From Clostridia bacterium (GTDB lineage: Bacteria; Bacillota; Clostridia; Oscillospirales; CAG-272): 51,327 nucleotides of DNA. The position numbers and the translations under genes were made by a program. Below are positions 1-51,327 of the stretch, piece by piece (positions within the stretch are counted from its first letter, which is position 1; each line of letters starts with the position of its first letter). Location: positions 1 to 51,327 of the forward strand of contig JAFTOI010000024.1 in assembly GCA_017463865.1 (NCBI GenBank), read 5' to 3'. The notes below the pieces were generated by a model. The model was not told the origin of the DNA, ran no database searches, and saw nothing but the letters and a program-made list of their open reading frames with translations.

Positions 1-515
1 CGGCTGACAGCCTGCCGGCCGAGCGCCTCTTTCACCAGCTGTGCGCACTGCCCCCGCTCTGTGCCCGTCAGCTTGAGCTTGCGCCCGCTGCCGGGATCAG
101 CCTCGGCGGCGCGTGGCCGGTCATTCTGTACTGCCTGGCCGCTTTCCTCTGTCGTAGTACCGACGGCTCGCCCCTGCGCGCATCGGTGGTCGGCGGGCAG
201 GAACTGCCGGTGGTGCTGATCTCGGCCGTCGCGCCTGCGGCTGTGCCGCCCGGCCGCAGCCGCCTGTCGATCCTCACTGACCGCTTTGCCGATGCCCCTG
301 AGCTGGCGGTATGTAGCCGTCTTGCCGCCCGGAGCGGGATCGAGATCGAGGTCAGCGCCGATCAAACGGGGCGGCTGGGGTTTGCCGCCGCGCAAAGCCA
401 CGACCCGGCCCTGCTCGGCCTCAAGCAGCCGGTCGGCTTCAGCGGCGCAGCAGAAGAAGCAGCAGAAGCAGAATGGTGTCGTCTTCTCCGGGCCGCTGTG
501 CGAGCAGAAAGATGA
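1..515 (+). CDS. 3' part of an unrecognised gene (5' end outside window)
   Basis: An open frame runs from the window edge (first full codon at base 3) to a TGA at 513-515, giving about 170 residues. The protein is rich in Ala and Arg. It has one hydrophobic segment (WPVILYCLAAFLCR, near residue 45) followed by short strand-like stretches such as LPVVLISAV and IEIEVSAD, which loosely recall the ATPase part of a sensor kinase. No catalytic motif is visible, so I do not assign a function. Its last 77 bases overlap the convergent gene that ends at 439. One of the two reading frames may therefore be wrong near the end, or the genes truly overlap tail to tail. Confidence 0.45.
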   Translation, partial: ADSLPAERLFHQLCALPPLCARQLELAPAAGISLGGAWPVILYCLAAFLCRSTDGSPLRASVVGGQELPVVLISAVAPAAVPPGRSRLSILTDRFADAPELAVCSRLAARSGIEIEVSADQTGRLGFAAAQSHDPALLGLKQPVGFSGAAEEAAEAEWCRLLRAAVRAER

Positions 516-786
516 CGCCGAGCAGGAGCAGCTCCTCCCCGCCGATCCCCCCGAACAGTCCCTCGTCCTTCACCTCGGTGCAGGGCGGGGATTTTTCTTC
601 CTCTTTTTTCGGCGGCTCGGGGGCCGGAGGGGGCTGCGGCGGGCGGTCCGGCATGTGCGGCAGGCCGTCGGCGCATGCCTCGGGCGGGTGGGGGACGGGG
701 GGATGCGCGCGGTCAAAGGCGACGCCGCTGTAATGCTCGGGCAGGCGAAACTCGCCCCGCGCCGGGCGTTGGCTTCGGCTGTACAT
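439..786 (-). CDS. Small protein with Leu-rich hydrophobic tail
   Basis: 115 residues. The N-terminal 75 residues are polar and Pro-rich (MPDRPPQPPPAPEPPKKEEE). The tail is built from two hydrophobic runs split by an acidic spacer: EELLLLGVIFLLAQ, then RPGEDDT, then a run of Leu ending in Arg-Arg. Small clostridial proteins with this 'LLLLALIFLLL...DDxLLLLL' tail are, as far as I recall, common and uncharacterised. The start is supported by an AAGGAGG site a few bases upstream that overlaps the end of the previous gene. It is the last gene of a three-gene minus-strand cluster with overlapping or near-touching ends. A membrane or spore-surface role is only a guess. Confidence 0.6.
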   Translation of the reverse strand: MYSRSQRPARGEFRLPEHYSGVAFDRAHPPVPHPPEACADGLPHMPDRPPQPPPAPEPPKKEEEKSPPCTEVKDEGLFGGIGGEELLLLGVIFLLAQRPGEDDTILLLLLLLLRR

Positions 787-788
787 GC

Positions 789-1226
789 TTATCCCTCCTT
801 CCCCGGGCCCAGCATATCGCCCAGACGGCTGAAATTGACGATGGCGTCGATCATCTCCCGCCGTCCGTCGTTGAGATAGGGCTTCAGCGCCAGCAGGAGG
901 GCAGTGCGGTGGTTGGCCCCCGTTTTCTTTGGCGCGCCGCCGGCGCTGCCCCCCGTAAACAGGGGGAGCAGCCCGGATAGATTGGCCAGCATAGCCGGGT
1001 CAAGGTTGAGCGCGGGTGCGGGCGCGGCGGAGGCCGGCTGGGTCTCGTGCTCCTCCTGCCCCTCCTGCGCGGCCGGCTCCGCCGGCTCGCCGGGCGAGGA
1101 TGCCTCCGCCGGGGCACCGGTCACGCCCAGCGCCGATACGATGCCCTGCAGCTGCGCCATTCGCGCCGGGTCGCTCAGCAGTGAGCCGAGCATGGTCTCC
1201 AGATTCGGGTTCTGCTCATTTGCCAT
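789..1226 (-). CDS. Hypothetical protein, middle gene of three-gene cluster
   Basis: 145 residues. It begins MANEQNPNLETMLGSLLSDPARM, continues through a low-complexity Ala/Pro/Glu linker (about residues 38-72), and ends in a helical domain containing NHRTALLLALKPYLNDGRREMIDAIVNFSRLG. No enzymatic motif is visible. The C-terminal block, a short helical unit with a KPYLNDGRR core, is the part most likely to be conserved. The ATG is preceded by GGGGGAT and overlaps the end of the upstream gene by 11 bases, and the stop lies 2 bases before the next gene. Translational coupling of all three genes is therefore likely. Function unknown. Confidence 0.6.
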   Translation of the reverse strand: MANEQNPNLETMLGSLLSDPARMAQLQGIVSALGVTGAPAEASSPGEPAEPAAQEGQEEHETQPASAAPAPALNLDPAMLANLSGLLPLFTGGSAGGAPKKTGANHRTALLLALKPYLNDGRREMIDAIVNFSRLGDMLGPGKEG

Positions 1227-1449
1227 GATTCATCCCCCGGTTCTGCGCGGTCAGCTGCCCGGCCAGCTGGGCCAGCGCCTCGGGCGAGGCACTGCCAAGG
1301 GTCCGGCGCAGGGCGGCGAGGTCGGCGTCGCTGACATTCAGGCTGCCCGGCGACATCCCCGCGCCGGCCGCCAGCTGGTCGATGAACTGCCGCAGCTGCT
1401 TGTCGTCGAGACGGAGCATGCGGTCGATGGCCGCTTTGTCCAGTTGCAT
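1216..1449 (-). CDS. Hypothetical small helical protein, first gene of cluster
   Basis: 77 residues if started at the ATG at 1449 (MQLDKAAIDRML). I prefer this start because AGAAAGGATGA, close to the ideal Shine-Dalgarno, lies about 7 bases upstream. The ATG at 1458 would sit directly on the ribosome site. The protein is predicted to be all helix, with repeated short units (RMLRLDDKQLRQFIDQLA; DLAALRRTLGSASPEALAQLAGQL), and carries no known catalytic motif. It is the first gene of the cluster, behind a candidate mother-cell sporulation promoter. Function unknown. Confidence 0.55.
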   Translation of the reverse strand: MQLDKAAIDRMLRLDDKQLRQFIDQLAAGAGMSPGSLNVSDADLAALRRTLGSASPEALAQLAGQLTAQNRGMNHGK

Positions 1450-1481
1450 ATCCTTCATCCTTTCTGTGTGGGGTTCACCGA

Positions 1482-1510
1482 TAGGATATGCCGCACCGCG
1501 CGATTTGGTG
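1482..1510 (-). promoter_or_regulatory. Candidate sporulation (sigma-K-like) promoter
   Basis: On the minus strand CATATCCTA (1482-1490) fits the CATANNNTA -10 pattern of the late mother-cell factor sigma-K. CACC (1507-1510), 16 bases upstream, fits its minimal AC-containing -35. The site lies 33 bases before the first gene of the three-gene cluster. The motif is short, so chance is possible. Confidence 0.35.
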
Positions 1511-1556
1511 CAATTTCTAAACCCGTCCAGCATTTTTGGAATAATGCCGTTTCCCC

Positions 1557-1585
1557 TTGACAAATCGGCGGGAATGTGGTACACT
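1557..1585 (+). promoter_or_regulatory. Sigma-A promoter of the MATE gene
   Basis: TTGACA at 1557-1562 and TACACT at 1580-1585 are separated by exactly 17 bases. The start codon follows 116 bases downstream. Confidence 0.75.
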
Positions 1586-1701
1586 AAGCAAAATCACACC
1601 GCACCTGCTACCGCCGGGCAGCAGGCACCGCGTCGCATCCCTCATCGTTAGGCCGCAGAAGATGGGGATGGGGCGCTTTTTTGCTGCAGAAGGGAGAACC
1701 G

Positions 1702-3012
1702 ATGAAAAAACAAACGCTTTTGCGGGAATTCATCCGCTATGCCAGCGCGCAGGTGCTCGGGATGATCGGGCTGTCGGTCTACATCCTGGCCGACACTTTT
1801 TTCATTGCGCAGGCGCTGGGGACAGCGGGGCTGGCCGCCCTCAATCTCGCGCTTCCCGTCTACAACGCCGTCTCGGGCGTCGGCGTCATGCTGGGCGTCG
1901 GCGCGGCGATCCGCTATGCGGTCGCCCGCGGGCGGGGCTCGGACGGCCTGGCTGCCGTCCGAGCGGCGATGTGGTGCGGGCTCGGAGCGTCGGCGCTGTT
2001 CATCGCCGCCGGACTCGGCTTCTCCGTCCCCATCGCGGCCATGCTGGGCGCGGATGAAGCCGTCTTCGCCATGACCGAGACCTACCTGCGGGTGATCCTC
2101 CTTTTTTCGCCCGCCTTCATCACCAACCAGATCCTGCAGAGCTTCGTCCGCAGCGATGGTGCGCCCCGCCTGTCGATGCTGGCCATGCTGGGCGGCAGTC
2201 TGACCAACATCGTGCTCGACTACGTCTTCATGTGTCCCTGCGGCATGGGCATCTTCGGCGCTGTCCTCGCCACCGGCGGTGCGCCGGTGGTGAGCATGCT
2301 CATCCTCGCGCCCCATTTCCGGGGCGGGCGAGGGCGGGCGCTCCTTTGGAACACGCCCGACTGGCGCAGTCTGCCCCGCACGGCGGCGCTTGGCCTGCCG
2401 TCGCTGGTCGGCGAGCTGGCGGGGGGCGTGGTGATCCTCACCTTCAACGCCATCATGCTGCGTCTCGGCGGCAACACGGCGGTCGCGGCCTACGGTGTCA
2501 TCGCCAATCTGGCTATCGTGACGACCTGCATCCACAACGGCATCGCGCAGGGCGTCCAGCCGCTGCTGAGCCGCGCCCACGGGGCGGGGCAGGGAAGAGA
2601 TTTCCGCCGGCTGGTCGGCTATGCGGCGGTGGCGGCCTTCCTTTGCGCGGCGCTGCTCTATGGTCTGCTCTTCCTCTTCGCCGAGCCGGTCACGGCGGTC
2701 TTCAACAGCGAGGATGATCCGACCCTGCAGGCGCTCGCTGTCCCCGGTCTGCGGCTCTATTTCTCAGCGCTGTTTTTTGCCGGCGTCAATACCCTCGCCG
2801 TCGCCGCCCTGTCGGCGGCTGAGCGGGCGCTGCCCGCGCAGATCGTCTCGGTTGCGCGGGGCATCGCGGTGATCGTGCCGGTCGCTTTCGCCATGGCGGC
2901 GATGTGGGGCATGACCGGCGCGTGGCTGGCGTATGCTGTCGCTGAGGGGAGCGTGATGGTCGGGATGGGGGGTTGGCTGGCGGCGCGGGGGAGGCGGGGC
3001 GTTCAGGTTTGA
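1702..3012 (+). CDS. MATE family efflux transporter
   Basis: 436 residues, the normal length for multidrug and toxic compound extrusion carriers. About twelve hydrophobic segments form two homologous halves. Family-like stretches include SVYILADTFFIAQALGT near residue 24 and AYGVIANLAIVTTCIHNGIAQGVQPLLS in the second half. These proteins export cationic drugs or metabolites in exchange for Na+ or H+. The ATG at 1702 is chosen over an upstream TTG because AAGGGAGAACCG precedes it. The gene is monocistronic behind a strong promoter, and its end overlaps the convergent HTH gene by 10 bases. The exact substrate cannot be read from the sequence. Confidence 0.9.
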   Translation: MKKQTLLREFIRYASAQVLGMIGLSVYILADTFFIAQALGTAGLAALNLALPVYNAVSGVGVMLGVGAAIRYAVARGRGSDGLAAVRAAMWCGLGASALFIAAGLGFSVPIAAMLGADEAVFAMTETYLRVILLFSPAFITNQILQSFVRSDGAPRLSMLAMLGGSLTNIVLDYVFMCPCGMGIFGAVLATGGAPVVSMLILAPHFRGGRGRALLWNTPDWRSLPRTAALGLPSLVGELAGGVVILTFNAIMLRLGGNTAVAAYGVIANLAIVTTCIHNGIAQGVQPLLSRAHGAGQGRDFRRLVGYAAVAAFLCAALLYGLLFLFAEPVTAVFNSEDDPTLQALAVPGLRLYFSALFFAGVNTLAVAALSAAERALPAQIVSVARGIAVIVPVAFAMAAMWGMTGAWLAYAVAEGSVMVGMGGWLAARGRRGVQV

Positions 3013-3212
3013 TATGGCGTTGGGTTGTCCACAAGGCCGACGAGGTAATCCACTGTCGTGTGGTAAAAACGAGCCAGCGCGATGCAGACCGAAACAGGTG
3101 GTAAGCGTCGTTCGGATTCATACGCGCAATATGTACGCCGCGAGATGTGCAGATGCGCAGCAACCGCTCGCTGGCTCAGGCCATTCTGCATGCGAAGCTC
3201 ACGCAGACGCAT
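3003..3212 (-). CDS. Small XRE/Cro-CI type HTH protein
   Basis: 69 residues: essentially one helix-turn-helix domain of the Cro/CI type (LRMQNGLSQRAVAAHLHISR, then TYCAYESERRLPPVSVCIALARFYHTTVDYLVGL). The C-terminal 'YHTTVDYLVGL' is the usual end of this fold. The start at 3212 is decided by AAGAAAGGAGCTGAT just upstream. A longer frame reaching 3296 lacks a ribosome site. There is no effector domain, so it could be a stand-alone repressor. The neighbouring MATE exporter is a plausible but unproven target. The last 10 bases overlap that convergent gene. Confidence 0.8.
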   Translation of the reverse strand: MRLRELRMQNGLSQRAVAAHLHISRRTYCAYESERRLPPVSVCIALARFYHTTVDYLVGLVDNPTPYQT

Positions 3213-3283
3213 GAAATCAGCTCCTTTCTTGGTTTTTTCGAAGCAATTGGGATAGGCCGGATGCGGCATCTTCCTGTTCAGTG

Positions 3284-3356
3284 GCGGACACGGCACGCCG
3301 TGTCCCTACGATTTGAGATGCGCACTTGGTGTAGGGACACGGCGTGCCGTGTCCGC
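3284..3356. repeat. 26-bp perfect inverted repeat (REP-like)
   Basis: Arms at 3284-3309 and 3331-3356 are exact reverse complements around a 21-base spacer. Each arm also holds its own near-palindrome (ACACGGC-AC-GCCGTGT) and ends in CCCTAC/GTAGGG. It lies in the 240-base gap between the HTH gene and the aspS promoter. I see no gene in that gap. Confidence 0.85.
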
Positions 3357-3454
3357 ATCCAAACAATAAGATGTCGTGTCATCATGATACACCTTTTTTG
3401 CCCCCATGTCACAAAATATCACAAAACGTAATAAAATTTCTGTCGTGCCGCCTC

Positions 3455-3483
3455 TTGACAACCGCCCGAATCTATGCTATACT
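3455..3483 (+). promoter_or_regulatory. Promoter of the aspS leader transcript
   Basis: TTGACA (3455-3460), 17-base spacer, TATACT (3478-3483) with an extended -10 TGC directly before it. It drives the leader peptide and aspS. Confidence 0.85.
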
Positions 3484-3515
3484 ACCCCCAACCAAACCAC
3501 AGGCAGGTACACGCG

Positions 3516-3569
3516 ATGATCCGCTTCTTCCTCAATCAGGACGACGATCGACCGCGCTTGCTCCCTTGA
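3516..3569 (+). CDS. Candidate aspS leader peptide (17 aa)
   Basis: ATG at 3516 opens the reading frame MIRFFLNQDDDRPRLLP with TGA at 3567-3569. It sits about 30 bases behind the promoter and has a modest AGGCAGGT ribosome site. The run Asn-Gln-Asp-Asp-Asp is striking because the gene downstream charges tRNA with aspartate and probably serves tRNA-Asn as well. Just beyond lie mutually exclusive RNA pairings and an intrinsic terminator, the architecture of ribosome-mediated attenuation. Too short to judge by coding statistics; the call rests on context. Confidence 0.55.
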   Translation: MIRFFLNQDDDRPRLLP

Positions 3570-3656
3570 CATTGCATCACAGGGACAAGCGCTTTTCGTG
3601 TTTGTGCCTGTGCAAGATCGCGCAACACCGCACCGGCACGCCCGGTGCGTTTTTTA
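3554..3656 (+). promoter_or_regulatory. Attenuator region of aspS
   Basis: Four competing pairings can be read. GCGCTTG (3554-3560) pairs with CAAGCGC (3586-3592). CACAGG (3578-3583) pairs with CCTGTG (3607-3612). GTGCCTGTGC (3604-3613) pairs with GCACCGGCAC (3630-3639), 9 of 10 bases, and would act as antiterminator because it consumes the 5' arm of the terminator at 3629-3649. No T-box consensus is present. Whether stalling at the Asp codons favours read-through or termination cannot be settled by eye. Confidence 0.55.
3629..3656 (+). terminator. Intrinsic terminator inside the aspS leader
   Basis: Stem CGCACCGG (3629-3636) with CCGGTGCG (3642-3649), 5-base loop, followed by six T residues (3650-3655) and ATTT. 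It lies between promoter and structural gene. Confidence 0.8.
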
Positions 3657-3759
3657 TTTCCGTGAAAGGTCGTGATGACATGCGGCATACAGATTATGCC
3701 GGGCTGGACTGCCTCTGTTTCTGACATTTTTCTACATTTATTTATAACGGAGGAATTTT

Positions 3760-5055
3760 ATGCCAACCTACACCACCATCCCCGCCCCCGCCGCGGCCGG
3801 TTCGAGCGCCCGCGTGCGCGGGATGATCCAGAAGATCCGTACCATGTCTGGCTTTGCCTTTGTCCTGCTCGCCGTTGGGCGGCAGACGCTCCAGTGCGTC
3901 TGGTCGCCGGAGGCCGAGTTCCCGCTCGAGACCCTGGGCGAGCAGATGGCAGTCGAATTTGAAGGCACCGTCGTCGCCGACCCGCGCAGCCGCGCGGGCG
4001 TTGAGCTGCACCTGCGCCGCACCCGTGTCCTCTCGGCGCCGGCCGCGCCGCCGCCGGTCGTCATCAGCGGCAAGACCGTCCCCGCATCGCTCGACACCCT
4101 GCTCGACTACCGCTCCGTCACCCTGCGCAACGCCGCCGAGCGCGCCATTTTTACCATCCAGGCCGAGCTTTGCGCCGGTTTCCGCGAATTTTTCGCCGCC
4201 GAGGGCTTCACCGAGATCCACACGCCCAAGCTCGTCTCGGGCAGCGCAGAGGGGGGCGCGAATGTCTTCGCGCTCGACTACTTCGGCCAGCCGGCCTTCC
4301 TTGCGCAGAGCCCGCAGGTCTACAAGCAGGCCATGGTCGGCGTCTTCGGGCGGGTGTACGAGATCGCGCCCGTCTTCCGCGCCGAGCATCACGACACCGC
4401 GCGGCATATCAATGAGTACACCAGCGTCGACTGCGAGGTCGGCTTCATCGATGGCATCGCTGACCTGATGGCCCTCGAGACCGCCATGCTGCGGCACACC
4501 CTCGCCCGCCTTGCCGACACCTGCCCCGAGGCACTGGCGCAGTTGAAGGTTGAACTGCCCGCCGTCGGCGAGATCCCGGTCATCCCCTTCGCCGAGGCCA
4601 AGGCGCTGGTCGCCGAGACCTGCCGCCGCCCCATCACCGACCCGCACGACTTTGACCCCGAGGAGGAGCGCCTGCTCTGCCGGCTGATGCAGGAACGGAC
4701 GGGGAGCGAGTTCGTCTTCGTCACCCGCTACCCCAGCGCTAAGCGCCCCTTCTACACCATGGACAGCCACGACGACCCCACCGTCACCGAGAGCTTCGAC
4801 CTCCTCTTCCGCGGCCTCGAGATCACCACCGGCGGCCAGCGCATCCATGACTACGCGGCGCAGGTCGCGAAGATGCAGGCGCGCGGGATGGATACTGCGC
4901 CCTTCGCCAGCTACCTCATGGCCCACCGCCACGGCCTGCCGCCCCACGGCGGCATGGGCATCGGCCTCGAGCGGCTCACCGCTCGCCTCTGCGGCTTCAA
5001 CAACGTCCGCCGTGCGGCGCTCTTCCCGCGCGATGTGAAGCGCATCGCGCCGTAA
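3760..5055 (+). CDS. aspS: Aspartate--tRNA(Asp/Asn) ligase, archaeal type
   Basis: 431 residues, the short archaeal form that lacks the GAD insertion of the usual bacterial ~590-residue enzyme. An OB-fold anticodon-binding domain (about 15-95) is followed by a class II catalytic core: QSPQVYKQ (183-190), motif 2 FRAEHHDTARHINE (206-219) and motif 3 GMGIGLERLTA (398-408). It attaches Asp to tRNA, and enzymes of this form often also charge tRNA-Asn for later amidation by GatCAB. Gln24 occupies the place where, as I recall, discriminating enzymes carry Trp, which would fit a non-discriminating enzyme; this is tentative. The start follows GGAGGAATTTT. It is preceded by a leader peptide/attenuator and closed by a strong terminator. 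Confidence 0.9.
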   Translation: MPTYTTIPAPAAAGSSARVRGMIQKIRTMSGFAFVLLAVGRQTLQCVWSPEAEFPLETLGEQMAVEFEGTVVADPRSRAGVELHLRRTRVLSAPAAPPPVVISGKTVPASLDTLLDYRSVTLRNAAERAIFTIQAELCAGFREFFAAEGFTEIHTPKLVSGSAEGGANVFALDYFGQPAFLAQSPQVYKQAMVGVFGRVYEIAPVFRAEHHDTARHINEYTSVDCEVGFIDGIADLMALETAMLRHTLARLADTCPEALAQLKVELPAVGEIPVIPFAEAKALVAETCRRPITDPHDFDPEEERLLCRLMQERTGSEFVFVTRYPSAKRPFYTMDSHDDPTVTESFDLLFRGLEITTGGQRIHDYAAQVAKMQARGMDTAPFASYLMAHRHGLPPHGGMGIGLERLTARLCGFNNVRRAALFPRDVKRIAP

Positions 5056-5062
5056 TACGGGG

Positions 5063-5098
5063 AAAGCGGACATTCTGCTGCCAGAATGTCCGCTTTTT
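5063..5098 (+). terminator. Terminator of aspS
   Basis: Perfect 15-bp stem (5063-5077 with 5082-5096), loop CTGC, ending in a T run. Confidence 0.9.
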
Positions 5099-5137
5099 GC
5101 GTTTGCACGGTAAAAACACGATCCTTGTCGCCGCCGC

Positions 5138-5166
5138 TTGACAAGCCGCGCACTGCGTGATATAAT
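5138..5166 (+). promoter_or_regulatory. Consensus sigma-A promoter
   Basis: TTGACA (5138-5143), 17 bases, TATAAT (5161-5166): a perfect consensus. It drives the kinase remnant and the phosphoesterase. Confidence 0.9.
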
Positions 5167-5174
5167 ATCTCTGT

Positions 5175-5502
5175 ATGAGCTCGCGCGGCTCCGCCGCTGC
5201 GGGGGGAGCGCTTTGCCCTCCGCACGACGTTTTCGCGGGATGAGGCCAAGGCTGCCATCCGCGAGGTCTGCGCCGGAGACGGTGAGACCCGCGTCTATGC
5301 CTGCGGCGGCGACGCAGAGCCGGCTGGACGACGGAAAAATGCACGACTGCAGGTCAAGGACGGCAGCATCTGCATCGACGGCGAGGTCAGTGAGACCGAC
5401 CATCTCGACATCGGCATCCTGCCGGGGGCGCTCCGCTTTATTCTGCCCAAGGGCGCGGTTTGGCATAAGGAGGTACACCATGAAGATGCTTGTTCTGTCT
5501 GA
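5175..5502 (+). pseudogene. Remnant of a diacylglycerol kinase family (YegS/BmrU-like) gene
   Basis: A frame starts at ATG 5175 (MSSRGSAAAG) and continues in the next frame if one base of the G6 run at 5201-5206 is removed. The rest reads ERFALRTTFSRDEAKAAI, then TRVYACGGD, then jumps to RLQVKDGSICIDGEV and ILPGALRFILPK, ending at 5502. NPAAG-like start, ACGGDGT box and the late DGE...LPGALR box are the landmarks of the lipid kinase family. Here the GGD box runs directly into the C-terminal strand, so roughly 170 central residues are missing. A frameshift plus an internal deletion make this a decayed gene. It overlaps the start of the phosphoesterase by 23 bases. Confidence 0.55.
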
Positions 5503-5977
5503 TTCCCACGGCCGAACCGACCATCTCCGGGCGGTGCTGGCGATGCACGCCGACGCCGCGGGACTGCTCTTCCTCGGTGACGGTATCCGTGACCTGCCAG
5601 CCGACCCCGGCATGCGGGTCTGGGCGGTGCGGGGCAACTGCGACGTTTTTACGATGTTCGACACCGACCCTGTCCCCGACGAGCGCGTTGAGTCCATCGG
5701 CGGCTGCCGCATCGCGGCGCTGCACGGGCACACCCGCGCCGCCAAGGCCGGCTATGGCCGGCTGATGGCCCTCGGCGTCGAGCAGGACGCCGACATCGTC
5801 TGCTTCGGCCACACCCACGAGCCGCATGAGCAGTGCATCCCCGCCGGCGAGATCTTCTTCGGCAAGCCTCTCGCGCGGCCGCTCTGCCTCTTCAACCCCG
5901 GCGCGCTCAATGCCGGGCGATTTGGCCTCATCACCATCCAGCAGGGGCAGTTCCTGCTCTCGCACGGACGGCTGTAA
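5480..5977 (+). CDS. yfcE: YfcE/MJ0936-type metallophosphoesterase
   Basis: 165 residues, a full-length compact calcineurin-fold phosphodiesterase. Metal-binding motifs appear in order: LSDSHG (residues 6-11), LGDG (about 36), RGNCD (about 55), LHGHT (about 79) and FGHTHEP (about 112). Members bind two divalent metals, often Mn2+, and hydrolyse phosphodiesters; the physiological substrate is generally unknown. The ATG at 5480 follows AAGGAGGTACACC, an ideal ribosome site that lies inside the kinase remnant. In related bacteria this gene commonly stands alone or beside rdgB/rph, neither of which is seen here. Confidence 0.88.
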   Translation: MKMLVLSDSHGRTDHLRAVLAMHADAAGLLFLGDGIRDLPADPGMRVWAVRGNCDVFTMFDTDPVPDERVESIGGCRIAALHGHTRAAKAGYGRLMALGVEQDADIVCFGHTHEPHEQCIPAGEIFFGKPLARPLCLFNPGALNAGRFGLITIQQGQFLLSHGRL

Positions 5978-5980
5978 AAC

Positions 5981-6004
5981 AAAAAAAGCCCCCCGAAGGG
6001 AGCC
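5981..6004 (-). terminator. Terminator of spoVG (minus strand)
   Basis: On the minus strand GGCTCCC pairs with GGGGGCT around a UUCG tetraloop and is followed by seven T residues. Confidence 0.75.
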
Positions 6005-6077
6005 GGCCGATCCTGTTGTCGCCGTCTCGGACCGAGGCGCAGAGCCTCGACCCGTCCGGCATTGGTGAGAATGGGGC

Positions 6078-6392
6078 TCAGAGCTGAATGGGCTCGGCCT
6101 CTTCCTCGGGTGCAGCCTCGGCTGCGGCTTCTGCCTCAGCGAGTGCGGTGTTGTAGGCGGCGATGACCGCAGTCTCCAGCTCACCGCGGAACTGGGCGTT
6201 GATGGGATGCACGATGTCACGGTAGGTATCGTCAGGGTTCTTGCGGCTGGGCATCACGATGAAGAACTTGTCGCGGGCGTTGATGACCTTGATGTCGTGA
6301 ACGGCCAGCTGGCCGTCAAAGGTGACCGACACAATAGCCTTCATGGGGCCGTCGTCGAAGAGCTTTCTGACTTTGATATCTGTGATGTTCAT
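6078..6392 (-). CDS. spoVG: Septation/sporulation regulator SpoVG
   Basis: 104 residues. It opens with the family hallmark MNITDIKVRKLFDDGPMKAI and contains FFIVMPSRKNPDDTYRDIVHPIN, the conserved second half of the SpoVG fold. The tail is acidic and Ala/Glu-rich (from about residue 84), as in many clostridial members. SpoVG is a small nucleic-acid-binding protein affecting asymmetric septation and many other genes. The start at 6392 is fixed by GGAGGAAAGAAAC. The divergent 165-bp gap to murC is AT-rich with several TATA-like boxes, but I could not pick a single promoter. Gene carriage agrees with a spore-forming lineage but does not prove sporulation. Confidence 0.93.
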   Translation of the reverse strand: MNITDIKVRKLFDDGPMKAIVSVTFDGQLAVHDIKVINARDKFFIVMPSRKNPDDTYRDIVHPINAQFRGELETAVIAAYNTALAEAEAAAEAAPEEEAEPIQL

Positions 6393-6557
6393 GTTTCTTT
6401 CCTCCATTGCTGATAATTTGCACCTTTTCTGAATATAGTATATAATATCTTTGTGACGATTATACAGCAGAAAATTAAGATTTTTATGAACCAATCGTCA
6501 AAACTTTTGCACAACACCCCGTTATGCGGGAAAAATTTGATTTGAAGGAGTCTTTTT

Positions 6558-7967
6558 ATGTCCACGCCTAACACCCATTTCGGCGCAGCCGAGATCGGAC
6601 GCCTCCTCGCGGAGGCAAAGAGCGTATATTTCATCGGCGTCGGCGGCATCCACATGTCGTCACTGGCGCATATCACCCATGTCCGCGGCTATCGCGTCGG
6701 CGGCTATGACCGCGCGGCGTCCGCGCTGACGAAGCGCCTGGAGGAGGAGGGAATGCCCATTTGGTATGACCTCGATCCCGCCCACCTCGACGGCTACGAC
6801 GCTGTTGTCTACACCGTCGCCATCTCCCCCGACAACCCCGAGTATGTCCGCGCCAAGGAGCTGGGGCTCCCCTGCTTCTCGCGGGCCGATTACCTCGGCT
6901 ATATTATGGAAGCCTACCACAACCGCGTCGGCATCTCGGGCATGCACGGCAAGAGTACCTGCACCTCGATGTGCGCGCACACCTTCCTCGCCGCCGGGGC
7001 CGACCCGACCATCATCTCGGGCGCCGAGCTGGACGAGATGGGCGGCGCCTACCACGTCGGCGGGGAGCAGCATTTCCTCTTCGAGGCCTGCGAGTATATG
7101 GACTCCTTCCTCGACTTCAGCCCGACCATCGCGGTCATCCTCAACATCGAGATGGACCACCCCGACTATTTCACCAGCATGGAGCAGATCCGCACCTCCT
7201 ACGGCGCTTTCGCCGCCAAAACCGGCAAGGACGGCCGGGTCATCGCCAACTACGACGATGCCAATGTCCGCGCCTCGCTGGAGTATTACGCCGGTGAGAT
7301 CATCACCTTCGGCGTGACCAACAAGTCGGCCGATTATACCGCCGCCAACATCAGCTACGCGAACGGCAAGCCGGTCTTCGACATCCTCTACCGCGGTGAG
7401 TATCTCTGCCACGTCCGCTTGTCGGTGTCAGGTGCGCACAATATCTATAACTCGCTGGCCTGCGCCGCTGCTGCCCGCTGCTGCGGCATCACGCCAGAGC
7501 AGATCGGCCAGGGGCTGTCCACCTTCACCGGGGCCAAGCGCCGCATGGAGTACAAGGGCAAGCTGCGCGGAGCCGATGTCTTCGACGACTACGGCCACCA
7601 CCCCACCGAGGTTCGCGCCACCCTTGACGGCGTGGCCAAGATGGGCTACGAGCGTGTCTGGTGCGTCTTCCAGCCCCACACCTACTCCCGTACCGCCGAG
7701 CTCTTCGAGGAGTTTGCCGCCGCCTTCGACAGCGCCGACCGTATCCTCTTCGCCGATATCTACACCGCCCGCGGCGACGAGGTCAATCCCTCGCAGGTCA
7801 GCTCCGAGAAGCTGGCCAACCGCATCGGCGAGAAGGCTTACTACTACAGCAGCTTCGACGCCATCGCCGACGAGCTGCGCGAGAACGTCTTCGCCGGCGA
7901 CGTCGTCATCATCATGGGCGCCGGCGACATCTTCAAGCTGTACGATTTGCTGGAGCTGGAGGACTGA
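6558..7967 (+). CDS. murC: UDP-N-acetylmuramate--L-alanine ligase
   Basis: 469 residues, normal length. It carries an N-terminal Rossmann part with FIGVGGIHMS (25-34), the ATP-binding GMHGKST loop (128-134), the central ligase motif around EACEY...NIEMDHPDYF, and a C-terminal domain with DDYGHHPTEV and VFQPHTYSR. It adds L-Ala to UDP-MurNAc, the first amino acid of the peptidoglycan stem, in the cytoplasm. The start follows GAAGGAGTCTTTTT. It is not in a dcw cluster here; it stands between spoVG and yerC. His replaces the more usual Thr in the GTHGKT loop, a common variant in Clostridia. Confidence 0.95.
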   Translation: MSTPNTHFGAAEIGRLLAEAKSVYFIGVGGIHMSSLAHITHVRGYRVGGYDRAASALTKRLEEEGMPIWYDLDPAHLDGYDAVVYTVAISPDNPEYVRAKELGLPCFSRADYLGYIMEAYHNRVGISGMHGKSTCTSMCAHTFLAAGADPTIISGAELDEMGGAYHVGGEQHFLFEACEYMDSFLDFSPTIAVILNIEMDHPDYFTSMEQIRTSYGAFAAKTGKDGRVIANYDDANVRASLEYYAGEIITFGVTNKSADYTAANISYANGKPVFDILYRGEYLCHVRLSVSGAHNIYNSLACAAAARCCGITPEQIGQGLSTFTGAKRRMEYKGKLRGADVFDDYGHHPTEVRATLDGVAKMGYERVWCVFQPHTYSRTAELFEEFAAAFDSADRILFADIYTARGDEVNPSQVSSEKLANRIGEKAYYYSSFDAIADELRENVFAGDVVIIMGAGDIFKLYDLLELED

Positions 7968-8011
7968 CACTTTAGTCCGCAAAAAATTATTGATTATTTT
8001 CGCCAAAACCC

Positions 8012-8040
8012 TTTACAACGCGCGAAAAATCGAGTACAAT
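8012..8040 (+). promoter_or_regulatory. Promoter of yerC-methyltransferase
   Basis: TTTACA (8012-8017), 17 bases, TACAAT (8035-8040), 39 bases before the yerC start. Confidence 0.75.
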
Positions 8041-8079
8041 ACAGACAGCATGAAAATTTAACTGCAAGGAAAGGGAGCC

Positions 8080-8382
8080 ATGATGAAGAGCAAAATCCGT
8101 GACGAAAAAATCGACTATCTTTTCCGAGGAATCCTCACCCTCGATTCGATGGAGGACTGCTACAATTTCTTCGAAGACCTCTGCACCGTCTCCGAGCTGA
8201 AGGAGATGTCCCGCCGCATGCTGGCCGCCAAAATGCTGCGCGAGAACTATATCTATTCCGAGATCGCCGCCCAGACGGGTCTCAGCACTGCCACCATCAG
8301 CCGCGTCAACCGCTGCCTCAAGTACGGCTCGGACGGCTACCTCAGCGTGCTCGAGCGCATCGAGAAGCGGCGCGGCAGCTGA
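8080..8382 (+). CDS. yerC: YerC/YecD family TrpR-related regulator
   Basis: 100 residues, all helical. The middle holds LCTVSELKEMSRRMLAAKML and a helix-turn-helix EIAAQTGLSTATISRVNRCLK (about 61-81), the pattern of the TrpR-like YerC family found across Firmicutes. Target and ligand of the family are poorly known. AAGGAAAGGGAGCC precedes two adjacent ATG codons at 8080 and 8083; I keep the first. The next gene begins one base after the stop, so the regulator and the methyltransferase are co-translated. Confidence 0.88.
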   Translation: MMKSKIRDEKIDYLFRGILTLDSMEDCYNFFEDLCTVSELKEMSRRMLAAKMLRENYIYSEIAAQTGLSTATISRVNRCLKYGSDGYLSVLERIEKRRGS

Positions 8383-8383
8383 G

Positions 8384-9145
8384 ATGTCCCAGTACGACGC
8401 CATTGCGCACGTCTATGACCGGCTGAACGCCGAGCTCGACTACGGCGCGTGGGCAGATTTTGTCGAGGCCAATTTTGCCCGGCATCTGCCCGCGCGCCCG
8501 TCGCTCGTTCTCGACCTCGCCTGCGGCACCGGCAGCATGACGCATGAACTTGCCGCACGCGGGTACGATATGATCGGCGTTGATCGCTCGCCCGAGATGC
8601 TCTCGGAGGCCTACGCCCGCGCCGGCGAGACGATGCCCCTCTTCCTCTGCCAGGACATGCGCAGCTTCGAGCTCTACGGCACCGTCGGTGCCGTCGTCTG
8701 CTGTCTCGACAGCATCAACTACCTCACCGCTGACGGCGACCTCGAGCGGTGCTTTTCCACCGTGCACAACTACCTCGACCCCGACGGCCTCTTCCTCTTC
8801 GACGTCAATACCCCCTATAAATTCGCCCACACCTACGGCGACAACGCCTATATCCTCGAGGACGAGCTCGACGGCCGCAGCATCTTCTGCGGTTGGCAGA
8901 ATGCCTTCGACCCCAGCTCCGGCCTCTGCGACTTCTACCTCACCCTCTTCGAGGAGGACGACGACGGCCGCTTCATCCGTGCCGAGGAGACCCAGCACGA
9001 GCGTTGCTACACGCACGACGCCCTCCTCGCTGCCCTCGAGAAAACCGGCTTCGCTCACCTCGACACCTACGCTGACTATCAATTCGGCGCGCCCACCGAT
9101 ACCACCGAGCGCTGGTACATCGCCGCCCGCGCCATCAAGCATTGA
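8384..9145 (+). CDS. Class I SAM-dependent methyltransferase
   Basis: 253 residues. Motif I VLDLACGTG (42-50) binds S-adenosylmethionine, and the next acidic loop GVDRSPEML (65-73) is typical. VVCCLDSINYL and a C-terminal sheet segment complete the fold. The N-terminus YDAIAHVYDRLNAELDYGAWADF resembles the small-molecule methyltransferases annotated as class I/UbiE-like in Clostridia. Substrate unknown. It starts one base after yerC (TGA-G-ATG) and relies on translational coupling, since the ribosome site lies within the yerC end. A two-hairpin repeat follows. Confidence 0.85.
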   Translation: MSQYDAIAHVYDRLNAELDYGAWADFVEANFARHLPARPSLVLDLACGTGSMTHELAARGYDMIGVDRSPEMLSEAYARAGETMPLFLCQDMRSFELYGTVGAVVCCLDSINYLTADGDLERCFSTVHNYLDPDGLFLFDVNTPYKFAHTYGDNAYILEDELDGRSIFCGWQNAFDPSSGLCDFYLTLFEEDDDGRFIRAEETQHERCYTHDALLAALEKTGFAHLDTYADYQFGAPTDTTERWYIAARAIKH

Positions 9146-9169
9146 CTGAACGCCCTGCTGCCACCCCAT

Positions 9170-9246
9170 GCTTTAAAGTTTTTGAAGGTTCTTAGGGGAC
9201 TTTTTACAAAAAGTCCCCTAAGCGGGGGCTGGGGGCAGAGCCCCCA
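9170..9246 (+). repeat. Two-hairpin dispersed repeat, copy 1
   Basis: A 15-bp stem (9191-9205 with 9208-9222) is followed by a 7-bp G/C stem (TGGGGGC-AGA-GCCCCCA, 9230-9246). The flank TTGAAGGTTCT matches the flank of the second copy at 34671-34741. It may also end transcription of the methyltransferase gene, but no T run follows. Confidence 0.75.
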
Positions 9247-9269
9247 ATATAAAAAATAAGGAACTTACC

Positions 9270-10166
9270 ATGCCGAAATCCACCATTCTCCGCGCGATGA
9301 CCCAGGACGGGAGCGCGCGGCTTCATGTCATCAATTCCACCGAGATCGTCAATACCGCCATCCGCTACCACCAGCCGATGCCGACCGGCGCGGCCGCGCT
9401 CGGACGGCTGCTTACTGCCGCGTCGGTCATGGGCAGCATGATGGGTGAGGAGACCGACAGCCTCACCGTTGCCCTCGAGGGCAACGGCCCCGCCGGCCGC
9501 TTGCTGGCCGTCTCCGATTATGCCGGCAACGTCCGCGGCTATATCGAGCATCCCGAGGTGGACCTCCCGCTCAAATCGAACGGCAAGCTCGACGTCGGCG
9601 GCGCGGTCGGGCAGGGTACCCTCCGCGTCATCCGCGACGTCGGCGGTGACGAGCCCTACGTCGGCTCGATCCCCCTCACCACCGGCGAGATCGCCGAGGA
9701 TATCGCTGCCTACTACGCCACAAGCGAGCAGGTGCCCACCGTTTGTGCCCTCGGCGTCCTCATCGACCGCGACTATACCTGCCTCGGCGCCGGCGGCGTC
9801 TTCGTCCAGCTGCTGCCCTTCGCCGATCCCGCGATCATCGACCAGCTCGAGAAAAACGCAAACGAGCTTCGCCGCCTCTCCGCCCTTATCGGAGAGGGCG
9901 CGTCCAACGAAGCCATCGCCGATATCGCCCTTGCCGGCATCCCCTACGACGTCTTCGATACCCTCGAAGTCGAGTACCGCTGCACCTGCAGCCGCGAACG
10001 CACCGCTGCCGCCCTTCAGTCGCTGGGCAAGCGCGAGCTGGAAAAGCTGCTCGAAGAAGGCCGCGTCGAAGACGGCGTCGAGCAGATTGAGGTCTGCTGC
10101 CGCTTCTGCGACCGCAAGGAGCGCTTTGTCCGCGCCGACGTGGAAAAAATGTTCGCCGACGCATAA
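9270..10166 (+). CDS. hslO: Hsp33 redox-regulated chaperone
   Basis: 298 residues, normal length. The N-terminal domain begins with [20 protein letters not shown] and the C-terminal redox switch has CTC (238-240) and CRFC (277-280), the four zinc-binding cysteines in CxC...CxxC order. Under oxidation these cysteines form disulfides and the protein becomes an ATP-independent holdase. The start at 9270 follows AAGGAACTTACC. It is probably transcribed alone, downstream of the two-hairpin repeat. A short GGGAGAGG/CCTCTCCC hairpin at 10190-10209 follows the gene. Confidence 0.93.
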
Positions 10167-10249
10167 AACCGGCGCTGTCCGTCCATACTGGGAGAGGAAC
10201 ACCTCTCCCGGCGGATGGAAAAATATTTTGAAAAATTTTCAAAAATCTA

Positions 10250-10278
10250 TTGACAAATGCCGATGATTCTGTTATAAT
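10250..10278 (+). promoter_or_regulatory. Consensus promoter of tRNA-Gln
   Basis: TTGACA (10250-10255), 17 bases, TATAAT (10273-10278), 14 bases before the tRNA. Confidence 0.9.
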
Positions 10279-10291
10279 AATATCCGTTCGA

Positions 10292-10367
10292 TGGGGCATC
10301 GCCAAGCGGTAAGGCAACGGACTCTGACTCCGTCATTACCAAGGTTCGAATCCTTGTGCCCCAGCCA
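10292..10367 (+). tRNA. tRNA-Gln (anticodon CTG)
   Basis: Acceptor arms TGGGGCA and TGCCCCA pair fully. The anticodon stem ACGGA/TCCGT encloses CTCTGAC with anticodon CTG, and the T arm carries GGTTCGAATCC. GCCA at the 3' end means the CCA tail is encoded. It has its own consensus promoter and a strong terminator, so it is a single-gene unit. The bases immediately 3' are gene debris, as often seen where tRNA genes served as insertion points. Confidence 0.96.
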
Positions 10368-10371
10368 AAAA

Positions 10372-10417
10372 AGATACCGTAGTTGATACAAAAATTGACT
10401 GCGGTATCTATTTTTTT
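10372..10417 (+). terminator. Terminator of tRNA-Gln
   Basis: AGATACCGTAGTTGA (10372-10386) pairs with TGACTGCGGTATCT (10396-10409), followed by a seven-T run. Confidence 0.85.
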
Positions 10418-10431
10418 GCCCTCAAATCATC

Positions 10432-10783
10432 ATGATTGCGCTCGGCAACGCCGGACTTATGGGAAGCCATGGTGCAGGTGGTATGTCACCCGAGGTCATC
10501 TCCACGGAAATTGATAAAATTCAGACAGCACTGGGCAATAAATCGTTATCTGATCAATATGCTGTCAAACCGTAATGCGGATTCCGGCGGACATACGGAC
10601 GGCCGACCGCTTGTATCCATGCTGCCGGCGCTGATCGCCCTTGCGAACCGTGTGCAGGCACAGTACGGTTACGCAAAGACCTACACCGTCGAGGTTGACT
10701 CTGCCATCGTAAACGGCGGTGTCACTCCCCACAAGAACGAAGTGTCAGAGGGCGACACTGTCACGCTGCCCGCAGACGATTAA
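10432..10783 (+). pseudogene. Remnant of a PfaD/FabK-like enoyl reductase joined to a repeat-protein end
   Basis: Frame 1 from 10432 reads IALGNAGLMGSHGAGGM, then IDKIQTALGNKSLSDQYAVKP and a stop. This matches the beginning of PfaD-type flavin enoyl reductases (KAG-LGSFGAGG..., ID-IQ-ALG...YAVN). From 10563 another frame reads NADSGGHTDGRPL and IALANRVQAQYGYA, the later EADSGGHTDNRP box of the same family. About 100 intervening residues are lost. The end (TYTVEVDSAIVNGGVTP...EGDTVTL) resembles a Gram-positive surface repeat and does not belong to the enzyme. This is therefore composite debris, not a working gene. It lies directly behind tRNA-Gln. Confidence 0.6.
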
Positions 10784-10794
10784 AATTCCGCCGC

Positions 10795-10823
10795 AAAAAA
10801 GCCTTGATTTTCAAGGCTTTTTT
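10795..10823. terminator. Bidirectional terminator
   Basis: AAAAAAGCCTTGA (10795-10807) and TCAAGGCTTTTTT (10811-10823) form a 13-bp stem that ends in T on both strands. It serves the minus-strand AraC gene. Confidence 0.88.
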
Positions 10824-10832
10824 TGCTTTTTG

Positions 10833-11699
10833 TCAGATATCTGTGTGCGTGCTTGTCCCCGCTGCCTGACGAATACTTTTCCGATACGCAAGCGGCGAGA
10901 CACCGTACTTTTCCTTGAAGGATTTTCCAAAATAGCTGCAGCTGTTAAACCCCGTTTGAAAGGTGATCTGGGAAACCGGCATTTTTGTATTCTCCAAGCA
11001 GAGCCTTGCTTTTTCCAGTCGATAGGCGAGAATATACTTTTCAAAGCTGCAGCCGAAGGTCTTTTTGAACAGGCGGCAAAAATAACTGTGCGTAATGTAG
11101 AGCGCACCTGCGGCCGTGCGGGAGGAGATCGGTTCGGAGAAGTTGTCGGTGATATATGCCATGGTCCGCTTTCCAAACTCTTTTTCGTGCTTGTCCTTCA
11201 ACTTGGGCGTGAAACAGGCATTTTTCTTCAGAATACTGAAAAAAAGCGACATGTTCCCGATTGCCTCCAGCTCCCAGCCTGTCTCGCTTTGCTCACAGGC
11301 GAGATAGGCGTTTTGAATGCCGTCTGCCAGCGCTTTTGCATAAGGTTTCTTTCTGTCGATCAGGTGCGTGGTCGACAGTGTGTTCTCTTCCAGTCCGCTC
11401 CTCAGCTCCTCGTCGCATAAAAGATTCAAATCAAAGCAGATGCAGAAATAAGAGGTCAGGGTGTTCGGCGAAATCTCGGCACGGTGGAGTGCGTAGGGGG
11501 GAATGACCAGAATATCGCCCGCCTCGACCCGACGGAGATGGGAATCAATATAAAAATTCGCCGCGCCATCGGTCATGGCGATCAGCTCGATCTCGCGGTG
11601 CTGATGCGAGATGACCTCCATGGCATGGTGGTCGCAGTATGCCCGATAGATGGCAAAGGGAATGGTGGTATAGCGCTCCTTGAACTCGTCCCGAAACAT
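10833..11699 (-). CDS. AraC family transcriptional regulator
   Basis: 288 residues. The N-terminal cupin-like half (about 20-110, with ISHQHREIELIAMTDG and AGDILVIPPYALHRAEI) is of the kind that senses sugars. The C-terminal half is the double helix-turn-helix AraC domain (SRTAAGALYITHSYFCRLFKKTFG, then QITFQTGFNSCSYFGKSFKEKYGVSPLAYR). The start at 11699 follows AGGAGAAAAAA. It is transcribed away from the glycoside-hydrolase-like gene at 11821, the usual arrangement of a sugar-responsive activator and its target. Base composition is clearly more AT-rich than the surrounding genes, as is its partner, which suggests joint acquisition. Confidence 0.9.
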   Translation of the reverse strand: MFRDEFKERYTTIPFAIYRAYCDHHAMEVISHQHREIELIAMTDGAANFYIDSHLRRVEAGDILVIPPYALHRAEISPNTLTSYFCICFDLNLLCDEELRSGLEENTLSTTHLIDRKKPYAKALADGIQNAYLACEQSETGWELEAIGNMSLFFSILKKNACFTPKLKDKHEKEFGKRTMAYITDNFSEPISSRTAAGALYITHSYFCRLFKKTFGCSFEKYILAYRLEKARLCLENTKMPVSQITFQTGFNSCSYFGKSFKEKYGVSPLAYRKSIRQAAGTSTHTDI

Positions 11700-11820
11700 T
11701 TTTTCTCCTATGTCAATACCGTGATAATTTGAAGCAAGATCTTTATAGAAAAAACCGCTTTGATACATTATAATTATAGTGGAAGTTATCACTTCAGTCA
11801 ACAGAAAGGCGGAATTTCAA

Positions 11821-13224
11821 ATGAAAAAAATTGCGGTGATCTACGGCCAGCTGGAGCATGAGATACAAAAAACGGCGCTTGGCGAGCTGAGCAAGATCTT
11901 GCTGGACTACACGCTGGAGTACCCGACCTGCCTGAAATACAGTGAAGATCTCAAGCTGTCTCCCTATCAGGTGATTATCTACCTTGGCACGAAGGAAAAC
12001 AATCCGTATATCCAAAAAAGTTCTCCCGCGGTGCTCTCGCAGGAAGAGCAATATTTCCTTCAGGTGGAAAACAACACCGTGCTCATCGAGGGCTATGACG
12101 ATGCGGGCGTGCTCTACGGCGTTGTGGACTTTTACCACAAATACATCGGGGGCTTTGAATATCCCGGCAACAGCCGTTACTGGATCAACCCTTTTGAAAA
12201 GGAGACCTTGCCTGATTTTTCCTATTCCTCTTGCCCCTCTGTGCGGGAGAGAGGACTTTGGACATGGGGCCATGTCATCTACGATTACAGAGGCTATCTC
12301 GACAATATGATGCGGCTCAAGCTCAATCGGGTCATCATCTGGAACGACTATGCCCCCGTCAACGCCGCTGAGATCGTTGCCTATGCACATGCCCGCAACA
12401 TTGCGGTGATCTGGGGCTTTTCGTGGCTGTGGGACACCGGCTTTGCTAATCTCGATCTCAATCACCTTGAAGGAGAGTCGGAGCGGATCTTGGAAAAATA
12501 CGAGCGTGAATACGCGGGCATCGGCGGGGACGGCATCTATTTTCAGACCTTCACCGAGCTTCGGCAGGATAACCTCGGCGGCGTACTGATCGCCGAGGCG
12601 GCTGCGGCGTTTGTCAACCGCACCGCCGCGCTGTTTTTCGAGAAATATCCCGACATCAAGATCCAGTTCGGGCTTCACGCCACCTCAGTGAAGACTCGGC
12701 TGGAGTATTTGCGTGCGGTGGACCCGCGCATCCGTATCGTTTGGGAGGATTGCGGCTCCCTACCCTTCTCCTACGGACCGCAGGACATTCGCGGCTTTGA
12801 GGAGACCAAGCGCTTTGTGCAGACCATTGCCCACCTGCGCGGGGAGGACGACTGCTTCGGCGTCGTGACCAAGGGGCTGACCAAGCTGGACTGGTCGCAG
12901 TTCGAGCACATGACAGGTCCGCAGGTGCTGGGTGTCAGCTCGGAGGGGATGAAGGAAAACCGCATCGCGCGCAAGCATCGGATCTGGCGATTTATCCAGG
13001 CGTATTGGCTGATCCATGCGGATAAGGTCTATGAGATGGTGCAGGAAATGTGCCGGCTGAAAGAGGGAGACCTCTGCATTGCCGCCCTTTTGGAGGACGG
13101 TATGTTTGAGGAAAACATCATGTATCCCGTGGCGCTGTACGCCGAGATGCTGTGGGATTGCCACGCGGACATCAAGACACTGATGAAGGATGTCGCGCTG
13201 CGGAATTATGTGATCTTTGCGTAA
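11821..13224 (+). CDS. Glycoside-hydrolase-like protein (TIM-barrel type)
   Basis: 467 residues, no signal peptide. Residues about 88-112 (VLIEGYDDAGVLYGVVDFYHKYIGG) resemble the small domain that precedes the barrel in GH20, GH67 and GH84 enzymes. What follows looks like a barrel: RERGLWTWGHVIYDYRGYLDNMMRLKLN, then IWNDYAPVNAAEIVAYAHAR. Acidic candidates for catalysis include the WED box near residue 309. I cannot place it in one family. With no secretion signal it would act on imported sugars. The ATG at 11821 follows AAAGGCGG. It is divergent from an AraC regulator that probably controls it. No transporter genes accompany it. Confidence 0.6.
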   Translation: MKKIAVIYGQLEHEIQKTALGELSKILLDYTLEYPTCLKYSEDLKLSPYQVIIYLGTKENNPYIQKSSPAVLSQEEQYFLQVENNTVLIEGYDDAGVLYGVVDFYHKYIGGFEYPGNSRYWINPFEKETLPDFSYSSCPSVRERGLWTWGHVIYDYRGYLDNMMRLKLNRVIIWNDYAPVNAAEIVAYAHARNIAVIWGFSWLWDTGFANLDLNHLEGESERILEKYEREYAGIGGDGIYFQTFTELRQDNLGGVLIAEAAAAFVNRTAALFFEKYPDIKIQFGLHATSVKTRLEYLRAVDPRIRIVWEDCGSLPFSYGPQDIRGFEETKRFVQTIAHLRGEDDCFGVVTKGLTKLDWSQFEHMTGPQVLGVSSEGMKENRIARKHRIWRFIQAYWLIHADKVYEMVQEMCRLKEGDLCIAALLEDGMFEENIMYPVALYAEMLWDCHADIKTLMKDVALRNYVIFA

Positions 13225-13244
13225 GACGGCAAGGGCAGAAAAAA

Positions 13245-13286
13245 CGTAGGGGAGGGGCTTGCTGTATACACTTGCCCCTCCCTACG
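13245..13286. repeat. Imperfect inverted repeat behind the GH-like gene
   Basis: CGTAGGGGAGGGGC (13245-13258) pairs with GCCCCTCCCTACG (13274-13286), with one base bulged and a spacer of about 15 bases. It may act as a 3' stabilising or terminating hairpin. The CGTAGGG/CCCTACG ends recall those of the repeat at 3284. Confidence 0.65.
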
Positions 13287-13372
13287 GACGGAAATTATTT
13301 GCGGCGCAGCCCAGCAAAATTTGTGCATATCGCCAAATTTGACGAAACTGTGTATTTTTTGTCAACAAACCC

Positions 13373-13401
13373 TTGCAAAAGGGCTGATCGTGTAGTATAA
13401 T
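13373..13401 (+). promoter_or_regulatory. Promoter of the glycine riboswitch transcript
   Basis: TTGCAA (13373-13378), 17 bases, TATAAT (13396-13401). Confidence 0.8.
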
Positions 13402-13420
13402 ATCAAAAAATAATTGTTTT

Positions 13421-13590
13421 TGGATGACGCTTGCAGGAAAGAGCATTTTGCTGCCGAAGGAGTAACACTCTCAGGTGTCCGTAAGGATGGGGACTGTAAG
13501 CTGACAAAACTTTGGAGAAGCTCATTCGATTGAGTGCCGAAGGTGCAAGGCGTTTACCGCTAATCTCTCAGGCAAAAGGACAAAGTTATG
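13421..13590 (+). promoter_or_regulatory. Tandem glycine riboswitch
   Basis: Two consecutive aptamers carry the signature boxes GCCGAAGG (13453-13460 and 13536-13543) and CTCTCAGG (13468-13475 and 13565-13572). The second ends in the typical GGCAAAAGGACAAAG. The pair lies between promoter and terminator hairpin upstream of a sodium:alanine/glycine symporter, so glycine level probably sets transporter expression. Confidence 0.93.
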
Positions 13591-13637
13591 CGACTGTAGG
13601 GTTGATTATCTTTATCTGATTGTTTTTATTGATACGG

Positions 13638-13671
13638 CGGATTGCGTCTTGACGCAATCCGTTTTTATTTT
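13638..13671 (+). terminator. Riboswitch-controlled terminator
   Basis: CGGATTGCGT (13638-13647), loop CTTG, ACGCAATCCG (13652-13661), then TTTTTATTTT. It lies between the glycine aptamers and the start codon, so it is the likely expression platform. Confidence 0.8.
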
Positions 13672-13696
13672 CTTTCCAAGGAGGTTCATTGATAAA

Positions 13697-15223
13697 ATGG
13701 ACGCATTTCTCAAGATCATAACCGACGTCAACGGTGTGATCAATCATTATGTCTGGAACTACGGTGTGTTCCTGCTGATCGGTGCGGGTGTGATCATGAC
13801 GCTCTGCACCAAGGTGTTCCAGATCTCGCATCTGAAGCACTGGTGGGTTGAGACCATCTGCCAGGTCTTCAAGAAGGACAGCGCTTCCACCAAAAAGACT
13901 GACACCAAAACCATTTCGCAGTGGCAGTCGCTTTGTACCGCCCTTGCCGCTACCGTCGGTACCGGTAATATCGCAGGTGTTGCTGCGGCGATCGTCATTG
14001 GTGGCCCGGGTGCCGTTTTCTGGATGTGGGTGGCCGCATTCCTTGGTATGATGACAAACTTCTCGGAAAACGTTCTCGGCATTTACTTCCGCCGCCGCAA
14101 TGCCGACGGTGAGTGGTCGGGCGGTGCGATGTACTATCTCGCAGACGGCCTGGGCGCCAAGAAGGGCATGAAGCAGATCTCCAAGGTGCTCGCAGTGCTG
14201 TTCGCCATTTTCGCGATCCTTGCCTCTTTCGGTATCGGCAACATGGGTCAGGTCAACAAGATCACCCTCAATATGCAGTCGGCCTTCTTTGCAGAGGATT
14301 GCCTCGGCTACATCGGCGGTGACATTCCTGTGATCAATCTGGTCATTGGTTTGGTGCTTGTCGTGATCGGCGCACTGATCATCCTCGGTGGTCTGCAGCG
14401 CATTGCAAGCTTTGCTGAGCGTGTCGTTCCCTTTATGGCGATTGTCTATGTCATCGGCTCGCTGATTCTGATGTTCATGAACCTGGATAAGCTGGGCGAT
14501 ATGTTTGTCGCTATCTTCAAGTATGCTTGGGGCGGTCAGGCTGTGGCCGGCGGTGCGATCGGTACGGTCATCATCCAGGGCTGCAAGCGCGGTGTCTTCT
14601 CCAATGAGGCTGGTCTCGGCTCTTCGGTTATGGTGCATTCCTCCTCCAATGTTAAGGAGCCTGTCCGTCAGGGTATGTGGGGCATTTTTGAAGTGTTCTT
14701 TGATACCATGATCGTCTGCACCATGGCGGCAATTGTTGTTCTCTCCTCGGGTTACATCAACCTCGAGACCGGTGCGGTCGATCCGATCGTTGCGGCTGAC
14801 GAAGGCGCAACCCTCGTTTCGATGGCGTTCGGTAATGTATTCGGCTGGTTCGGTCAGGCATTCGTTGCCATTGCCATGCTGCTGTTCGCGTTTACGACGG
14901 TACTTGGCTGGTCGCAGTACGGCTCCAAGGCGGTCGAGTATCTGTTCGGTATGACCGGTGTGAAGATCTACAAGGTCATCTTCGTGTGCATGATCGTCTC
15001 GGGTGCAGTGATGAAGTCTTCGCTGGCTTGGGATATTTCCGATACATTCAACGGCCTTATGATGCTCCCCAACCTCATCGCCGTTGTCGCCCTCTTCCCG
15101 CTGGTCATGAAGATCACGCAGAACTACGTCAACCGCAAGATCAAGGGCAAAAACGAAAAGCCTGTTCTCTCCTATGATCCCGAGATTCAGGCCGAGATGG
15201 AGTCCAAGCTCGACGAGGAATAA
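13697..15223 (+). CDS. agcS: Sodium:alanine/glycine symporter (AgcS family)
   Basis: 508 residues with about eleven membrane segments. The family signature GTGNIAGVA lies at 88-96, and GCKRGVFSNEAGLGSS marks the second conserved loop. The carrier takes up alanine or glycine with Na+ across the cell membrane. Upstream glycine riboswitch and terminator point to glycine as the physiological signal and likely substrate. AAGGAGG lies 12 bases before the ATG at 13697, a slightly long spacing; no better in-frame start exists. The gene is closed by a GNRA-loop terminator. It fits with a sodium-pumping V-ATPase 3 kb downstream. Confidence 0.93.
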   Translation: MDAFLKIITDVNGVINHYVWNYGVFLLIGAGVIMTLCTKVFQISHLKHWWVETICQVFKKDSASTKKTDTKTISQWQSLCTALAATVGTGNIAGVAAAIVIGGPGAVFWMWVAAFLGMMTNFSENVLGIYFRRRNADGEWSGGAMYYLADGLGAKKGMKQISKVLAVLFAIFAILASFGIGNMGQVNKITLNMQSAFFAEDCLGYIGGDIPVINLVIGLVLVVIGALIILGGLQRIASFAERVVPFMAIVYVIGSLILMFMNLDKLGDMFVAIFKYAWGGQAVAGGAIGTVIIQGCKRGVFSNEAGLGSSVMVHSSSNVKEPVRQGMWGIFEVFFDTMIVCTMAAIVVLSSGYINLETGAVDPIVAADEGATLVSMAFGNVFGWFGQAFVAIAMLLFAFTTVLGWSQYGSKAVEYLFGMTGVKIYKVIFVCMIVSGAVMKSSLAWDISDTFNGLMMLPNLIAVVALFPLVMKITQNYVNRKIKGKNEKPVLSYDPEIQAEMESKLDEE

Positions 15224-15232
15224 ACTGAGCAA

Positions 15233-15264
15233 AAAATCCGACGCGAAAGCGTCGGATTTTCTTT
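15233..15264 (+). terminator. Terminator of agcS
   Basis: AAAATCCGACGC (15233-15244), loop GAAA, GCGTCGGATTTT (15249-15260), then T-rich. Confidence 0.9.
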
Positions 15265-15329
15265 TGCGTTCGCAAAAAAACTCTTGACAATCACGCGAAC
15301 GCATGTTATAATACGATCAAGCGAACGCA
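15265..15329 (+). promoter_or_regulatory. Promoter with three GCGAACGCA boxes
   Basis: TTGACA (15284-15289), 17 bases, TATAAT (15307-15312) is a perfect promoter. GCGAACGCA occurs at 15295-15303 (inside the spacer) and 15321-15329 (about the transcript start), and inverted at 15265-15273 (upstream of the -35). The two direct copies are 26 bp apart. This looks like an operator set for an unknown DNA-binding protein. Confidence 0.7.
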
Positions 15330-15355
15330 AAAGAAAATCAAAAAGGAGATCTCCC

Positions 15356-15895
15356 GTGAAAAAGTACATCATGTTCCTTGTCAAGCTGCTGATCGCCTAT
15401 GGCTTTGCCATGGCCGTCTACGCGATCCTCTTTTCCTCTGCGGCCGCCCAGGCGGCCGACAATGGTGAGCTGTCGGTTGCGAATGTCTTTCTTGGCGTCT
15501 TCGGTGCCACAGCGTTCCTGATCTTCAACCTCGTTCTGGTCGTCCAGTTCACCAGAGACGGCACCCTGCGCCGTGAATTCCAGAGCGAGACCAGGGGCAG
15601 AACGCTCACCATCGCCGACTATGTGCGGTATCTCCTGCGCGAACTGCTGATCTGCACCGTCATCTACACCGCCTTCCAGCTGCCCTACTGCATCTTCTAC
15701 ACCGTCTTCGGTTACGACCATGTGAATGCCATCTTTGTCGACAAGTTCTTCGTTATGGCCGCCGGCTTCTACACCCTCTGCGGCGGGATCGCCTTCCTCG
15801 GCCTGTTTATCAGCGTCCTGCTCTTCGGCGGCATCCAGCTGACTGCGCGGACGATGATCCTTCGTCACTGGGACGAAACCCGCCTGCAGCGCTGA
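15356..15895 (+). CDS. Unrecognised integral membrane protein
   Basis: 179 residues with a GTG start at 15356 behind AAAAGGAGATCTCCC. Four hydrophobic segments are visible: about 5-28, 43-64, 92-120 and 131-160. The first segment ends in AAAQAADNGE and could be read as a signal peptide, but the later segments make a polytopic protein more likely. A basic loop (TRDGTLRREFQSETRGR, about 66-83) separates the second and third helices. No motif tells the function. It has its own consensus promoter surrounded by repeated boxes, so it appears to be separately regulated and not part of the symporter or folT units. Confidence 0.65.
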   Translation: MKKYIMFLVKLLIAYGFAMAVYAILFSSAAAQAADNGELSVANVFLGVFGATAFLIFNLVLVVQFTRDGTLRREFQSETRGRTLTIADYVRYLLRELLICTVIYTAFQLPYCIFYTVFGYDHVNAIFVDKFFVMAAGFYTLCGGIAFLGLFISVLLFGGIQLTARTMILRHWDETRLQR

Positions 15896-15934
15896 GCCCG
15901 CTTCGGTCAAAATGACAAAAATTCCCGCGCCCTC

Positions 15935-15963
15935 TTGCAGAGGGCGCAATTTTGTGCTATACT
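15935..15963 (+). promoter_or_regulatory. Promoter of the folT leader
   Basis: TTGCAG (15935-15940), 17 bases, TATACT (15958-15963). The -35 lies inside a GCGCCCTCT/AGAGGGCGC hairpin that probably ends the preceding transcript. Confidence 0.7.
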
Positions 15964-15974
15964 ATATCCACAAC

Positions 15975-16069
15975 ACAGAGTAGGCGAATGTGCGTCAAGT
16001 GCTGCGCGGACGGGGAGTTGCCGGGCAGACGAAGGGGAAACCCGCGGTACATGCGCCGCATCCCGCTGT
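15975..16069 (+). promoter_or_regulatory. Tetrahydrofolate (THF) riboswitch
   Basis: ACAGAGTAG at the 5' end, GCGTCAAGTG, GACGAAGGGG and CCCGCGGTACATG, then CGCATCC and the closing CTGT, follow the order and wording of the folT-type THF aptamer (GGAGAGUAGAUG...CGUUAAGUG...ACGAAG...GCGGUGAAUC...GCAUCCGCU). The ends ACAG/CTGT pair. It stands directly upstream of a folate-type ECF transporter gene, the classic target. Confidence 0.85.
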
Positions 16070-16117
16070 ATCATACGGAAACAGTATGGTGAAGCGATTC
16101 CGAAAAGCAGAAGAAAT

Positions 16118-16145
16118 GCAGATTTTCGCCCCGGCGAAAATCTGC
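16118..16145 (+). promoter_or_regulatory. Perfect 13-bp leader hairpin
   Basis: GCAGATTTTCGCC (16118-16130) pairs completely with GGCGAAAATCTGC (16133-16145). There is no T run, so it is not a terminator. It may be a spacer fold between aptamer and expression platform. Confidence 0.6.
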
Positions 16146-16202
16146 CATACCTCTTCACTTTTCCCTCTTCACTATTCACTTGCCGAACACCGGTCGGCAT
16201 CT

Positions 16203-16247
16203 CCTCCCGCATGTTACACAGGATACCTGTCCAAACATTTCGGGAGG
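16203..16247 (+). promoter_or_regulatory. Shine-Dalgarno-sequestering hairpin of folT
   Basis: CCTCCCG (16203-16209) is the exact complement of CGGGAGG (16241-16247), the ribosome site of folT. ATGTT (16211-16215) pairs with AACAT (16234-16238) to extend the stem. This suggests translational control by the upstream aptamer. Confidence 0.7.
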
Positions 16248-16254
16248 TATTTTG

Positions 16255-16965
16255 ATGAAAACCAAACCACGCGATCTCACCCTGTTCCGCACCCCCTTCA
16301 CACCGGCCTACTGGCGCCTCGCCTGGGGCGAGTGCCGGTCGCTGAAGACCCTCTGCCTGACCGCCATCCTCGTGGCCATCTGCGGCATCCTCGACATTTT
16401 CTTCATCCCCATCGTCAATGCCAACGTCCTGCAGATCAAGTTCAGTTTCTTCGCCGTTGCCCTCTGCGCCATGGTCTGCGGGCCGGTGCTGGCCATTCCC
16501 GCCGGCTTCCTGATCGACACCCTCGGCTTCCTGCTGGGCGGCAACATCGCCGGCGGCTACTTCTTCGGCTACGCCATCTCGTCGATTTGCTCCTGCCTCA
16601 TCTTCGCGCTCTGCTTCTACCGCGCTAAGCGGATCACCGTGTGGCGGACAGCACTGGCGAAATTCTCGGTCAGCCTTTTCGTCAATGTCCTGCTCGGTTC
16701 GGTCTGGCGGCAGATCATGGTGGGGAAGGGATACTGGTACTACGTCGGCCTCGCCGGCGTCAAGAACATCGCGCTGCTGCCGCTGGAGGTGGCTGTGCTT
16801 GTCATCTTCCTGCGCCGCATGGTGCCGCTGCTCAAGAAGGCGAAGATCATCTCGCCGGAGGCAGAGTTCACCATGACCCGCACCGACCTCATCGCCACCA
16901 TCGCGACCGGCATCATCGGCCTCGCCGCGCTGGGCGTGTATGTGGTCTGGAAGCTGAGTGCATGA
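16255..16965 (+). CDS. folT: Folate ECF transporter S component FolT
   Basis: 236 residues with about six membrane helices. LTAILVAICGILDIFF (about 38-53) and the glycine-rich FLIDTLGFLLGGNIAGGYFFGYAISS (about 84-109) are typical of ECF substrate-binding S components of the FolT group. The protein binds folate in the membrane and works with the shared EcfA/A'/T energy module, which is not in this window. Assignment to folate rests on the THF riboswitch ahead. The ATG at 16255 follows GGGAGGTATTTTG, which can be hidden in a hairpin. A composite repeat element begins 13 bases after the stop. Confidence 0.88.
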   Translation: MKTKPRDLTLFRTPFTPAYWRLAWGECRSLKTLCLTAILVAICGILDIFFIPIVNANVLQIKFSFFAVALCAMVCGPVLAIPAGFLIDTLGFLLGGNIAGGYFFGYAISSICSCLIFALCFYRAKRITVWRTALAKFSVSLFVNVLLGSVWRQIMVGKGYWYYVGLAGVKNIALLPLEVAVLVIFLRRMVPLLKKAKIISPEAEFTMTRTDLIATIATGIIGLAALGVYVVWKLSA

Positions 16966-16977
16966 AGCGTGGGGGCA

Positions 16978-17369
16978 GGCATTGACCTAAACTTTGGCAA
17001 CAGCGGGGTTGGTTTGTGCTGATCTTTTCGCCCTCCCGGGCGAGTCGGGGGAGAAACCATCTCAGACGCCGAAGTTTTCTCCCCCCGACGCCCCCCTCAT
17101 CCTTGGCTGCGCCGAAGTTCCTGCAATAGATGTAAGTTGCCCCGCAACATTCGTTGCGGGGCATATTATTATGTAGAAGCTTCGGCGAAGCCAAGGAAGG
17201 TGGGAGTCCAGAGACGGCGGCAGAAGTCGGCAAAGCCGACTTCGTGACTTGGCAAAGCCAAGTCCGGAAACATTCGGCGTCTGAGATGGTTCCCGCCCTC
17301 TGGTCGCGCGGGAGCGCGAAAAGATCAGCACAAACCAATCCCGCTGTTGCCAAACCCGAAGCTAATGCC
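16978..17369. mobile_element. 392-bp composite element with long terminal inverted repeats (MITE-like)
   Basis: The ends are GGCATT (16978-16983) and AATGCC (17364-17369). Arm 16993-17030 matches the complement of 17317-17354 at 37 of 38 bases; 17056-17073 matches 17273-17290 exactly; 17101-17117 matches 17180-17196 at 16 of 17. The centre is a perfect 10-bp hairpin (TGCCCCGCAA, 17138-17147, with 17154-17163). No transposase is encoded. Each arm is one copy of a repeat that also occurs singly at 27400-27487 and 51041-51125. The right arm contains an extra segment (about 17201-17264) with two small hairpins. Confidence 0.8.
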
Positions 17370-17431
17370 ATTATTCCCCCTCGAGGTCTTTTTCAGCCCC
17401 CGCCCCATATATTGTCAGGGGAGGGATGACA

Positions 17432-17830
17432 ATGGACATCGGAATTGGATACGAGCGCCTGACCGCGGCGGCGGGAGGCGTGCGGGCGGAGGCGGTATTC
17501 CTTCGCCTGGAGGGCGAGGGCAGGGGCATCGAGCGGATCAATGCCTTCTACCGGCGGGCAGCCGAGACATGGCTGGCCCGATGCACCGGCGAGGGGGCAC
17601 TGCCCGGGCGGCTGCCCGAGGGGCGGTACACCGCACGCCTCTGCGCCGCGGCTGAGCTGGAGGGAGATGTCCTCGCTGTGACCCTCAGCTGGCGGCTTTG
17701 CCGCCGGGGGCGGCCGCTGGAGGAGACACAATGCCTTCACCGCTGGCAGCTGCCGCGCGGATATCTTCTGCCGCAGGCCAAAGCGAGTTTGCAAGGTAAT
17801 GAACAAAATTTGAAAGTAATTAAAGTGTAA
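17432..17830 (+). CDS. Hypothetical protein upstream of the V-ATPase operon
   Basis: 132 residues from ATG 17432. The ATG at 17426 is too close to the GGGGAGGG ribosome site. The reading shows an alpha/beta protein: RINAFYRRAAETWLARC, then GRYTARLCAAAELEGDVLAVTLSWRLCRRGRPL and HRWQLPRGYLLPQ. The 'fyrr...L.vTl.w......RPLeE' layout loosely recalls clostridial DUF3298-like proteins, but I am not sure. There is no signal peptide. It is followed after 117 bases by the ATPase operon promoter region and is probably not part of that operon. Function unknown. Confidence 0.6.
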   Translation: MDIGIGYERLTAAAGGVRAEAVFLRLEGEGRGIERINAFYRRAAETWLARCTGEGALPGRLPEGRYTARLCAAAELEGDVLAVTLSWRLCRRGRPLEETQCLHRWQLPRGYLLPQAKASLQGNEQNLKVIKV

Positions 17831-17847
17831 AATTTTTTCCTGTCCTA

Positions 17848-17876
17848 TTGCACAGCAGGCAAAAGTATGGTAATAT
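17848..17876 (+). promoter_or_regulatory. Candidate promoter of the V-ATPase operon
   Basis: TTGCAC (17848-17853), 17 bases, TAATAT (17871-17876), about 70 bases before the first gene. Confidence 0.6.
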
Positions 17877-17901
17877 TTATATTGGTAAATCCTATAGCAT
17901 A

Positions 17902-17928
17902 GCCGATCAGTCGATATCCGTGATCGGC
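17902..17928. promoter_or_regulatory. Inverted repeat in the V-ATPase leader
   Basis: GCCGATCA (17902-17909) and TGATCGGC (17921-17928) are exact complements 11 bases apart, just after the presumed transcript start. It could be an operator or an mRNA hairpin. Confidence 0.45.
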
Positions 17929-17947
17929 GATCAGAAATGGAGTAAAC

Positions 17948-18258
17948 ATGGCAAAACAAGCAATTGATGCGATCCGCGCGGCCGAGGCTGAGGCCCAGCG
18001 GATCACGGATGGCATTCCGGTGCGCGTCAAGGCCCTGCTTGACGAGGCCGAACGCCGCAGCCGCGTGCTCTGCGCCAAGACCGAGGAAGAGGCCGCCGCC
18101 GAGACCGAGGATCAGCTGGGACAGCTGCGCCAGCGTGCCGCGATGCTGCTCGAGCGAAGCGCCGACGAGGCTGAAGCCGAGGCCGATCGCCTCCGCGCCG
18201 AGGCGCACAAGCGCATGCCCGAGGCGGTAAAGCTGATCGTTTGGGGGATTATGGCAAA

Positions 18259-18268
<10 letters not shown>
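17948..18268 (+). CDS. ntpF: V/A-type ATPase peripheral stalk subunit H (G-like)
   Basis: 106 residues, almost entirely charged helix (IDAIRAAEAEAQRITDG; LDEAERRSRVLCAKTEEEAAAETEDQ). It is a coiled-coil of the type that pairs with subunit E to form the outer stalk. Position as the first gene ahead of subunit I is the usual order. The ATG at 17948 follows ATGGAGTAAAC. The stop overlaps the start of the I subunit gene by 10 bases, coupling translation. The similarity is by composition and place more than by motif, since these stalk proteins are poorly conserved. The symbol follows the Enterococcus hirae order and is tentative. Confidence 0.75.
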
Positions 18269-20735
<2,467 letters not shown>

Positions 20736-20752
20736 TCCCCTCGGGTGATGCC

Positions 20753-21418
20753 ATGAACGGAATCGAGAAAATTACCGAAAAGATTCTCGCCGAAGCCAAG
20801 GCGGCCGAGCAGGCCGCGCTGGAGCAGGCCGCCGAGAAGGCGGCCGACATTTTAGCCGACGGCGAGGAGAAGGCCGAGGCCATCCGCGAACGCATCGAGG
20901 AGAAGGCGGCGCGGGAGGGCGAGAGCATCGTCTCGCGGGCCAAGTCGGCGGCGGCCATGAACCGCCGCAGCATCGACCTGGCGGTGCGGGGCGAACTGAT
21001 CGACGAGGTCTTCGAGCAGGCCTTCACCCAAATCGCCGAGCTGCCGACCGAGGAATACCGCGCGATGCTCTGCCGCATGCTCTGCGACGCGGTGCTTGAG
21101 CAGCAGCGCACTGCCGAGGAAAGCCGCGCGCTCCATGGCGACGAGGTCGAGATGGTCGAGGCCTACGAGGTCGTGCTCAACGACGCTGACCATTATGCCA
21201 TCGGGCAGTCGCTGGTCGACGAGACCCGCCGTGCCCTGCAGGGGCGGATCGACCCGCTCGAGGTGCGCAAGCTGGTGCTGTCGTCCAAGACGGCGAAGAT
21301 GCGGGGCGGGGTGATCCTGCGCTACGGCGATGTGGAGACCAACTGCTCGCTGGAGACGATCTTCGCCCAGACCCGCGCCGCGCGTGAGGCCGAGGTCTGC
21401 CGCATCCTCTTTGATTGA
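20753..21418 (+). CDS. ntpE: V/A-type ATPase subunit E
   Basis: 221 residues. The N-terminal 90 residues are a long charged helix (KITEKILAEAKAAEQAALEQ...) that pairs with subunit H. The C-terminal part is globular with KTAKMRGGVILRYGDVETNCSLETIF, the conserved end that contacts the catalytic head. It is the peripheral stalk protein of the complex. It begins 17 bases after subunit K, and the next gene begins 10 bases after its stop. Length and order match the standard operon. Confidence 0.92.
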   Translation: MNGIEKITEKILAEAKAAEQAALEQAAEKAADILADGEEKAEAIRERIEEKAAREGESIVSRAKSAAAMNRRSIDLAVRGELIDEVFEQAFTQIAELPTEEYRAMLCRMLCDAVLEQQRTAEESRALHGDEVEMVEAYEVVLNDADHYAIGQSLVDETRRALQGRIDPLEVRKLVLSSKTAKMRGGVILRYGDVETNCSLETIFAQTRAAREAEVCRILFD

Positions 21419-21428
21419 GGTGGGCGCG

Positions 21429-22406
21429 ATGCTGAGACAAAACGATTATCTTTACGCCTCGGCCCGCATCCGCGCGATGGAGGCGGGGCTGATCGGCCGC
21501 GAGAAGCTCGAGCGGATGCTCGAGCAGCGCACCGCGGCTGAGGCGATGGCGCAGGTCGGCGCCGCCGACGCGGCGACGCCCGCTGCGCGTGAGGCGTGGT
21601 TCACCGCCCGCCTTGAGGCGGCTTACCGTGAGATTCTTGCAATGCTGCCTGCGCCCGACGCGGTTCGATTTTTACAATATCCATACGACTGCAACAATAT
21701 CAAGGCCGCGCTGAAATGCGCCGCCCGGGGCATCGACTGTGCGTCGATGCTGGTCGGCTGCTCGACGCTGCCGGCTGAGGCTTACCCTGACATGGCCGAG
21801 CGACGCGACTACAGCGCCCTGCCGTCCCACATGGCGGCGGCCGCCGCCGAGGCGTGGGCGGCCTTTGCCCGCACGTCCGATCCGCAGCAGATCGATCTGA
21901 TCCTCGACCGCGCGTGCTATGTCGATATGCGCGAGGCGGCACGGACGGTCTTCACGGCTGAGCTGGTGCGGACAAAGATCGACCTGACGAACCTGATGAT
22001 CTTCCTGCGCGTCCTGCGCATGGGGCTGACGCCGGCCAACCGCGCGATGCTCGACGCGGCACTGCTGCCGGGCGGTGATGTGCCCATTGAGCGCTTTTGT
22101 GAAGCACTCGAGGGCGGCGAGACAAGCCTGCGCGGAGCGCTGACCGGAACGGTCTGCGCCGAGATCTTCACCCGTTTCGACGGCGAAGAAGAGCCGACGC
22201 TGGCCGCCCTCGAGTGTGCCTGCGATGATGCGTGGATGCGCCGGGTGCAGGCGGCGAAGTCGGTCTCGTTCGGCGAGGCGGTGCCGGTCGCTTACCTGTG
22301 CGCGTGGGAGTACGCGGTCAAGAACATGCGCATCATCTGCGCCGGCAAGGACGCGGGACTGCCGGGCGAAACGATTCGCGAAAGGATGCGTGAGTGCTAT
22401 GCCTAA
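21429..22406 (+). CDS. ntpC: V/A-type ATPase subunit C (d-like)
   Basis: 325 residues starting at ATG 21429 (MLRQNDYLYASARIRAMEAGL) behind GAGGTGGGCGCG. A longer frame beginning at 21330 lies inside subunit E and is rejected. It is an all-helical funnel-shaped protein joining the rotor axle to the proteolipid ring. Conserved-looking parts include FLQYPYDCNNIKAALKCAARG (about 79-99) and the C-terminal PVAYLCAWEYAVKNMRIICAGK. The stop overlaps the start of subunit F by 8 bases. Confidence 0.9.
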   Translation: MLRQNDYLYASARIRAMEAGLIGREKLERMLEQRTAAEAMAQVGAADAATPAAREAWFTARLEAAYREILAMLPAPDAVRFLQYPYDCNNIKAALKCAARGIDCASMLVGCSTLPAEAYPDMAERRDYSALPSHMAAAAAEAWAAFARTSDPQQIDLILDRACYVDMREAARTVFTAELVRTKIDLTNLMIFLRVLRMGLTPANRAMLDAALLPGGDVPIERFCEALEGGETSLRGALTGTVCAEIFTRFDGEEEPTLAALECACDDAWMRRVQAAKSVSFGEAVPVAYLCAWEYAVKNMRIICAGKDAGLPGETIRERMRECYA

Positions 22407-22719
22407 GATCTGCATGATCGGCGACCGCGACAGCGTGCTGGGCTTTATGGCGCTGGGTTTCGCCGTCCACGAGGCGCCCGACGCCGAGTCGGCCGCCGCC
22501 GCGCTTCACCGCCTTGCCCGCGACCCGGAGAACGCGGTGATCTTCATCACCGAGCAGTATGCCGCCCAGATCGAAGAGGATATCGCCCGCTACAAGGACG
22601 ATCCCCTCCCCGCTGTTGTGACCATTCCCGGCGCCGCCGGCACCACCGGTTACGGCATGCGCGCCATCAAGAGCGCCGTCGAGCGCGCGGTGGGTGCGGA
22701 CATCCTCTTCAAAGAGTAG
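22399..22719 (+). CDS. ntpG: V/A-type ATPase subunit F
   Basis: 106 residues: [23 protein letters not shown] is the typical opening strand and helix of subunit F, followed by [16 protein letters not shown] and PAVVTIPG. It binds the central axle subunit D and modulates rotation. It overlaps the end of subunit C by 8 bases, and the ribosome site AAAGGATGCGTGAG lies inside that gene. The product is called NtpG in Enterococcus hirae and subunit F in most annotations. Confidence 0.92.
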
Positions 22720-22751
22720 GCTGTCCTAAATTACGAAAGAAAGGCCAAAAC

Positions 22752-24530
22752 ATGATGATAGAAGGAAAGATCTTCAAAGTCTCGGGCCCTCTGGTCATTG
22801 CGGAGGGGATGCGTCAGGCGAATATGTTTGACGTGGTGCGCGTGGGCGAGAAGCGGCTGATCGGTGAGATCATCGAGATGCACGGCGACCGCGCGTCGAT
22901 CCAGGTTTACGAGGAGACGGCCGGCATCGGGCGGGGCGACGTGGTCGTGTCGACCGGCGCGCCGCTGTCGGTCGAGCTGGGGCCGGGGCTGATCACGAAT
23001 ATTTACGACGGTATCCAGCGCCCGCTGGAGGCTATGCGGCTCAAGGCCGGCTCGAACATCACCAAGGGCATCGACGAGCCTGCGCTCGACCGCGACCGTG
23101 TCTGGCATTTCGAGGCCGTCGCGCAGAAGGGCAATCTCGTCGGCCCCGGCGACGTGCTGGGGTATGTGCAGGAGACCGATGTCATCCGGCACAAGATCAT
23201 GGTGCCGCCCAAGGTGAGCGGTGCTGTGCTCGAGCTGCGCTCGGGCAACTTCAAGGTGACCGACCAGATCGGCCGCCTGCGCCTCGAGAACGGCGAGAGC
23301 ATGCCGCTGACCCTGATGCAGAAGTGGCCGGTGCGCGTGGCGCGTCCCTACGCCCAGAAGCTGCCCCCCGTCGAGCCGATGATCACCGGCCAGCGCGTCA
23401 TTGACGCGCTTTTCCCCATTGCCAAGGGCGGTACAGCCTGCGTGCCCGGCCCCTTCGGCTCGGGCAAGACGGTGGTACAGCATCAGCTGGCCAAGTGGTC
23501 GGACGTTGACCTGGTTGTCTATATCGGCTGCGGTGAGCGCGGCAACGAGATGACCGACGTTCTGCGTGAGTTCCCAGAGCTGCGTGACCCCCGCACCGGC
23601 AAGTCGCTGATGGAGCGCACGGTGCTGATCGCCAATACCTCCGACATGCCGGTCGCCGCCCGTGAGGCGTCGATCTACACCGGCATCACCATTGCCGAAT
23701 ATTACCGCGATATGGGCTACTCAGTGGCCGTTATCGCCGACTCGACCTCCCGCTGGGCCGAGGCGCTGCGCGAAATGTCGGGCCGCCTTGAGGAAATGCC
23801 GGGCGAGGAGGGCTATCCCGCCTATCTGACCTCCCGTCTGGCGCAGTTCTACGAGCGTGCGGGCAAGGTCGTCTGCCTCGGTGCCGACGGGCGCCAGGGT
23901 GCGCTGTCGGCCATCGGTGCGGTGTCGCCGCAGGGCGGCGACATCTCCGAGCCGGTCACGCAGGCGACGCTGCGCATCGTCAAGGTCTTCTGGGGGCTTG
24001 ATTCGTCGCTGGCCTACCGCCGACACTTCCCGGCCATCAACTGGCTCAACTCCTATTCGCTCTACCGCGATCGTCTTGCGCCCTGGTTCGCCGAGCACGT
24101 CTCGAAGGACTGGATGGAGCTGACCGGCCGCTGTATGAAGCTCTTGCAGGTCGAGGCCGAGCTGGAGGAGATCGTCAAGTTGGTCGGCGTCGATGCGCTG
24201 TCGGCGGAGGATCGCCTGACCCTCGAGGTGGCGCGCTCTCTGCGTGAGGATTTCATGCAGCAGAACGCCTTTGAGGAGGACGACAGCTATACTCAGCTCG
24301 ACAAGCAATACGCGCTGATGTCGCTGGTCTTCGACTTCTACGAGCAGGCCCGCCGCGCGGTCGCTGATGGGGCTGACGTGCAGAAGGTCACCGATCTGCC
24401 CATTCGCGAGCGCATTGGCCGCGCCAAGGCGGTGCCGTATGCCGAGTGTGAGCGCGAATATGCCGCGATCCGCCGTGCCATCGGCGAGCAGCTGAACGCG
24501 CTGGTCGCTGCCGCGCAGGCTGAGGTCTAA
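22752..24530 (+). CDS. ntpA: V/A-type ATPase catalytic subunit A
   Basis: 592 residues, full length. The Walker A loop GPFGSGKT is at 233-240. The non-homologous insertion typical of A subunits lies at about 110-190, and [31 protein letters not shown]-type family wording appears in the nucleotide domain (here [15 protein letters not shown]). It hydrolyses or makes ATP in the A3B3 head. The start at 22752 follows GAAAGAAAGGCC; a second ATG directly after it is an alternative. Twelve bases separate it from the B gene. Confidence 0.97.
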
Positions 24531-24542
24531 GGGGGAAACACG

Positions 24543-25916
24543 ATGATTAAAGAATATAAAACCATAGAAGAAGTCGCCGGTCCGCTGATGCTGGTGCGTC
24601 AGGTCGACGGCGTCAAATATGACGAGCTGGGCGAAATTGAACTGCCGAACGGTGAGGTTCGCCGCTGTCGTGTGCTCGAGGTCAACGGCCGCAATGTGCT
24701 GGTGCAGCTCTTCGAGAGCTCGGCGGGCATCAACCTTGCCGAGAGCAAGGTGCGCTTCACCGGTCACGGCGTGGAGCTGGCGGTGTCGCCGGACATGCTC
24801 GGCCGCGTTTTCAACGGCATGGGCGAGCCCATCGACGGCGGTGCGCGGCTGATCCCCGAGAAGTCGCTTGACATCAACGGCACGCCGATCAATCCCGCGG
24901 CGCGCTACTATCCGTCCGAGTTCATCCAGACCGGTGTCTCGACCATCGACGGTCTGAACACGCTGGTGCGCGGGCAGAAGCTGCCCATTTTCTCGGGCTC
25001 GGGTCTGCCTCACGCAGACCTCGCCGCGCAGATCGCGCGGCAGGCGAAGGTGCGCGGCACTGACAGCAAGTTTGCCGTGGTCTTCGCGGCGGTGGGCATT
25101 ACCTTTGAGGAGGCCGATTTCTTCATCTCCGACTTCAAGAAGACGGGCGCCATCGACCGCACTGTCCTCTTCGTCAACCTCGCCTCCGACCCCGCCATCG
25201 AGCGCATCTCGACCCCCCGCATGGCGCTGACGGCGGCCGAATATCTGGCCTTCGAGTGCGATATGCACGTGCTGGTCATCATCACCGACATCACCAACTA
25301 CGCCGAGGCGCTGCGCGAGGTGTCCGCCGCCCGCAAAGAGGTGCCCGGCCGCCGCGGCTATCCCGGCTACCTTTACACCGACCTGGCTACCATGTATGAG
25401 CGCGCCGGCCGTAAGATGGGCAGCGAGGGCTCGATCACGATGATCCCGATCCTCACCATGCCCGAGGACGACAAGACTCACCCCATCCCCGACCTGACCG
25501 GCTACATTACCGAGGGGCAGATCATCCTGTCCCGCGAGATGTACCACAAGGGGTATCTGCCGCCGGTCGATGTCCTGCCGTCGCTGTCGCGACTCAAGGA
25601 CAAGGGCATTGGCGCCGGGAAGACCCGCGAGGATCACGCCGGCACGATGAACCAGCTCTTCTCGAGCTACGCCCGCGGCCGCGAGGCCAAGGAGCTGATG
25701 GTGGTGCTGGGCGAGGCGGCGCTGTCCCCGATGGATCGCCTCTACGCGCGGTTTGCCGATGCCTTCGAGGCGGAGTATATCAACCAGGGTTTCTACGAGA
25801 ACCGCACCATTGAGGAAACGCTTGACCTAGGCTGGCGTTTGCTGTCGATGCTGCCGAAGAGCGAGATGAAGCGCATCAAGCCCGAGATGATCGAAAAATA
25901 CTGGCCGAAGGACTGA
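24543..25916 (+). CDS. ntpB: V/A-type ATPase subunit B
   Basis: 457 residues, standard. It is related to subunit A but has a degenerate P-loop ([18 protein letters not shown]) as usual for the non-catalytic regulatory subunit. Other family stretches are [14 protein letters not shown] (about 88-101), [16 protein letters not shown]-type core (here [16 protein letters not shown]) and the B-specific [16 protein letters not shown]. It alternates with A in the head ring. The gene begins after GGGGGAAACACG and is followed 13 bases later by subunit D. Confidence 0.97.
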
Positions 25917-25929
25917 GAGGTGACTGCAC

Positions 25930-26598
25930 ATGGCGGAGATCCGGGTAAATCCCACCCGCATGGAGCTGAAGAAGCTCAAGACCCGCTACACGACCGCCCG
26001 CCGGGGCCACAAGCTGCTCAAGGACAAGCGCGATGAGCTGATGAAGCAGTTCCTCGAGGTGGTCCGCGAGGATAAGGCGCTGCGCGAGAAGGTCGAGGCG
26101 GGGCTTGCCCGCGCCTACGGCAGCTTCTCGGTAGCGGCGGCTGTCAGCAGTCCTGCGATGCTTGAGGAGGCGATGATCCTCCCCCGCCGCGCGGGCAGCC
26201 TGAAGGTCGATTCGCGCAATGTCATGAGCGTAACGGTGCCGAAGTTTTCGATGGAGCTGATCGGCGAGGGAGGCGGCTGCAACTACGGCCTTGCCTTCAC
26301 CTCGGGTGAGCTGGACAGCGCTCTGCGCGAGTTCGGCGAAATGATGACCGATCTGGTGCGCTTGGCGGAACTCGAGAAGACCGCGCAGTTGTTAGCCGAG
26401 GAGATCGAGCGCACCCGCCGCCGCGTCAACGCGCTGGAGTATATCATGATGCCCCAGCTGCAGGCGGGGATCAAGTCGATCACGATGAAGCTGGACGAAA
26501 ACGAGCGCGGCAACCTCACGCGGCTGATGAAGGTCAAGGATATGATGCTGGCTGCAGGCCGGGGCGGGACGCCGGAGACGGACGAGGAAGAGGCATGA
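25930..26598 (+). CDS. ntpD: V/A-type ATPase subunit D (central axle)
   Basis: 222 residues with long helices at both ends, the coiled-coil axle. The opening VNPTRMELKKLKTRYTTARRGHKLLKDKRDEL-type wording (residues 6-37) is strongly conserved in the family, as is RTRRRVNALEYIMMPQL near residue 160. It rotates inside the A3B3 ring and links to F and C. It is the last gene of the operon, and no terminator hairpin is evident. The next gene, of very different composition, starts 7 bases after the stop. Confidence 0.95.
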   Translation: MAEIRVNPTRMELKKLKTRYTTARRGHKLLKDKRDELMKQFLEVVREDKALREKVEAGLARAYGSFSVAAAVSSPAMLEEAMILPRRAGSLKVDSRNVMSVTVPKFSMELIGEGGGCNYGLAFTSGELDSALREFGEMMTDLVRLAELEKTAQLLAEEIERTRRRVNALEYIMMPQLQAGIKSITMKLDENERGNLTRLMKVKDMMLAAGRGGTPETDEEEA

Positions 26599-26604
26599 AC
26601 AGCA

Positions 26605-27078
26605 ATGCAGCATTTGATTCGTCAGTATCGCAGTAGTATGAAATGGTTTGTGCATTGTTTAATACTCATTCTTGTTATTCTCATTGGGATAACGATATTT
26701 ACTTTTTCGGAGAATGAAAGAATTATGCTTGCACCTTACCAAAGTGAAATATCAGAAATAGAAGTGTCTATTGTGCCCGACAAATTGATTTATAACCGCC
26801 ATGATACCATGACATTAACCATTTATAATCAAAGCACAGTTGATTTTTTAACTGGCCATGCCCTAAATTACGAAATCAAAATAGACGGTCAATGGTATAC
26901 GATAGAGACAGATTATTTCTATTTCTTGAATTATGTCGGACTGCTTGCCGGAAAAAGTGTTACCGAGAAAGTTGATCTCAGTGTTTTAGACTATACTTTT
27001 TTGCGAGAGACTGATTATCGTGTGACAAAGATAATTGATGGGAAGCATGTAGTCTCTCCCACCTTCCGGATTGAATAA
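26605..27078 (+). CDS. AT-rich anchored protein with an Ig-like domain
   Basis: 157 residues. One membrane anchor near the N-terminus (FVHCLILILVILIGITIFTF, about 15-34) is followed by an extracytoplasmic beta-sandwich: ISEIEVSIVPDKLIYNRHDTMTLTIYNQS, then IKIDGQWYTIE and the closing DYRVTKIIDGKHVVSPTF. This is the layout of bacterial Ig-like domains that occur in many Firmicute surface proteins and inhibitor-like modules. Composition is far more AT-rich than the ATPase genes it abuts, and the ribosome site (GAGG) is inside ntpD, so it may have been inserted there. Function unknown. Confidence 0.7.
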   Translation: MQHLIRQYRSSMKWFVHCLILILVILIGITIFTFSENERIMLAPYQSEISEIEVSIVPDKLIYNRHDTMTLTIYNQSTVDFLTGHALNYEIKIDGQWYTIETDYFYFLNYVGLLAGKSVTEKVDLSVLDYTFLRETDYRVTKIIDGKHVVSPTFRIE

Positions 27079-27108
27079 TGGATAAATCAAGAAAATTTGC
27101 GTGGAATC

Positions 27109-27137
27109 TTGACAATTATCTGCGAACATGGTATAAT
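27109..27137 (+). promoter_or_regulatory. Consensus promoter of the SCIFF gene
   Basis: TTGACA (27109-27114), 17 bases, TATAAT (27132-27137): perfect consensus, 38 bases before the start codon. Confidence 0.92.
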
Positions 27138-27175
27138 AAACTATCAATATTCCATCTCGAAAGAGGGTTACCATC

Positions 27176-27328
27176 ATGAAGAGAATTCAGACCATCAATA
27201 CCCGCGACCTCGCGAAGAGCGTTAAGAACGGCGGCTGCGGCGAGTGCCAGACCTCCTGCCAGTCGGCTTGCAAGACCTCCTGCGGTGTTGCCAATCAGAA
27301 GTGCGAAAACAAGAACGCCAAGAAATAA
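27176..27328 (+). CDS. scfA: SCIFF ranthipeptide precursor (six Cys in forty-five residues)
   Basis: 50 residues. The leader MKRIQTINTRDLAKSVKNGG is followed by six cysteines at 21, 24, 28, 32, 36 and 43, the defining pattern of SCIFF peptides that occur nearly universally in Clostridia. The partner radical SAM enzyme, encoded 200 bases downstream, ties Cys sulfur to the side chain of neighbouring residues, typically Thr in the TSC units (here QTSC and KTSC). The product's role is unknown; a housekeeping or signalling function has been suggested because of its conservation. Ribosome site AGAGGG; strong promoter before and terminator after, so the peptide is probably made in excess over the enzyme. 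Confidence 0.95.
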   Translation: MKRIQTINTRDLAKSVKNGGCGECQTSCQSACKTSCGVANQKCENKNAKK

Positions 27329-27340
27329 GTGTTGGCAAAG

Positions 27341-27368
27341 AAATACCGCCCCCTCGGGCGGTATTTTT
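27341..27368 (+). terminator. Terminator between precursor and maturase
   Basis: AAATACCGCCC (27341-27351), loop CCTC, GGGCGGTATTT (27356-27366) with T run. It would let only part of the transcripts reach the maturase gene. Confidence 0.85.
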
Positions 27369-27399
27369 CTGCTTAGTCTGACGGCGAGGCGGCGCCCCA

Positions 27400-27487
27400 G
27401 CCAAGGAAGGTGGGGCGTCGGGGCGGGAAACTTCGGCGTCTGAGATGGGTCCCGCCCCGACTCGCGCGGGAGCGCGAAATGATCAGC
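27400..27487. repeat. Single copy of the TIR-element repeat (copy C)
   Basis: It shows AGCCAAGGAAGGTGGG, the hairpin GGGCGGGAAAC/GGTCCCGCCC around the loop TTCGGCGTCTGAGATG, the small hairpin TCGCGC-GGGA-GCGCGA (27462-27477) and GATCAGC. Orientation equals the right arm of the element at 16978-17369. It fills the gap between the SCIFF terminator and the maturase ribosome site. Confidence 0.85.
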
Positions 27488-27528
27488 GTTTACGCGCAAT
27501 ATAAAGCACTAACGGAGTAACTTAAACC

Positions 27529-28974
27529 ATGATCCACCAGTATAAACTCAACGACTACAACATCGTCCTTGACGTCAACAGCGGCTCTGTCCACGTTGTC
27601 GACGAGGTCGCCTATGACATCATCGCCGCCTACGAGACCACGCCCCGCGCAGAGATCGTTGCGCAGATGATGGCGAAATACGGCGACCGTGAAGACGTCA
27701 ACAAAGCCGAGATCGAGCAGTGCATCGACGATGTCGAGGCCCTGCGGGACGCCGGAAAGCTCTTCGCCGAAGACAAGTTCCGCGACGTCGCCGTTAATTT
27801 CAAGGCCAACAACACCTGCATCAAGGCACTCTGCCTCCACATCGCGCACACCTGCAACCTCAACTGCTCCTACTGCTTTGCCAGCCAGGGCAAGTACCAC
27901 GGCGACCGGGCCCTGATGTCCTTTGAGACCGGCAAGCGTGCCCTCGACTTCCTCGTCGAAAACTCGGAAGGCCGCCGCAACCTCGAGGTCGATTTCTTCG
28001 GCGGCGAGCCGCTGATGAACTGGGAGGTGGTCAAGCAGCTGGTCGCCTATGCTCGCTCGATTGAGGAGGCCGCCGGCAAGAACTTCCGCTTTACCCTCAC
28101 CACCAACGGCGTGCTGGTCGATGATGATGTCATCGACTTCTGCAACCGCGAGATGCACAACGTCGTCCTCTCGCTCGACGGCCGCCGCGAGGTGCATGAC
28201 CGCTTCCGCGTCGACTACGCGGGCAAGGGCAGCTACGACAACATCGTGCCCAAGTTCAAACGCTTTGTCGAGAGCCGCGGCGGGCAGGGTTACTACATGC
28301 GCGGCACCTACACCCACCACAACACCGATTTCACCAACGATATTTTCCACATGGCCGACCTCGGCTTCGACCAGCTCAGCATGGAGCCTGTCGTCTGTGC
28401 GCCCGACGACCCCAGCGCGCTGACTGAGGAAGACCTGCCCATCCTTTTCGAGCAGTACGAGCTCCTTGCCCGCGAGATGATCCGCCGCAAAAAGGAAGGG
28501 AAGGGCTTCACCTTCTACCACTACATGATCGACCTCACCCACGGCCCCTGCATCTATAAGCGGGTCGCCGGCTGCGGCTCGGGCAGCGAGTATTTCGCCG
28601 TCACCCCGTGGGGCGAGCTCTACCCCTGCCACCAGTTCGTCGGCGATGAGCGCTACAGCATGGGCAACATCTGGGACGGTGTCAAGAACGAGGCTCTGCG
28701 CGACGAGTTCCGCAAGTGCAACGTCTATTCCAAGCCCGAGTGCGCCGATTGCTGGGCGCGCCTGTGGTGCGCGGGCGGTTGTGCGGCCAATGCTTACCAT
28801 GCCACCGGCTCGATCACCGGTACATACGCCTACGGCTGCGAGTTGTTCAAGAAGCGCATGGAGTGCGCTATCATGATCCAGGTTGCCGAAGCCGAGGAGG
28901 GCGGCGCGCTGAGCGACGGCGCGGCGTGCGGGGACGGATGTTCCGATTGCGGCGATTGTACGGATTGTCATTGA
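27529..28974 (+). CDS. scfB: SCIFF peptide maturase, radical SAM/SPASM
   Basis: 481 residues. The N-terminal ~85 residues form a precursor-binding domain (RRE-like). The radical SAM motif CxxxCxxC lies at Cys109, 113 and 116 (HTCNLNCSYCF), and a SPASM region binding two further iron-sulfur clusters includes CGSGSEYFAVTPWGELYPCHQF and PECADCWARLWCAGGCAANAY. The very end is Cys-rich (CGDGCSDCGDCTDCH). It forms thioether crosslinks in the upstream peptide. The start follows CGGAG at a slightly long spacing. The dispersed repeat copy C separates it from the precursor gene, whereas this gap is often short in relatives. The gene ends at a shared terminator. Confidence 0.94.
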   Translation: MIHQYKLNDYNIVLDVNSGSVHVVDEVAYDIIAAYETTPRAEIVAQMMAKYGDREDVNKAEIEQCIDDVEALRDAGKLFAEDKFRDVAVNFKANNTCIKALCLHIAHTCNLNCSYCFASQGKYHGDRALMSFETGKRALDFLVENSEGRRNLEVDFFGGEPLMNWEVVKQLVAYARSIEEAAGKNFRFTLTTNGVLVDDDVIDFCNREMHNVVLSLDGRREVHDRFRVDYAGKGSYDNIVPKFKRFVESRGGQGYYMRGTYTHHNTDFTNDIFHMADLGFDQLSMEPVVCAPDDPSALTEEDLPILFEQYELLAREMIRRKKEGKGFTFYHYMIDLTHGPCIYKRVAGCGSGSEYFAVTPWGELYPCHQFVGDERYSMGNIWDGVKNEALRDEFRKCNVYSKPECADCWARLWCAGGCAANAYHATGSITGTYAYGCELFKKRMECAIMIQVAEAEEGGALSDGAACGDGCSDCGDCTDCH

Positions 28975-28987
28975 CCTGAAACCGATA

Positions 28988-29025
28988 AAATCAGCCCCGC
29001 AGACGAAAGTCTGCGGGGCTGATTT
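28988..29025. terminator. Shared terminator of convergent genes
   Basis: Perfect 17-bp stem (28988-29004 with 29009-29025), loop GAAA, A-rich before and T-rich after, so it can act on both strands. Confidence 0.9.
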
Positions 29026-30396
29026 CTATTTGATCACTTCAATCGTGTGTTTCAACTCCACTCCACGCTCCCGCAGCGCGGCAATGGCGTCGAGCGCAGC
29101 TCGGGTCACGCGCTGGCCGGGAGCGAGCAGCGGGATACCGGGCGGATAGGCCCACAGATACCCTGCGGCGATGCGGCCCTCGCTCTGCTCCAGCGGCAGC
29201 AGCGCCTTCGGTGCGGCGATGGCGTCGGCGGGGCGCATGGCTTGCTCGGGCGGTGGGGGCAGGGTGAGGGTGGCAGGGGCGGGCGTGTCGTCGAGGGTGG
29301 CGTCGATGGCGGCAAGCGCATCGGCGAGGCGGTGCAGATGTTCGCGCGTGGTGCCAAGCCCTGTCATGGCCAGTGCGTAGTCGCCAGAGGCCATCTCCAG
29401 TTCGATGGCGAATTCGTCCCGCAGGCGGGTCATCAGCGCAGGACCGGTGAGGTTCGTCCCGCGCGTCGAGAGGATCAGCTTGCTTGGGTCGTGCGCGAAC
29501 ACGTCCGCGCCGGCAGGCGCGAGGACGCGCAGGCGGCGCAGACCGGCGGTCTGTGCGCGGAAGTCGGCGAGCATGGCATGCCAGTCGGCGATCAGCTCAG
29601 GCCGGTCGGCCAGCAGGTGCGCACAGCCGTCGCAAGAGGCCATGAGCAGGTAGGACGGACTGCTGGTCTCGAAGATGTTCTTGCTGCGCAGGAAGGCGGC
29701 GTAGCTGACGAGATCGCCCTGCACATGGGCAATGGCGGTCTGGGTGAGGCTGGGCAGGGTCTTGTGCAGGCTTTGGATGACGATGTCGGCGCCCGCCCGC
29801 ACCGCGCCGTGGGGGAAGGGGGCAAAGCCGAGGTGTGCGCCGTGGGCTTCGTCGACCAGCACCGGCACGCCGCGCCGGTGCGCGGCGGCGCAGATGCCGG
29901 CGATGTCGGAGATGATGCCCTCATAGGTTGGAGAGGTAATCACCACCAGGCGTGCGTCTGGGTGTTTGGTCAGCGCATCCTCCACCACCTCCGGCGGCAT
30001 AGAGGTGAAAATATCACACTCGTCCGCCACCGGCGGCGTCAGCCAGACCGGGTCGAGACGGCAGAGCTCGATGGCGTGCCAGACCGATTTGTGGCAGTTG
30101 CGGGCGACAAGGATTGTCCCGCCCTGTCCGGCGACGGTGTGAATGCCGGCGATGATCCCGCCGGTGCTGCCGTTGACGCAGAAGGCGGCGTGGGTGCTCC
30201 CCCAGACCGCGGCGGCATGCACCATCGCGTCGCGGAGCAGGCCCTCGGCGTCGTGGAGGTTGTCGAAGCCGTCGATCTCGGTGATGTCAAGGTCGGCGCC
30301 GATGAGGTAGTCCTGCGCCTGCCGCTTGTGGCCGGGCATGTGCATCGGCACGGCGTCGGTGCAGCTGTAGGCGGTGAGGGCATCGTAGAGGCGCAT
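29026..30396 (-). CDS. Orn/Lys/Arg-type PLP decarboxylase
   Basis: 456 residues, the short form without the receiver-like N-terminal wing. Motifs in order: PMHMPGHK (17-24), NGSTGG (75-80), VDEAHGAHLGF (181-191) and SLHKTLPSLTQ with the PLP-binding Lys212. Members decarboxylate arginine, lysine or ornithine to make polyamines; the exact substrate cannot be told here. Its ATG overlaps the stop of the acyltransferase gene by one base (TGATG), so it is the last gene of a minus-strand operon. It shares a terminator with the SCIFF maturase. Confidence 0.88.
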   Translation of the reverse strand: MRLYDALTAYSCTDAVPMHMPGHKRQAQDYLIGADLDITEIDGFDNLHDAEGLLRDAMVHAAAVWGSTHAAFCVNGSTGGIIAGIHTVAGQGGTILVARNCHKSVWHAIELCRLDPVWLTPPVADECDIFTSMPPEVVEDALTKHPDARLVVITSPTYEGIISDIAGICAAAHRRGVPVLVDEAHGAHLGFAPFPHGAVRAGADIVIQSLHKTLPSLTQTAIAHVQGDLVSYAAFLRSKNIFETSSPSYLLMASCDGCAHLLADRPELIADWHAMLADFRAQTAGLRRLRVLAPAGADVFAHDPSKLILSTRGTNLTGPALMTRLRDEFAIELEMASGDYALAMTGLGTTREHLHRLADALAAIDATLDDTPAPATLTLPPPPEQAMRPADAIAAPKALLPLEQSEGRIAAGYLWAYPPGIPLLAPGQRVTRAALDAIAALRERGVELKHTIEVIK

Positions 30397-31445
30397 CAGT
30401 CAGCCGCCTTTCGTTTGAGCAGCAGTCCCACGGCTGCGCGCTGGGCGAGGTAGAGCCCCCACGCCAGCGCGAGGCAGAGGAGAAAACAGACGATGGGGTA
30501 GACGGCGATCTCAAGCGCCGGCGTCGGCATGGGAAGGACGCGAGCCAGCACGGCGAGGACGAGCACATGGGCGAGGTAGACGGTGTAGGTCAGCCCCGAC
30601 AGCTTGTGCAGGATGGCGCTCAGTCTGGGCGAATCGGGCAGGCGCAGGTGGCGTGCGGCGAGGAAGAGGGCGGCGGCCAGCAGGTAGTGGTTGAGGGTGT
30701 AGCCGCCGTTGAAGTAGAGGTCAAGACCCTCGGGCGACGAGCGGAAGTAGTTGAAGCAGACGCCCATCACCCAGCCGCCGATGCCGCAGACCGGGATGGC
30801 CCAGGCGGTGAGGCGGCTGAGCTTGATCCGGCTGAGCCAGTAGCCGAGGAGAACATAGCCGAGGTAGCCCTCCATCAGGGGCTCGGTCAGGTAGACGTAG
30901 AAGGGTGTGGTGATGTTGATGAAGGTACGCAGCGTCGCCGGGAAGGCGGCGATGACGACCAGCCAGAAGATCTGCCGGTTCGAGCAGCCGTCCAGCGCGC
31001 GGGCGAGGAAGGGCAGCAGGAGGTAGATCGCGGCCAGCGTGTAGACGTACCAGAGGTGGTAGGCGCTGCCCTGATTAAGCAGCTCATCGACAAAGGCACG
31101 GAGCGAGAGGGGCTGGCCGGCCTGCACGCGGTAGACGACGTAATAGACGATGTCCCAGACGAGGAAGGGGACGAGGATGCGGGTCAGTCTGCGGCGGTAG
31201 AAGGGGCCAAATTCCTTCGTCGACGGTGCGGGCAGGAGCAGGCAGCCGGTCAGCATGAGGAAGATCGGCACGCCGGTGCGGACGAGCTCGTTGAGGATGT
31301 TCACCACATGCCACGTCCGCGTACCGAAGTCGGGCAGCGAGCTGTGCCAGGGGGAGAGGACATGCAGTGCGATGACGCAGAAGGCGGCGAAGAGGCGCAG
31401 CAGGTCAAGGTGCATCTGGGGCTTGCGGGCGGTCGGTTCGGGCAT
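30396..31445 (-). CDS. Acyltransferase 3 family membrane protein
   Basis: 349 residues with about ten membrane helices. The start LDLLRLFAAFCVIALHVLSPW contains the catalytic-type His of the family, and GVPIFLMLTGCLLL and YHLWYVYTLAAIYLLLPFL are also characteristic. Such proteins add acetyl or other acyl groups to surface polysaccharides or peptidoglycan. The start at 31445 follows AAAGGAGACTGACC; a longer frame reaching 31727 runs back into pgeF and is rejected. Only 2 bases separate it from pgeF upstream, and it overlaps the decarboxylase start. A cell-envelope job would fit with pgeF next door. Confidence 0.85.
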   Translation of the reverse strand: MPEPTARKPQMHLDLLRLFAAFCVIALHVLSPWHSSLPDFGTRTWHVVNILNELVRTGVPIFLMLTGCLLLPAPSTKEFGPFYRRRLTRILVPFLVWDIVYYVVYRVQAGQPLSLRAFVDELLNQGSAYHLWYVYTLAAIYLLLPFLARALDGCSNRQIFWLVVIAAFPATLRTFINITTPFYVYLTEPLMEGYLGYVLLGYWLSRIKLSRLTAWAIPVCGIGGWVMGVCFNYFRSSPEGLDLYFNGGYTLNHYLLAAALFLAARHLRLPDSPRLSAILHKLSGLTYTVYLAHVLVLAVLARVLPMPTPALEIAVYPIVCFLLCLALAWGLYLAQRAAVGLLLKRKAAD

Positions 31446-31447
31446 GG

Positions 31448-32251
31448 TCAGTCTCCTTTCGGCAGTGCGATGGCGGAAAGCATGGTGCCGCGCTGGCCGT
31501 GGCTGGCGCGGTGGGAGTAGAAGCGGGCGGTGTCGCAGCAGGTGCAGAGGCCGGAGGCGTCGATGTTGTCGGCGCGCAGTCCGGCGGCACGGAGGATGGC
31601 GGTATTCATGGCGGGTAGATCGGCGAAGAGATGCCCATCGCGGCGGGCAAGATGGGGCAGGCAGAGGTCGGCGCAGGGAGATGCGGCCACAGCGGCAGCG
31701 AAGTCGTCCCCTACCATGTAGCAGCATGGTCCGATTGACGGGCCGATCGCCGCCACAATGCGGGCGGGATCAGCCCCCAGCGCCACCATCTTCCCCACAC
31801 CAGCCTGCGCGATCCCGGCGACGGTGCCACGCCAGCCGGCGTGCAGGGCGCCGATGACACCCGCCGTCTCGTCGGCCAGCAGGATGGGTACGCAGTCGGC
31901 AGTCTTGACGCCGATGGCAACGCCGCGCGCGGCTGTGACGTATCCGTCACAGCTGACGTCGGCCGGGCGCTGATAGCCGAGACCGCGGTCGGCCTCGCCT
32001 ACGACCCGCACATCGGCTGAGTGGATCTGCGGCAGAGAGATCACCTCGGCCGGCAGGCCGACCGCGTCGGTGAAGCGGTCGAGATTGGCCAGCACGACCG
32101 CGTCATCGTCACCGCGGCCGAAGGCGAGATTGAGCGACGCCGTGTGGGGCAGGGCGCTCACCCCGCCGATGCGGGTAGAGAAGCCATGCGGCAGGGCGAT
32201 GCGGTTGGAGCGGACATAGCAGACCCCGTTCGGGGCATCAATAAAACGCAA
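31448..32251 (-). CDS. pgeF: Peptidoglycan editing factor / purine nucleoside phosphorylase-type protein
   Basis: 267 residues of the YfiH/LACC1 family. The conserved zinc-site residues are present: His77 (LPQIHSADV), Cys120 (KTADCVPILL) and His137 (LHAGWRGT). Members have been shown to act as purine nucleoside phosphorylase/adenosine deaminase, and in E. coli as an editing factor keeping L-Ala in the stem peptide made by MurC; murC is also in this window. The start is TTG at 32251, supported by GGAGG eight bases upstream; no ATG or GTG fits. It lies 15 bases behind yhaN. Confidence 0.9.
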   Translation of the reverse strand: MRFIDAPNGVCYVRSNRIALPHGFSTRIGGVSALPHTASLNLAFGRGDDDAVVLANLDRFTDAVGLPAEVISLPQIHSADVRVVGEADRGLGYQRPADVSCDGYVTAARGVAIGVKTADCVPILLADETAGVIGALHAGWRGTVAGIAQAGVGKMVALGADPARIVAAIGPSIGPCCYMVGDDFAAAVAASPCADLCLPHLARRDGHLFADLPAMNTAILRAAGLRADNIDASGLCTCCDTARFYSHRASHGQRGTMLSAIALPKGD

Positions 32252-32266
32252 TCTCGTGTCCTCCGA

Positions 32267-34576
32267 TTACCCCAGCACGATGTGGGCCGCGTCGACCATC
32301 CGCGCTTCGCGCGGCTGGCAGGTGAAGAGCAGGCATTGGCCGCCCTCGGCACACCGCTCGCCAAGCAGGCCGAGCATGGCCGACGCGCGGTCGTCGTCGA
32401 GCTGGACGAGGCTTTCGTCGAGCAGCATGGGGGGCATTTCGTTCGGATAAAGCAGCTCGAGCAGAGCCAGACGCAGGGCCAGATAGGCGGCGTCGGTGGT
32501 GCCGGCTGAGAGCAGCTCGACCGGGCGGGTGGCGTCGGCCGTTTCGACCGAGAGGGCCATCCCGCGGCCGAGGCCGACCCCGGCATAGCGGCCATCTGTG
32601 ATGGCCGACAGCAGCTCGCCGGCCCGCGCACGCAGGCGCGGGATGATGCCCCGGCGCAGCGACTCGGCAGCGTCGCTCAGTGACGCGGCGGCCAGCTGAA
32701 TGGCGTCGTGGCGGGCGGTCAGCTCGGCGATGCGGCGGTCGAGCTCGTCGACCTTGGCGGCCAGCTTGATCGGGTCCTCGGCGGTGGCGTCGAGGGCGAT
32801 CAGCTGCTTCTCGGTCTCGATGCGCTTGGCCTCGACGGCTTCCAGCCCCTTTGCGACAAAGTCGCGCTCCCGGCGCAGGGCGGTGATGTTCAGCTCAGCC
32901 GCGTCAACGCCGGCGGCTTCGACGCGGCGGCGCAGGGCGGCTTCGTCCTCGTCGGCCAGCTCGGCGGCGGTATTCTGCCAGACGGCGTCGTATTTCGACA
33001 GGTCGCGCAGCAGCTCCTCGGCGGCTTCGGTGTCCCGCTCGGCACGCGGAATGGCGTCGGCCAGCGCTTCGCCAAGGCCGCCGTCGATCACAGCAATGTT
33101 CCACTTGGCCAGTTCACCCAACGCCTCGCGGCGCAGGGCGTCGAGGGTGTTCTGCTTGGCTTCGAGGTCGTCCTCGACCTGCTCCAGCACCTCGGCGTAG
33201 CCCTTGAGCTGATCCTCCTCGGCAAAGCAGGAGCGAAGCCAGTCACCGAAGGTCTCCTCGTCTGCCTCTGCGGTGAGGCCGTACTGCCGGCAGAGCGCTT
33301 CCACCGCCTCGCGGCGGTGCTTTGATGCAGTCAGGCAGGCGATCCCGCCCGCCAGCACGGGCAGGCCGAAGAGGGCCACGCCATAGCCGACCCAGCTGGG
33401 CAGCAGGGCCGCCAGTGCGATTCCGCCCACGACGCAGAGTGCGCCGAGCACGAAGCACAGGATTGCATAGGTGCGCAGTGACTTGGCTGCCTGCGTCAGC
33501 GCCGCGTGCTGGCCGGTCAGGGCGTCGACACCCCCGGCGGTGCGGATCTCGGCGGCATGCTCGGCGCGGGCACGGTCGCCCGGCTGTTCGTAGCGCATGC
33601 GGGCAAGCTCGGTCTCCGCGCGTGCGCAGTCGGCCCCGGCGAGGCCGATCTTGTGTTCAAGCTCGCGCAGATGCGCCGTGTAGGCGCGGTCGGGGAAGAA
33701 ATCCCCCGCCCCCTCGGCGTCGCGCAGCTCACCGAGGGCGGTGCGCAGTTCGCTTGTCTTCTTCTCAAGAGCGTGCAGGCTCTCGAAGCGGCGCAGGAGC
33801 ATCAGCGCGTCGCTGGCGTCACAGCGGGCGTTGAGGGCAGCCAGCTTTTCCCTCGACTCGGCGGCCGATTTCTTCAGCCCGTCGAGCAGGGTCTGTGCCG
33901 CGATACGCTCACTGCCCGCCGCCTTGGCACGGGCAAGCCGGCCGGCGACGGCCGTGCGCTCGGTCTGCAGGGTGTAGATCTCGCCCCCGCGCCCGTTTTT
34001 GTGCAGCAGTGACTTGCGCGCCGCGTCGAGGCGGCTCAACGCCCGGTTGGTGTTGCTCGTCTCGTTGGCCGAAGTCAGCAGATTTTCCAGCGCCTCGCTG
34101 ACGCCGGTGCCGTCTACCCCCGTAGCGCCCAGCTGGCGCACGAAGGCCGTGCTCTCGAAGACGCCCACCGGCACGCCGAGAAAATGCTCGCCCGGCTGGG
34201 TGCCGCGCGGGAGCGGCGTCCCGCTCGTGAGGTCGATGACCTGCAGGCTTTCAGTGATGCTCTCGCGGCTGGCGTCGGCGCTGCCGCTGACCGTGCGGAC
34301 GAGTGACCGCTCAATGCGGTATTCGCCCGACGAGACCGCGACCGTCATGCTGCCCGCCGCACGTCCCGTGCGCCAGTTCAGCCGCCGTGTCCGCTCGGGC
34401 ACGGCGTCCCCCGTCCCGCGGGCGGGCGCACCGTAGAGCATGAATTTGATGAAGGCGAGCAGGGTACTTTTGCCCGACTCGTTGTGTCCTTCGAGGATGT
34501 TCATCCCGGGCGCGAAGGTGAAGTCCCGGTTCTCGAGCATCCCGAATTCATCTATATGGATCGAAATAATGCGCAT
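32267..34576 (-). CDS. yhaN: YhaN-type AAA/SMC-like ATPase
   Basis: 769 residues. Walker A GHNESGKST (30-38) stands at the very N-terminus, and the Walker B LLDESLVQLDDDRA near the C-terminus, with a long coiled-coil in between, as in SbcC/Rad50-like proteins. Two membrane helices (ILCFVLGALCVVGGIAL; WVGYGVALFGLPVLAGGIAC) sit in the middle of the coiled coil, a hallmark of the YhaN group. It likely works with the Mre11/SbcD-like YhaO encoded just upstream in DNA end processing at the membrane. ATG 34576 follows ACGAAGGAAATCACACTT. A two-hairpin repeat separates it from yhaO. Confidence 0.88.
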   Translation of the reverse strand: MRIISIHIDEFGMLENRDFTFAPGMNILEGHNESGKSTLLAFIKFMLYGAPARGTGDAVPERTRRLNWRTGRAAGSMTVAVSSGEYRIERSLVRTVSGSADASRESITESLQVIDLTSGTPLPRGTQPGEHFLGVPVGVFESTAFVRQLGATGVDGTGVSEALENLLTSANETSNTNRALSRLDAARKSLLHKNGRGGEIYTLQTERTAVAGRLARAKAAGSERIAAQTLLDGLKKSAAESREKLAALNARCDASDALMLLRRFESLHALEKKTSELRTALGELRDAEGAGDFFPDRAYTAHLRELEHKIGLAGADCARAETELARMRYEQPGDRARAEHAAEIRTAGGVDALTGQHAALTQAAKSLRTYAILCFVLGALCVVGGIALAALLPSWVGYGVALFGLPVLAGGIACLTASKHRREAVEALCRQYGLTAEADEETFGDWLRSCFAEEDQLKGYAEVLEQVEDDLEAKQNTLDALRREALGELAKWNIAVIDGGLGEALADAIPRAERDTEAAEELLRDLSKYDAVWQNTAAELADEDEAALRRRVEAAGVDAAELNITALRRERDFVAKGLEAVEAKRIETEKQLIALDATAEDPIKLAAKVDELDRRIAELTARHDAIQLAAASLSDAAESLRRGIIPRLRARAGELLSAITDGRYAGVGLGRGMALSVETADATRPVELLSAGTTDAAYLALRLALLELLYPNEMPPMLLDESLVQLDDDRASAMLGLLGERCAEGGQCLLFTCQPREARMVDAAHIVLG

Positions 34577-34670
34577 AAGTGTGATTTCCTTCGTGTTGAA
34601 ATTTTCTTCAATGTGTCGAAAAAATCATATGGTATATAATGCAGAAACGCGAAAATTATTTTTGGGGAAG

Positions 34671-34741
34671 CTTTATGAAGATTCTCAAGGGACTTTTTCT
34701 CGAAAAAGTCCCTTGAGTGGGGTTTGGGGCAAAGCCCCAAG
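34671..34741 (-). repeat. Two-hairpin dispersed repeat, copy 2
   Basis: Stem CTCAAGGGACTTTTT (34684-34698) with 34703-34717, loop CTCG, then TTGGGGC-AAA-GCCCCAA (34724-34740). Both stems match copy 1 at 9170-9246 with compensatory base changes. It lies between yhaO and yhaN. The bases 34577-34670 show no other feature. Confidence 0.75.
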
Positions 34742-34745
34742 GTCT

Positions 34746-35858
34746 TTACAGCTTGCCTTCCAGCGCCGCCAGCCCCAGCCGCAGTGCCGCTACGGCGCGG
34801 CTGCGTTCGTCGGGGGTGCCGGTCTGCATCTGCGGCAGGAGCGTGCGGTAGAGCGCGCCGCGGATGCTTGGGTCACGTTCGAGGTAGTCGCTGCCCCAGA
34901 CGGGGAGGGTGTGATCCTGCAGCTCGAGCTGCCACAGCCCCGCCCGGCAGGTGTCAGCGATCGCGTTGAGGTTCGGCGCGTAGGCCGGCTCGACCGCGCC
35001 GGTCAGCTGGACGCGCAGGGCGGTCTCATCCCCCCAGCCGACGGCGGTGATTTTCGCGGTCAGCGCCGCGATCACGTCAGCGTCGCTTCCCACACCGTCG
35101 ACAGTCAGCTGCTCGACCAGATACTGCCGGTGTGCCAGCGGGACGCGCCGCCATTCGGCGACCCGCCCGTCCTCGATGCCGACCAGCACCGCGCCGCCGA
35201 AGCCGCATTCATCATAGCTCCGCCCGACCAGACAGCCCGAGTAGGCGGCCAGCGTCGAGCCGAAGGTCTGCGGCTCACCCGGATTGTGCACATGCCCCAG
35301 CGCGGCGTAGCAGAGCCCGCTGGCGGCAAGATCCGCACCCGACAGGGGCGCATATTTCGACAGCGGCGCGCCAAGATCGGCGTGCGCGCAGAGCATCGCC
35401 GTCTTGCCGGGGACGGTCAGATTTTGCCCGGCTAAAGGGGAGCCCTCCAGCCGGTCTGCCGTGAAGCCGTAGCCCCAAACCCGCAGGCCGAGGTCGTCGT
35501 AGTCGATATAATCGAGCGATTCTTGCGTGAAGATGGTCACATTTTCGGGGAACTTGCCCCCAAGATAGGCGCTGCCGGCGACGGCAGCGTCGTGGTTGCC
35601 GGGCGCGATGACGAAGCGAATGTCCTCCATCGCGCAGAAGGCCTCGCAGAGCAGATTCAGCGTCTCGGCCGTGGCAAAGCCGTGGTCGAACAGGTCGCCG
35701 GCGATCAGCACGACGGCCACGCCCTCGGTTCGGGCGAAGGCGAGCATCTCGAGGAAGGTGCGGCGCAGCTCATCGCGGCGGCGCAGGCTCTCCTCCCGGT
35801 CGAGCAGCGAAAAGGGACTGTCCAGATGGATGTCCCCGCAGTGCAGCAGTTTAAGCAT
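34746..35858 (-). CDS. yhaO: YhaO-type DNA repair metallophosphoesterase (SbcD/Mre11-like)
   Basis: 370 residues. Phosphoesterase motifs are in order: HCGDIHLDSPF (6-16), IAGDLFDHGF (about 52-61), APGNHDAAV (about 85-93) and a late ALGHVHNPGE. This is the nuclease-like partner of the coiled-coil ATPase YhaN; the pair resembles SbcCD. The ATG at 35858 follows CACGGGAGACCGTTT. It has its own strong promoter and is the first gene of the five-gene minus-strand operon ending at 29026. Confidence 0.9.
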   Translation of the reverse strand: MLKLLHCGDIHLDSPFSLLDREESLRRRDELRRTFLEMLAFARTEGVAVVLIAGDLFDHGFATAETLNLLCEAFCAMEDIRFVIAPGNHDAAVAGSAYLGGKFPENVTIFTQESLDYIDYDDLGLRVWGYGFTADRLEGSPLAGQNLTVPGKTAMLCAHADLGAPLSKYAPLSGADLAASGLCYAALGHVHNPGEPQTFGSTLAAYSGCLVGRSYDECGFGGAVLVGIEDGRVAEWRRVPLAHRQYLVEQLTVDGVGSDADVIAALTAKITAVGWGDETALRVQLTGAVEPAYAPNLNAIADTCRAGLWQLELQDHTLPVWGSDYLERDPSIRGALYRTLLPQMQTGTPDERSRAVAALRLGLAALEGKL

Positions 35859-35902
35859 AAACGGTCTCCCGTGAAAAGTTGAAATTGGGTATATCTCATT
35901 TT

Positions 35903-35931
35903 ATTATATCATTTTTCGCCCGTCTGTGCAA
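35903..35931 (-). promoter_or_regulatory. Promoter of the yhaO operon
   Basis: On the minus strand TTGCAC (35926-35931), 17 bases, TATAAT (35903-35908). Confidence 0.85.
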
Positions 35932-35971
35932 CTGTTTTTCGCATGGAAACGGATAGAATTTTACATTCCGT

Positions 35972-36087
35972 CAAGGCTCCCTCTCCGAGGGAGCTGTCGC
36001 CGCAGGCGACTGAGGGAGTTCCTCTGGCGGGTGACTCCTTCCGTCACGGCTTGCGCCTTGCCACCTCCCTCGGGGAGGGAGGCTGAG
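35972..36087. repeat. Multi-hairpin intergenic repeat
   Basis: Outer arms AAGGCTCCCTC and GGGAGGGAGGCT enclose small hairpins CTCCCTC/GAGGGAG, GTCGCC-GCA-GGCGAC, GTGAC/GTCAC and CCTCCCTC/GAGGGAGG. I recall a similar run of CTCCCTC and GAGGGAG hairpins from other gut Clostridia. No reading frame is supported in it. It lies between the divergent yhaO and vanY promoters. Confidence 0.75.
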
Positions 36088-36116
36088 GCGGCTGCGTAAC
36101 GTTTTTGTGAAGATGC

Positions 36117-36145
36117 TTGCCTTTGCCGTGATTTTGTGGTACAAT
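36117..36145 (+). promoter_or_regulatory. Promoter of the VanY-type gene
   Basis: TTGCCT (36117-36122), 17 bases, TACAAT (36140-36145). Confidence 0.7.
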
Positions 36146-36173
36146 ATTCCCAATCCAATCTAAAGGAAGCCGT

Positions 36174-36959
36174 ATGAAGCCGAACAAACTTGCCCTCATC
36201 CTTGCGCTGGCGCTCACCGCCTGCGCCTCCCCCGCCGCACCGGCCATGACCGGTGCGGAAACCGTCACCGATGTGCCCCCCGTCACCGCCGTGCCGCTCG
36301 CACCGGTGACACAGCCCGAGACGACGCTCGCCCCTGAGACAACCACAGCGCCCGAGACGACTGCCGCTCCCGTCACGACTGCTGCACCCGAAACCACCGC
36401 CGCGCCGACCCACACCATCGAGGTCATCGACGGCGTCACCTACATCGACGGGGTGCTGATCGTCAACAAAACCTACGCCCTGCCCGCCGACTACCCGCAG
36501 AAATCGCTGACCACCGAAGCGCTGAACGCCTACTGGACGATGAAGCAGGCGGCCGCGGCCGACGGGCTGACCATCAAGTCGATCAGCGACTACCGCTCCT
36601 ACTACGACCAGCGGTATATCTACAACAACTACGTCGCCCGCGACGGGCAGGCGGCCGCTGACCGCTACTCGGCCCGCCCCGGCCACTCGGAGCACCAGTC
36701 GGGGCTGGCCATCGACATCAACTCGACTGCCTTCGACTTTGACACCACCCCCGAGGGACAATGGCTGGCGACCCATTGCGCCGAGTATGGATTTGTTATC
36801 CGCTACCCGAAGGATAAGGAGGCCATCACCGGCTACATGTACGAGCCGTGGCATGTGCGGTATGTGGGGAAGGATTTGGCCGCAAAGCTGTATTTGGGAG
36901 ATGGAGAATTCACCACCCTTGAGGAATATTTCGGCATCACCTCGGTGTATGCCGATTAG
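36174..36959 (+). CDS. VanY-type D-Ala-D-Ala carboxypeptidase lipoprotein
   Basis: 261 residues. The N-terminal signal ends in LALTAC with lipid-modified Cys17. A Thr/Pro/Ala/Glu-rich linker (about 25-78, repeating units like APETT) lifts the catalytic domain off the membrane. The M15B zinc motifs are present: GHSEHQSGLAIDI with His174 and Asp181, and EPWHVRYVG with Glu224 and His227. It trims the terminal D-Ala of peptidoglycan stems outside the cell. An AAGGAAGCCGT site precedes the ATG. It has its own promoter and a shared terminator at the 3' end. No vancomycin-resistance genes surround it, so a housekeeping role is more likely. Confidence 0.92.
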   Translation: MKPNKLALILALALTACASPAAPAMTGAETVTDVPPVTAVPLAPVTQPETTLAPETTTAPETTAAPVTTAAPETTAAPTHTIEVIDGVTYIDGVLIVNKTYALPADYPQKSLTTEALNAYWTMKQAAAADGLTIKSISDYRSYYDQRYIYNNYVARDGQAAADRYSARPGHSEHQSGLAIDINSTAFDFDTTPEGQWLATHCAEYGFVIRYPKDKEAITGYMYEPWHVRYVGKDLAAKLYLGDGEFTTLEEYFGITSVYAD

Positions 36960-36985
36960 AAAAAGGAGCCTTGCGGCTCCTTTTT
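36960..36985. terminator. Bidirectional terminator
   Basis: AAAAAGGAGCC (36960-36970), loop TTGC, GGCTCCTTTTT (36975-36985). It serves the VanY gene and the convergent anti-sigma gene. Confidence 0.88.
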
Positions 36986-36988
36986 GCG

Positions 36989-38401
36989 TTATTTGAGGGT
37001 GATAGTGCCGAAGAATGCCTGCGGGTCGCGTGGGTCTCCGACGTTTTCGGGGGTATAATTGTAGCTGAGGCGATCGAGAATGACGACCAGCTTGTCGCCG
37101 GACTTGGCTTCTTCTGTTACCCACAGGCCGTCCGTCATGCTGTCCACGCCCTTGACCATATATTCAAGCGTCCCGGTTTCGCGGTTGTAGGTGACATTGC
37201 GCGGCCAGATCTCGTGGCTGTTGTTTTCGCCATTCAGATAGGTATAATCGGTCGGCCCCATGCTGTAGGATTGGTGAATATAGCCTTGAATACTGCTGAT
37301 GAGGGGAGAACCGGTGTTGTTCTCGGTCTCGACGGTGAACTGCAGGCCGTTCTCGCCGTAGTCCACCCGAGTCAGGCGGCAGACAATGCCGCCGGCATCC
37401 AGCAGAATTTCGTTGCAGGCATAGCCCTCGCCCTTGGCGGGGACGGTGACGGTTACACGGGGATGGCCCTCGGTGTGGATGTCGTAGGTATGAATGATGT
37501 TGAGCCGATAGGGTGCGATGGCCGTGACGCCCTTGCCGTAACCGGCCTTTGTGATCTCAATGGCGGTATTTTGGATGGTTTCGGTGTTCTGGATGGGGAT
37601 ATCGCCGAACGCCTTCGCGACTGTGCCGTCATCACAGGTGACGAGGAAGCTGCCGTAGGCGTAGGTGTTGCGGCTGCCGGTGCCGATCTCGGCCGAGCGG
37701 GGATCGACCAGCTCACCGGCAAAGACATTTTCTGTGCCCGATACCGGGACGAGGGACAGGCCAACATCGGGGGCGATACGGATGCCCCGAAGATAGCCGT
37801 ACTGCGTTTCGTTGATTGCCTTCAGCTGCACGGTGGTGGTGTTGCCCTCGCTGTCGCGCAGGGTGGGCGCGGCGGTGAAGGGGACATTTTTATAGGTGTA
37901 GCTCGAGAAGCCACTGGAGCTCAGGTGGGAATTGCCCCGTCTGCACGCCACCCCGTCGATCAGGACGTCAAACTCACTCAGCTCCTTCGGCGGGATGCCC
38001 TGCATAGCCTGTTCGGGATCCTGCTCGACCTCCTCGCCGCGCCAGACCCAGACGGTGAGGTTGTACCCCTCGTCCCCCTCGCTGAGCACGACCGCGTCGA
38101 TCTTCGCCCCGCCGAGGGTGATCTCATCATAGCATGCCCACACCTGCGGCGCGGCGATGCTGTCGTCATCGATCAGCCCCACGCCCGGAGCAAAGTAGAA
38201 CCGGCTCGCCGCCGTGAACCCGACGATGCACACCGCCGCCGCGATCAACGCCGCCGCGATCAACGCCGCCGCGATCAACGCCGCGGCCAGCAGCACGCGG
38301 GGGCGCGGGCTGCGCCGCTTTGACGGCGCGGTTGCCTCGGCTTCTTCAATAAACCGCACGTCGATGCCGCCGATGGCATCGGCCAGCTTGTTTTCTTTCA
38401 T
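36989..38401 (-). CDS. ECF module 1: membrane anti-sigma-like protein
   Basis: 470 residues. The cytoplasmic N-terminus (LADAIGGIDVRFIEEAEA) is followed by a single membrane helix at about 36-62 containing three perfect copies of LIAAA, then a large outer domain of beta type (YFAPGVGLIDDD...). It starts inside the stop of the sigma gene (ATGA overlap), the usual pairing of an ECF factor with its regulator. Its outer domain is clearly paralogous to that of module 2 (FYFAPGVGLIDDDSIAAPQVWACYDE versus YFAPGVGIVDEESAAFPQVWACYDE-type wording). It probably holds the sigma factor at the membrane until an outside signal arrives. The signal is unknown. Confidence 0.8.
   Translation of the reverse strand: MKENKLADAIGGIDVRFIEEAEATAPSKRRSPRPRVLLAAALIAAALIAAALIAAAVCIVGFTAASRFYFAPGVGLIDDDSIAAPQVWACYDEITLGGAKIDAVVLSEGDEGYNLTVWVWRGEEVEQDPEQAMQGIPPKELSEFDVLIDGVACRRGNSHLSSSGFSSYTYKNVPFTAAPTLRDSEGNTTTVQLKAINETQYGYLRGIRIAPDVGLSLVPVSGTENVFAGELVDPRSAEIGTGSRNTYAYGSFLVTCDDGTVAKAFGDIPIQNTETIQNTAIEITKAGYGKGVTAIAPYRLNIIHTYDIHTEGHPRVTVTVPAKGEGYACNEILLDAGGIVCRLTRVDYGENGLQFTVETENNTGSPLISSIQGYIHQSYSMGPTDYTYLNGENNSHEIWPRNVTYNRETGTLEYMVKGVDSMTDGLWVTEEAKSGDKLVVILDRLSYNYTPENVGDPRDPQAFFGTITLK
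38235..38279. repeat. Three tandem copies of a 15-bp unit inside a coding region
   Basis: GCCGCCGCGATCAAC is repeated exactly at 38235-38249, 38250-38264 and 38265-38279, and a fourth copy begins. On the coding strand it adds LIAAA units to the membrane helix of the module 1 anti-sigma protein. Copy number could vary by slippage without shifting the frame. Confidence 0.95.
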
Positions 38402-38949
38402 AGCAAATTTCTCCTTTCCAGATACTCCCTCAGCTTGCGCCGCACCCGGTGCAGGCGCACTCGTACCGTCCCCGCGCGCAGATCCATCCGCGCCGCAATG
38501 GCGGCGATCGGCTCGAGGTGCCAGTAGCGCCGGACGAACATCACCCGCGCGTCGCGGTCGAGCGTGTCGAGAAAAGCGTTGACGGCGGCTGTCAGTTCGG
38601 CGGTCTCGAGGCGGGCAGAAACCTCGTCGCCGCCGGGCAGCAGCTCGTCCAGCTCGTCGATGGGCGTCACAGCGGCGCGGCGTCGTTCAGCATTGCGGGC
38701 GCGCCAGCGGCTGATGGCAATGCGGCGGGTGATCATCCCCGCGTAGGCAGCAAGCGACGGCGGCTCGGCGGGCGGGATGCTCTCCCACACCCGCAGCCAG
38801 GTGTCGTTGACGCACTCCTCGGCGTCCTCATCTGAGCCGAGAATGTTGCGTGCAATGGCGCGGCAGAGCCGTCCGCACCGCGCGTCGAGCGCGGCCAGCG
38901 CAGTCTCGTCCCGCGCTAACAGCGCGTCCATGATCTCGCGGTCATCCAT
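38398..38949 (-). CDS. ECF module 1: RNA polymerase sigma factor
   Basis: 183 residues from ATG 38949 behind AAAGGAGGGACGCGG; a longer frame to 38979 lacks a ribosome site. Region 2 contains LGSDEDAEECVNDTWLRVWESIPP and region 4 ends in LEPIAAIAARMDLRAGTVRVRLHRVRRKLREYL, the standard ECF helix-turn-helix. Its last base-triplet overlaps the anti-sigma start (ATGA). The candidate promoter 39 bases upstream resembles those of the other two modules, which suggests that it drives its own gene. Confidence 0.92.
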   Translation of the reverse strand: MDDREIMDALLARDETALAALDARCGRLCRAIARNILGSDEDAEECVNDTWLRVWESIPPAEPPSLAAYAGMITRRIAISRWRARNAERRRAAVTPIDELDELLPGGDEVSARLETAELTAAVNAFLDTLDRDARVMFVRRYWHLEPIAAIAARMDLRAGTVRVRLHRVRRKLREYLERRNLL

Positions 38950-38987
38950 CCGCGTCCCTCCTTTCGTTGTTGAGTGCACTCATCTAT

Positions 38988-39015
38988 GATAACGCAAAAA
39001 GAGGGCGTGTGTTAC
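38988..39015 (-). promoter_or_regulatory. Candidate autoregulated ECF promoter, module 1
   Basis: On the minus strand GTAACA (39010-39015), 16 bases, GTTATC (38988-38993). A palindrome TGAGTGCACTCA lies at 38971-38982, between promoter and ribosome site. Confidence 0.5.
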
Positions 39016-39038
39016 GGGAAAGAAGAAATTTTGTGGGG

Positions 39039-40370
39039 TTATTTGAAGGAAATGGTGCCGAGGTCGGCGGCGGGGGCTTCGGGAAGGTAGGCGTAGGTGA
39101 GGCCGCGGAGGTAGATACCGATCTCGGTGCCGGGGGCGATGGGGCTGACGCCGTCGCGGGTTTGGCTGATCAGCGTGCCGATGCTTGGATCAAACGTCAG
39201 ACCGTATTGCTGCGTCGTGCCGTCCTCAATGGTAAGAATGCCCGCGCTGATTTGAAATTCATACATCTCTTCACTAAACGGGGAAGTCGAGTCATTTTCC
39301 AGCTTTGTGGTGTAGACCAATCCTTGCTCGGTATAGTCGATGCGCGTCACGCGGCAGACGATGCCGTGGTGGCCATAGAGGATGAAGTCACAGTCGATCC
39401 CTTCACCCGGCTCAGGCAGGTTGAAAGTGCAGAATTGGCGCGGGTCGTCGATTAGCAATGGATTGTAGGAGGCGAAATTGTGTGAGACAACGACCATCTG
39501 TGCAGTCAGCGAGCGGATGCCGCGATCGCGGCTATCCTGCGGCAGAGCACTGCCGGAAAAGCCCGCTTGCAGTTTGCCGTCGATGACCATTTCGGACAGT
39601 TCAAGCTGGCTGGTCTGGCCGTCATCGTGTGTAATCAGCCAGGTGCAGCTTGCGTATGTTTTCTGTGTCTCTTGGGCAATCGTGAACGTAAGCGGGTCGG
39701 TCAACTGGGCAGTGAAAACATTCTCGCTTCCCGAGAGGGGGATGGCGGTGATCGCCTTATCTTTGCCAAACGAGATGCCTCGAATGTAGCTGTACTGGCT
39801 CTCTCCGATGGAAATGAGGCTGACGGTCGTTTCGTTGCCTTCACGATCCCGCAGGGTGGGGGAGAAATGCTTGGGAAGGCACTTGAACACATAGGCGGAC
39901 ACGCCTTTGGATGTTTTGCTGCCTTGCGCGGAGTATTCCTCACCGTCAATGCAGACGGTGACATCGCTGATGGGCGTCTCATTTCCCATTTCGTCTGTGA
40001 CGATGCGCGGCTCAGGATAGAGTTTTGCCCCATACAACCATATATTCATTGTATACCCCTCCTCGTCCTCGCTGAGGACAACAGCATCAATGATGGCGTC
40101 GCCAAGCTTGATACCCTCGTCATAGCACGCCCACACCTGCGGGAACGCGGCACTTTCCTCGTCCACGATCCCCACTCCCGGCGCGAAGTACAGCCGCCCG
40201 GCTGCGGCGAAGCCGACGATGCACAACGCCGCCGCAAGCACAGCTGCGGCGAGCAGCACGCGTCCGCGCAAGCGGCGCTTCTGTGCCGCTTCGGCCAGCG
40301 CGCCGTCGTGGGCTTCGTCAATATAGCGGCCGTCGATCATGCCGACTGCGTCAAATAAACGATCTTTCAT
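39039..40370 (-). CDS. ECF module 2: membrane anti-sigma-like protein
   Basis: 443 residues from ATG 40370, behind AAAGGAGAGTTTACC; the longer frame to 40511 runs into the sigma gene and is rejected. N-terminus LFDAVGMIDGRYIDEAHDG matches the motif in module 1. One membrane helix (about 35-55, VLLAAAVLAAALCIVGFAAAG) and a paralogous outer domain with WACYDEGIKLGDAIIDAVVLSEDEEGYTMNIWL-type stretches follow. It lacks the LIAAA repeats of module 1. A gap of 14 bases separates it from the sigma gene. Presumably a transmembrane sensor for the sigma factor. Confidence 0.8.
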   Translation of the reverse strand: MKDRLFDAVGMIDGRYIDEAHDGALAEAAQKRRLRGRVLLAAAVLAAALCIVGFAAAGRLYFAPGVGIVDEESAAFPQVWACYDEGIKLGDAIIDAVVLSEDEEGYTMNIWLYGAKLYPEPRIVTDEMGNETPISDVTVCIDGEEYSAQGSKTSKGVSAYVFKCLPKHFSPTLRDREGNETTVSLISIGESQYSYIRGISFGKDKAITAIPLSGSENVFTAQLTDPLTFTIAQETQKTYASCTWLITHDDGQTSQLELSEMVIDGKLQAGFSGSALPQDSRDRGIRSLTAQMVVVSHNFASYNPLLIDDPRQFCTFNLPEPGEGIDCDFILYGHHGIVCRVTRIDYTEQGLVYTTKLENDSTSPFSEEMYEFQISAGILTIEDGTTQQYGLTFDPSIGTLISQTRDGVSPIAPGTEIGIYLRGLTYAYLPEAPAADLGTISFK

Positions 40371-40384
40371 GGTAAACTCTCCTT

Positions 40385-40945
40385 TCACAGCAGATTTTGC
40401 TTTTCGAGGTATGCCCGCAGACGCTTGCGCATGCGGTGAAGCCGGACGTACAGCGTGTTCTCGCTCACCCCGAGCTGGGCTGCGAGGGCTGTCGGCGGGT
40501 CGAGGTACCAATAGCGGCGCACGAAAAGCAGGCGGTCTTCGGTTTTCAGTGTGGCGAGGAAAGCGTTGATCGCCCCCGCCAGCGCTTCGGCCTCGAGGCG
40601 GTCGCCCACCTCGCCGTCGGCGGGGATGAGCTCGGCCAGCTCGTCGTAGGGCGTTGTGACGACTGCCCGCGCGTCACGGCGGGCGGCGGTGGCGGCGTGG
40701 TAGCGGTTGATGGCGAGGCGGCGGGTAATCATCCCGGCGTAGGCCGAGAGGGAGCTCGGCCTGGCGGGCGGGATGCTCTGCCAGATGCGCAGCCAGGTGT
40801 CGTTGACGCATTCCTCGGCATCCTCGGCGCTGCCGAGGACATTCTGCGCGATCGAGCGGCAGAGGCGGCCGTAGGCCTGCTCGAGGGCGGCCAGCGCCGT
40901 CTCGTCACGGGCGTGGAGCTGGGTCATAATGGTGGCGTCTGTCAT
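40385..40945 (-). CDS. ECF module 2: RNA polymerase sigma factor
   Basis: 186 residues. Region 2 reads LGSAEDAEECVNDTWLRIWQSIPP and region 4 LDPPTALAAQLGVSENTLYVRLHRMRKRLRAYLEKQNLL, very close to module 1, so the two modules arose by tandem duplication. The ATG at 40945 follows CAAAGGAGTGATCCC. A promoter-like pair with the same spacing and the same distance (39 bases) to the start as in module 1 lies upstream. Confidence 0.92.
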   Translation of the reverse strand: MTDATIMTQLHARDETALAALEQAYGRLCRSIAQNVLGSAEDAEECVNDTWLRIWQSIPPARPSSLSAYAGMITRRLAINRYHAATAARRDARAVVTTPYDELAELIPADGEVGDRLEAEALAGAINAFLATLKTEDRLLFVRRYWYLDPPTALAAQLGVSENTLYVRLHRMRKRLRAYLEKQNLL

Positions 40946-40983
40946 GGGATCACTCCTTTGTGTGGATTTGAGCGCTCATTTAT

Positions 40984-41011
40984 ATAAACCGCATCCGATG
41001 GGACTTCTTAC
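40984..41011 (-). promoter_or_regulatory. Candidate autoregulated ECF promoter, module 2
   Basis: On the minus strand GTAAGA (41006-41011), 16 bases, GTTTAT (40984-40989) within GTTTATATAA. The palindrome TGAGCGCTCA (40969-40978) sits at the same relative place as in module 1. Confidence 0.5.
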
Positions 41012-41079
41012 AAATATGGCATCATTTTTTCTTTCCCGCATAAGATGGTATTATCACCATTCCACGAAAGGACACCATC

Positions 41080-41637
41080 ATGCTCATCACCAAAGAATAC
41101 GACCGTCTCCGCGCGCAGATGTACGCCGAGCGCTGGGCGCTCTCCCGCAATCCGCTCTTCCTCGATTTCGCCGGCCGGGGAGGTGACTGCACTTCGTTTG
41201 TCTCGCAGGCCGTGCTCGCCGGGGGCTGTACGATGAATTTCACCCCCACCTACGGTTGGTACTATATCTCCCCCGACGACCGCGCCGCCGCCTGGACGGG
41301 GGTGCCCTATTTCTACAACTTTCTGCTGACCAACAACGGCCCCGGCCCCTTCGGCGAGGAGGTGGAGCCCGGCATGCTCGAGATCGGCGATGTGATCCAG
41401 CTTGGCCGTGCTGACGGCGTGTTCTACCACACGCTGATCGTCACCGGCTTCTCGCACACCGGGTATCTTGTCTCGGCGCACACCGACGACGCGCTTAACC
41501 GCCCGCTGTCGACCTACACCTACGATCAGGCACGCTATCTGCACATCAACGGCATCCGCGAGGAGGTGCCCGACCGCGAGGACTGCTTCGAGGCGCTCAT
41601 CAACGGCGAAGCCATCGTCGGGGTGGGGGAGCCGTAA
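41080..41637 (+). CDS. Putative amidase-domain (NlpC/P60-like) protein
   Basis: 185 residues without a signal peptide. The nucleophile motif GGDCTSFVSQ places Cys37 at a helix start, FYHTLIVTGF supplies His117, and AHTDDA (His134, Asp136) follows. This matches the 'putative amidase' family of Firmicutes, usually fused to or found with wall hydrolases. The start follows ACGAAAGGACACCATC. The gene stands alone, divergent from ECF module 2, and ends at a hairpin terminator. Substrate unknown; lack of a signal peptide argues for a cytoplasmic or unusually exported enzyme. Confidence 0.8.
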   Translation: MLITKEYDRLRAQMYAERWALSRNPLFLDFAGRGGDCTSFVSQAVLAGGCTMNFTPTYGWYYISPDDRAAAWTGVPYFYNFLLTNNGPGPFGEEVEPGMLEIGDVIQLGRADGVFYHTLIVTGFSHTGYLVSAHTDDALNRPLSTYTYDQARYLHINGIREEVPDREDCFEALINGEAIVGVGEP

Positions 41638-41642
41638 CGAAA

Positions 41643-41673
41643 AAGGAGAGACCCGGCGGTCTCTCCTTCTGTT
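41643..41673. terminator. Terminator of the amidase-domain gene
   Basis: AAGGAGAGACC (41643-41653), loop CGGC, GGTCTCTCCTT (41658-41668), then CTGTTTT. It may also serve the convergent smsB. Confidence 0.75.
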
Positions 41674-41677
41674 TTGC

Positions 41678-42595
41678 TTACTTTAAGAAGCCGTTGACGA
41701 TCTGCGCCTCGGCCTCAGCCTCGGTCAGACCCAGCGTCATCAGCTTGATGAGCTGTTCGCCGGCGATCTTGCCGATGGCGGCCTCGTGGATGAGGCTGGC
41801 GTCGATGTGATTGGCCGTGATCTCGGGGATGGCGGCGACGGTGGCCTTGTCCATGATGATGGCGTCGCACTCGGTGTGACCGGCGCAGCGGTTGTTGCCG
41901 TTGATGGCCGAGCGGAAGATCTGCCGCGATTCGTCGCGGGCGACCGAGCGCGAGATGACGTTGGCGCTCGAGTCCTCGCCGTCGAGGTCGACGGTGAAGT
42001 CGGTCTCGGCATACTGCTTGCCGTGGGTCATCAGCTTCTCTCGGATAACGAGAGAGGCGCCGGCCGCCAGACGGGCGGTGGTGACGCGCTTGGTCGAGTC
42101 GACGCCCTTGATCTGGGTGGTGTCCATCTCCATGTGTGAATCCTCGGCCTGCTCGACGATGGTGGTCGGATTCATCAGGCGCTGGCCGTTGCCGTCGCCC
42201 TCGCCGTAGTGGCGCTCGACGTAGTGCACCTTCGCGCCCTTCGCGAGGACAAAGCGGTGGATGCCCGAATGCTCGGCGTCAGCGTCGCCGCCGTTGTGGA
42301 TGCCGCAGCCGGCGATGATGGTCACATCGGCGTCCTCGCCGATGAAGAAGTCGTTGTAGACCAGCTCCTTGAGGCCGCTCTGGGAGAGCACGACCGGGAT
42401 GTGAACACTCTCGTTCTTGGTGCCCGGCTTGATGATGATGTCAATGCCCGGCTTGTCGGTCTTGGTGACGATGTCGATGTTGGCCGTCGTGCGGCGGCCG
42501 GCTGACTCGCCGTTGGCACGGATGTTGTAGGCCCCGGCCGGGATCTCGTGCAGACCCGCGACCTGCTCAAGCAAATTCTTCTGGATGTCGTTCAT
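41678..42595 (-). CDS. smsB: SufB/SufD-like Fe-S scaffold protein SmsB
   Basis: 305 residues, much shorter than SufB (~480) because the N-terminal extension is missing. The beta-helix core and C-terminal SufBD end are present: FRSAINGNNRCAGHTECDAIIMD, then ITANHIDASLIHEAAIGKIAGEQL and a final LGLTEAEAEAQIVNGFL. It carries the Cys in the RCAGHTECD box used for cluster assembly. Together with the ATPase SmsC it forms the minimal SUF system common in anaerobes. The ATG at 42595 follows TAAGGGGGGAACGAC. No SufS or SufU gene is adjacent. Confidence 0.88.
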   Translation of the reverse strand: MNDIQKNLLEQVAGLHEIPAGAYNIRANGESAGRRTTANIDIVTKTDKPGIDIIIKPGTKNESVHIPVVLSQSGLKELVYNDFFIGEDADVTIIAGCGIHNGGDADAEHSGIHRFVLAKGAKVHYVERHYGEGDGNGQRLMNPTTIVEQAEDSHMEMDTTQIKGVDSTKRVTTARLAAGASLVIREKLMTHGKQYAETDFTVDLDGEDSSANVISRSVARDESRQIFRSAINGNNRCAGHTECDAIIMDKATVAAIPEITANHIDASLIHEAAIGKIAGEQLIKLMTLGLTEAEAEAQIVNGFLK

Positions 42596-42607
42596 GTCGT
42601 TCCCCCC

Positions 42608-43339
42608 TTACAGCTTCTGCGTCAGCACCGAGCAGGCGCAGCCGGGATTGCTGCCGCCCAGCAGCTCGGGCAGGATCTCGTCGCGCGTGCCGATGGCCTT
42701 GAGCTGGCCGCCCGCGATGACGACGATCTTGTCGGCGATGTTGAGGATGCGCTCCTGGTGGGAGATGATGAGGATCGAGCCGTTGACTGTCTCGTGCAGC
42801 TTCTCGAAGACGGTGATGAGGTTGCCGAAGCTCCACAGGTCGATGCCGGCCTCGGGCTCGTCGAAGACCGACAGCTTGGTGCCGCGGGCGATAATCATGG
42901 CGATCTCAATGCGCTTCAGCTCGCCGCCCGACAGGCTGGCGTTGACCTCGCGGTTGACGTAGTCGCGGGCGCAGAGACCGACCTCGGAGAGGTAGCTGCA
43001 TGCGTCGTTGACCGACAGCTCGTGGCCTGCGGCCAGCGAGATGAGGTCGCGGACGGTCAGCCCCTTGAAGCGGACGGGCTGCTGGAAGGCGTAGGAGACA
43101 CCCAGCTTGGCGCGCTCGGTGATCGACGCCCCGGTGATGTCAGTGCCGTCGAGGATGATGCGGCCCTCGGTCGGGGTGTAAATGCCGGCGATGATCTTGG
43201 CCAGCGTCGACTTGCCGCCGCCGTTGGGGCCGGTGATGGCGACGAACCGCTCGTCAATGGTGAGCGAGACGTCGTGTAATATTTCGCGGTCGCCGTCGGT
43301 GTCGGACACCCGATACGACACGTTCTGCAGTTCAAGCAT
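42608..43339 (-). CDS. smsC: SufC-like ABC ATPase SmsC
   Basis: 243 residues. Walker A GPNGGGKST (37-45), signature LSGGE (136-140) and Walker B VFDEPEAGID (158-167) show a complete ABC ATPase. The 'DEPEAGID' wording is that of SufC-type and not transporter ATPases. It powers conformational change of the SmsB scaffold. The ATG at 43339 follows CCGGAGGAATATC, and a consensus promoter lies 34 bases upstream. smsB follows after 12 bases. The genes form a two-gene operon. Confidence 0.9.
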   Translation of the reverse strand: MLELQNVSYRVSDTDGDREILHDVSLTIDERFVAITGPNGGGKSTLAKIIAGIYTPTEGRIILDGTDITGASITERAKLGVSYAFQQPVRFKGLTVRDLISLAAGHELSVNDACSYLSEVGLCARDYVNREVNASLSGGELKRIEIAMIIARGTKLSVFDEPEAGIDLWSFGNLITVFEKLHETVNGSILIISHQERILNIADKIVVIAGGQLKAIGTRDEILPELLGGSNPGCACSVLTQKL

Positions 43340-43372
43340 GATATTCCTCCGGAAATCACAGTAATTCATATT

Positions 43373-43401
43373 ATTATACCATGAAAGGTAGGTTTATGCA
43401 A
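43373..43401 (-). promoter_or_regulatory. Promoter of smsCB
   Basis: On the minus strand TTGCAT (43396-43401), 17 bases, TATAAT (43373-43378). Confidence 0.85.
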
Positions 43402-43450
43402 GAGGGAAATGCGTGATTCCCCAAATTCACAGCTTGATTTGCTGATAACC

Positions 43451-44134
43451 TCACCCCAGCGTCGCCTCACCGCTGCCGCTGATGGGGATGACCTCGCCCA
43501 GCACAACCGGCTCGGGCTTGACCCAGCAGTAGAGCATGTCCTTTGCCCGCGCCGCCGCTTCGCGCAGATTGCGGATGAACTGGCCGTAGTAGCTGTCCAG
43601 ATCTGCCGGCACGCCCCAGGCCTCGAGGCCGAGCGATTCGGCGATGTACAGCGCGCGCGGCAGGTGATACTTCTGCGTGACGATGATGACCCGCTTGACC
43701 TCGAAGATGTCCCGCGCGCGGTAGAGACTGTCGTAGGTGGAGAATCCGGCGTGATCCATGAAGACGTCGGCGCTCGGCACGCCGGCATCGAGTGCGCGGC
43801 TGCGCATGACGTTGACCTCGTCGTAGTCGACCCGGCCATGGTCGCCGCTCATCAAGAGCTTTGGTGCGGCTGATGCCTCGTAGAGCATGATGCCGGTGTC
43901 GATGCGGTGGCGCAGCATCTGGGAGGGGGTGCCGTCGTCCCGCACGCCGGCCCCCAGCACGAGGATGCAGTCGGCATCAAGGCTGGCCGCTTCGTCGATG
44001 GTCAGGATCTTCGCCGACGTGGTACGGATCATGACCACGTTTATCACCAGAACAGTGATCCCGCAAAGCAGGGCAAGGATAAGCATAATCAGGAGAAAAC
44101 GGCGCAGTCCTTTCTTCATCTTTCTTTTTTTCAT
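43451..44134 (-). CDS. YdcF/SanA family (DUF218) membrane-anchored protein
   Basis: 227 residues from ATG 44134, supported by GGAGGCTGCC; a longer frame to 44272 has no ribosome site. A single membrane anchor (about 10-33, FLLIMLILALLCGITVLVINVVM) precedes the DUF218 domain: DADCILVLGAGVRDDGTPSQMLRHRID, PKLLMSGDHG, EVNVMRSRALDAGVP and VIIVTQKYHLPRALYIAESLGLEAWGVPAD. Members such as SanA and YdcF affect envelope integrity, and some bind SAM. The domain would face outside. Transcribed alone from a TTGACA/TATCCT promoter. Confidence 0.9.
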   Translation of the reverse strand: MKKRKMKKGLRRFLLIMLILALLCGITVLVINVVMIRTTSAKILTIDEAASLDADCILVLGAGVRDDGTPSQMLRHRIDTGIMLYEASAAPKLLMSGDHGRVDYDEVNVMRSRALDAGVPSADVFMDHAGFSTYDSLYRARDIFEVKRVIIVTQKYHLPRALYIAESLGLEAWGVPADLDSYYGQFIRNLREAAARAKDMLYCWVKPEPVVLGEVIPISGSGEATLG

Positions 44135-44168
44135 GGCAGCCTCCGGGTAGTTTGATGTTGATGTATAT

Positions 44169-44197
44169 AGGATACCATGAAGTTCGTCTAATGTCAA
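44169..44197 (-). promoter_or_regulatory. Promoter of the YdcF-like gene
   Basis: On the minus strand TTGACA (44192-44197), 17 bases, TATCCT (44169-44174). Confidence 0.75.
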
Positions 44198-44228
44198 GGC
44201 GAAATCCATGCAAAATCGTGAAAAAGGG

Positions 44229-44257
44229 TTGATTTTCGCCGCACGGTAGCGTATAAT
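44229..44257 (+). promoter_or_regulatory. Promoter of the isomerase operon
   Basis: TTGATT (44229-44234), 17 bases, TATAAT (44252-44257). Confidence 0.8.
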
Positions 44258-44289
44258 TAAGGCAACGATCATTTTAGTGAGGTATACCT

Positions 44290-45192
44290 ATGAGACTTGG
44301 TACACAGGTCGGCCTGTTCAATCCCAGACAGGGGAGCGATCAGCCGAAGGATACGATCCATATGATGGAGCAGTGCGCCGCCGCCGGGTTCCTTGTGCAG
44401 GACATCGGCTTCTGCGACGCCATCCGCCCCGGCAAGCCCGACGACCTCTCCCGCTACGACTGGGAGCGCCGCATTGACGCCATCGGCGAAGCCGCCGCGC
44501 GGCTCGGCGTCGAGTTTTCGCAGGCGCATCTGCCCTATGACGACCTCTTCCTCTACAGCAAGCCGCGCACGGCCCGCGAGATCGCCCTCTTCCGCGAGAT
44601 GACCCGCCGCGGCATCATCGCCTGCGGCCGCCTCGGCGTCAAGTGGGCGGTGGTGCATCCCTTCACCGATACCATCCACGCCGAGTATGACAACGCCGTC
44701 AACCTTGCCACCAACCGCGAATTTTACGCGCCTTACGTCGAGTTCGCCGAGAAGAACGGCACCGGCCTTGCCTTCGAGAACATGGCGGAGTTCAGCCTTG
44801 AGAAGGTCAAGCGCCGCTACTGCACCGCCGCCGACGAGCTGATCGAGCTGGTCGACAGCTTCGGCAGTTCCGCCGCCGGCATCTGCTGGGACTTCGGCCA
44901 CGCGCACTCGGTGTACCGCGACCAGACGGCCGCTCTGCGCAAGATCGGTGCCCGCCTCAAGGCAACCCACGTTCAGGACAACCGCGCCGACCGCGACGGC
45001 CACCTTATCCCCTTCATCGGGGGCAATATCAAGTGGGAGGCCATCATGCCCACGTTGGTCGAGATCGGCTACACGGGCGATTTCATCTTTGAGACCCACC
45101 GCTTCACCCAGAATATCCCCGACGCGCTCCGCGCGTCTGCGGGGCAATTCGCCTACGAGATGGGGCAGTACTGCCTCAGCCTGGCGAAATAA
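44290..45192 (+). CDS. Sugar phosphate isomerase/epimerase family TIM-barrel protein
   Basis: 300 residues of the xylose-isomerase-like (AP endonuclease 2) fold. Metal-ligand-type motifs recur along the barrel: SQAHLPYDD (about 78-86), VVHPFTD, AFENMAEF, ICWDFGHAHSV and THVQDNRADRDGHLIPFIGG, then a final FIFETHR. Most members isomerise or epimerise sugars or sugar acids; the substrate is not readable. The start follows GAGGTATACCT. It is the first of three genes read together: a C26 peptidase starts 10 bases after its stop. Confidence 0.87.
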   Translation: MRLGTQVGLFNPRQGSDQPKDTIHMMEQCAAAGFLVQDIGFCDAIRPGKPDDLSRYDWERRIDAIGEAAARLGVEFSQAHLPYDDLFLYSKPRTAREIALFREMTRRGIIACGRLGVKWAVVHPFTDTIHAEYDNAVNLATNREFYAPYVEFAEKNGTGLAFENMAEFSLEKVKRRYCTAADELIELVDSFGSSAAGICWDFGHAHSVYRDQTAALRKIGARLKATHVQDNRADRDGHLIPFIGGNIKWEAIMPTLVEIGYTGDFIFETHRFTQNIPDALRASAGQFAYEMGQYCLSLAK

Positions 45193-45202
45193 GGAGGTTC
45201 CC

Positions 45203-45901
45203 ATGCGCAAGCCTGTCATCGGCATCACCACATCCTACAGCGACAGCGGCAACATTTCGATGCGCCCCGCCTATGTCGACGCTATCCGCGAGAACGGCGG
45301 TATCGGCTGCCTGCTCTCCCGCCCGACCGACCCGGCCGAGATCGCCGCGCTCGCGGCCGATCTCGACGGCGTGCTTTTTGCCGGCGGTGCGGATGTCGAT
45401 CCCGTCCACTACGGCGAGACGATCAGCCACCCGTCGGTCGAGGTTACCGCTGCGCGGGACGCCTTTGAGCTGGCGCTCTTCGCTGAATTTGTCAAGACCG
45501 GCAAGCCCATCTTCGGCATCTGCCGGGGCATTCAGCTGATCAATGTCGGCCTCGGTGGCAGCCTGCACCAGCACATCGAGGGCCACCGCCAGACCCCCAC
45601 GCCGGGCAGTCAGCCCATCCAGACCGTCACCGTCGAGGCCGGAACACGCCTTGCCGCGCTGACCGAAACCGTTGGTGAGATGCAGGTCAATACCTTCCAC
45701 CATCAGGCGGTGAAGGTGCCGGGCAAGGGCGCGGTCGTCTCGGCCCGCGCCGCCGATGGCACCATCGAGGCCATCGAAGTGCCCGACCACCCCTTTCTTG
45801 TCGGCGTGCAGTGGCATCCCGAGCTTTTCTATCGCAATTATCCCGCCGCGCGCGGGCTGTTCGCCGGCTTTGTGGCGGCGTGCTGCAAAGAATTCAAATA
45901 A
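45203..45901 (+). CDS. C26 family gamma-glutamyl hydrolase (PuuD-like)
   Basis: 232 residues. Class I glutamine amidotransferase fold with FAGGADVDPVHYGE (59-72), nucleophile Cys107 in FGICRGIQLINV, and GVQWHPE with the catalytic His and Glu near residue 210. The N-terminal KPVIGITTSY is typical of PuuD, which releases GABA from gamma-glutamyl-GABA in putrescine breakdown. No other puu gene is near, so the true substrate remains open. AAGGAGGTTCCC precedes the ATG. It is the middle gene of a three-gene operon. Confidence 0.88.
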   Translation: MRKPVIGITTSYSDSGNISMRPAYVDAIRENGGIGCLLSRPTDPAEIAALAADLDGVLFAGGADVDPVHYGETISHPSVEVTAARDAFELALFAEFVKTGKPIFGICRGIQLINVGLGGSLHQHIEGHRQTPTPGSQPIQTVTVEAGTRLAALTETVGEMQVNTFHHQAVKVPGKGAVVSARAADGTIEAIEVPDHPFLVGVQWHPELFYRNYPAARGLFAGFVAACCKEFK

Positions 45902-45926
45902 AATTTTTGACGAGAGGTAACAAATC

Positions 45927-46697
45927 ATGGCAGTCAAACTGAAAGTATTCACCTTCAACCTGCGTACCGAGACTACGGTCGACGGCGACAACATCTTCTG
46001 GAACCGCACCGGCCGCATCCAGGAACTGTTGGCCGCCGAGAAGCCCGACCTGATCGGTTTCCAGGAGGTCACCGATAAAATGCGCGACTGGCTGCGCACC
46101 TCGCTGCCCGGTTATACCGTGCTGGGCTGCGGCCGCGGCAAGGATTACCGCGGCGAGTCGATGGCGCTGGCTTACCGCACCGATGATTTCGAGCTGATCG
46201 GCCTCGAGCAGTTCTGGCTCTCTCCTACGCCCGACCAGCCCGGTACGCGCTTCAGCGGTGACCAGAGCAGCTGTCCGCGCATGGTGACCGACGTGACGCT
46301 GAAGCATCACGACGCCGAGGAGCTGATTCGCTTCTACAACACCCACCTCGACCACAAAGGCGCGGTCGCGCGCCTGCTGGGCGCGACCCAGCTGATGCAG
46401 GCTATCTCCCAGTGGGGCGGTAAGTTCGTGCTGACCGGCGACTTCAACGCCCTGCCCGAGACGGTCGAGATGCAGACCATCACCTCCTGCAAGTACCTGC
46501 CGATCATCGATGCGACGGCACTGCTTGGCGGCACCTTCCACAACTTCGGCCGCAAGGAGAAGCCTTCCAAGATCGACTATATCTTCACCAATGCCGACTG
46601 TGACCCCGCTGAGTCGCAGATCATCGAGGACATCCCCGTGAACGGCATCTACCTGTCCGACCACAACCCGGTCTGCGCGTACATTACAATCGAGTAA
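45927..46697 (+). CDS. Endonuclease/exonuclease/phosphatase (EEP) family protein
   Basis: 256 residues. EEP landmarks: VFTFNLRTET (8-17), IGFQEV (about 44), FYNTHLDHKG (about 138), LTGDFNALPE (about 172) and the C-terminal KIDYIF...LSDHNPVCAYI. These are the metal and catalytic positions of the DNase I-like fold. Substrates in the family range from DNA to phospholipids and sugar phosphates. No signal peptide, so it acts in the cytoplasm. It follows the C26 gene after 25 bases with GAGAGGTAACAAATC as ribosome site, and closes the operon before a terminator. Confidence 0.88.
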   Translation: MAVKLKVFTFNLRTETTVDGDNIFWNRTGRIQELLAAEKPDLIGFQEVTDKMRDWLRTSLPGYTVLGCGRGKDYRGESMALAYRTDDFELIGLEQFWLSPTPDQPGTRFSGDQSSCPRMVTDVTLKHHDAEELIRFYNTHLDHKGAVARLLGATQLMQAISQWGGKFVLTGDFNALPETVEMQTITSCKYLPIIDATALLGGTFHNFGRKEKPSKIDYIFTNADCDPAESQIIEDIPVNGIYLSDHNPVCAYITIE

Positions 46698-46710
46698 CAA
46701 CGGCAAGTGA

Positions 46711-46743
46711 GGGGCGAGGCTTTTTCAAAAGTCTCGCCCCGTT
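46711..46743 (+). terminator. Terminator of the isomerase operon
   Basis: GGGGCGAGGCTTTT (46711-46724) pairs with AAAAGTCTCGCCCC (46727-46740) with one G:U pair, followed by GTTT. Confidence 0.7.
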
Positions 46744-46836
46744 TGCTGCGAAGGCGGTGAACACCTCATCTGTCTTCGCCGATGCGTTGGTACTATGATG
46801 AATTATATCCCAATATCAAGGAGAATGAATTGAACG

Positions 46837-47352
46837 ATGGCAGCATGGAGCGGGATGCGGAATAAGCTGGAGAATGAATACCTTGCCCAATCGCTGCGTG
46901 GGCGTATCCAATATTATTGCACTTCCTACACCCAAAGTGCTGATCAAAATGGGCGGGCATCTATCCGACTTGACGGCAAGGAATTGATCAGCGGTTGCTA
47001 TTGGAATATGTATGGCAAAGCGCGTTTGTTCCCGCATGATGATAAATATGAGCAGCGGATGCGATGGGGATTGTCTATTGTTGACGAAACAGCATTGAAG
47101 TTGGGGGTGTTTGATGAGTCCAGCTTTTACCGCGCATTCTATGTTTTCGATAACCAGAGCATTGAAAAGAGCTTGTGCAGCGACAATCTGCTCGTGCGGA
47201 TCTTCGCCGTGCTCGACCGGCGCGTCGGGAAAAGACGGCTACGCCAAATGCGGGATAGCCTCAAAGAGGAGGATGAAATCTTCAACCTGTTCTATGTCAT
47301 CCGTGCCGATGCAGAGCATATCCTTGACAAATCGAAAAACCCCAACAGATAA
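46837..47352 (+). CDS. Hypothetical protein resembling the SF0329 family
   Basis: 171 residues. The opening WSGMRNKLENEYLAQSLRGRIQYYCTSY and the later RASIRLDGKELISGCYWN and LVRIFAVLDRRVGKRRLRQMRDSL recall the SF0329 group of small uncharacterised proteins ('W..lk..le..l..sL.GRv...tny' and 'ailDRRvGkRrL'). I am moderately sure of this. There is no membrane segment. The GC content is lower than that of its neighbours. AAGGAG lies 13 bases upstream, a long spacing; a stop codon just before the ATG excludes a longer form. It sits alone between two terminators. Members of this group are often found singly or near toxin loci, but no toxin is visible here. Confidence 0.6.
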   Translation: MAAWSGMRNKLENEYLAQSLRGRIQYYCTSYTQSADQNGRASIRLDGKELISGCYWNMYGKARLFPHDDKYEQRMRWGLSIVDETALKLGVFDESSFYRAFYVFDNQSIEKSLCSDNLLVRIFAVLDRRVGKRRLRQMRDSLKEEDEIFNLFYVIRADAEHILDKSKNPNR

Positions 47353-47368
47353 ACTCTGTTGGGGTTTT
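47336..47368. terminator. Bidirectional terminator
   Basis: AAAACCCCAACAG (47336-47348), 7-base loop, CTGTTGGGGTTTT (47356-47368). It starts within the end of the SF0329-like gene and also serves the convergent pfkA. Confidence 0.9.
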
Positions 47369-47387
47369 CTCGTGATGAGGGTAAGCC

Positions 47388-48449
47388 TTACGCCAGATCA
47401 GCGGCGATCTTATACAGCCGCTCGATCTCGCTCTTGCGGTAGGCGCAGAGCTCCTTCATCGAGGCGATCTCCTCCTCGCTGTACGGGTCGAGGTCACCTT
47501 CCTTGAGCTTGTTCTTGTACATGCGGTCGACAATGTGCGAGTAGTTGATGTCGCAGGAGACCAGCTCGCCGTTGCGCTCGACAACGACCAGGTTGCTCTT
47601 GCCCTCGAGCATCAGCTTGACAGCCATCGTGCCCATCTCGGCTGCGGTCAGGCGGTCGCGCAGGGTCGGGTTGCCGCCGCGGACGACGTGCGCCAGGCGC
47701 GCGAACTTGGTCTCAATGCCGGTCTCAGCGTCGATCTTCTTGGCCAGCTCCTCGGAATACTTGCCGAGGCCCTCGCTGACGATGACGATCATGTTGCGCT
47801 TGCCGCCGGCCTTGAGTTCCTTGATCTTGGCGATGGCAGCCGCCTCGTCGAAGGGGAGCTCGGGGATGGCAACGGCAACGGCGCCGCAGGCGATGCCGGT
47901 GCGCAGGGCGATCTCGCCGCAGTCGCGGCCCATGACCTCGACGACATTGCAGCGGGCGTGGGATTCGCAGGTGTCGCGGAGGCGGTCGATCATCTCGCAG
48001 ACGGTGTTCATGGCGGTGTCAAAGCCGATGGTATAGTCGCTGGCGGTGATATCGTTGTCGATCGAGCCGGTGAGGCCGATGGTAGGGATGCCGCGGTTGG
48101 AGAGGTCGGTCGCGCCGCGGAAGGTGCCGTCGCCGCCGATACAGACGATGCCGTCAATGCCGTTATCCTTGCAGCACTGAACGGCCTTCTGCATGCCCTC
48201 CTCGGTCTTGAACTCCAGGCAGCGGTCGGAATAGAGGAAGGTGCTGCCGCGGTTGACAATATTGGAAACATCGTTGTGGCCGAGGGGCTTCATGTTGTTG
48301 TTCAGCAGGCCGCTGTAGCCGCCCAGGATGCCGACGACCTCGATGCCGTGGGCGAGAGCGGTACGGGTGACGGCGCGAACGCAGGCGTTCATACCGGGCG
48401 CGTCGCCGCCCGAGGTGAGTACGCCGATTTTACGGAACTTGGTGTTCAT
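47388..48449 (-). CDS. pfkA: 6-phosphofructokinase
   Basis: 353 residues, slightly longer than the usual 320. KIGVLTSGGDAPGMNACVRAV is the ATP-site start, GGDGTF (105-110) the phosphate loop, and GSIDNDI (128-134) holds the catalytic Asp (usually TIDND). Gly in GGDG and Gly128 before SIDND are the residues expected for ATP-dependent enzymes; pyrophosphate users carry Asp and Lys there. It commits fructose-6-phosphate to glycolysis. The ATG at 48449 follows CGGAGGAATTTCAT. A good promoter is found upstream. It is not in an operon with pyk, unlike in many Firmicutes. Confidence 0.95.
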   Translation of the reverse strand: MNTKFRKIGVLTSGGDAPGMNACVRAVTRTALAHGIEVVGILGGYSGLLNNNMKPLGHNDVSNIVNRGSTFLYSDRCLEFKTEEGMQKAVQCCKDNGIDGIVCIGGDGTFRGATDLSNRGIPTIGLTGSIDNDITASDYTIGFDTAMNTVCEMIDRLRDTCESHARCNVVEVMGRDCGEIALRTGIACGAVAVAIPELPFDEAAAIAKIKELKAGGKRNMIVIVSEGLGKYSEELAKKIDAETGIETKFARLAHVVRGGNPTLRDRLTAAEMGTMAVKLMLEGKSNLVVVERNGELVSCDINYSHIVDRMYKNKLKEGDLDPYSEEEIASMKELCAYRKSEIERLYKIAADLA

Positions 48450-48503
48450 ATGAAATTCCTCCGATTTGAAATTGGGGCTGATATTTTTTCTACAATCAAC
48501 GTT

Positions 48504-48532
48504 ATTATAATATAGTCTGTGCGAAAAATCAA
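48504..48532 (-). promoter_or_regulatory. Promoter of pfkA
   Basis: On the minus strand TTGATT (48527-48532), 17 bases, TATAAT (48504-48509). Confidence 0.85.
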
Positions 48533-48560
48533 GCCCTCATGAGAATTTTATCGGAAAAAT

Positions 48561-50390
48561 TTATCGGAATTGGTCGTATGCTGTGACGTGCTCGCCCCAG
48601 ATGTGGAGCGAACCGTATTCGTAATCGAGCGGATAGAGATAGACCGTCGTTGACGCCTTCGCGCCGTCCGGATAGTGAACAGACAATGTGGAGCCGGTCG
48701 AATCAATATCTGTGATTCCTTCACCAACGACGTAACGGCGGCCATCGGTAATGAGCGATGCTGTTCCGTCGGGGGCGAGAAGCACAAGGAAGGGCTGACC
48801 GCTGGCGTAGCCGTATTCAATCTTACGGCAGTCTTGGTGCCCGAGCAGCTCATCCCGCGCGCCGTCGCAGCGGACGCGGTGCACTTCACCTGTCTCGGTG
48901 GCATAGTAGATGTACAGCCCGGAGGTGTTGATGGCAGTCACAGGCGTATCGCTCAGCTGTACGACCGTCCCGTCCCAGGCGCGGCGGTATGCACCATTCG
49001 CTGTCGCGTAGACAACGCTCGCCGCGTCAAGGTTGAAGCCGCGCACGCTCTCGGCGACAATCTCGCCGTTCCGCGCCAGCCGCCCGTCGGCGTCGAGTGT
49101 CCAGCGCACGCCGAGGCGCAGCTGGAAGCGTACATAGGGGCCGGGATCGATGATCTCCTGTGCGGTAATGAAATCGGTCATGTCGACTCCTTTGTTGCAG
49201 AGGCTGTAGAAGCTCCCGATGCCGGGGCAGGCGTAGGTGATGCGTGCGATCGCGCCGGCAGTGGTGCGGTAATAGGTGTCAAGCCCCTCAATGCGGATGT
49301 CGCCCGCCGCGTCATCGGTAAGCAGGACGCGCCGATCGCTGCCATGGAAGCTGCCGAGGTAGAGGCGGCTCCCCTCGAGCCAGACGGTGAAATCTTCATA
49401 TTCACCCGTATATTCGCCCATCAGCCCGATGTTATTGGCGGAGGTGTTGCCGTAATCGAAGTCGTAGTCGCTGTTGTAGTCGCCGCCGGGGTAGAGCAGG
49501 GCGGCGCATACGGCGTCGTAGAAGCCGTCGGGCAGCCGGACATAGCCCAGCCAGCCGCCGATTTGGTCGTTGTATACCGTGATGCCCGTAGTGGTGCCGT
49601 CGGACAGCGCGAAATGGAGACTGATCTGGCGCTCATCGTCGGTGCGGGCGCTTTTTCTTTCATCGGTGCTGATGAATGTTGCTCCTTCGACGAACCATTG
49701 CAGAAGGTCGGCGACCTTGGCAGGATCATCGATCTCACCAACCGGGACACCGTTATTGCCGACAAGCTCGATCGACTTGATTTGGTCGACAGCCGGGAAG
49801 AAGTCGCTGACCGACCGGCCGACCAGTGCATCGGCAGCGTTGAGCAGGCCGGTGCGCGAGAAATAGTAGAACTTGCCGTTTGCGCCGTACCCGCAGATGC
49901 GCCACTCGGGTGAGTAGCCTTCGCAGGCGAAAATCGTACCGCCCACCGGGATGACGTTGGATGCAGTCAGGGTTATGTCATCCCAGCGTGGGTCGTCTTT
50001 CGGCACATTTGTTTCGTTCATACAGCTGACGGTGTCATCAAACTCTACCACCCCCAGCGCTTCGCCCGGCTGCATCGAGCCCACATTATGCATCATTTCG
50101 TAGTAGACGCCGTTCCAGCGTACTTGCGCTGCCTGGTCGGCAATCGGGCCGGAGTCGATGACCGGTGCAGTTGACGCAGTCACCGTGCTTGTTTCGACCG
50201 GCGGTGTCACGTCGCGGCGCTGCATCATCGCCCCGCCGACGGCCAGCACGGCGAGCACGGCCGCGACGGCGGCCATGTACACGATCCTGCGTCCCGCCCG
50301 CCTCGGCGGCTGTTCCGCTTCCTCCACCAGCGCGGCGTCGATGCCGCCCATGACGTCGAGGGCCCACAGGGCGCGTTCGTCCTTCGTCAT
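48561..50390 (-). CDS. ECF module 3: membrane anti-sigma-like protein with propeller-type outer domain
   Basis: 609 residues. The N-terminus ALDVMGGIDAALVEEAEQPP shares the motif of modules 1 and 2. One membrane helix (about 33-54, IVYMAAVAAVLAVLAVGGAMM) follows. The long outer part differs from the other modules: strand repeats such as YIYYATETGEVHRVRCDG and VVYATANGAYRRAWDG look like the blades of a DUF5050-type beta-propeller. It starts within the stop of the sigma gene (ATGA). A role as a transmembrane regulator of that sigma factor is inferred from the arrangement. Confidence 0.78.
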   Translation of the reverse strand: MTKDERALWALDVMGGIDAALVEEAEQPPRRAGRRIVYMAAVAAVLAVLAVGGAMMQRRDVTPPVETSTVTASTAPVIDSGPIADQAAQVRWNGVYYEMMHNVGSMQPGEALGVVEFDDTVSCMNETNVPKDDPRWDDITLTASNVIPVGGTIFACEGYSPEWRICGYGANGKFYYFSRTGLLNAADALVGRSVSDFFPAVDQIKSIELVGNNGVPVGEIDDPAKVADLLQWFVEGATFISTDERKSARTDDERQISLHFALSDGTTTGITVYNDQIGGWLGYVRLPDGFYDAVCAALLYPGGDYNSDYDFDYGNTSANNIGLMGEYTGEYEDFTVWLEGSRLYLGSFHGSDRRVLLTDDAAGDIRIEGLDTYYRTTAGAIARITYACPGIGSFYSLCNKGVDMTDFITAQEIIDPGPYVRFQLRLGVRWTLDADGRLARNGEIVAESVRGFNLDAASVVYATANGAYRRAWDGTVVQLSDTPVTAINTSGLYIYYATETGEVHRVRCDGARDELLGHQDCRKIEYGYASGQPFLVLLAPDGTASLITDGRRYVVGEGITDIDSTGSTLSVHYPDGAKASTTVYLYPLDYEYGSLHIWGEHVTAYDQFR

Positions 50391-50947
50391 ATCGTGAATC
50401 CCTCCTTCTCCAGGTGCGTCCGCAGCCGCCCGCGGAGGCGGTGGAGCGTCGATTTCACCCGGCTCTCGCGCATCCCGTACCGCTTTGCCAGCGCCGCGAT
50501 GGGCTCGAGGTTCCAGTAGCGCCGCACGAAGAGGGTGCGCTCAGCGGGCGACAGCCCGCGCAGGAAAGCCGAGATGGCGTCGGCCAGTGCGGCGTTGTCC
50601 AGCGTCTGCTCGATGCTCTCCGGCGCGGGCAGGCAGGCGGCCAGCTCGTCGCCCAGCTCGACGATCTCGCCCGCGCGCTTGGCGGTGCGCCGGGCGCGGA
50701 CGCTGTCGAGCGCTGCGTGGCGGGTGAGACGCGCGAGGAAGGCCCAGAAGTAGTCCCGCGGCTCGTGGGGCGGGATGGAGCGCCAGGCGGCGAGGTAGGT
50801 GTCGTTTTCGCACTCCTCGGCGGCGGGGGCATCGGCGGTGATGGTGAGGGCAAGGGCGCGGAGGTGCGCGCCGTATTTGTCGGCGGTGGCGGCGATGGCC
50901 GCCTCGTCGCGGGTGAGGTAGAGGTCGACGATGCGGGCGTCGTCCAT
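50387..50947 (-). CDS. ECF module 3: RNA polymerase sigma factor
   Basis: 186 residues. Region 2: APAAEECENDTYLAAWRSIPPHEPRDYFWAFLARL; region 4: LEPIAALAKRYGMRESRVKSTLHRLRGRLRTHL. It is more distant from modules 1 and 2 than they are from each other. The ATG at 50947 follows AAAGGAGGCGCGCAC. The stop overlaps the anti-sigma start. A promoter-like element with the same 16-base spacer lies 33 bases upstream. Confidence 0.92.
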   Translation of the reverse strand: MDDARIVDLYLTRDEAAIAATADKYGAHLRALALTITADAPAAEECENDTYLAAWRSIPPHEPRDYFWAFLARLTRHAALDSVRARRTAKRAGEIVELGDELAACLPAPESIEQTLDNAALADAISAFLRGLSPAERTLFVRRYWNLEPIAALAKRYGMRESRVKSTLHRLRGRLRTHLEKEGFTI

Positions 50948-50979
50948 GTGCGCGCCTCCTTTCGGGTGGTTTCACCTAT

Positions 50980-51007
50980 ATAAGCGAGGAAATTTGGGTT
51001 TCGTTGC
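50980..51007 (-). promoter_or_regulatory. Candidate autoregulated ECF promoter, module 3
   Basis: On the minus strand GCAACG (51002-51007), 16 bases, GCTTAT (50980-50985) within GCTTATATAG. No palindrome like those of modules 1 and 2 is present. Confidence 0.4.
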
Positions 51008-51040
51008 GCTTGAATGAAAATTTTTCGTTTCTGCAAACTT

Positions 51041-51125
51041 TTTTCGCGCTCCCGCGCGAGGAGGGGGCGGGAACCATCTCAAACGCCGAAGTTTCCCGCC
51101 CCCTCCACCCCCGCCCTCCTTGGCT
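51041..51125. repeat. Single copy of the TIR-element repeat (copy D)
   Basis: TCGCGC-TCCC-GCGCGA (51044-51059), then GGGGGCGGGAAC, the loop CATCTCAAACGCCGAA, GTTTCCCGCCCCC and CCTCCTTGGCTA. Orientation equals the left arm of the element at 16978-17369. It lies between the CinA/PncC gene end and the ECF module 3 promoter. Confidence 0.85.
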
Positions 51126-51135
51126 ATGGCGCGCC

Positions 51136-51327
51136 TTAGAGTGTTTCCATCAACAGCGTCAGCGCGCGGGTGGCGGCTTCGTCGCGGATGGTGGCGCGGT
51201 CTGCGTTCGGGTCGAGTTGAAGCAGGTGCGTTGTCTCGCCCGCTTCGGTCGAGACACCGACCCAGACGGTACCGACTGGCTTGGCGGGGGTGCCGCCGCC
51301 GGGGCCGGCGATGCCGGTGGTGCTGAC
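51136..51327 (-). CDS. pncC: 3' part of a CinA-C/PncC nicotinamide-nucleotide amidase gene
   Basis: The last 63 residues of a gene whose start lies beyond the window edge. VSTTGIAGPGGGTPAKPVGTVWVGV is the highly conserved end block of the CinA C-terminal domain, which hydrolyses nicotinamide mononucleotide to nicotinate mononucleotide in NAD salvage. The stop is TAA at 51136-51138. From this part it cannot be told whether the full protein is the short PncC form or the long competence-linked CinA form. The repeat copy D follows within 11 bases. Confidence 0.88.
   Translation of the reverse strand, partial: VSTTGIAGPGGGTPAKPVGTVWVGVSTEAGETTHLLQLDPNADRATIRDEAATRALTLLMETL

Follow-up and report, generated by a model that had tools for sequence, protein, structure and literature searches.

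Our analysis identifies a structured repeat unit of ~106 bp that is, in our assessment, probably a portable hairpin module of small non-autonomous mobile elements seated at terminators. The unit is present in a 51,327-nt contig (hereinafter, the window), one of the 48 contigs of a 1.9-Mb, 67%-complete assembly (G000, the own genome), in which an initial annotation had described four copies of a dispersed repeat with two hairpins. All four copies exist, their reported coordinates being off by at most a few tens of bases, but copies 1 and 2 turn out to be the halves of one inverted-repeat element rather than separate copies, and copy 2 has no ordinary 5′ stem arm. The reading of the repeat as a structured family likewise stands with respect to the paired stems and the many intergenic copies, whereas the suggested connection to TnpA-REP is not supported, and the mobility of the unit, the unity of the first pair and the terminator-seated carriers described below had been missed.

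The unit begins with AGCCAAGGA and consists of a long stem (5′ arm rich in purines, 3′ arm rich in pyrimidines), a near-constant apical segment, AAC-TTCGGCGTYTGAGATG-GTT, a second hairpin, TCGCGC-GGGA-GCGCGA or its CG-swapped form, next to which comes AAAAG, and an A-rich tail of ~20 nt. Three subtypes can be distinguished: the 35 aligned copies of type A, 12 copies of type B, which are preceded by one more hairpin, and type C, with hairpins inserted in the 5′ arm. In the four window copies, the apical TTCGGCGTYTGAGATG is identical, as claimed for the loop, and the matched stem swaps, along with the swap in hairpin 2, are seen just as they were quoted. A BLAST search of the own genome with copy 3 as the query gave 56 matches at E ≤ 10, some of them fragments of one copy. 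We built a covariance model (R1) from the 35 aligned type A copies, all of them from the own genome; at E ≤ 1 it detected 95 matches, and analysis was restricted to the 89 with E < 0.001. These numbers greatly exceed chance expectation, and the further copies anticipated in the genome are there. The 89 matches collapse into 68 sites, of which 47 have one unit and 21 have two; all two-unit sites are head-to-head, with 46–106 bp between the model matches, and none is tandem or tail-to-tail. Sites lie almost always outside called genes, in 55 of 57 cases in the own genome and in 72 of 73 at foreign loci; these counts are approximate given that the genes were called with a home-made codon-usage caller.

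The pairing of the stem is maintained by compensatory change, in agreement with the covariation initially claimed from the window copies. In the 35 type A copies, 96.9% of the 704 cells pair and 12 of the 21 pairs are changed on both sides; double changes occupy 102 cells, compared with a shuffled mean of 29.2 (none of 500 shuffles as high), and sliding the partner by 1–3 columns lowers pairing to 34.5–53.1%. The same holds for 84 matches (83 distinct) on named public contigs, where 95.1% of cells pair and 388 double changes stand against 112 in shuffles; the constancy of the apical segment in that alignment (A4), which was drawn from an exact apical-motif search and fitted to the R1 structure, is by construction. 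In a less biased set of 60 copies, for which up to 6 mismatches were allowed, the apical segment is TTCGGCGTTTGAGATG in 31 copies and its C form in 10. This segment can fold into a stem of 5 bp that is capped by a CGU loop and has an AU bulge; two G-U pairs are kept in it in 57/60 and 59/60 copies, and the terminal pair is G-U in 36 copies, G-C in 16, C-G in 4 (mostly from near-identical elements of a single genome, G201) and unpaired in 4. The apical segment was also considered as a short open reading frame (AAC TTC GGC GTY TGA), a candidate we rejected: length differences among the 5′ arms do not keep to multiples of three, and any one upstream start position is common to at most 6 of 55 copies. 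No Rfam family matches the unit at gathering score, in line with the original remark that no named family fits; in the window, only a THF riboswitch, a glycine riboswitch and tRNA were detected, and the 15 matches obtained for 8 unit loci at E ≤ 1 are all under the gathering score. Nor was an earlier description of the repeat found in the PMC literature, the only literature searched.

Table 1. Repeat units and adjoining features in the window; the strand of a unit is that on which it reads 5′ AGCCAAGG
Feature	Position	Strand	Description
Composite inverted-repeat element	16978..17369		Two units, (−) then (+), on either side of a central terminator-like hairpin, enclosed by outer arms
Unit copy 1, type A	17018..17108	−	AGCCAAGG at 17108-17101, then the long stem with its constant apical segment, then hairpin 2
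Central terminator-like hairpin	17139..17162		GCCCCGCAACATTCGTTGCGGGGC; from sequence
Unit copy 2, type C	17189..17329	+	5′ arm split by the hairpins AAGTCGGCAAAGCCGACTT and GACTTGGCAAAGCCAAGTC (17223-17264)
Neighbour of copy 3	27176-27328		Six-cysteine ranthipeptide SCIFF (scfA)
Terminator-like hairpin	27344..27369	+	3′ of scfA, directly upstream of copy 3; from sequence; kept in G001-G004
Unit copy 3, solo, type A	27399..27487	+	Between scfA terminator and SCIFF maturase gene; covariance-model E 2.2e-14
Neighbour of copy 3	27529-28974		SCIFF peptide maturase
Unit copy 4, solo, type A	51034..51125	−	Top covariance-model match of the genome, E 1.3e-18

The composite element of the window (Table 1) lies downstream of a folT-family gene and is bounded by 66-nt outer arms (16978-17043 and 17304-17369) with 85% complementarity. 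Copy 1, which carries the CGCCC-GGGA-GGGCG version of hairpin 2, matches the model at 17026-17108 (E 2.7e-16). Copy 2 matches at 17189-17321 (E 4.2e-7); its stem re-closes further out (RNA fold, z −4.78), and inserts resembling that of copy 2 are found in units on contigs C8, C26 and C43. Hairpins resembling the central one occupy the same position in own-genome pairs on C4, C8, C11, C23, C26, C33, C34 (36844), C43 and C44. Copy 4 shares its strand with an ECF sigma factor gene (50387-50947, −; sigma-70 ECF family) and lies ~90 bp upstream of its start (95 bp between the model match and the gene). Measured against composition, the fold of copy 1 is unremarkable (z −1.35), and those of the other three copies have z values of −3.4 to −4.8. 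The THF riboswitch (15974-16070) is located upstream of the folT-family gene, and the glycine riboswitch at 13502-13593.

As judged from comparison of sister species, the unit is a mobile module, with four sites differing between them. The window pair is missing from the orthologous gap in all four relatives compared (G001–G004), whose gap sequences differ mutually. Copy 3 is degenerate in G001 and missing in G002, G003 and G004. On contig C34, none of the three relatives compared (G002, G003 and G004) has the pair at 27233, none of the four has the pair at 36844, and at the place of the single site at 38885, G001 has only unrelated sequence. At all these sites, the compared gaps are too dissimilar to place the insertion point to the base.

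The unit is carried by two kinds of miniature elements located at intrinsic terminators. Carrier A, found in the genus of the window and in genus g58, contains head-to-head unit pairs around a bidirectional terminator-like hairpin, and some of these pairs extend outward to the ends (G)CAATGNCATNAACTTAAG. With up to 2 mismatches, this end occurs 10 times in the own genome, 55 times in G201, once in G001 and not at all in G003, with 0 matches for the reversed control. Thirteen complete carrier A elements were recovered, 190–418 bp long with 18-bp ends and too short for a transposase gene; eight contain one or two units, those with two having the terminator-like hairpin between them, whereas five contain none, so that the unit is not needed for all carrier A elements. 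Carrier A elements of G201 that lack the unit (L289, L290, L292, L293 and L294) contain other hairpins, some with a hairpin-2-like end, which amounts to a swap of the internal module. A 10–12-bp target duplication flanks 11 of the 13 elements, compared with 1 of 156 cross-paired flanks. When the empty sites of these 11 elements are joined, seven form strong hairpins (at most 4.2% of random 40-mers, drawn from the same loci and hence from sequence that contains the elements, are as stable) and four (L182, L290, L291 and L292) do not; in the seven, the duplication lies within the loop of an A-stem-T terminator or directly at it. Carrier A thus has the features of bacterial MITEs, namely, a size below 500 bp, terminal inverted repeats, the lack of a transposase gene and a target duplication. 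Its ends, CAATGTCATTAACTTAAG, and its 10–12-bp duplications fit the IS4 subgroup, for which Table 1 of PMC2266710 gives the ends -AATR--------WTW---- and a 10–13-bp duplication. The terminal signature and the duplications of ~10 bp are shared with that subgroup as represented there (PMC2266710). Carrier A differs from it in its miniature size, in the lack of a transposase gene, in its usual location within terminator loops and in its content of unit pairs.

The composite element of the window has the same architecture as the elements on C11, C33, C23 and C44 that keep a recognisable end, and we read it, from this resemblance, as an old carrier A copy with degenerate ends; no target duplication is recognisable at it.

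Carrier B belongs to the AT-rich genera g69 and g50, in which an element of ~140 bp, CAGACTGAAGACAAAA...TTTTGTCTACACTTTG, has the unit at its core. Twenty rows were chosen by end motifs, of which two (L101 and L137) were misparsed; in the 18 valid rows, the element is 137–146 bp long, too short for a transposase, and has the imperfect ends CARASTGWAGAYAAA. Flanks sharing at least 12 nt are found in 11 of these 18 rows (two of which, L372 and L373, have identical flanks in two species), compared with 2 of 380 in the cross-pair control. The shared flank is a whole, locus-specific stem-loop (for example, of 22 nt in L193 and L372, 27 nt in L377 and 33 nt in L104), so the duplicated length follows the hairpin. 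A hairpin with a stem of at least 8 lies within 1 nt of the element on both sides in 12 of the 18 rows and 6 fail this test; as a control, 360 of 3600 random windows have a hairpin within 3 nt of one given edge. At two loci (L108 and L378) the flanking hairpins differ, and at two others (L189 and L081) the stems agree and the loops differ. The one gap compared for carrier B, that of G124 orthologous to the L120 site, contains no element and a single terminator, the sequence of which is different, so that it is not an exact empty site. Three carrier B elements fold strongly as DNA (z −3.9 to −6.6, for stretches with some flanking sequence and, in the case of L104, without the right end), with both ends paired only in L193. 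In size, ends and duplication, carrier B also conforms to bacterial MITEs, and it combines these traits with stem-loop insertion of the IS1182/IS1272 type.

These two carriers are best viewed next to what has been described for IS1272. IS1272/TnSha1, of the IS1182 family, likewise targets stem-loops, often terminators, with no primary-sequence consensus according to PMC4923244 and PMC5678879, and deletions at terminator stem-loops are reported in PMC4923244. In the model presented in PMC5678879, an extruded cruciform is attacked at its feet by the ends of the transposon; the legend to Figure 13 of that article lists three outcomes: replacement of the stem-loop, duplication of the stem-loop at both ends and duplication of the loop at both ends. 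The first, replacement, is the one that IS1272 shows (PMC5678879); by comparison with this model, carrier B looks like the second outcome and carrier A like the third. The differences are that IS1272 is reported there to delete or replace the stem-loop with no duplication, whereas carrier B doubles it and carrier A doubles 10–12 bp around the loop, and that no IS1182-type transposase with matching ends was found in the assemblies searched for DDE transposases (the own genome, G001 and G201). IS1634/IS1549 resemble carrier B in making target duplications of variable length; PMC2266710 describes these duplications as long and variable, with no known mechanism, and reports a range of 8–514 bp with no stated link to hairpins, whereas the carrier B duplication follows the hairpin. 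The BOX, RUP and SPRITE repeats of Streptococcus pneumoniae are, like the unit, small, modular and transposase-less, with predicted RNA structure and past mobility (PMC3049150); they differ, going by that description, in that the stem of our unit covaries around a near-constant apex and the carriers target terminator hairpins.

Under the reading that we favour, the hairpin unit would help a short element to fold, bringing its ends together for a trans-acting DDE transposase, which may attack extruded stem-loops, at the loop in the case of carrier A and at the 5′ feet in the case of carrier B; the near-constant apical segment might be read by a protein. We propose that insertions are tolerated since the flanking genes keep a transcription stop, supplied with the element in the case of carrier A and by duplication of the old terminator in the case of carrier B. 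Bolder, and in our opinion rather unlikely, is the notion that a single module was taken up by two unrelated classes of mobile elements with a shared cruciform-attack chemistry, the apical segment being the determinant of homing to extruded terminators and both neighbouring genes being left with a working stop.

The solo units, which account for 47 of the 68 own-genome sites, bear on the main alternative. They could be decayed halves of carrier A, with hairpins eroding slowly and no separate solo mobile form, a scenario that we regard as less likely than not and as less likely than the portable module. It would explain why all 21 pairs have one geometry, why a solo site (C44:10710) retains a carrier A end while several pairs have none, and why L308 shows a half bereft of its stem-loop. 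Random decay should, however, produce ragged edges, whereas 39 of the 47 solo units, those that can be anchored at the 5′ edge on AGCCAAGGA, lose conservation abruptly upstream of it: no upstream position exceeds 0.6 bits, the constancy of the nine anchor bases themselves being by construction. On the 3′ side, similarity fades ~20–25 nt past hairpin 2. A flank repeat longer than 10 nt was seen in none of 71 own-genome units, a length limit below which a duplication would escape. The flanks inspected contain no inverted ends, so that solo units lack this hallmark of MITEs, and the 25 solo units tested yielded no hairpin target (mean duplex energy −7.3, against −7.9 in the control).

Somewhat less probable than decay of carrier A, and short of an even chance, is that the unit is a cis-acting RNA element, such as an mRNA stabiliser or a processing or protein-binding site, which travels with mobile elements and has been retained by genes, the stem and apical segment being maintained by selection on the transcript and not on transposition. 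The retained apical G-U pairs and the AU bulge look RNA-like. Moreover, in tandem gaps, solo units are preferentially oriented with the genes, 22 versus 8 (two-sided p 0.016) in the own genome and 15 versus 7 (p 0.13) at foreign loci, for a pooled 37 of 52 (p 0.003). This bias is modest, though, comes from a home-made gene caller and could mirror a gene strand bias, as is described for the pneumococcal repeats in PMC3049150. The lack of units at orthologous gaps of sister species is a further argument against selection on the transcript. Whether the hairpin serves in transposition or as RNA, its role is a matter of inference.

With regard to the mobilising protein, the initial annotation had pointed to a TnpA-REP-like transposase in the same genomes; this expectation fails in 7 of the 12 unit-bearing genomes, in which PF01797 has no match, among them the own genome and the 99%-complete G113. 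The idea that the unit is a REP/BIME-like repeat moved by a RAYT (Y1) transposase accordingly strikes us as very improbable. The resemblance is real, in that the units are extragenic, palindromic, numerous and paired head-to-head, and PF01797 is found in 5 of the 12 genomes, but REP/BIME systems come with a RAYT, and none was found in the own genome or G113. In addition, both carriers have target duplications and, to our knowledge, Y1 elements make none. Least credible of all are ordinary terminators or attenuators devoid of mobility, which would account for GC-rich hairpins in intergenic gaps but not for the missing T-run after the hairpins in unit orientation or for a presence that varies between sister species.

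A DDE-type partner, such as a related IS with the YREK transposase of the IS4 subgroup, was sought as well. In three incomplete assemblies, PF01609 has one match in the own genome (L366) and none in G001 or G201; the carrier B genomes were searched for transposases with PF01797 only. L366 was rejected as the carrier transposase: it is of the IS5 family by NCBIfam, and no ends matching the carriers were seen near it. It also hits the IS1182 model, with 133.5 bits, under the cut-off of 270. Longer elements do not qualify as autonomous copies either: the genes of L140 and L112, in which the units are separated by 2.5–3.2 kb, are ordinary ones, and so are those of L358 and L359 in G201. Neither an autonomous copy nor a transposase whose ends match those of the carriers turned up in the searched, incomplete assemblies. 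Repeats often drop out of metagenome-assembled genomes (MAGs), and given the incompleteness of these assemblies, the missing autonomous element may still exist.

A DNA-level search found copies in 5 of 39 genomes, including the own genome, all five being of the genus of the window. The covariance-model search of related genomes that had been recommended extends this range: R1 has matches in 54 of the 295 genomes and 17 of the 71 genera of the family at E ≤ 0.01, and the family of repeats is present in 32 of the 295 genomes at E ≤ 1e-5. The exact apical motif occurs in at least 102 stretches of named genome contigs; among the 80 motif matches listed, all come from MAGs titled Clostridia or Oscillospiraceae, many of them named for herbivore gut samples. 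In an order-wide search with a broader model (R2), 15 of 394 genomes gave matches at E ≤ 1e-4. Among the loci inspected, from 12 of these 15 genomes and, for all but L354, at the match itself, one from another family (L344, in G529) has the motif and one from the own family (L345, in G041) has a close variant, whereas nine of the twelve are hairpins with other loops. Weak matches, also some of those behind the 54 of 295, may therefore be false. A phage or plasmid origin was considered and rejected: searched with one consensus query, 50,697 phage and 72,556 plasmid records gave no match at E ≤ 0.01. One stretch filed as viral (L342, IMGVR_UViG_3300032167_001085) contains two units and is probably host DNA.

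Carriers A and B provide natural, countable cases of the duplication of a loop and of a whole stem-loop, which, in PMC5678879, are drawn only as alternatives for IS1272. Because such outcomes can be counted, the model of structure-directed transposition becomes testable from genomes. The carriers also suggest a low-cost route by which small elements enter terminators, and the unit adds a covarying hairpin family, abundant in gut Clostridia, that has no Rfam match at gathering score.

Several other repeats were encountered in the course of this analysis. The window contains a palindromic GGCTCCCTCTCCGAGGGAGCTGTCGCCGCAGGCGACTGAGGGAG at 35976-36020, with a second partial match at 37996 (−). We take GGCTCCCTCTCCGAGGGAGCTGTCGCCGCAGGCGACTGAGGGAG to be a repeat that is common among these bacteria. 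Positions 3264-3376 of the window hold an inverted repeat of 46 nt, with GGACACGGCGTGCCGTGTCC-like cores and arms 21 nt apart. A second dispersed repeat, TCCTAAGGGACTTTTCTCGAAATGTCCCTTAGGCGGGGTTTGGGGCAGAGCCCC, at L309:10385-10462 (G000:C34 ~35884-35961), has many matches in all four genus relatives. The C34 pair at 36844-37119 adjoins GTTTCACGTGAAAC palindromes (region ~36820-37160), also present in the orthologous gaps of the sister species, which presumably are parS-like. Finally, eight of the loci examined, from other genomes (L347–L353 and L356), are G-rich hairpins of the form GGGGARAAAAC...GTTTTCTCCCC with unrelated loops, possibly analogous repeat families.
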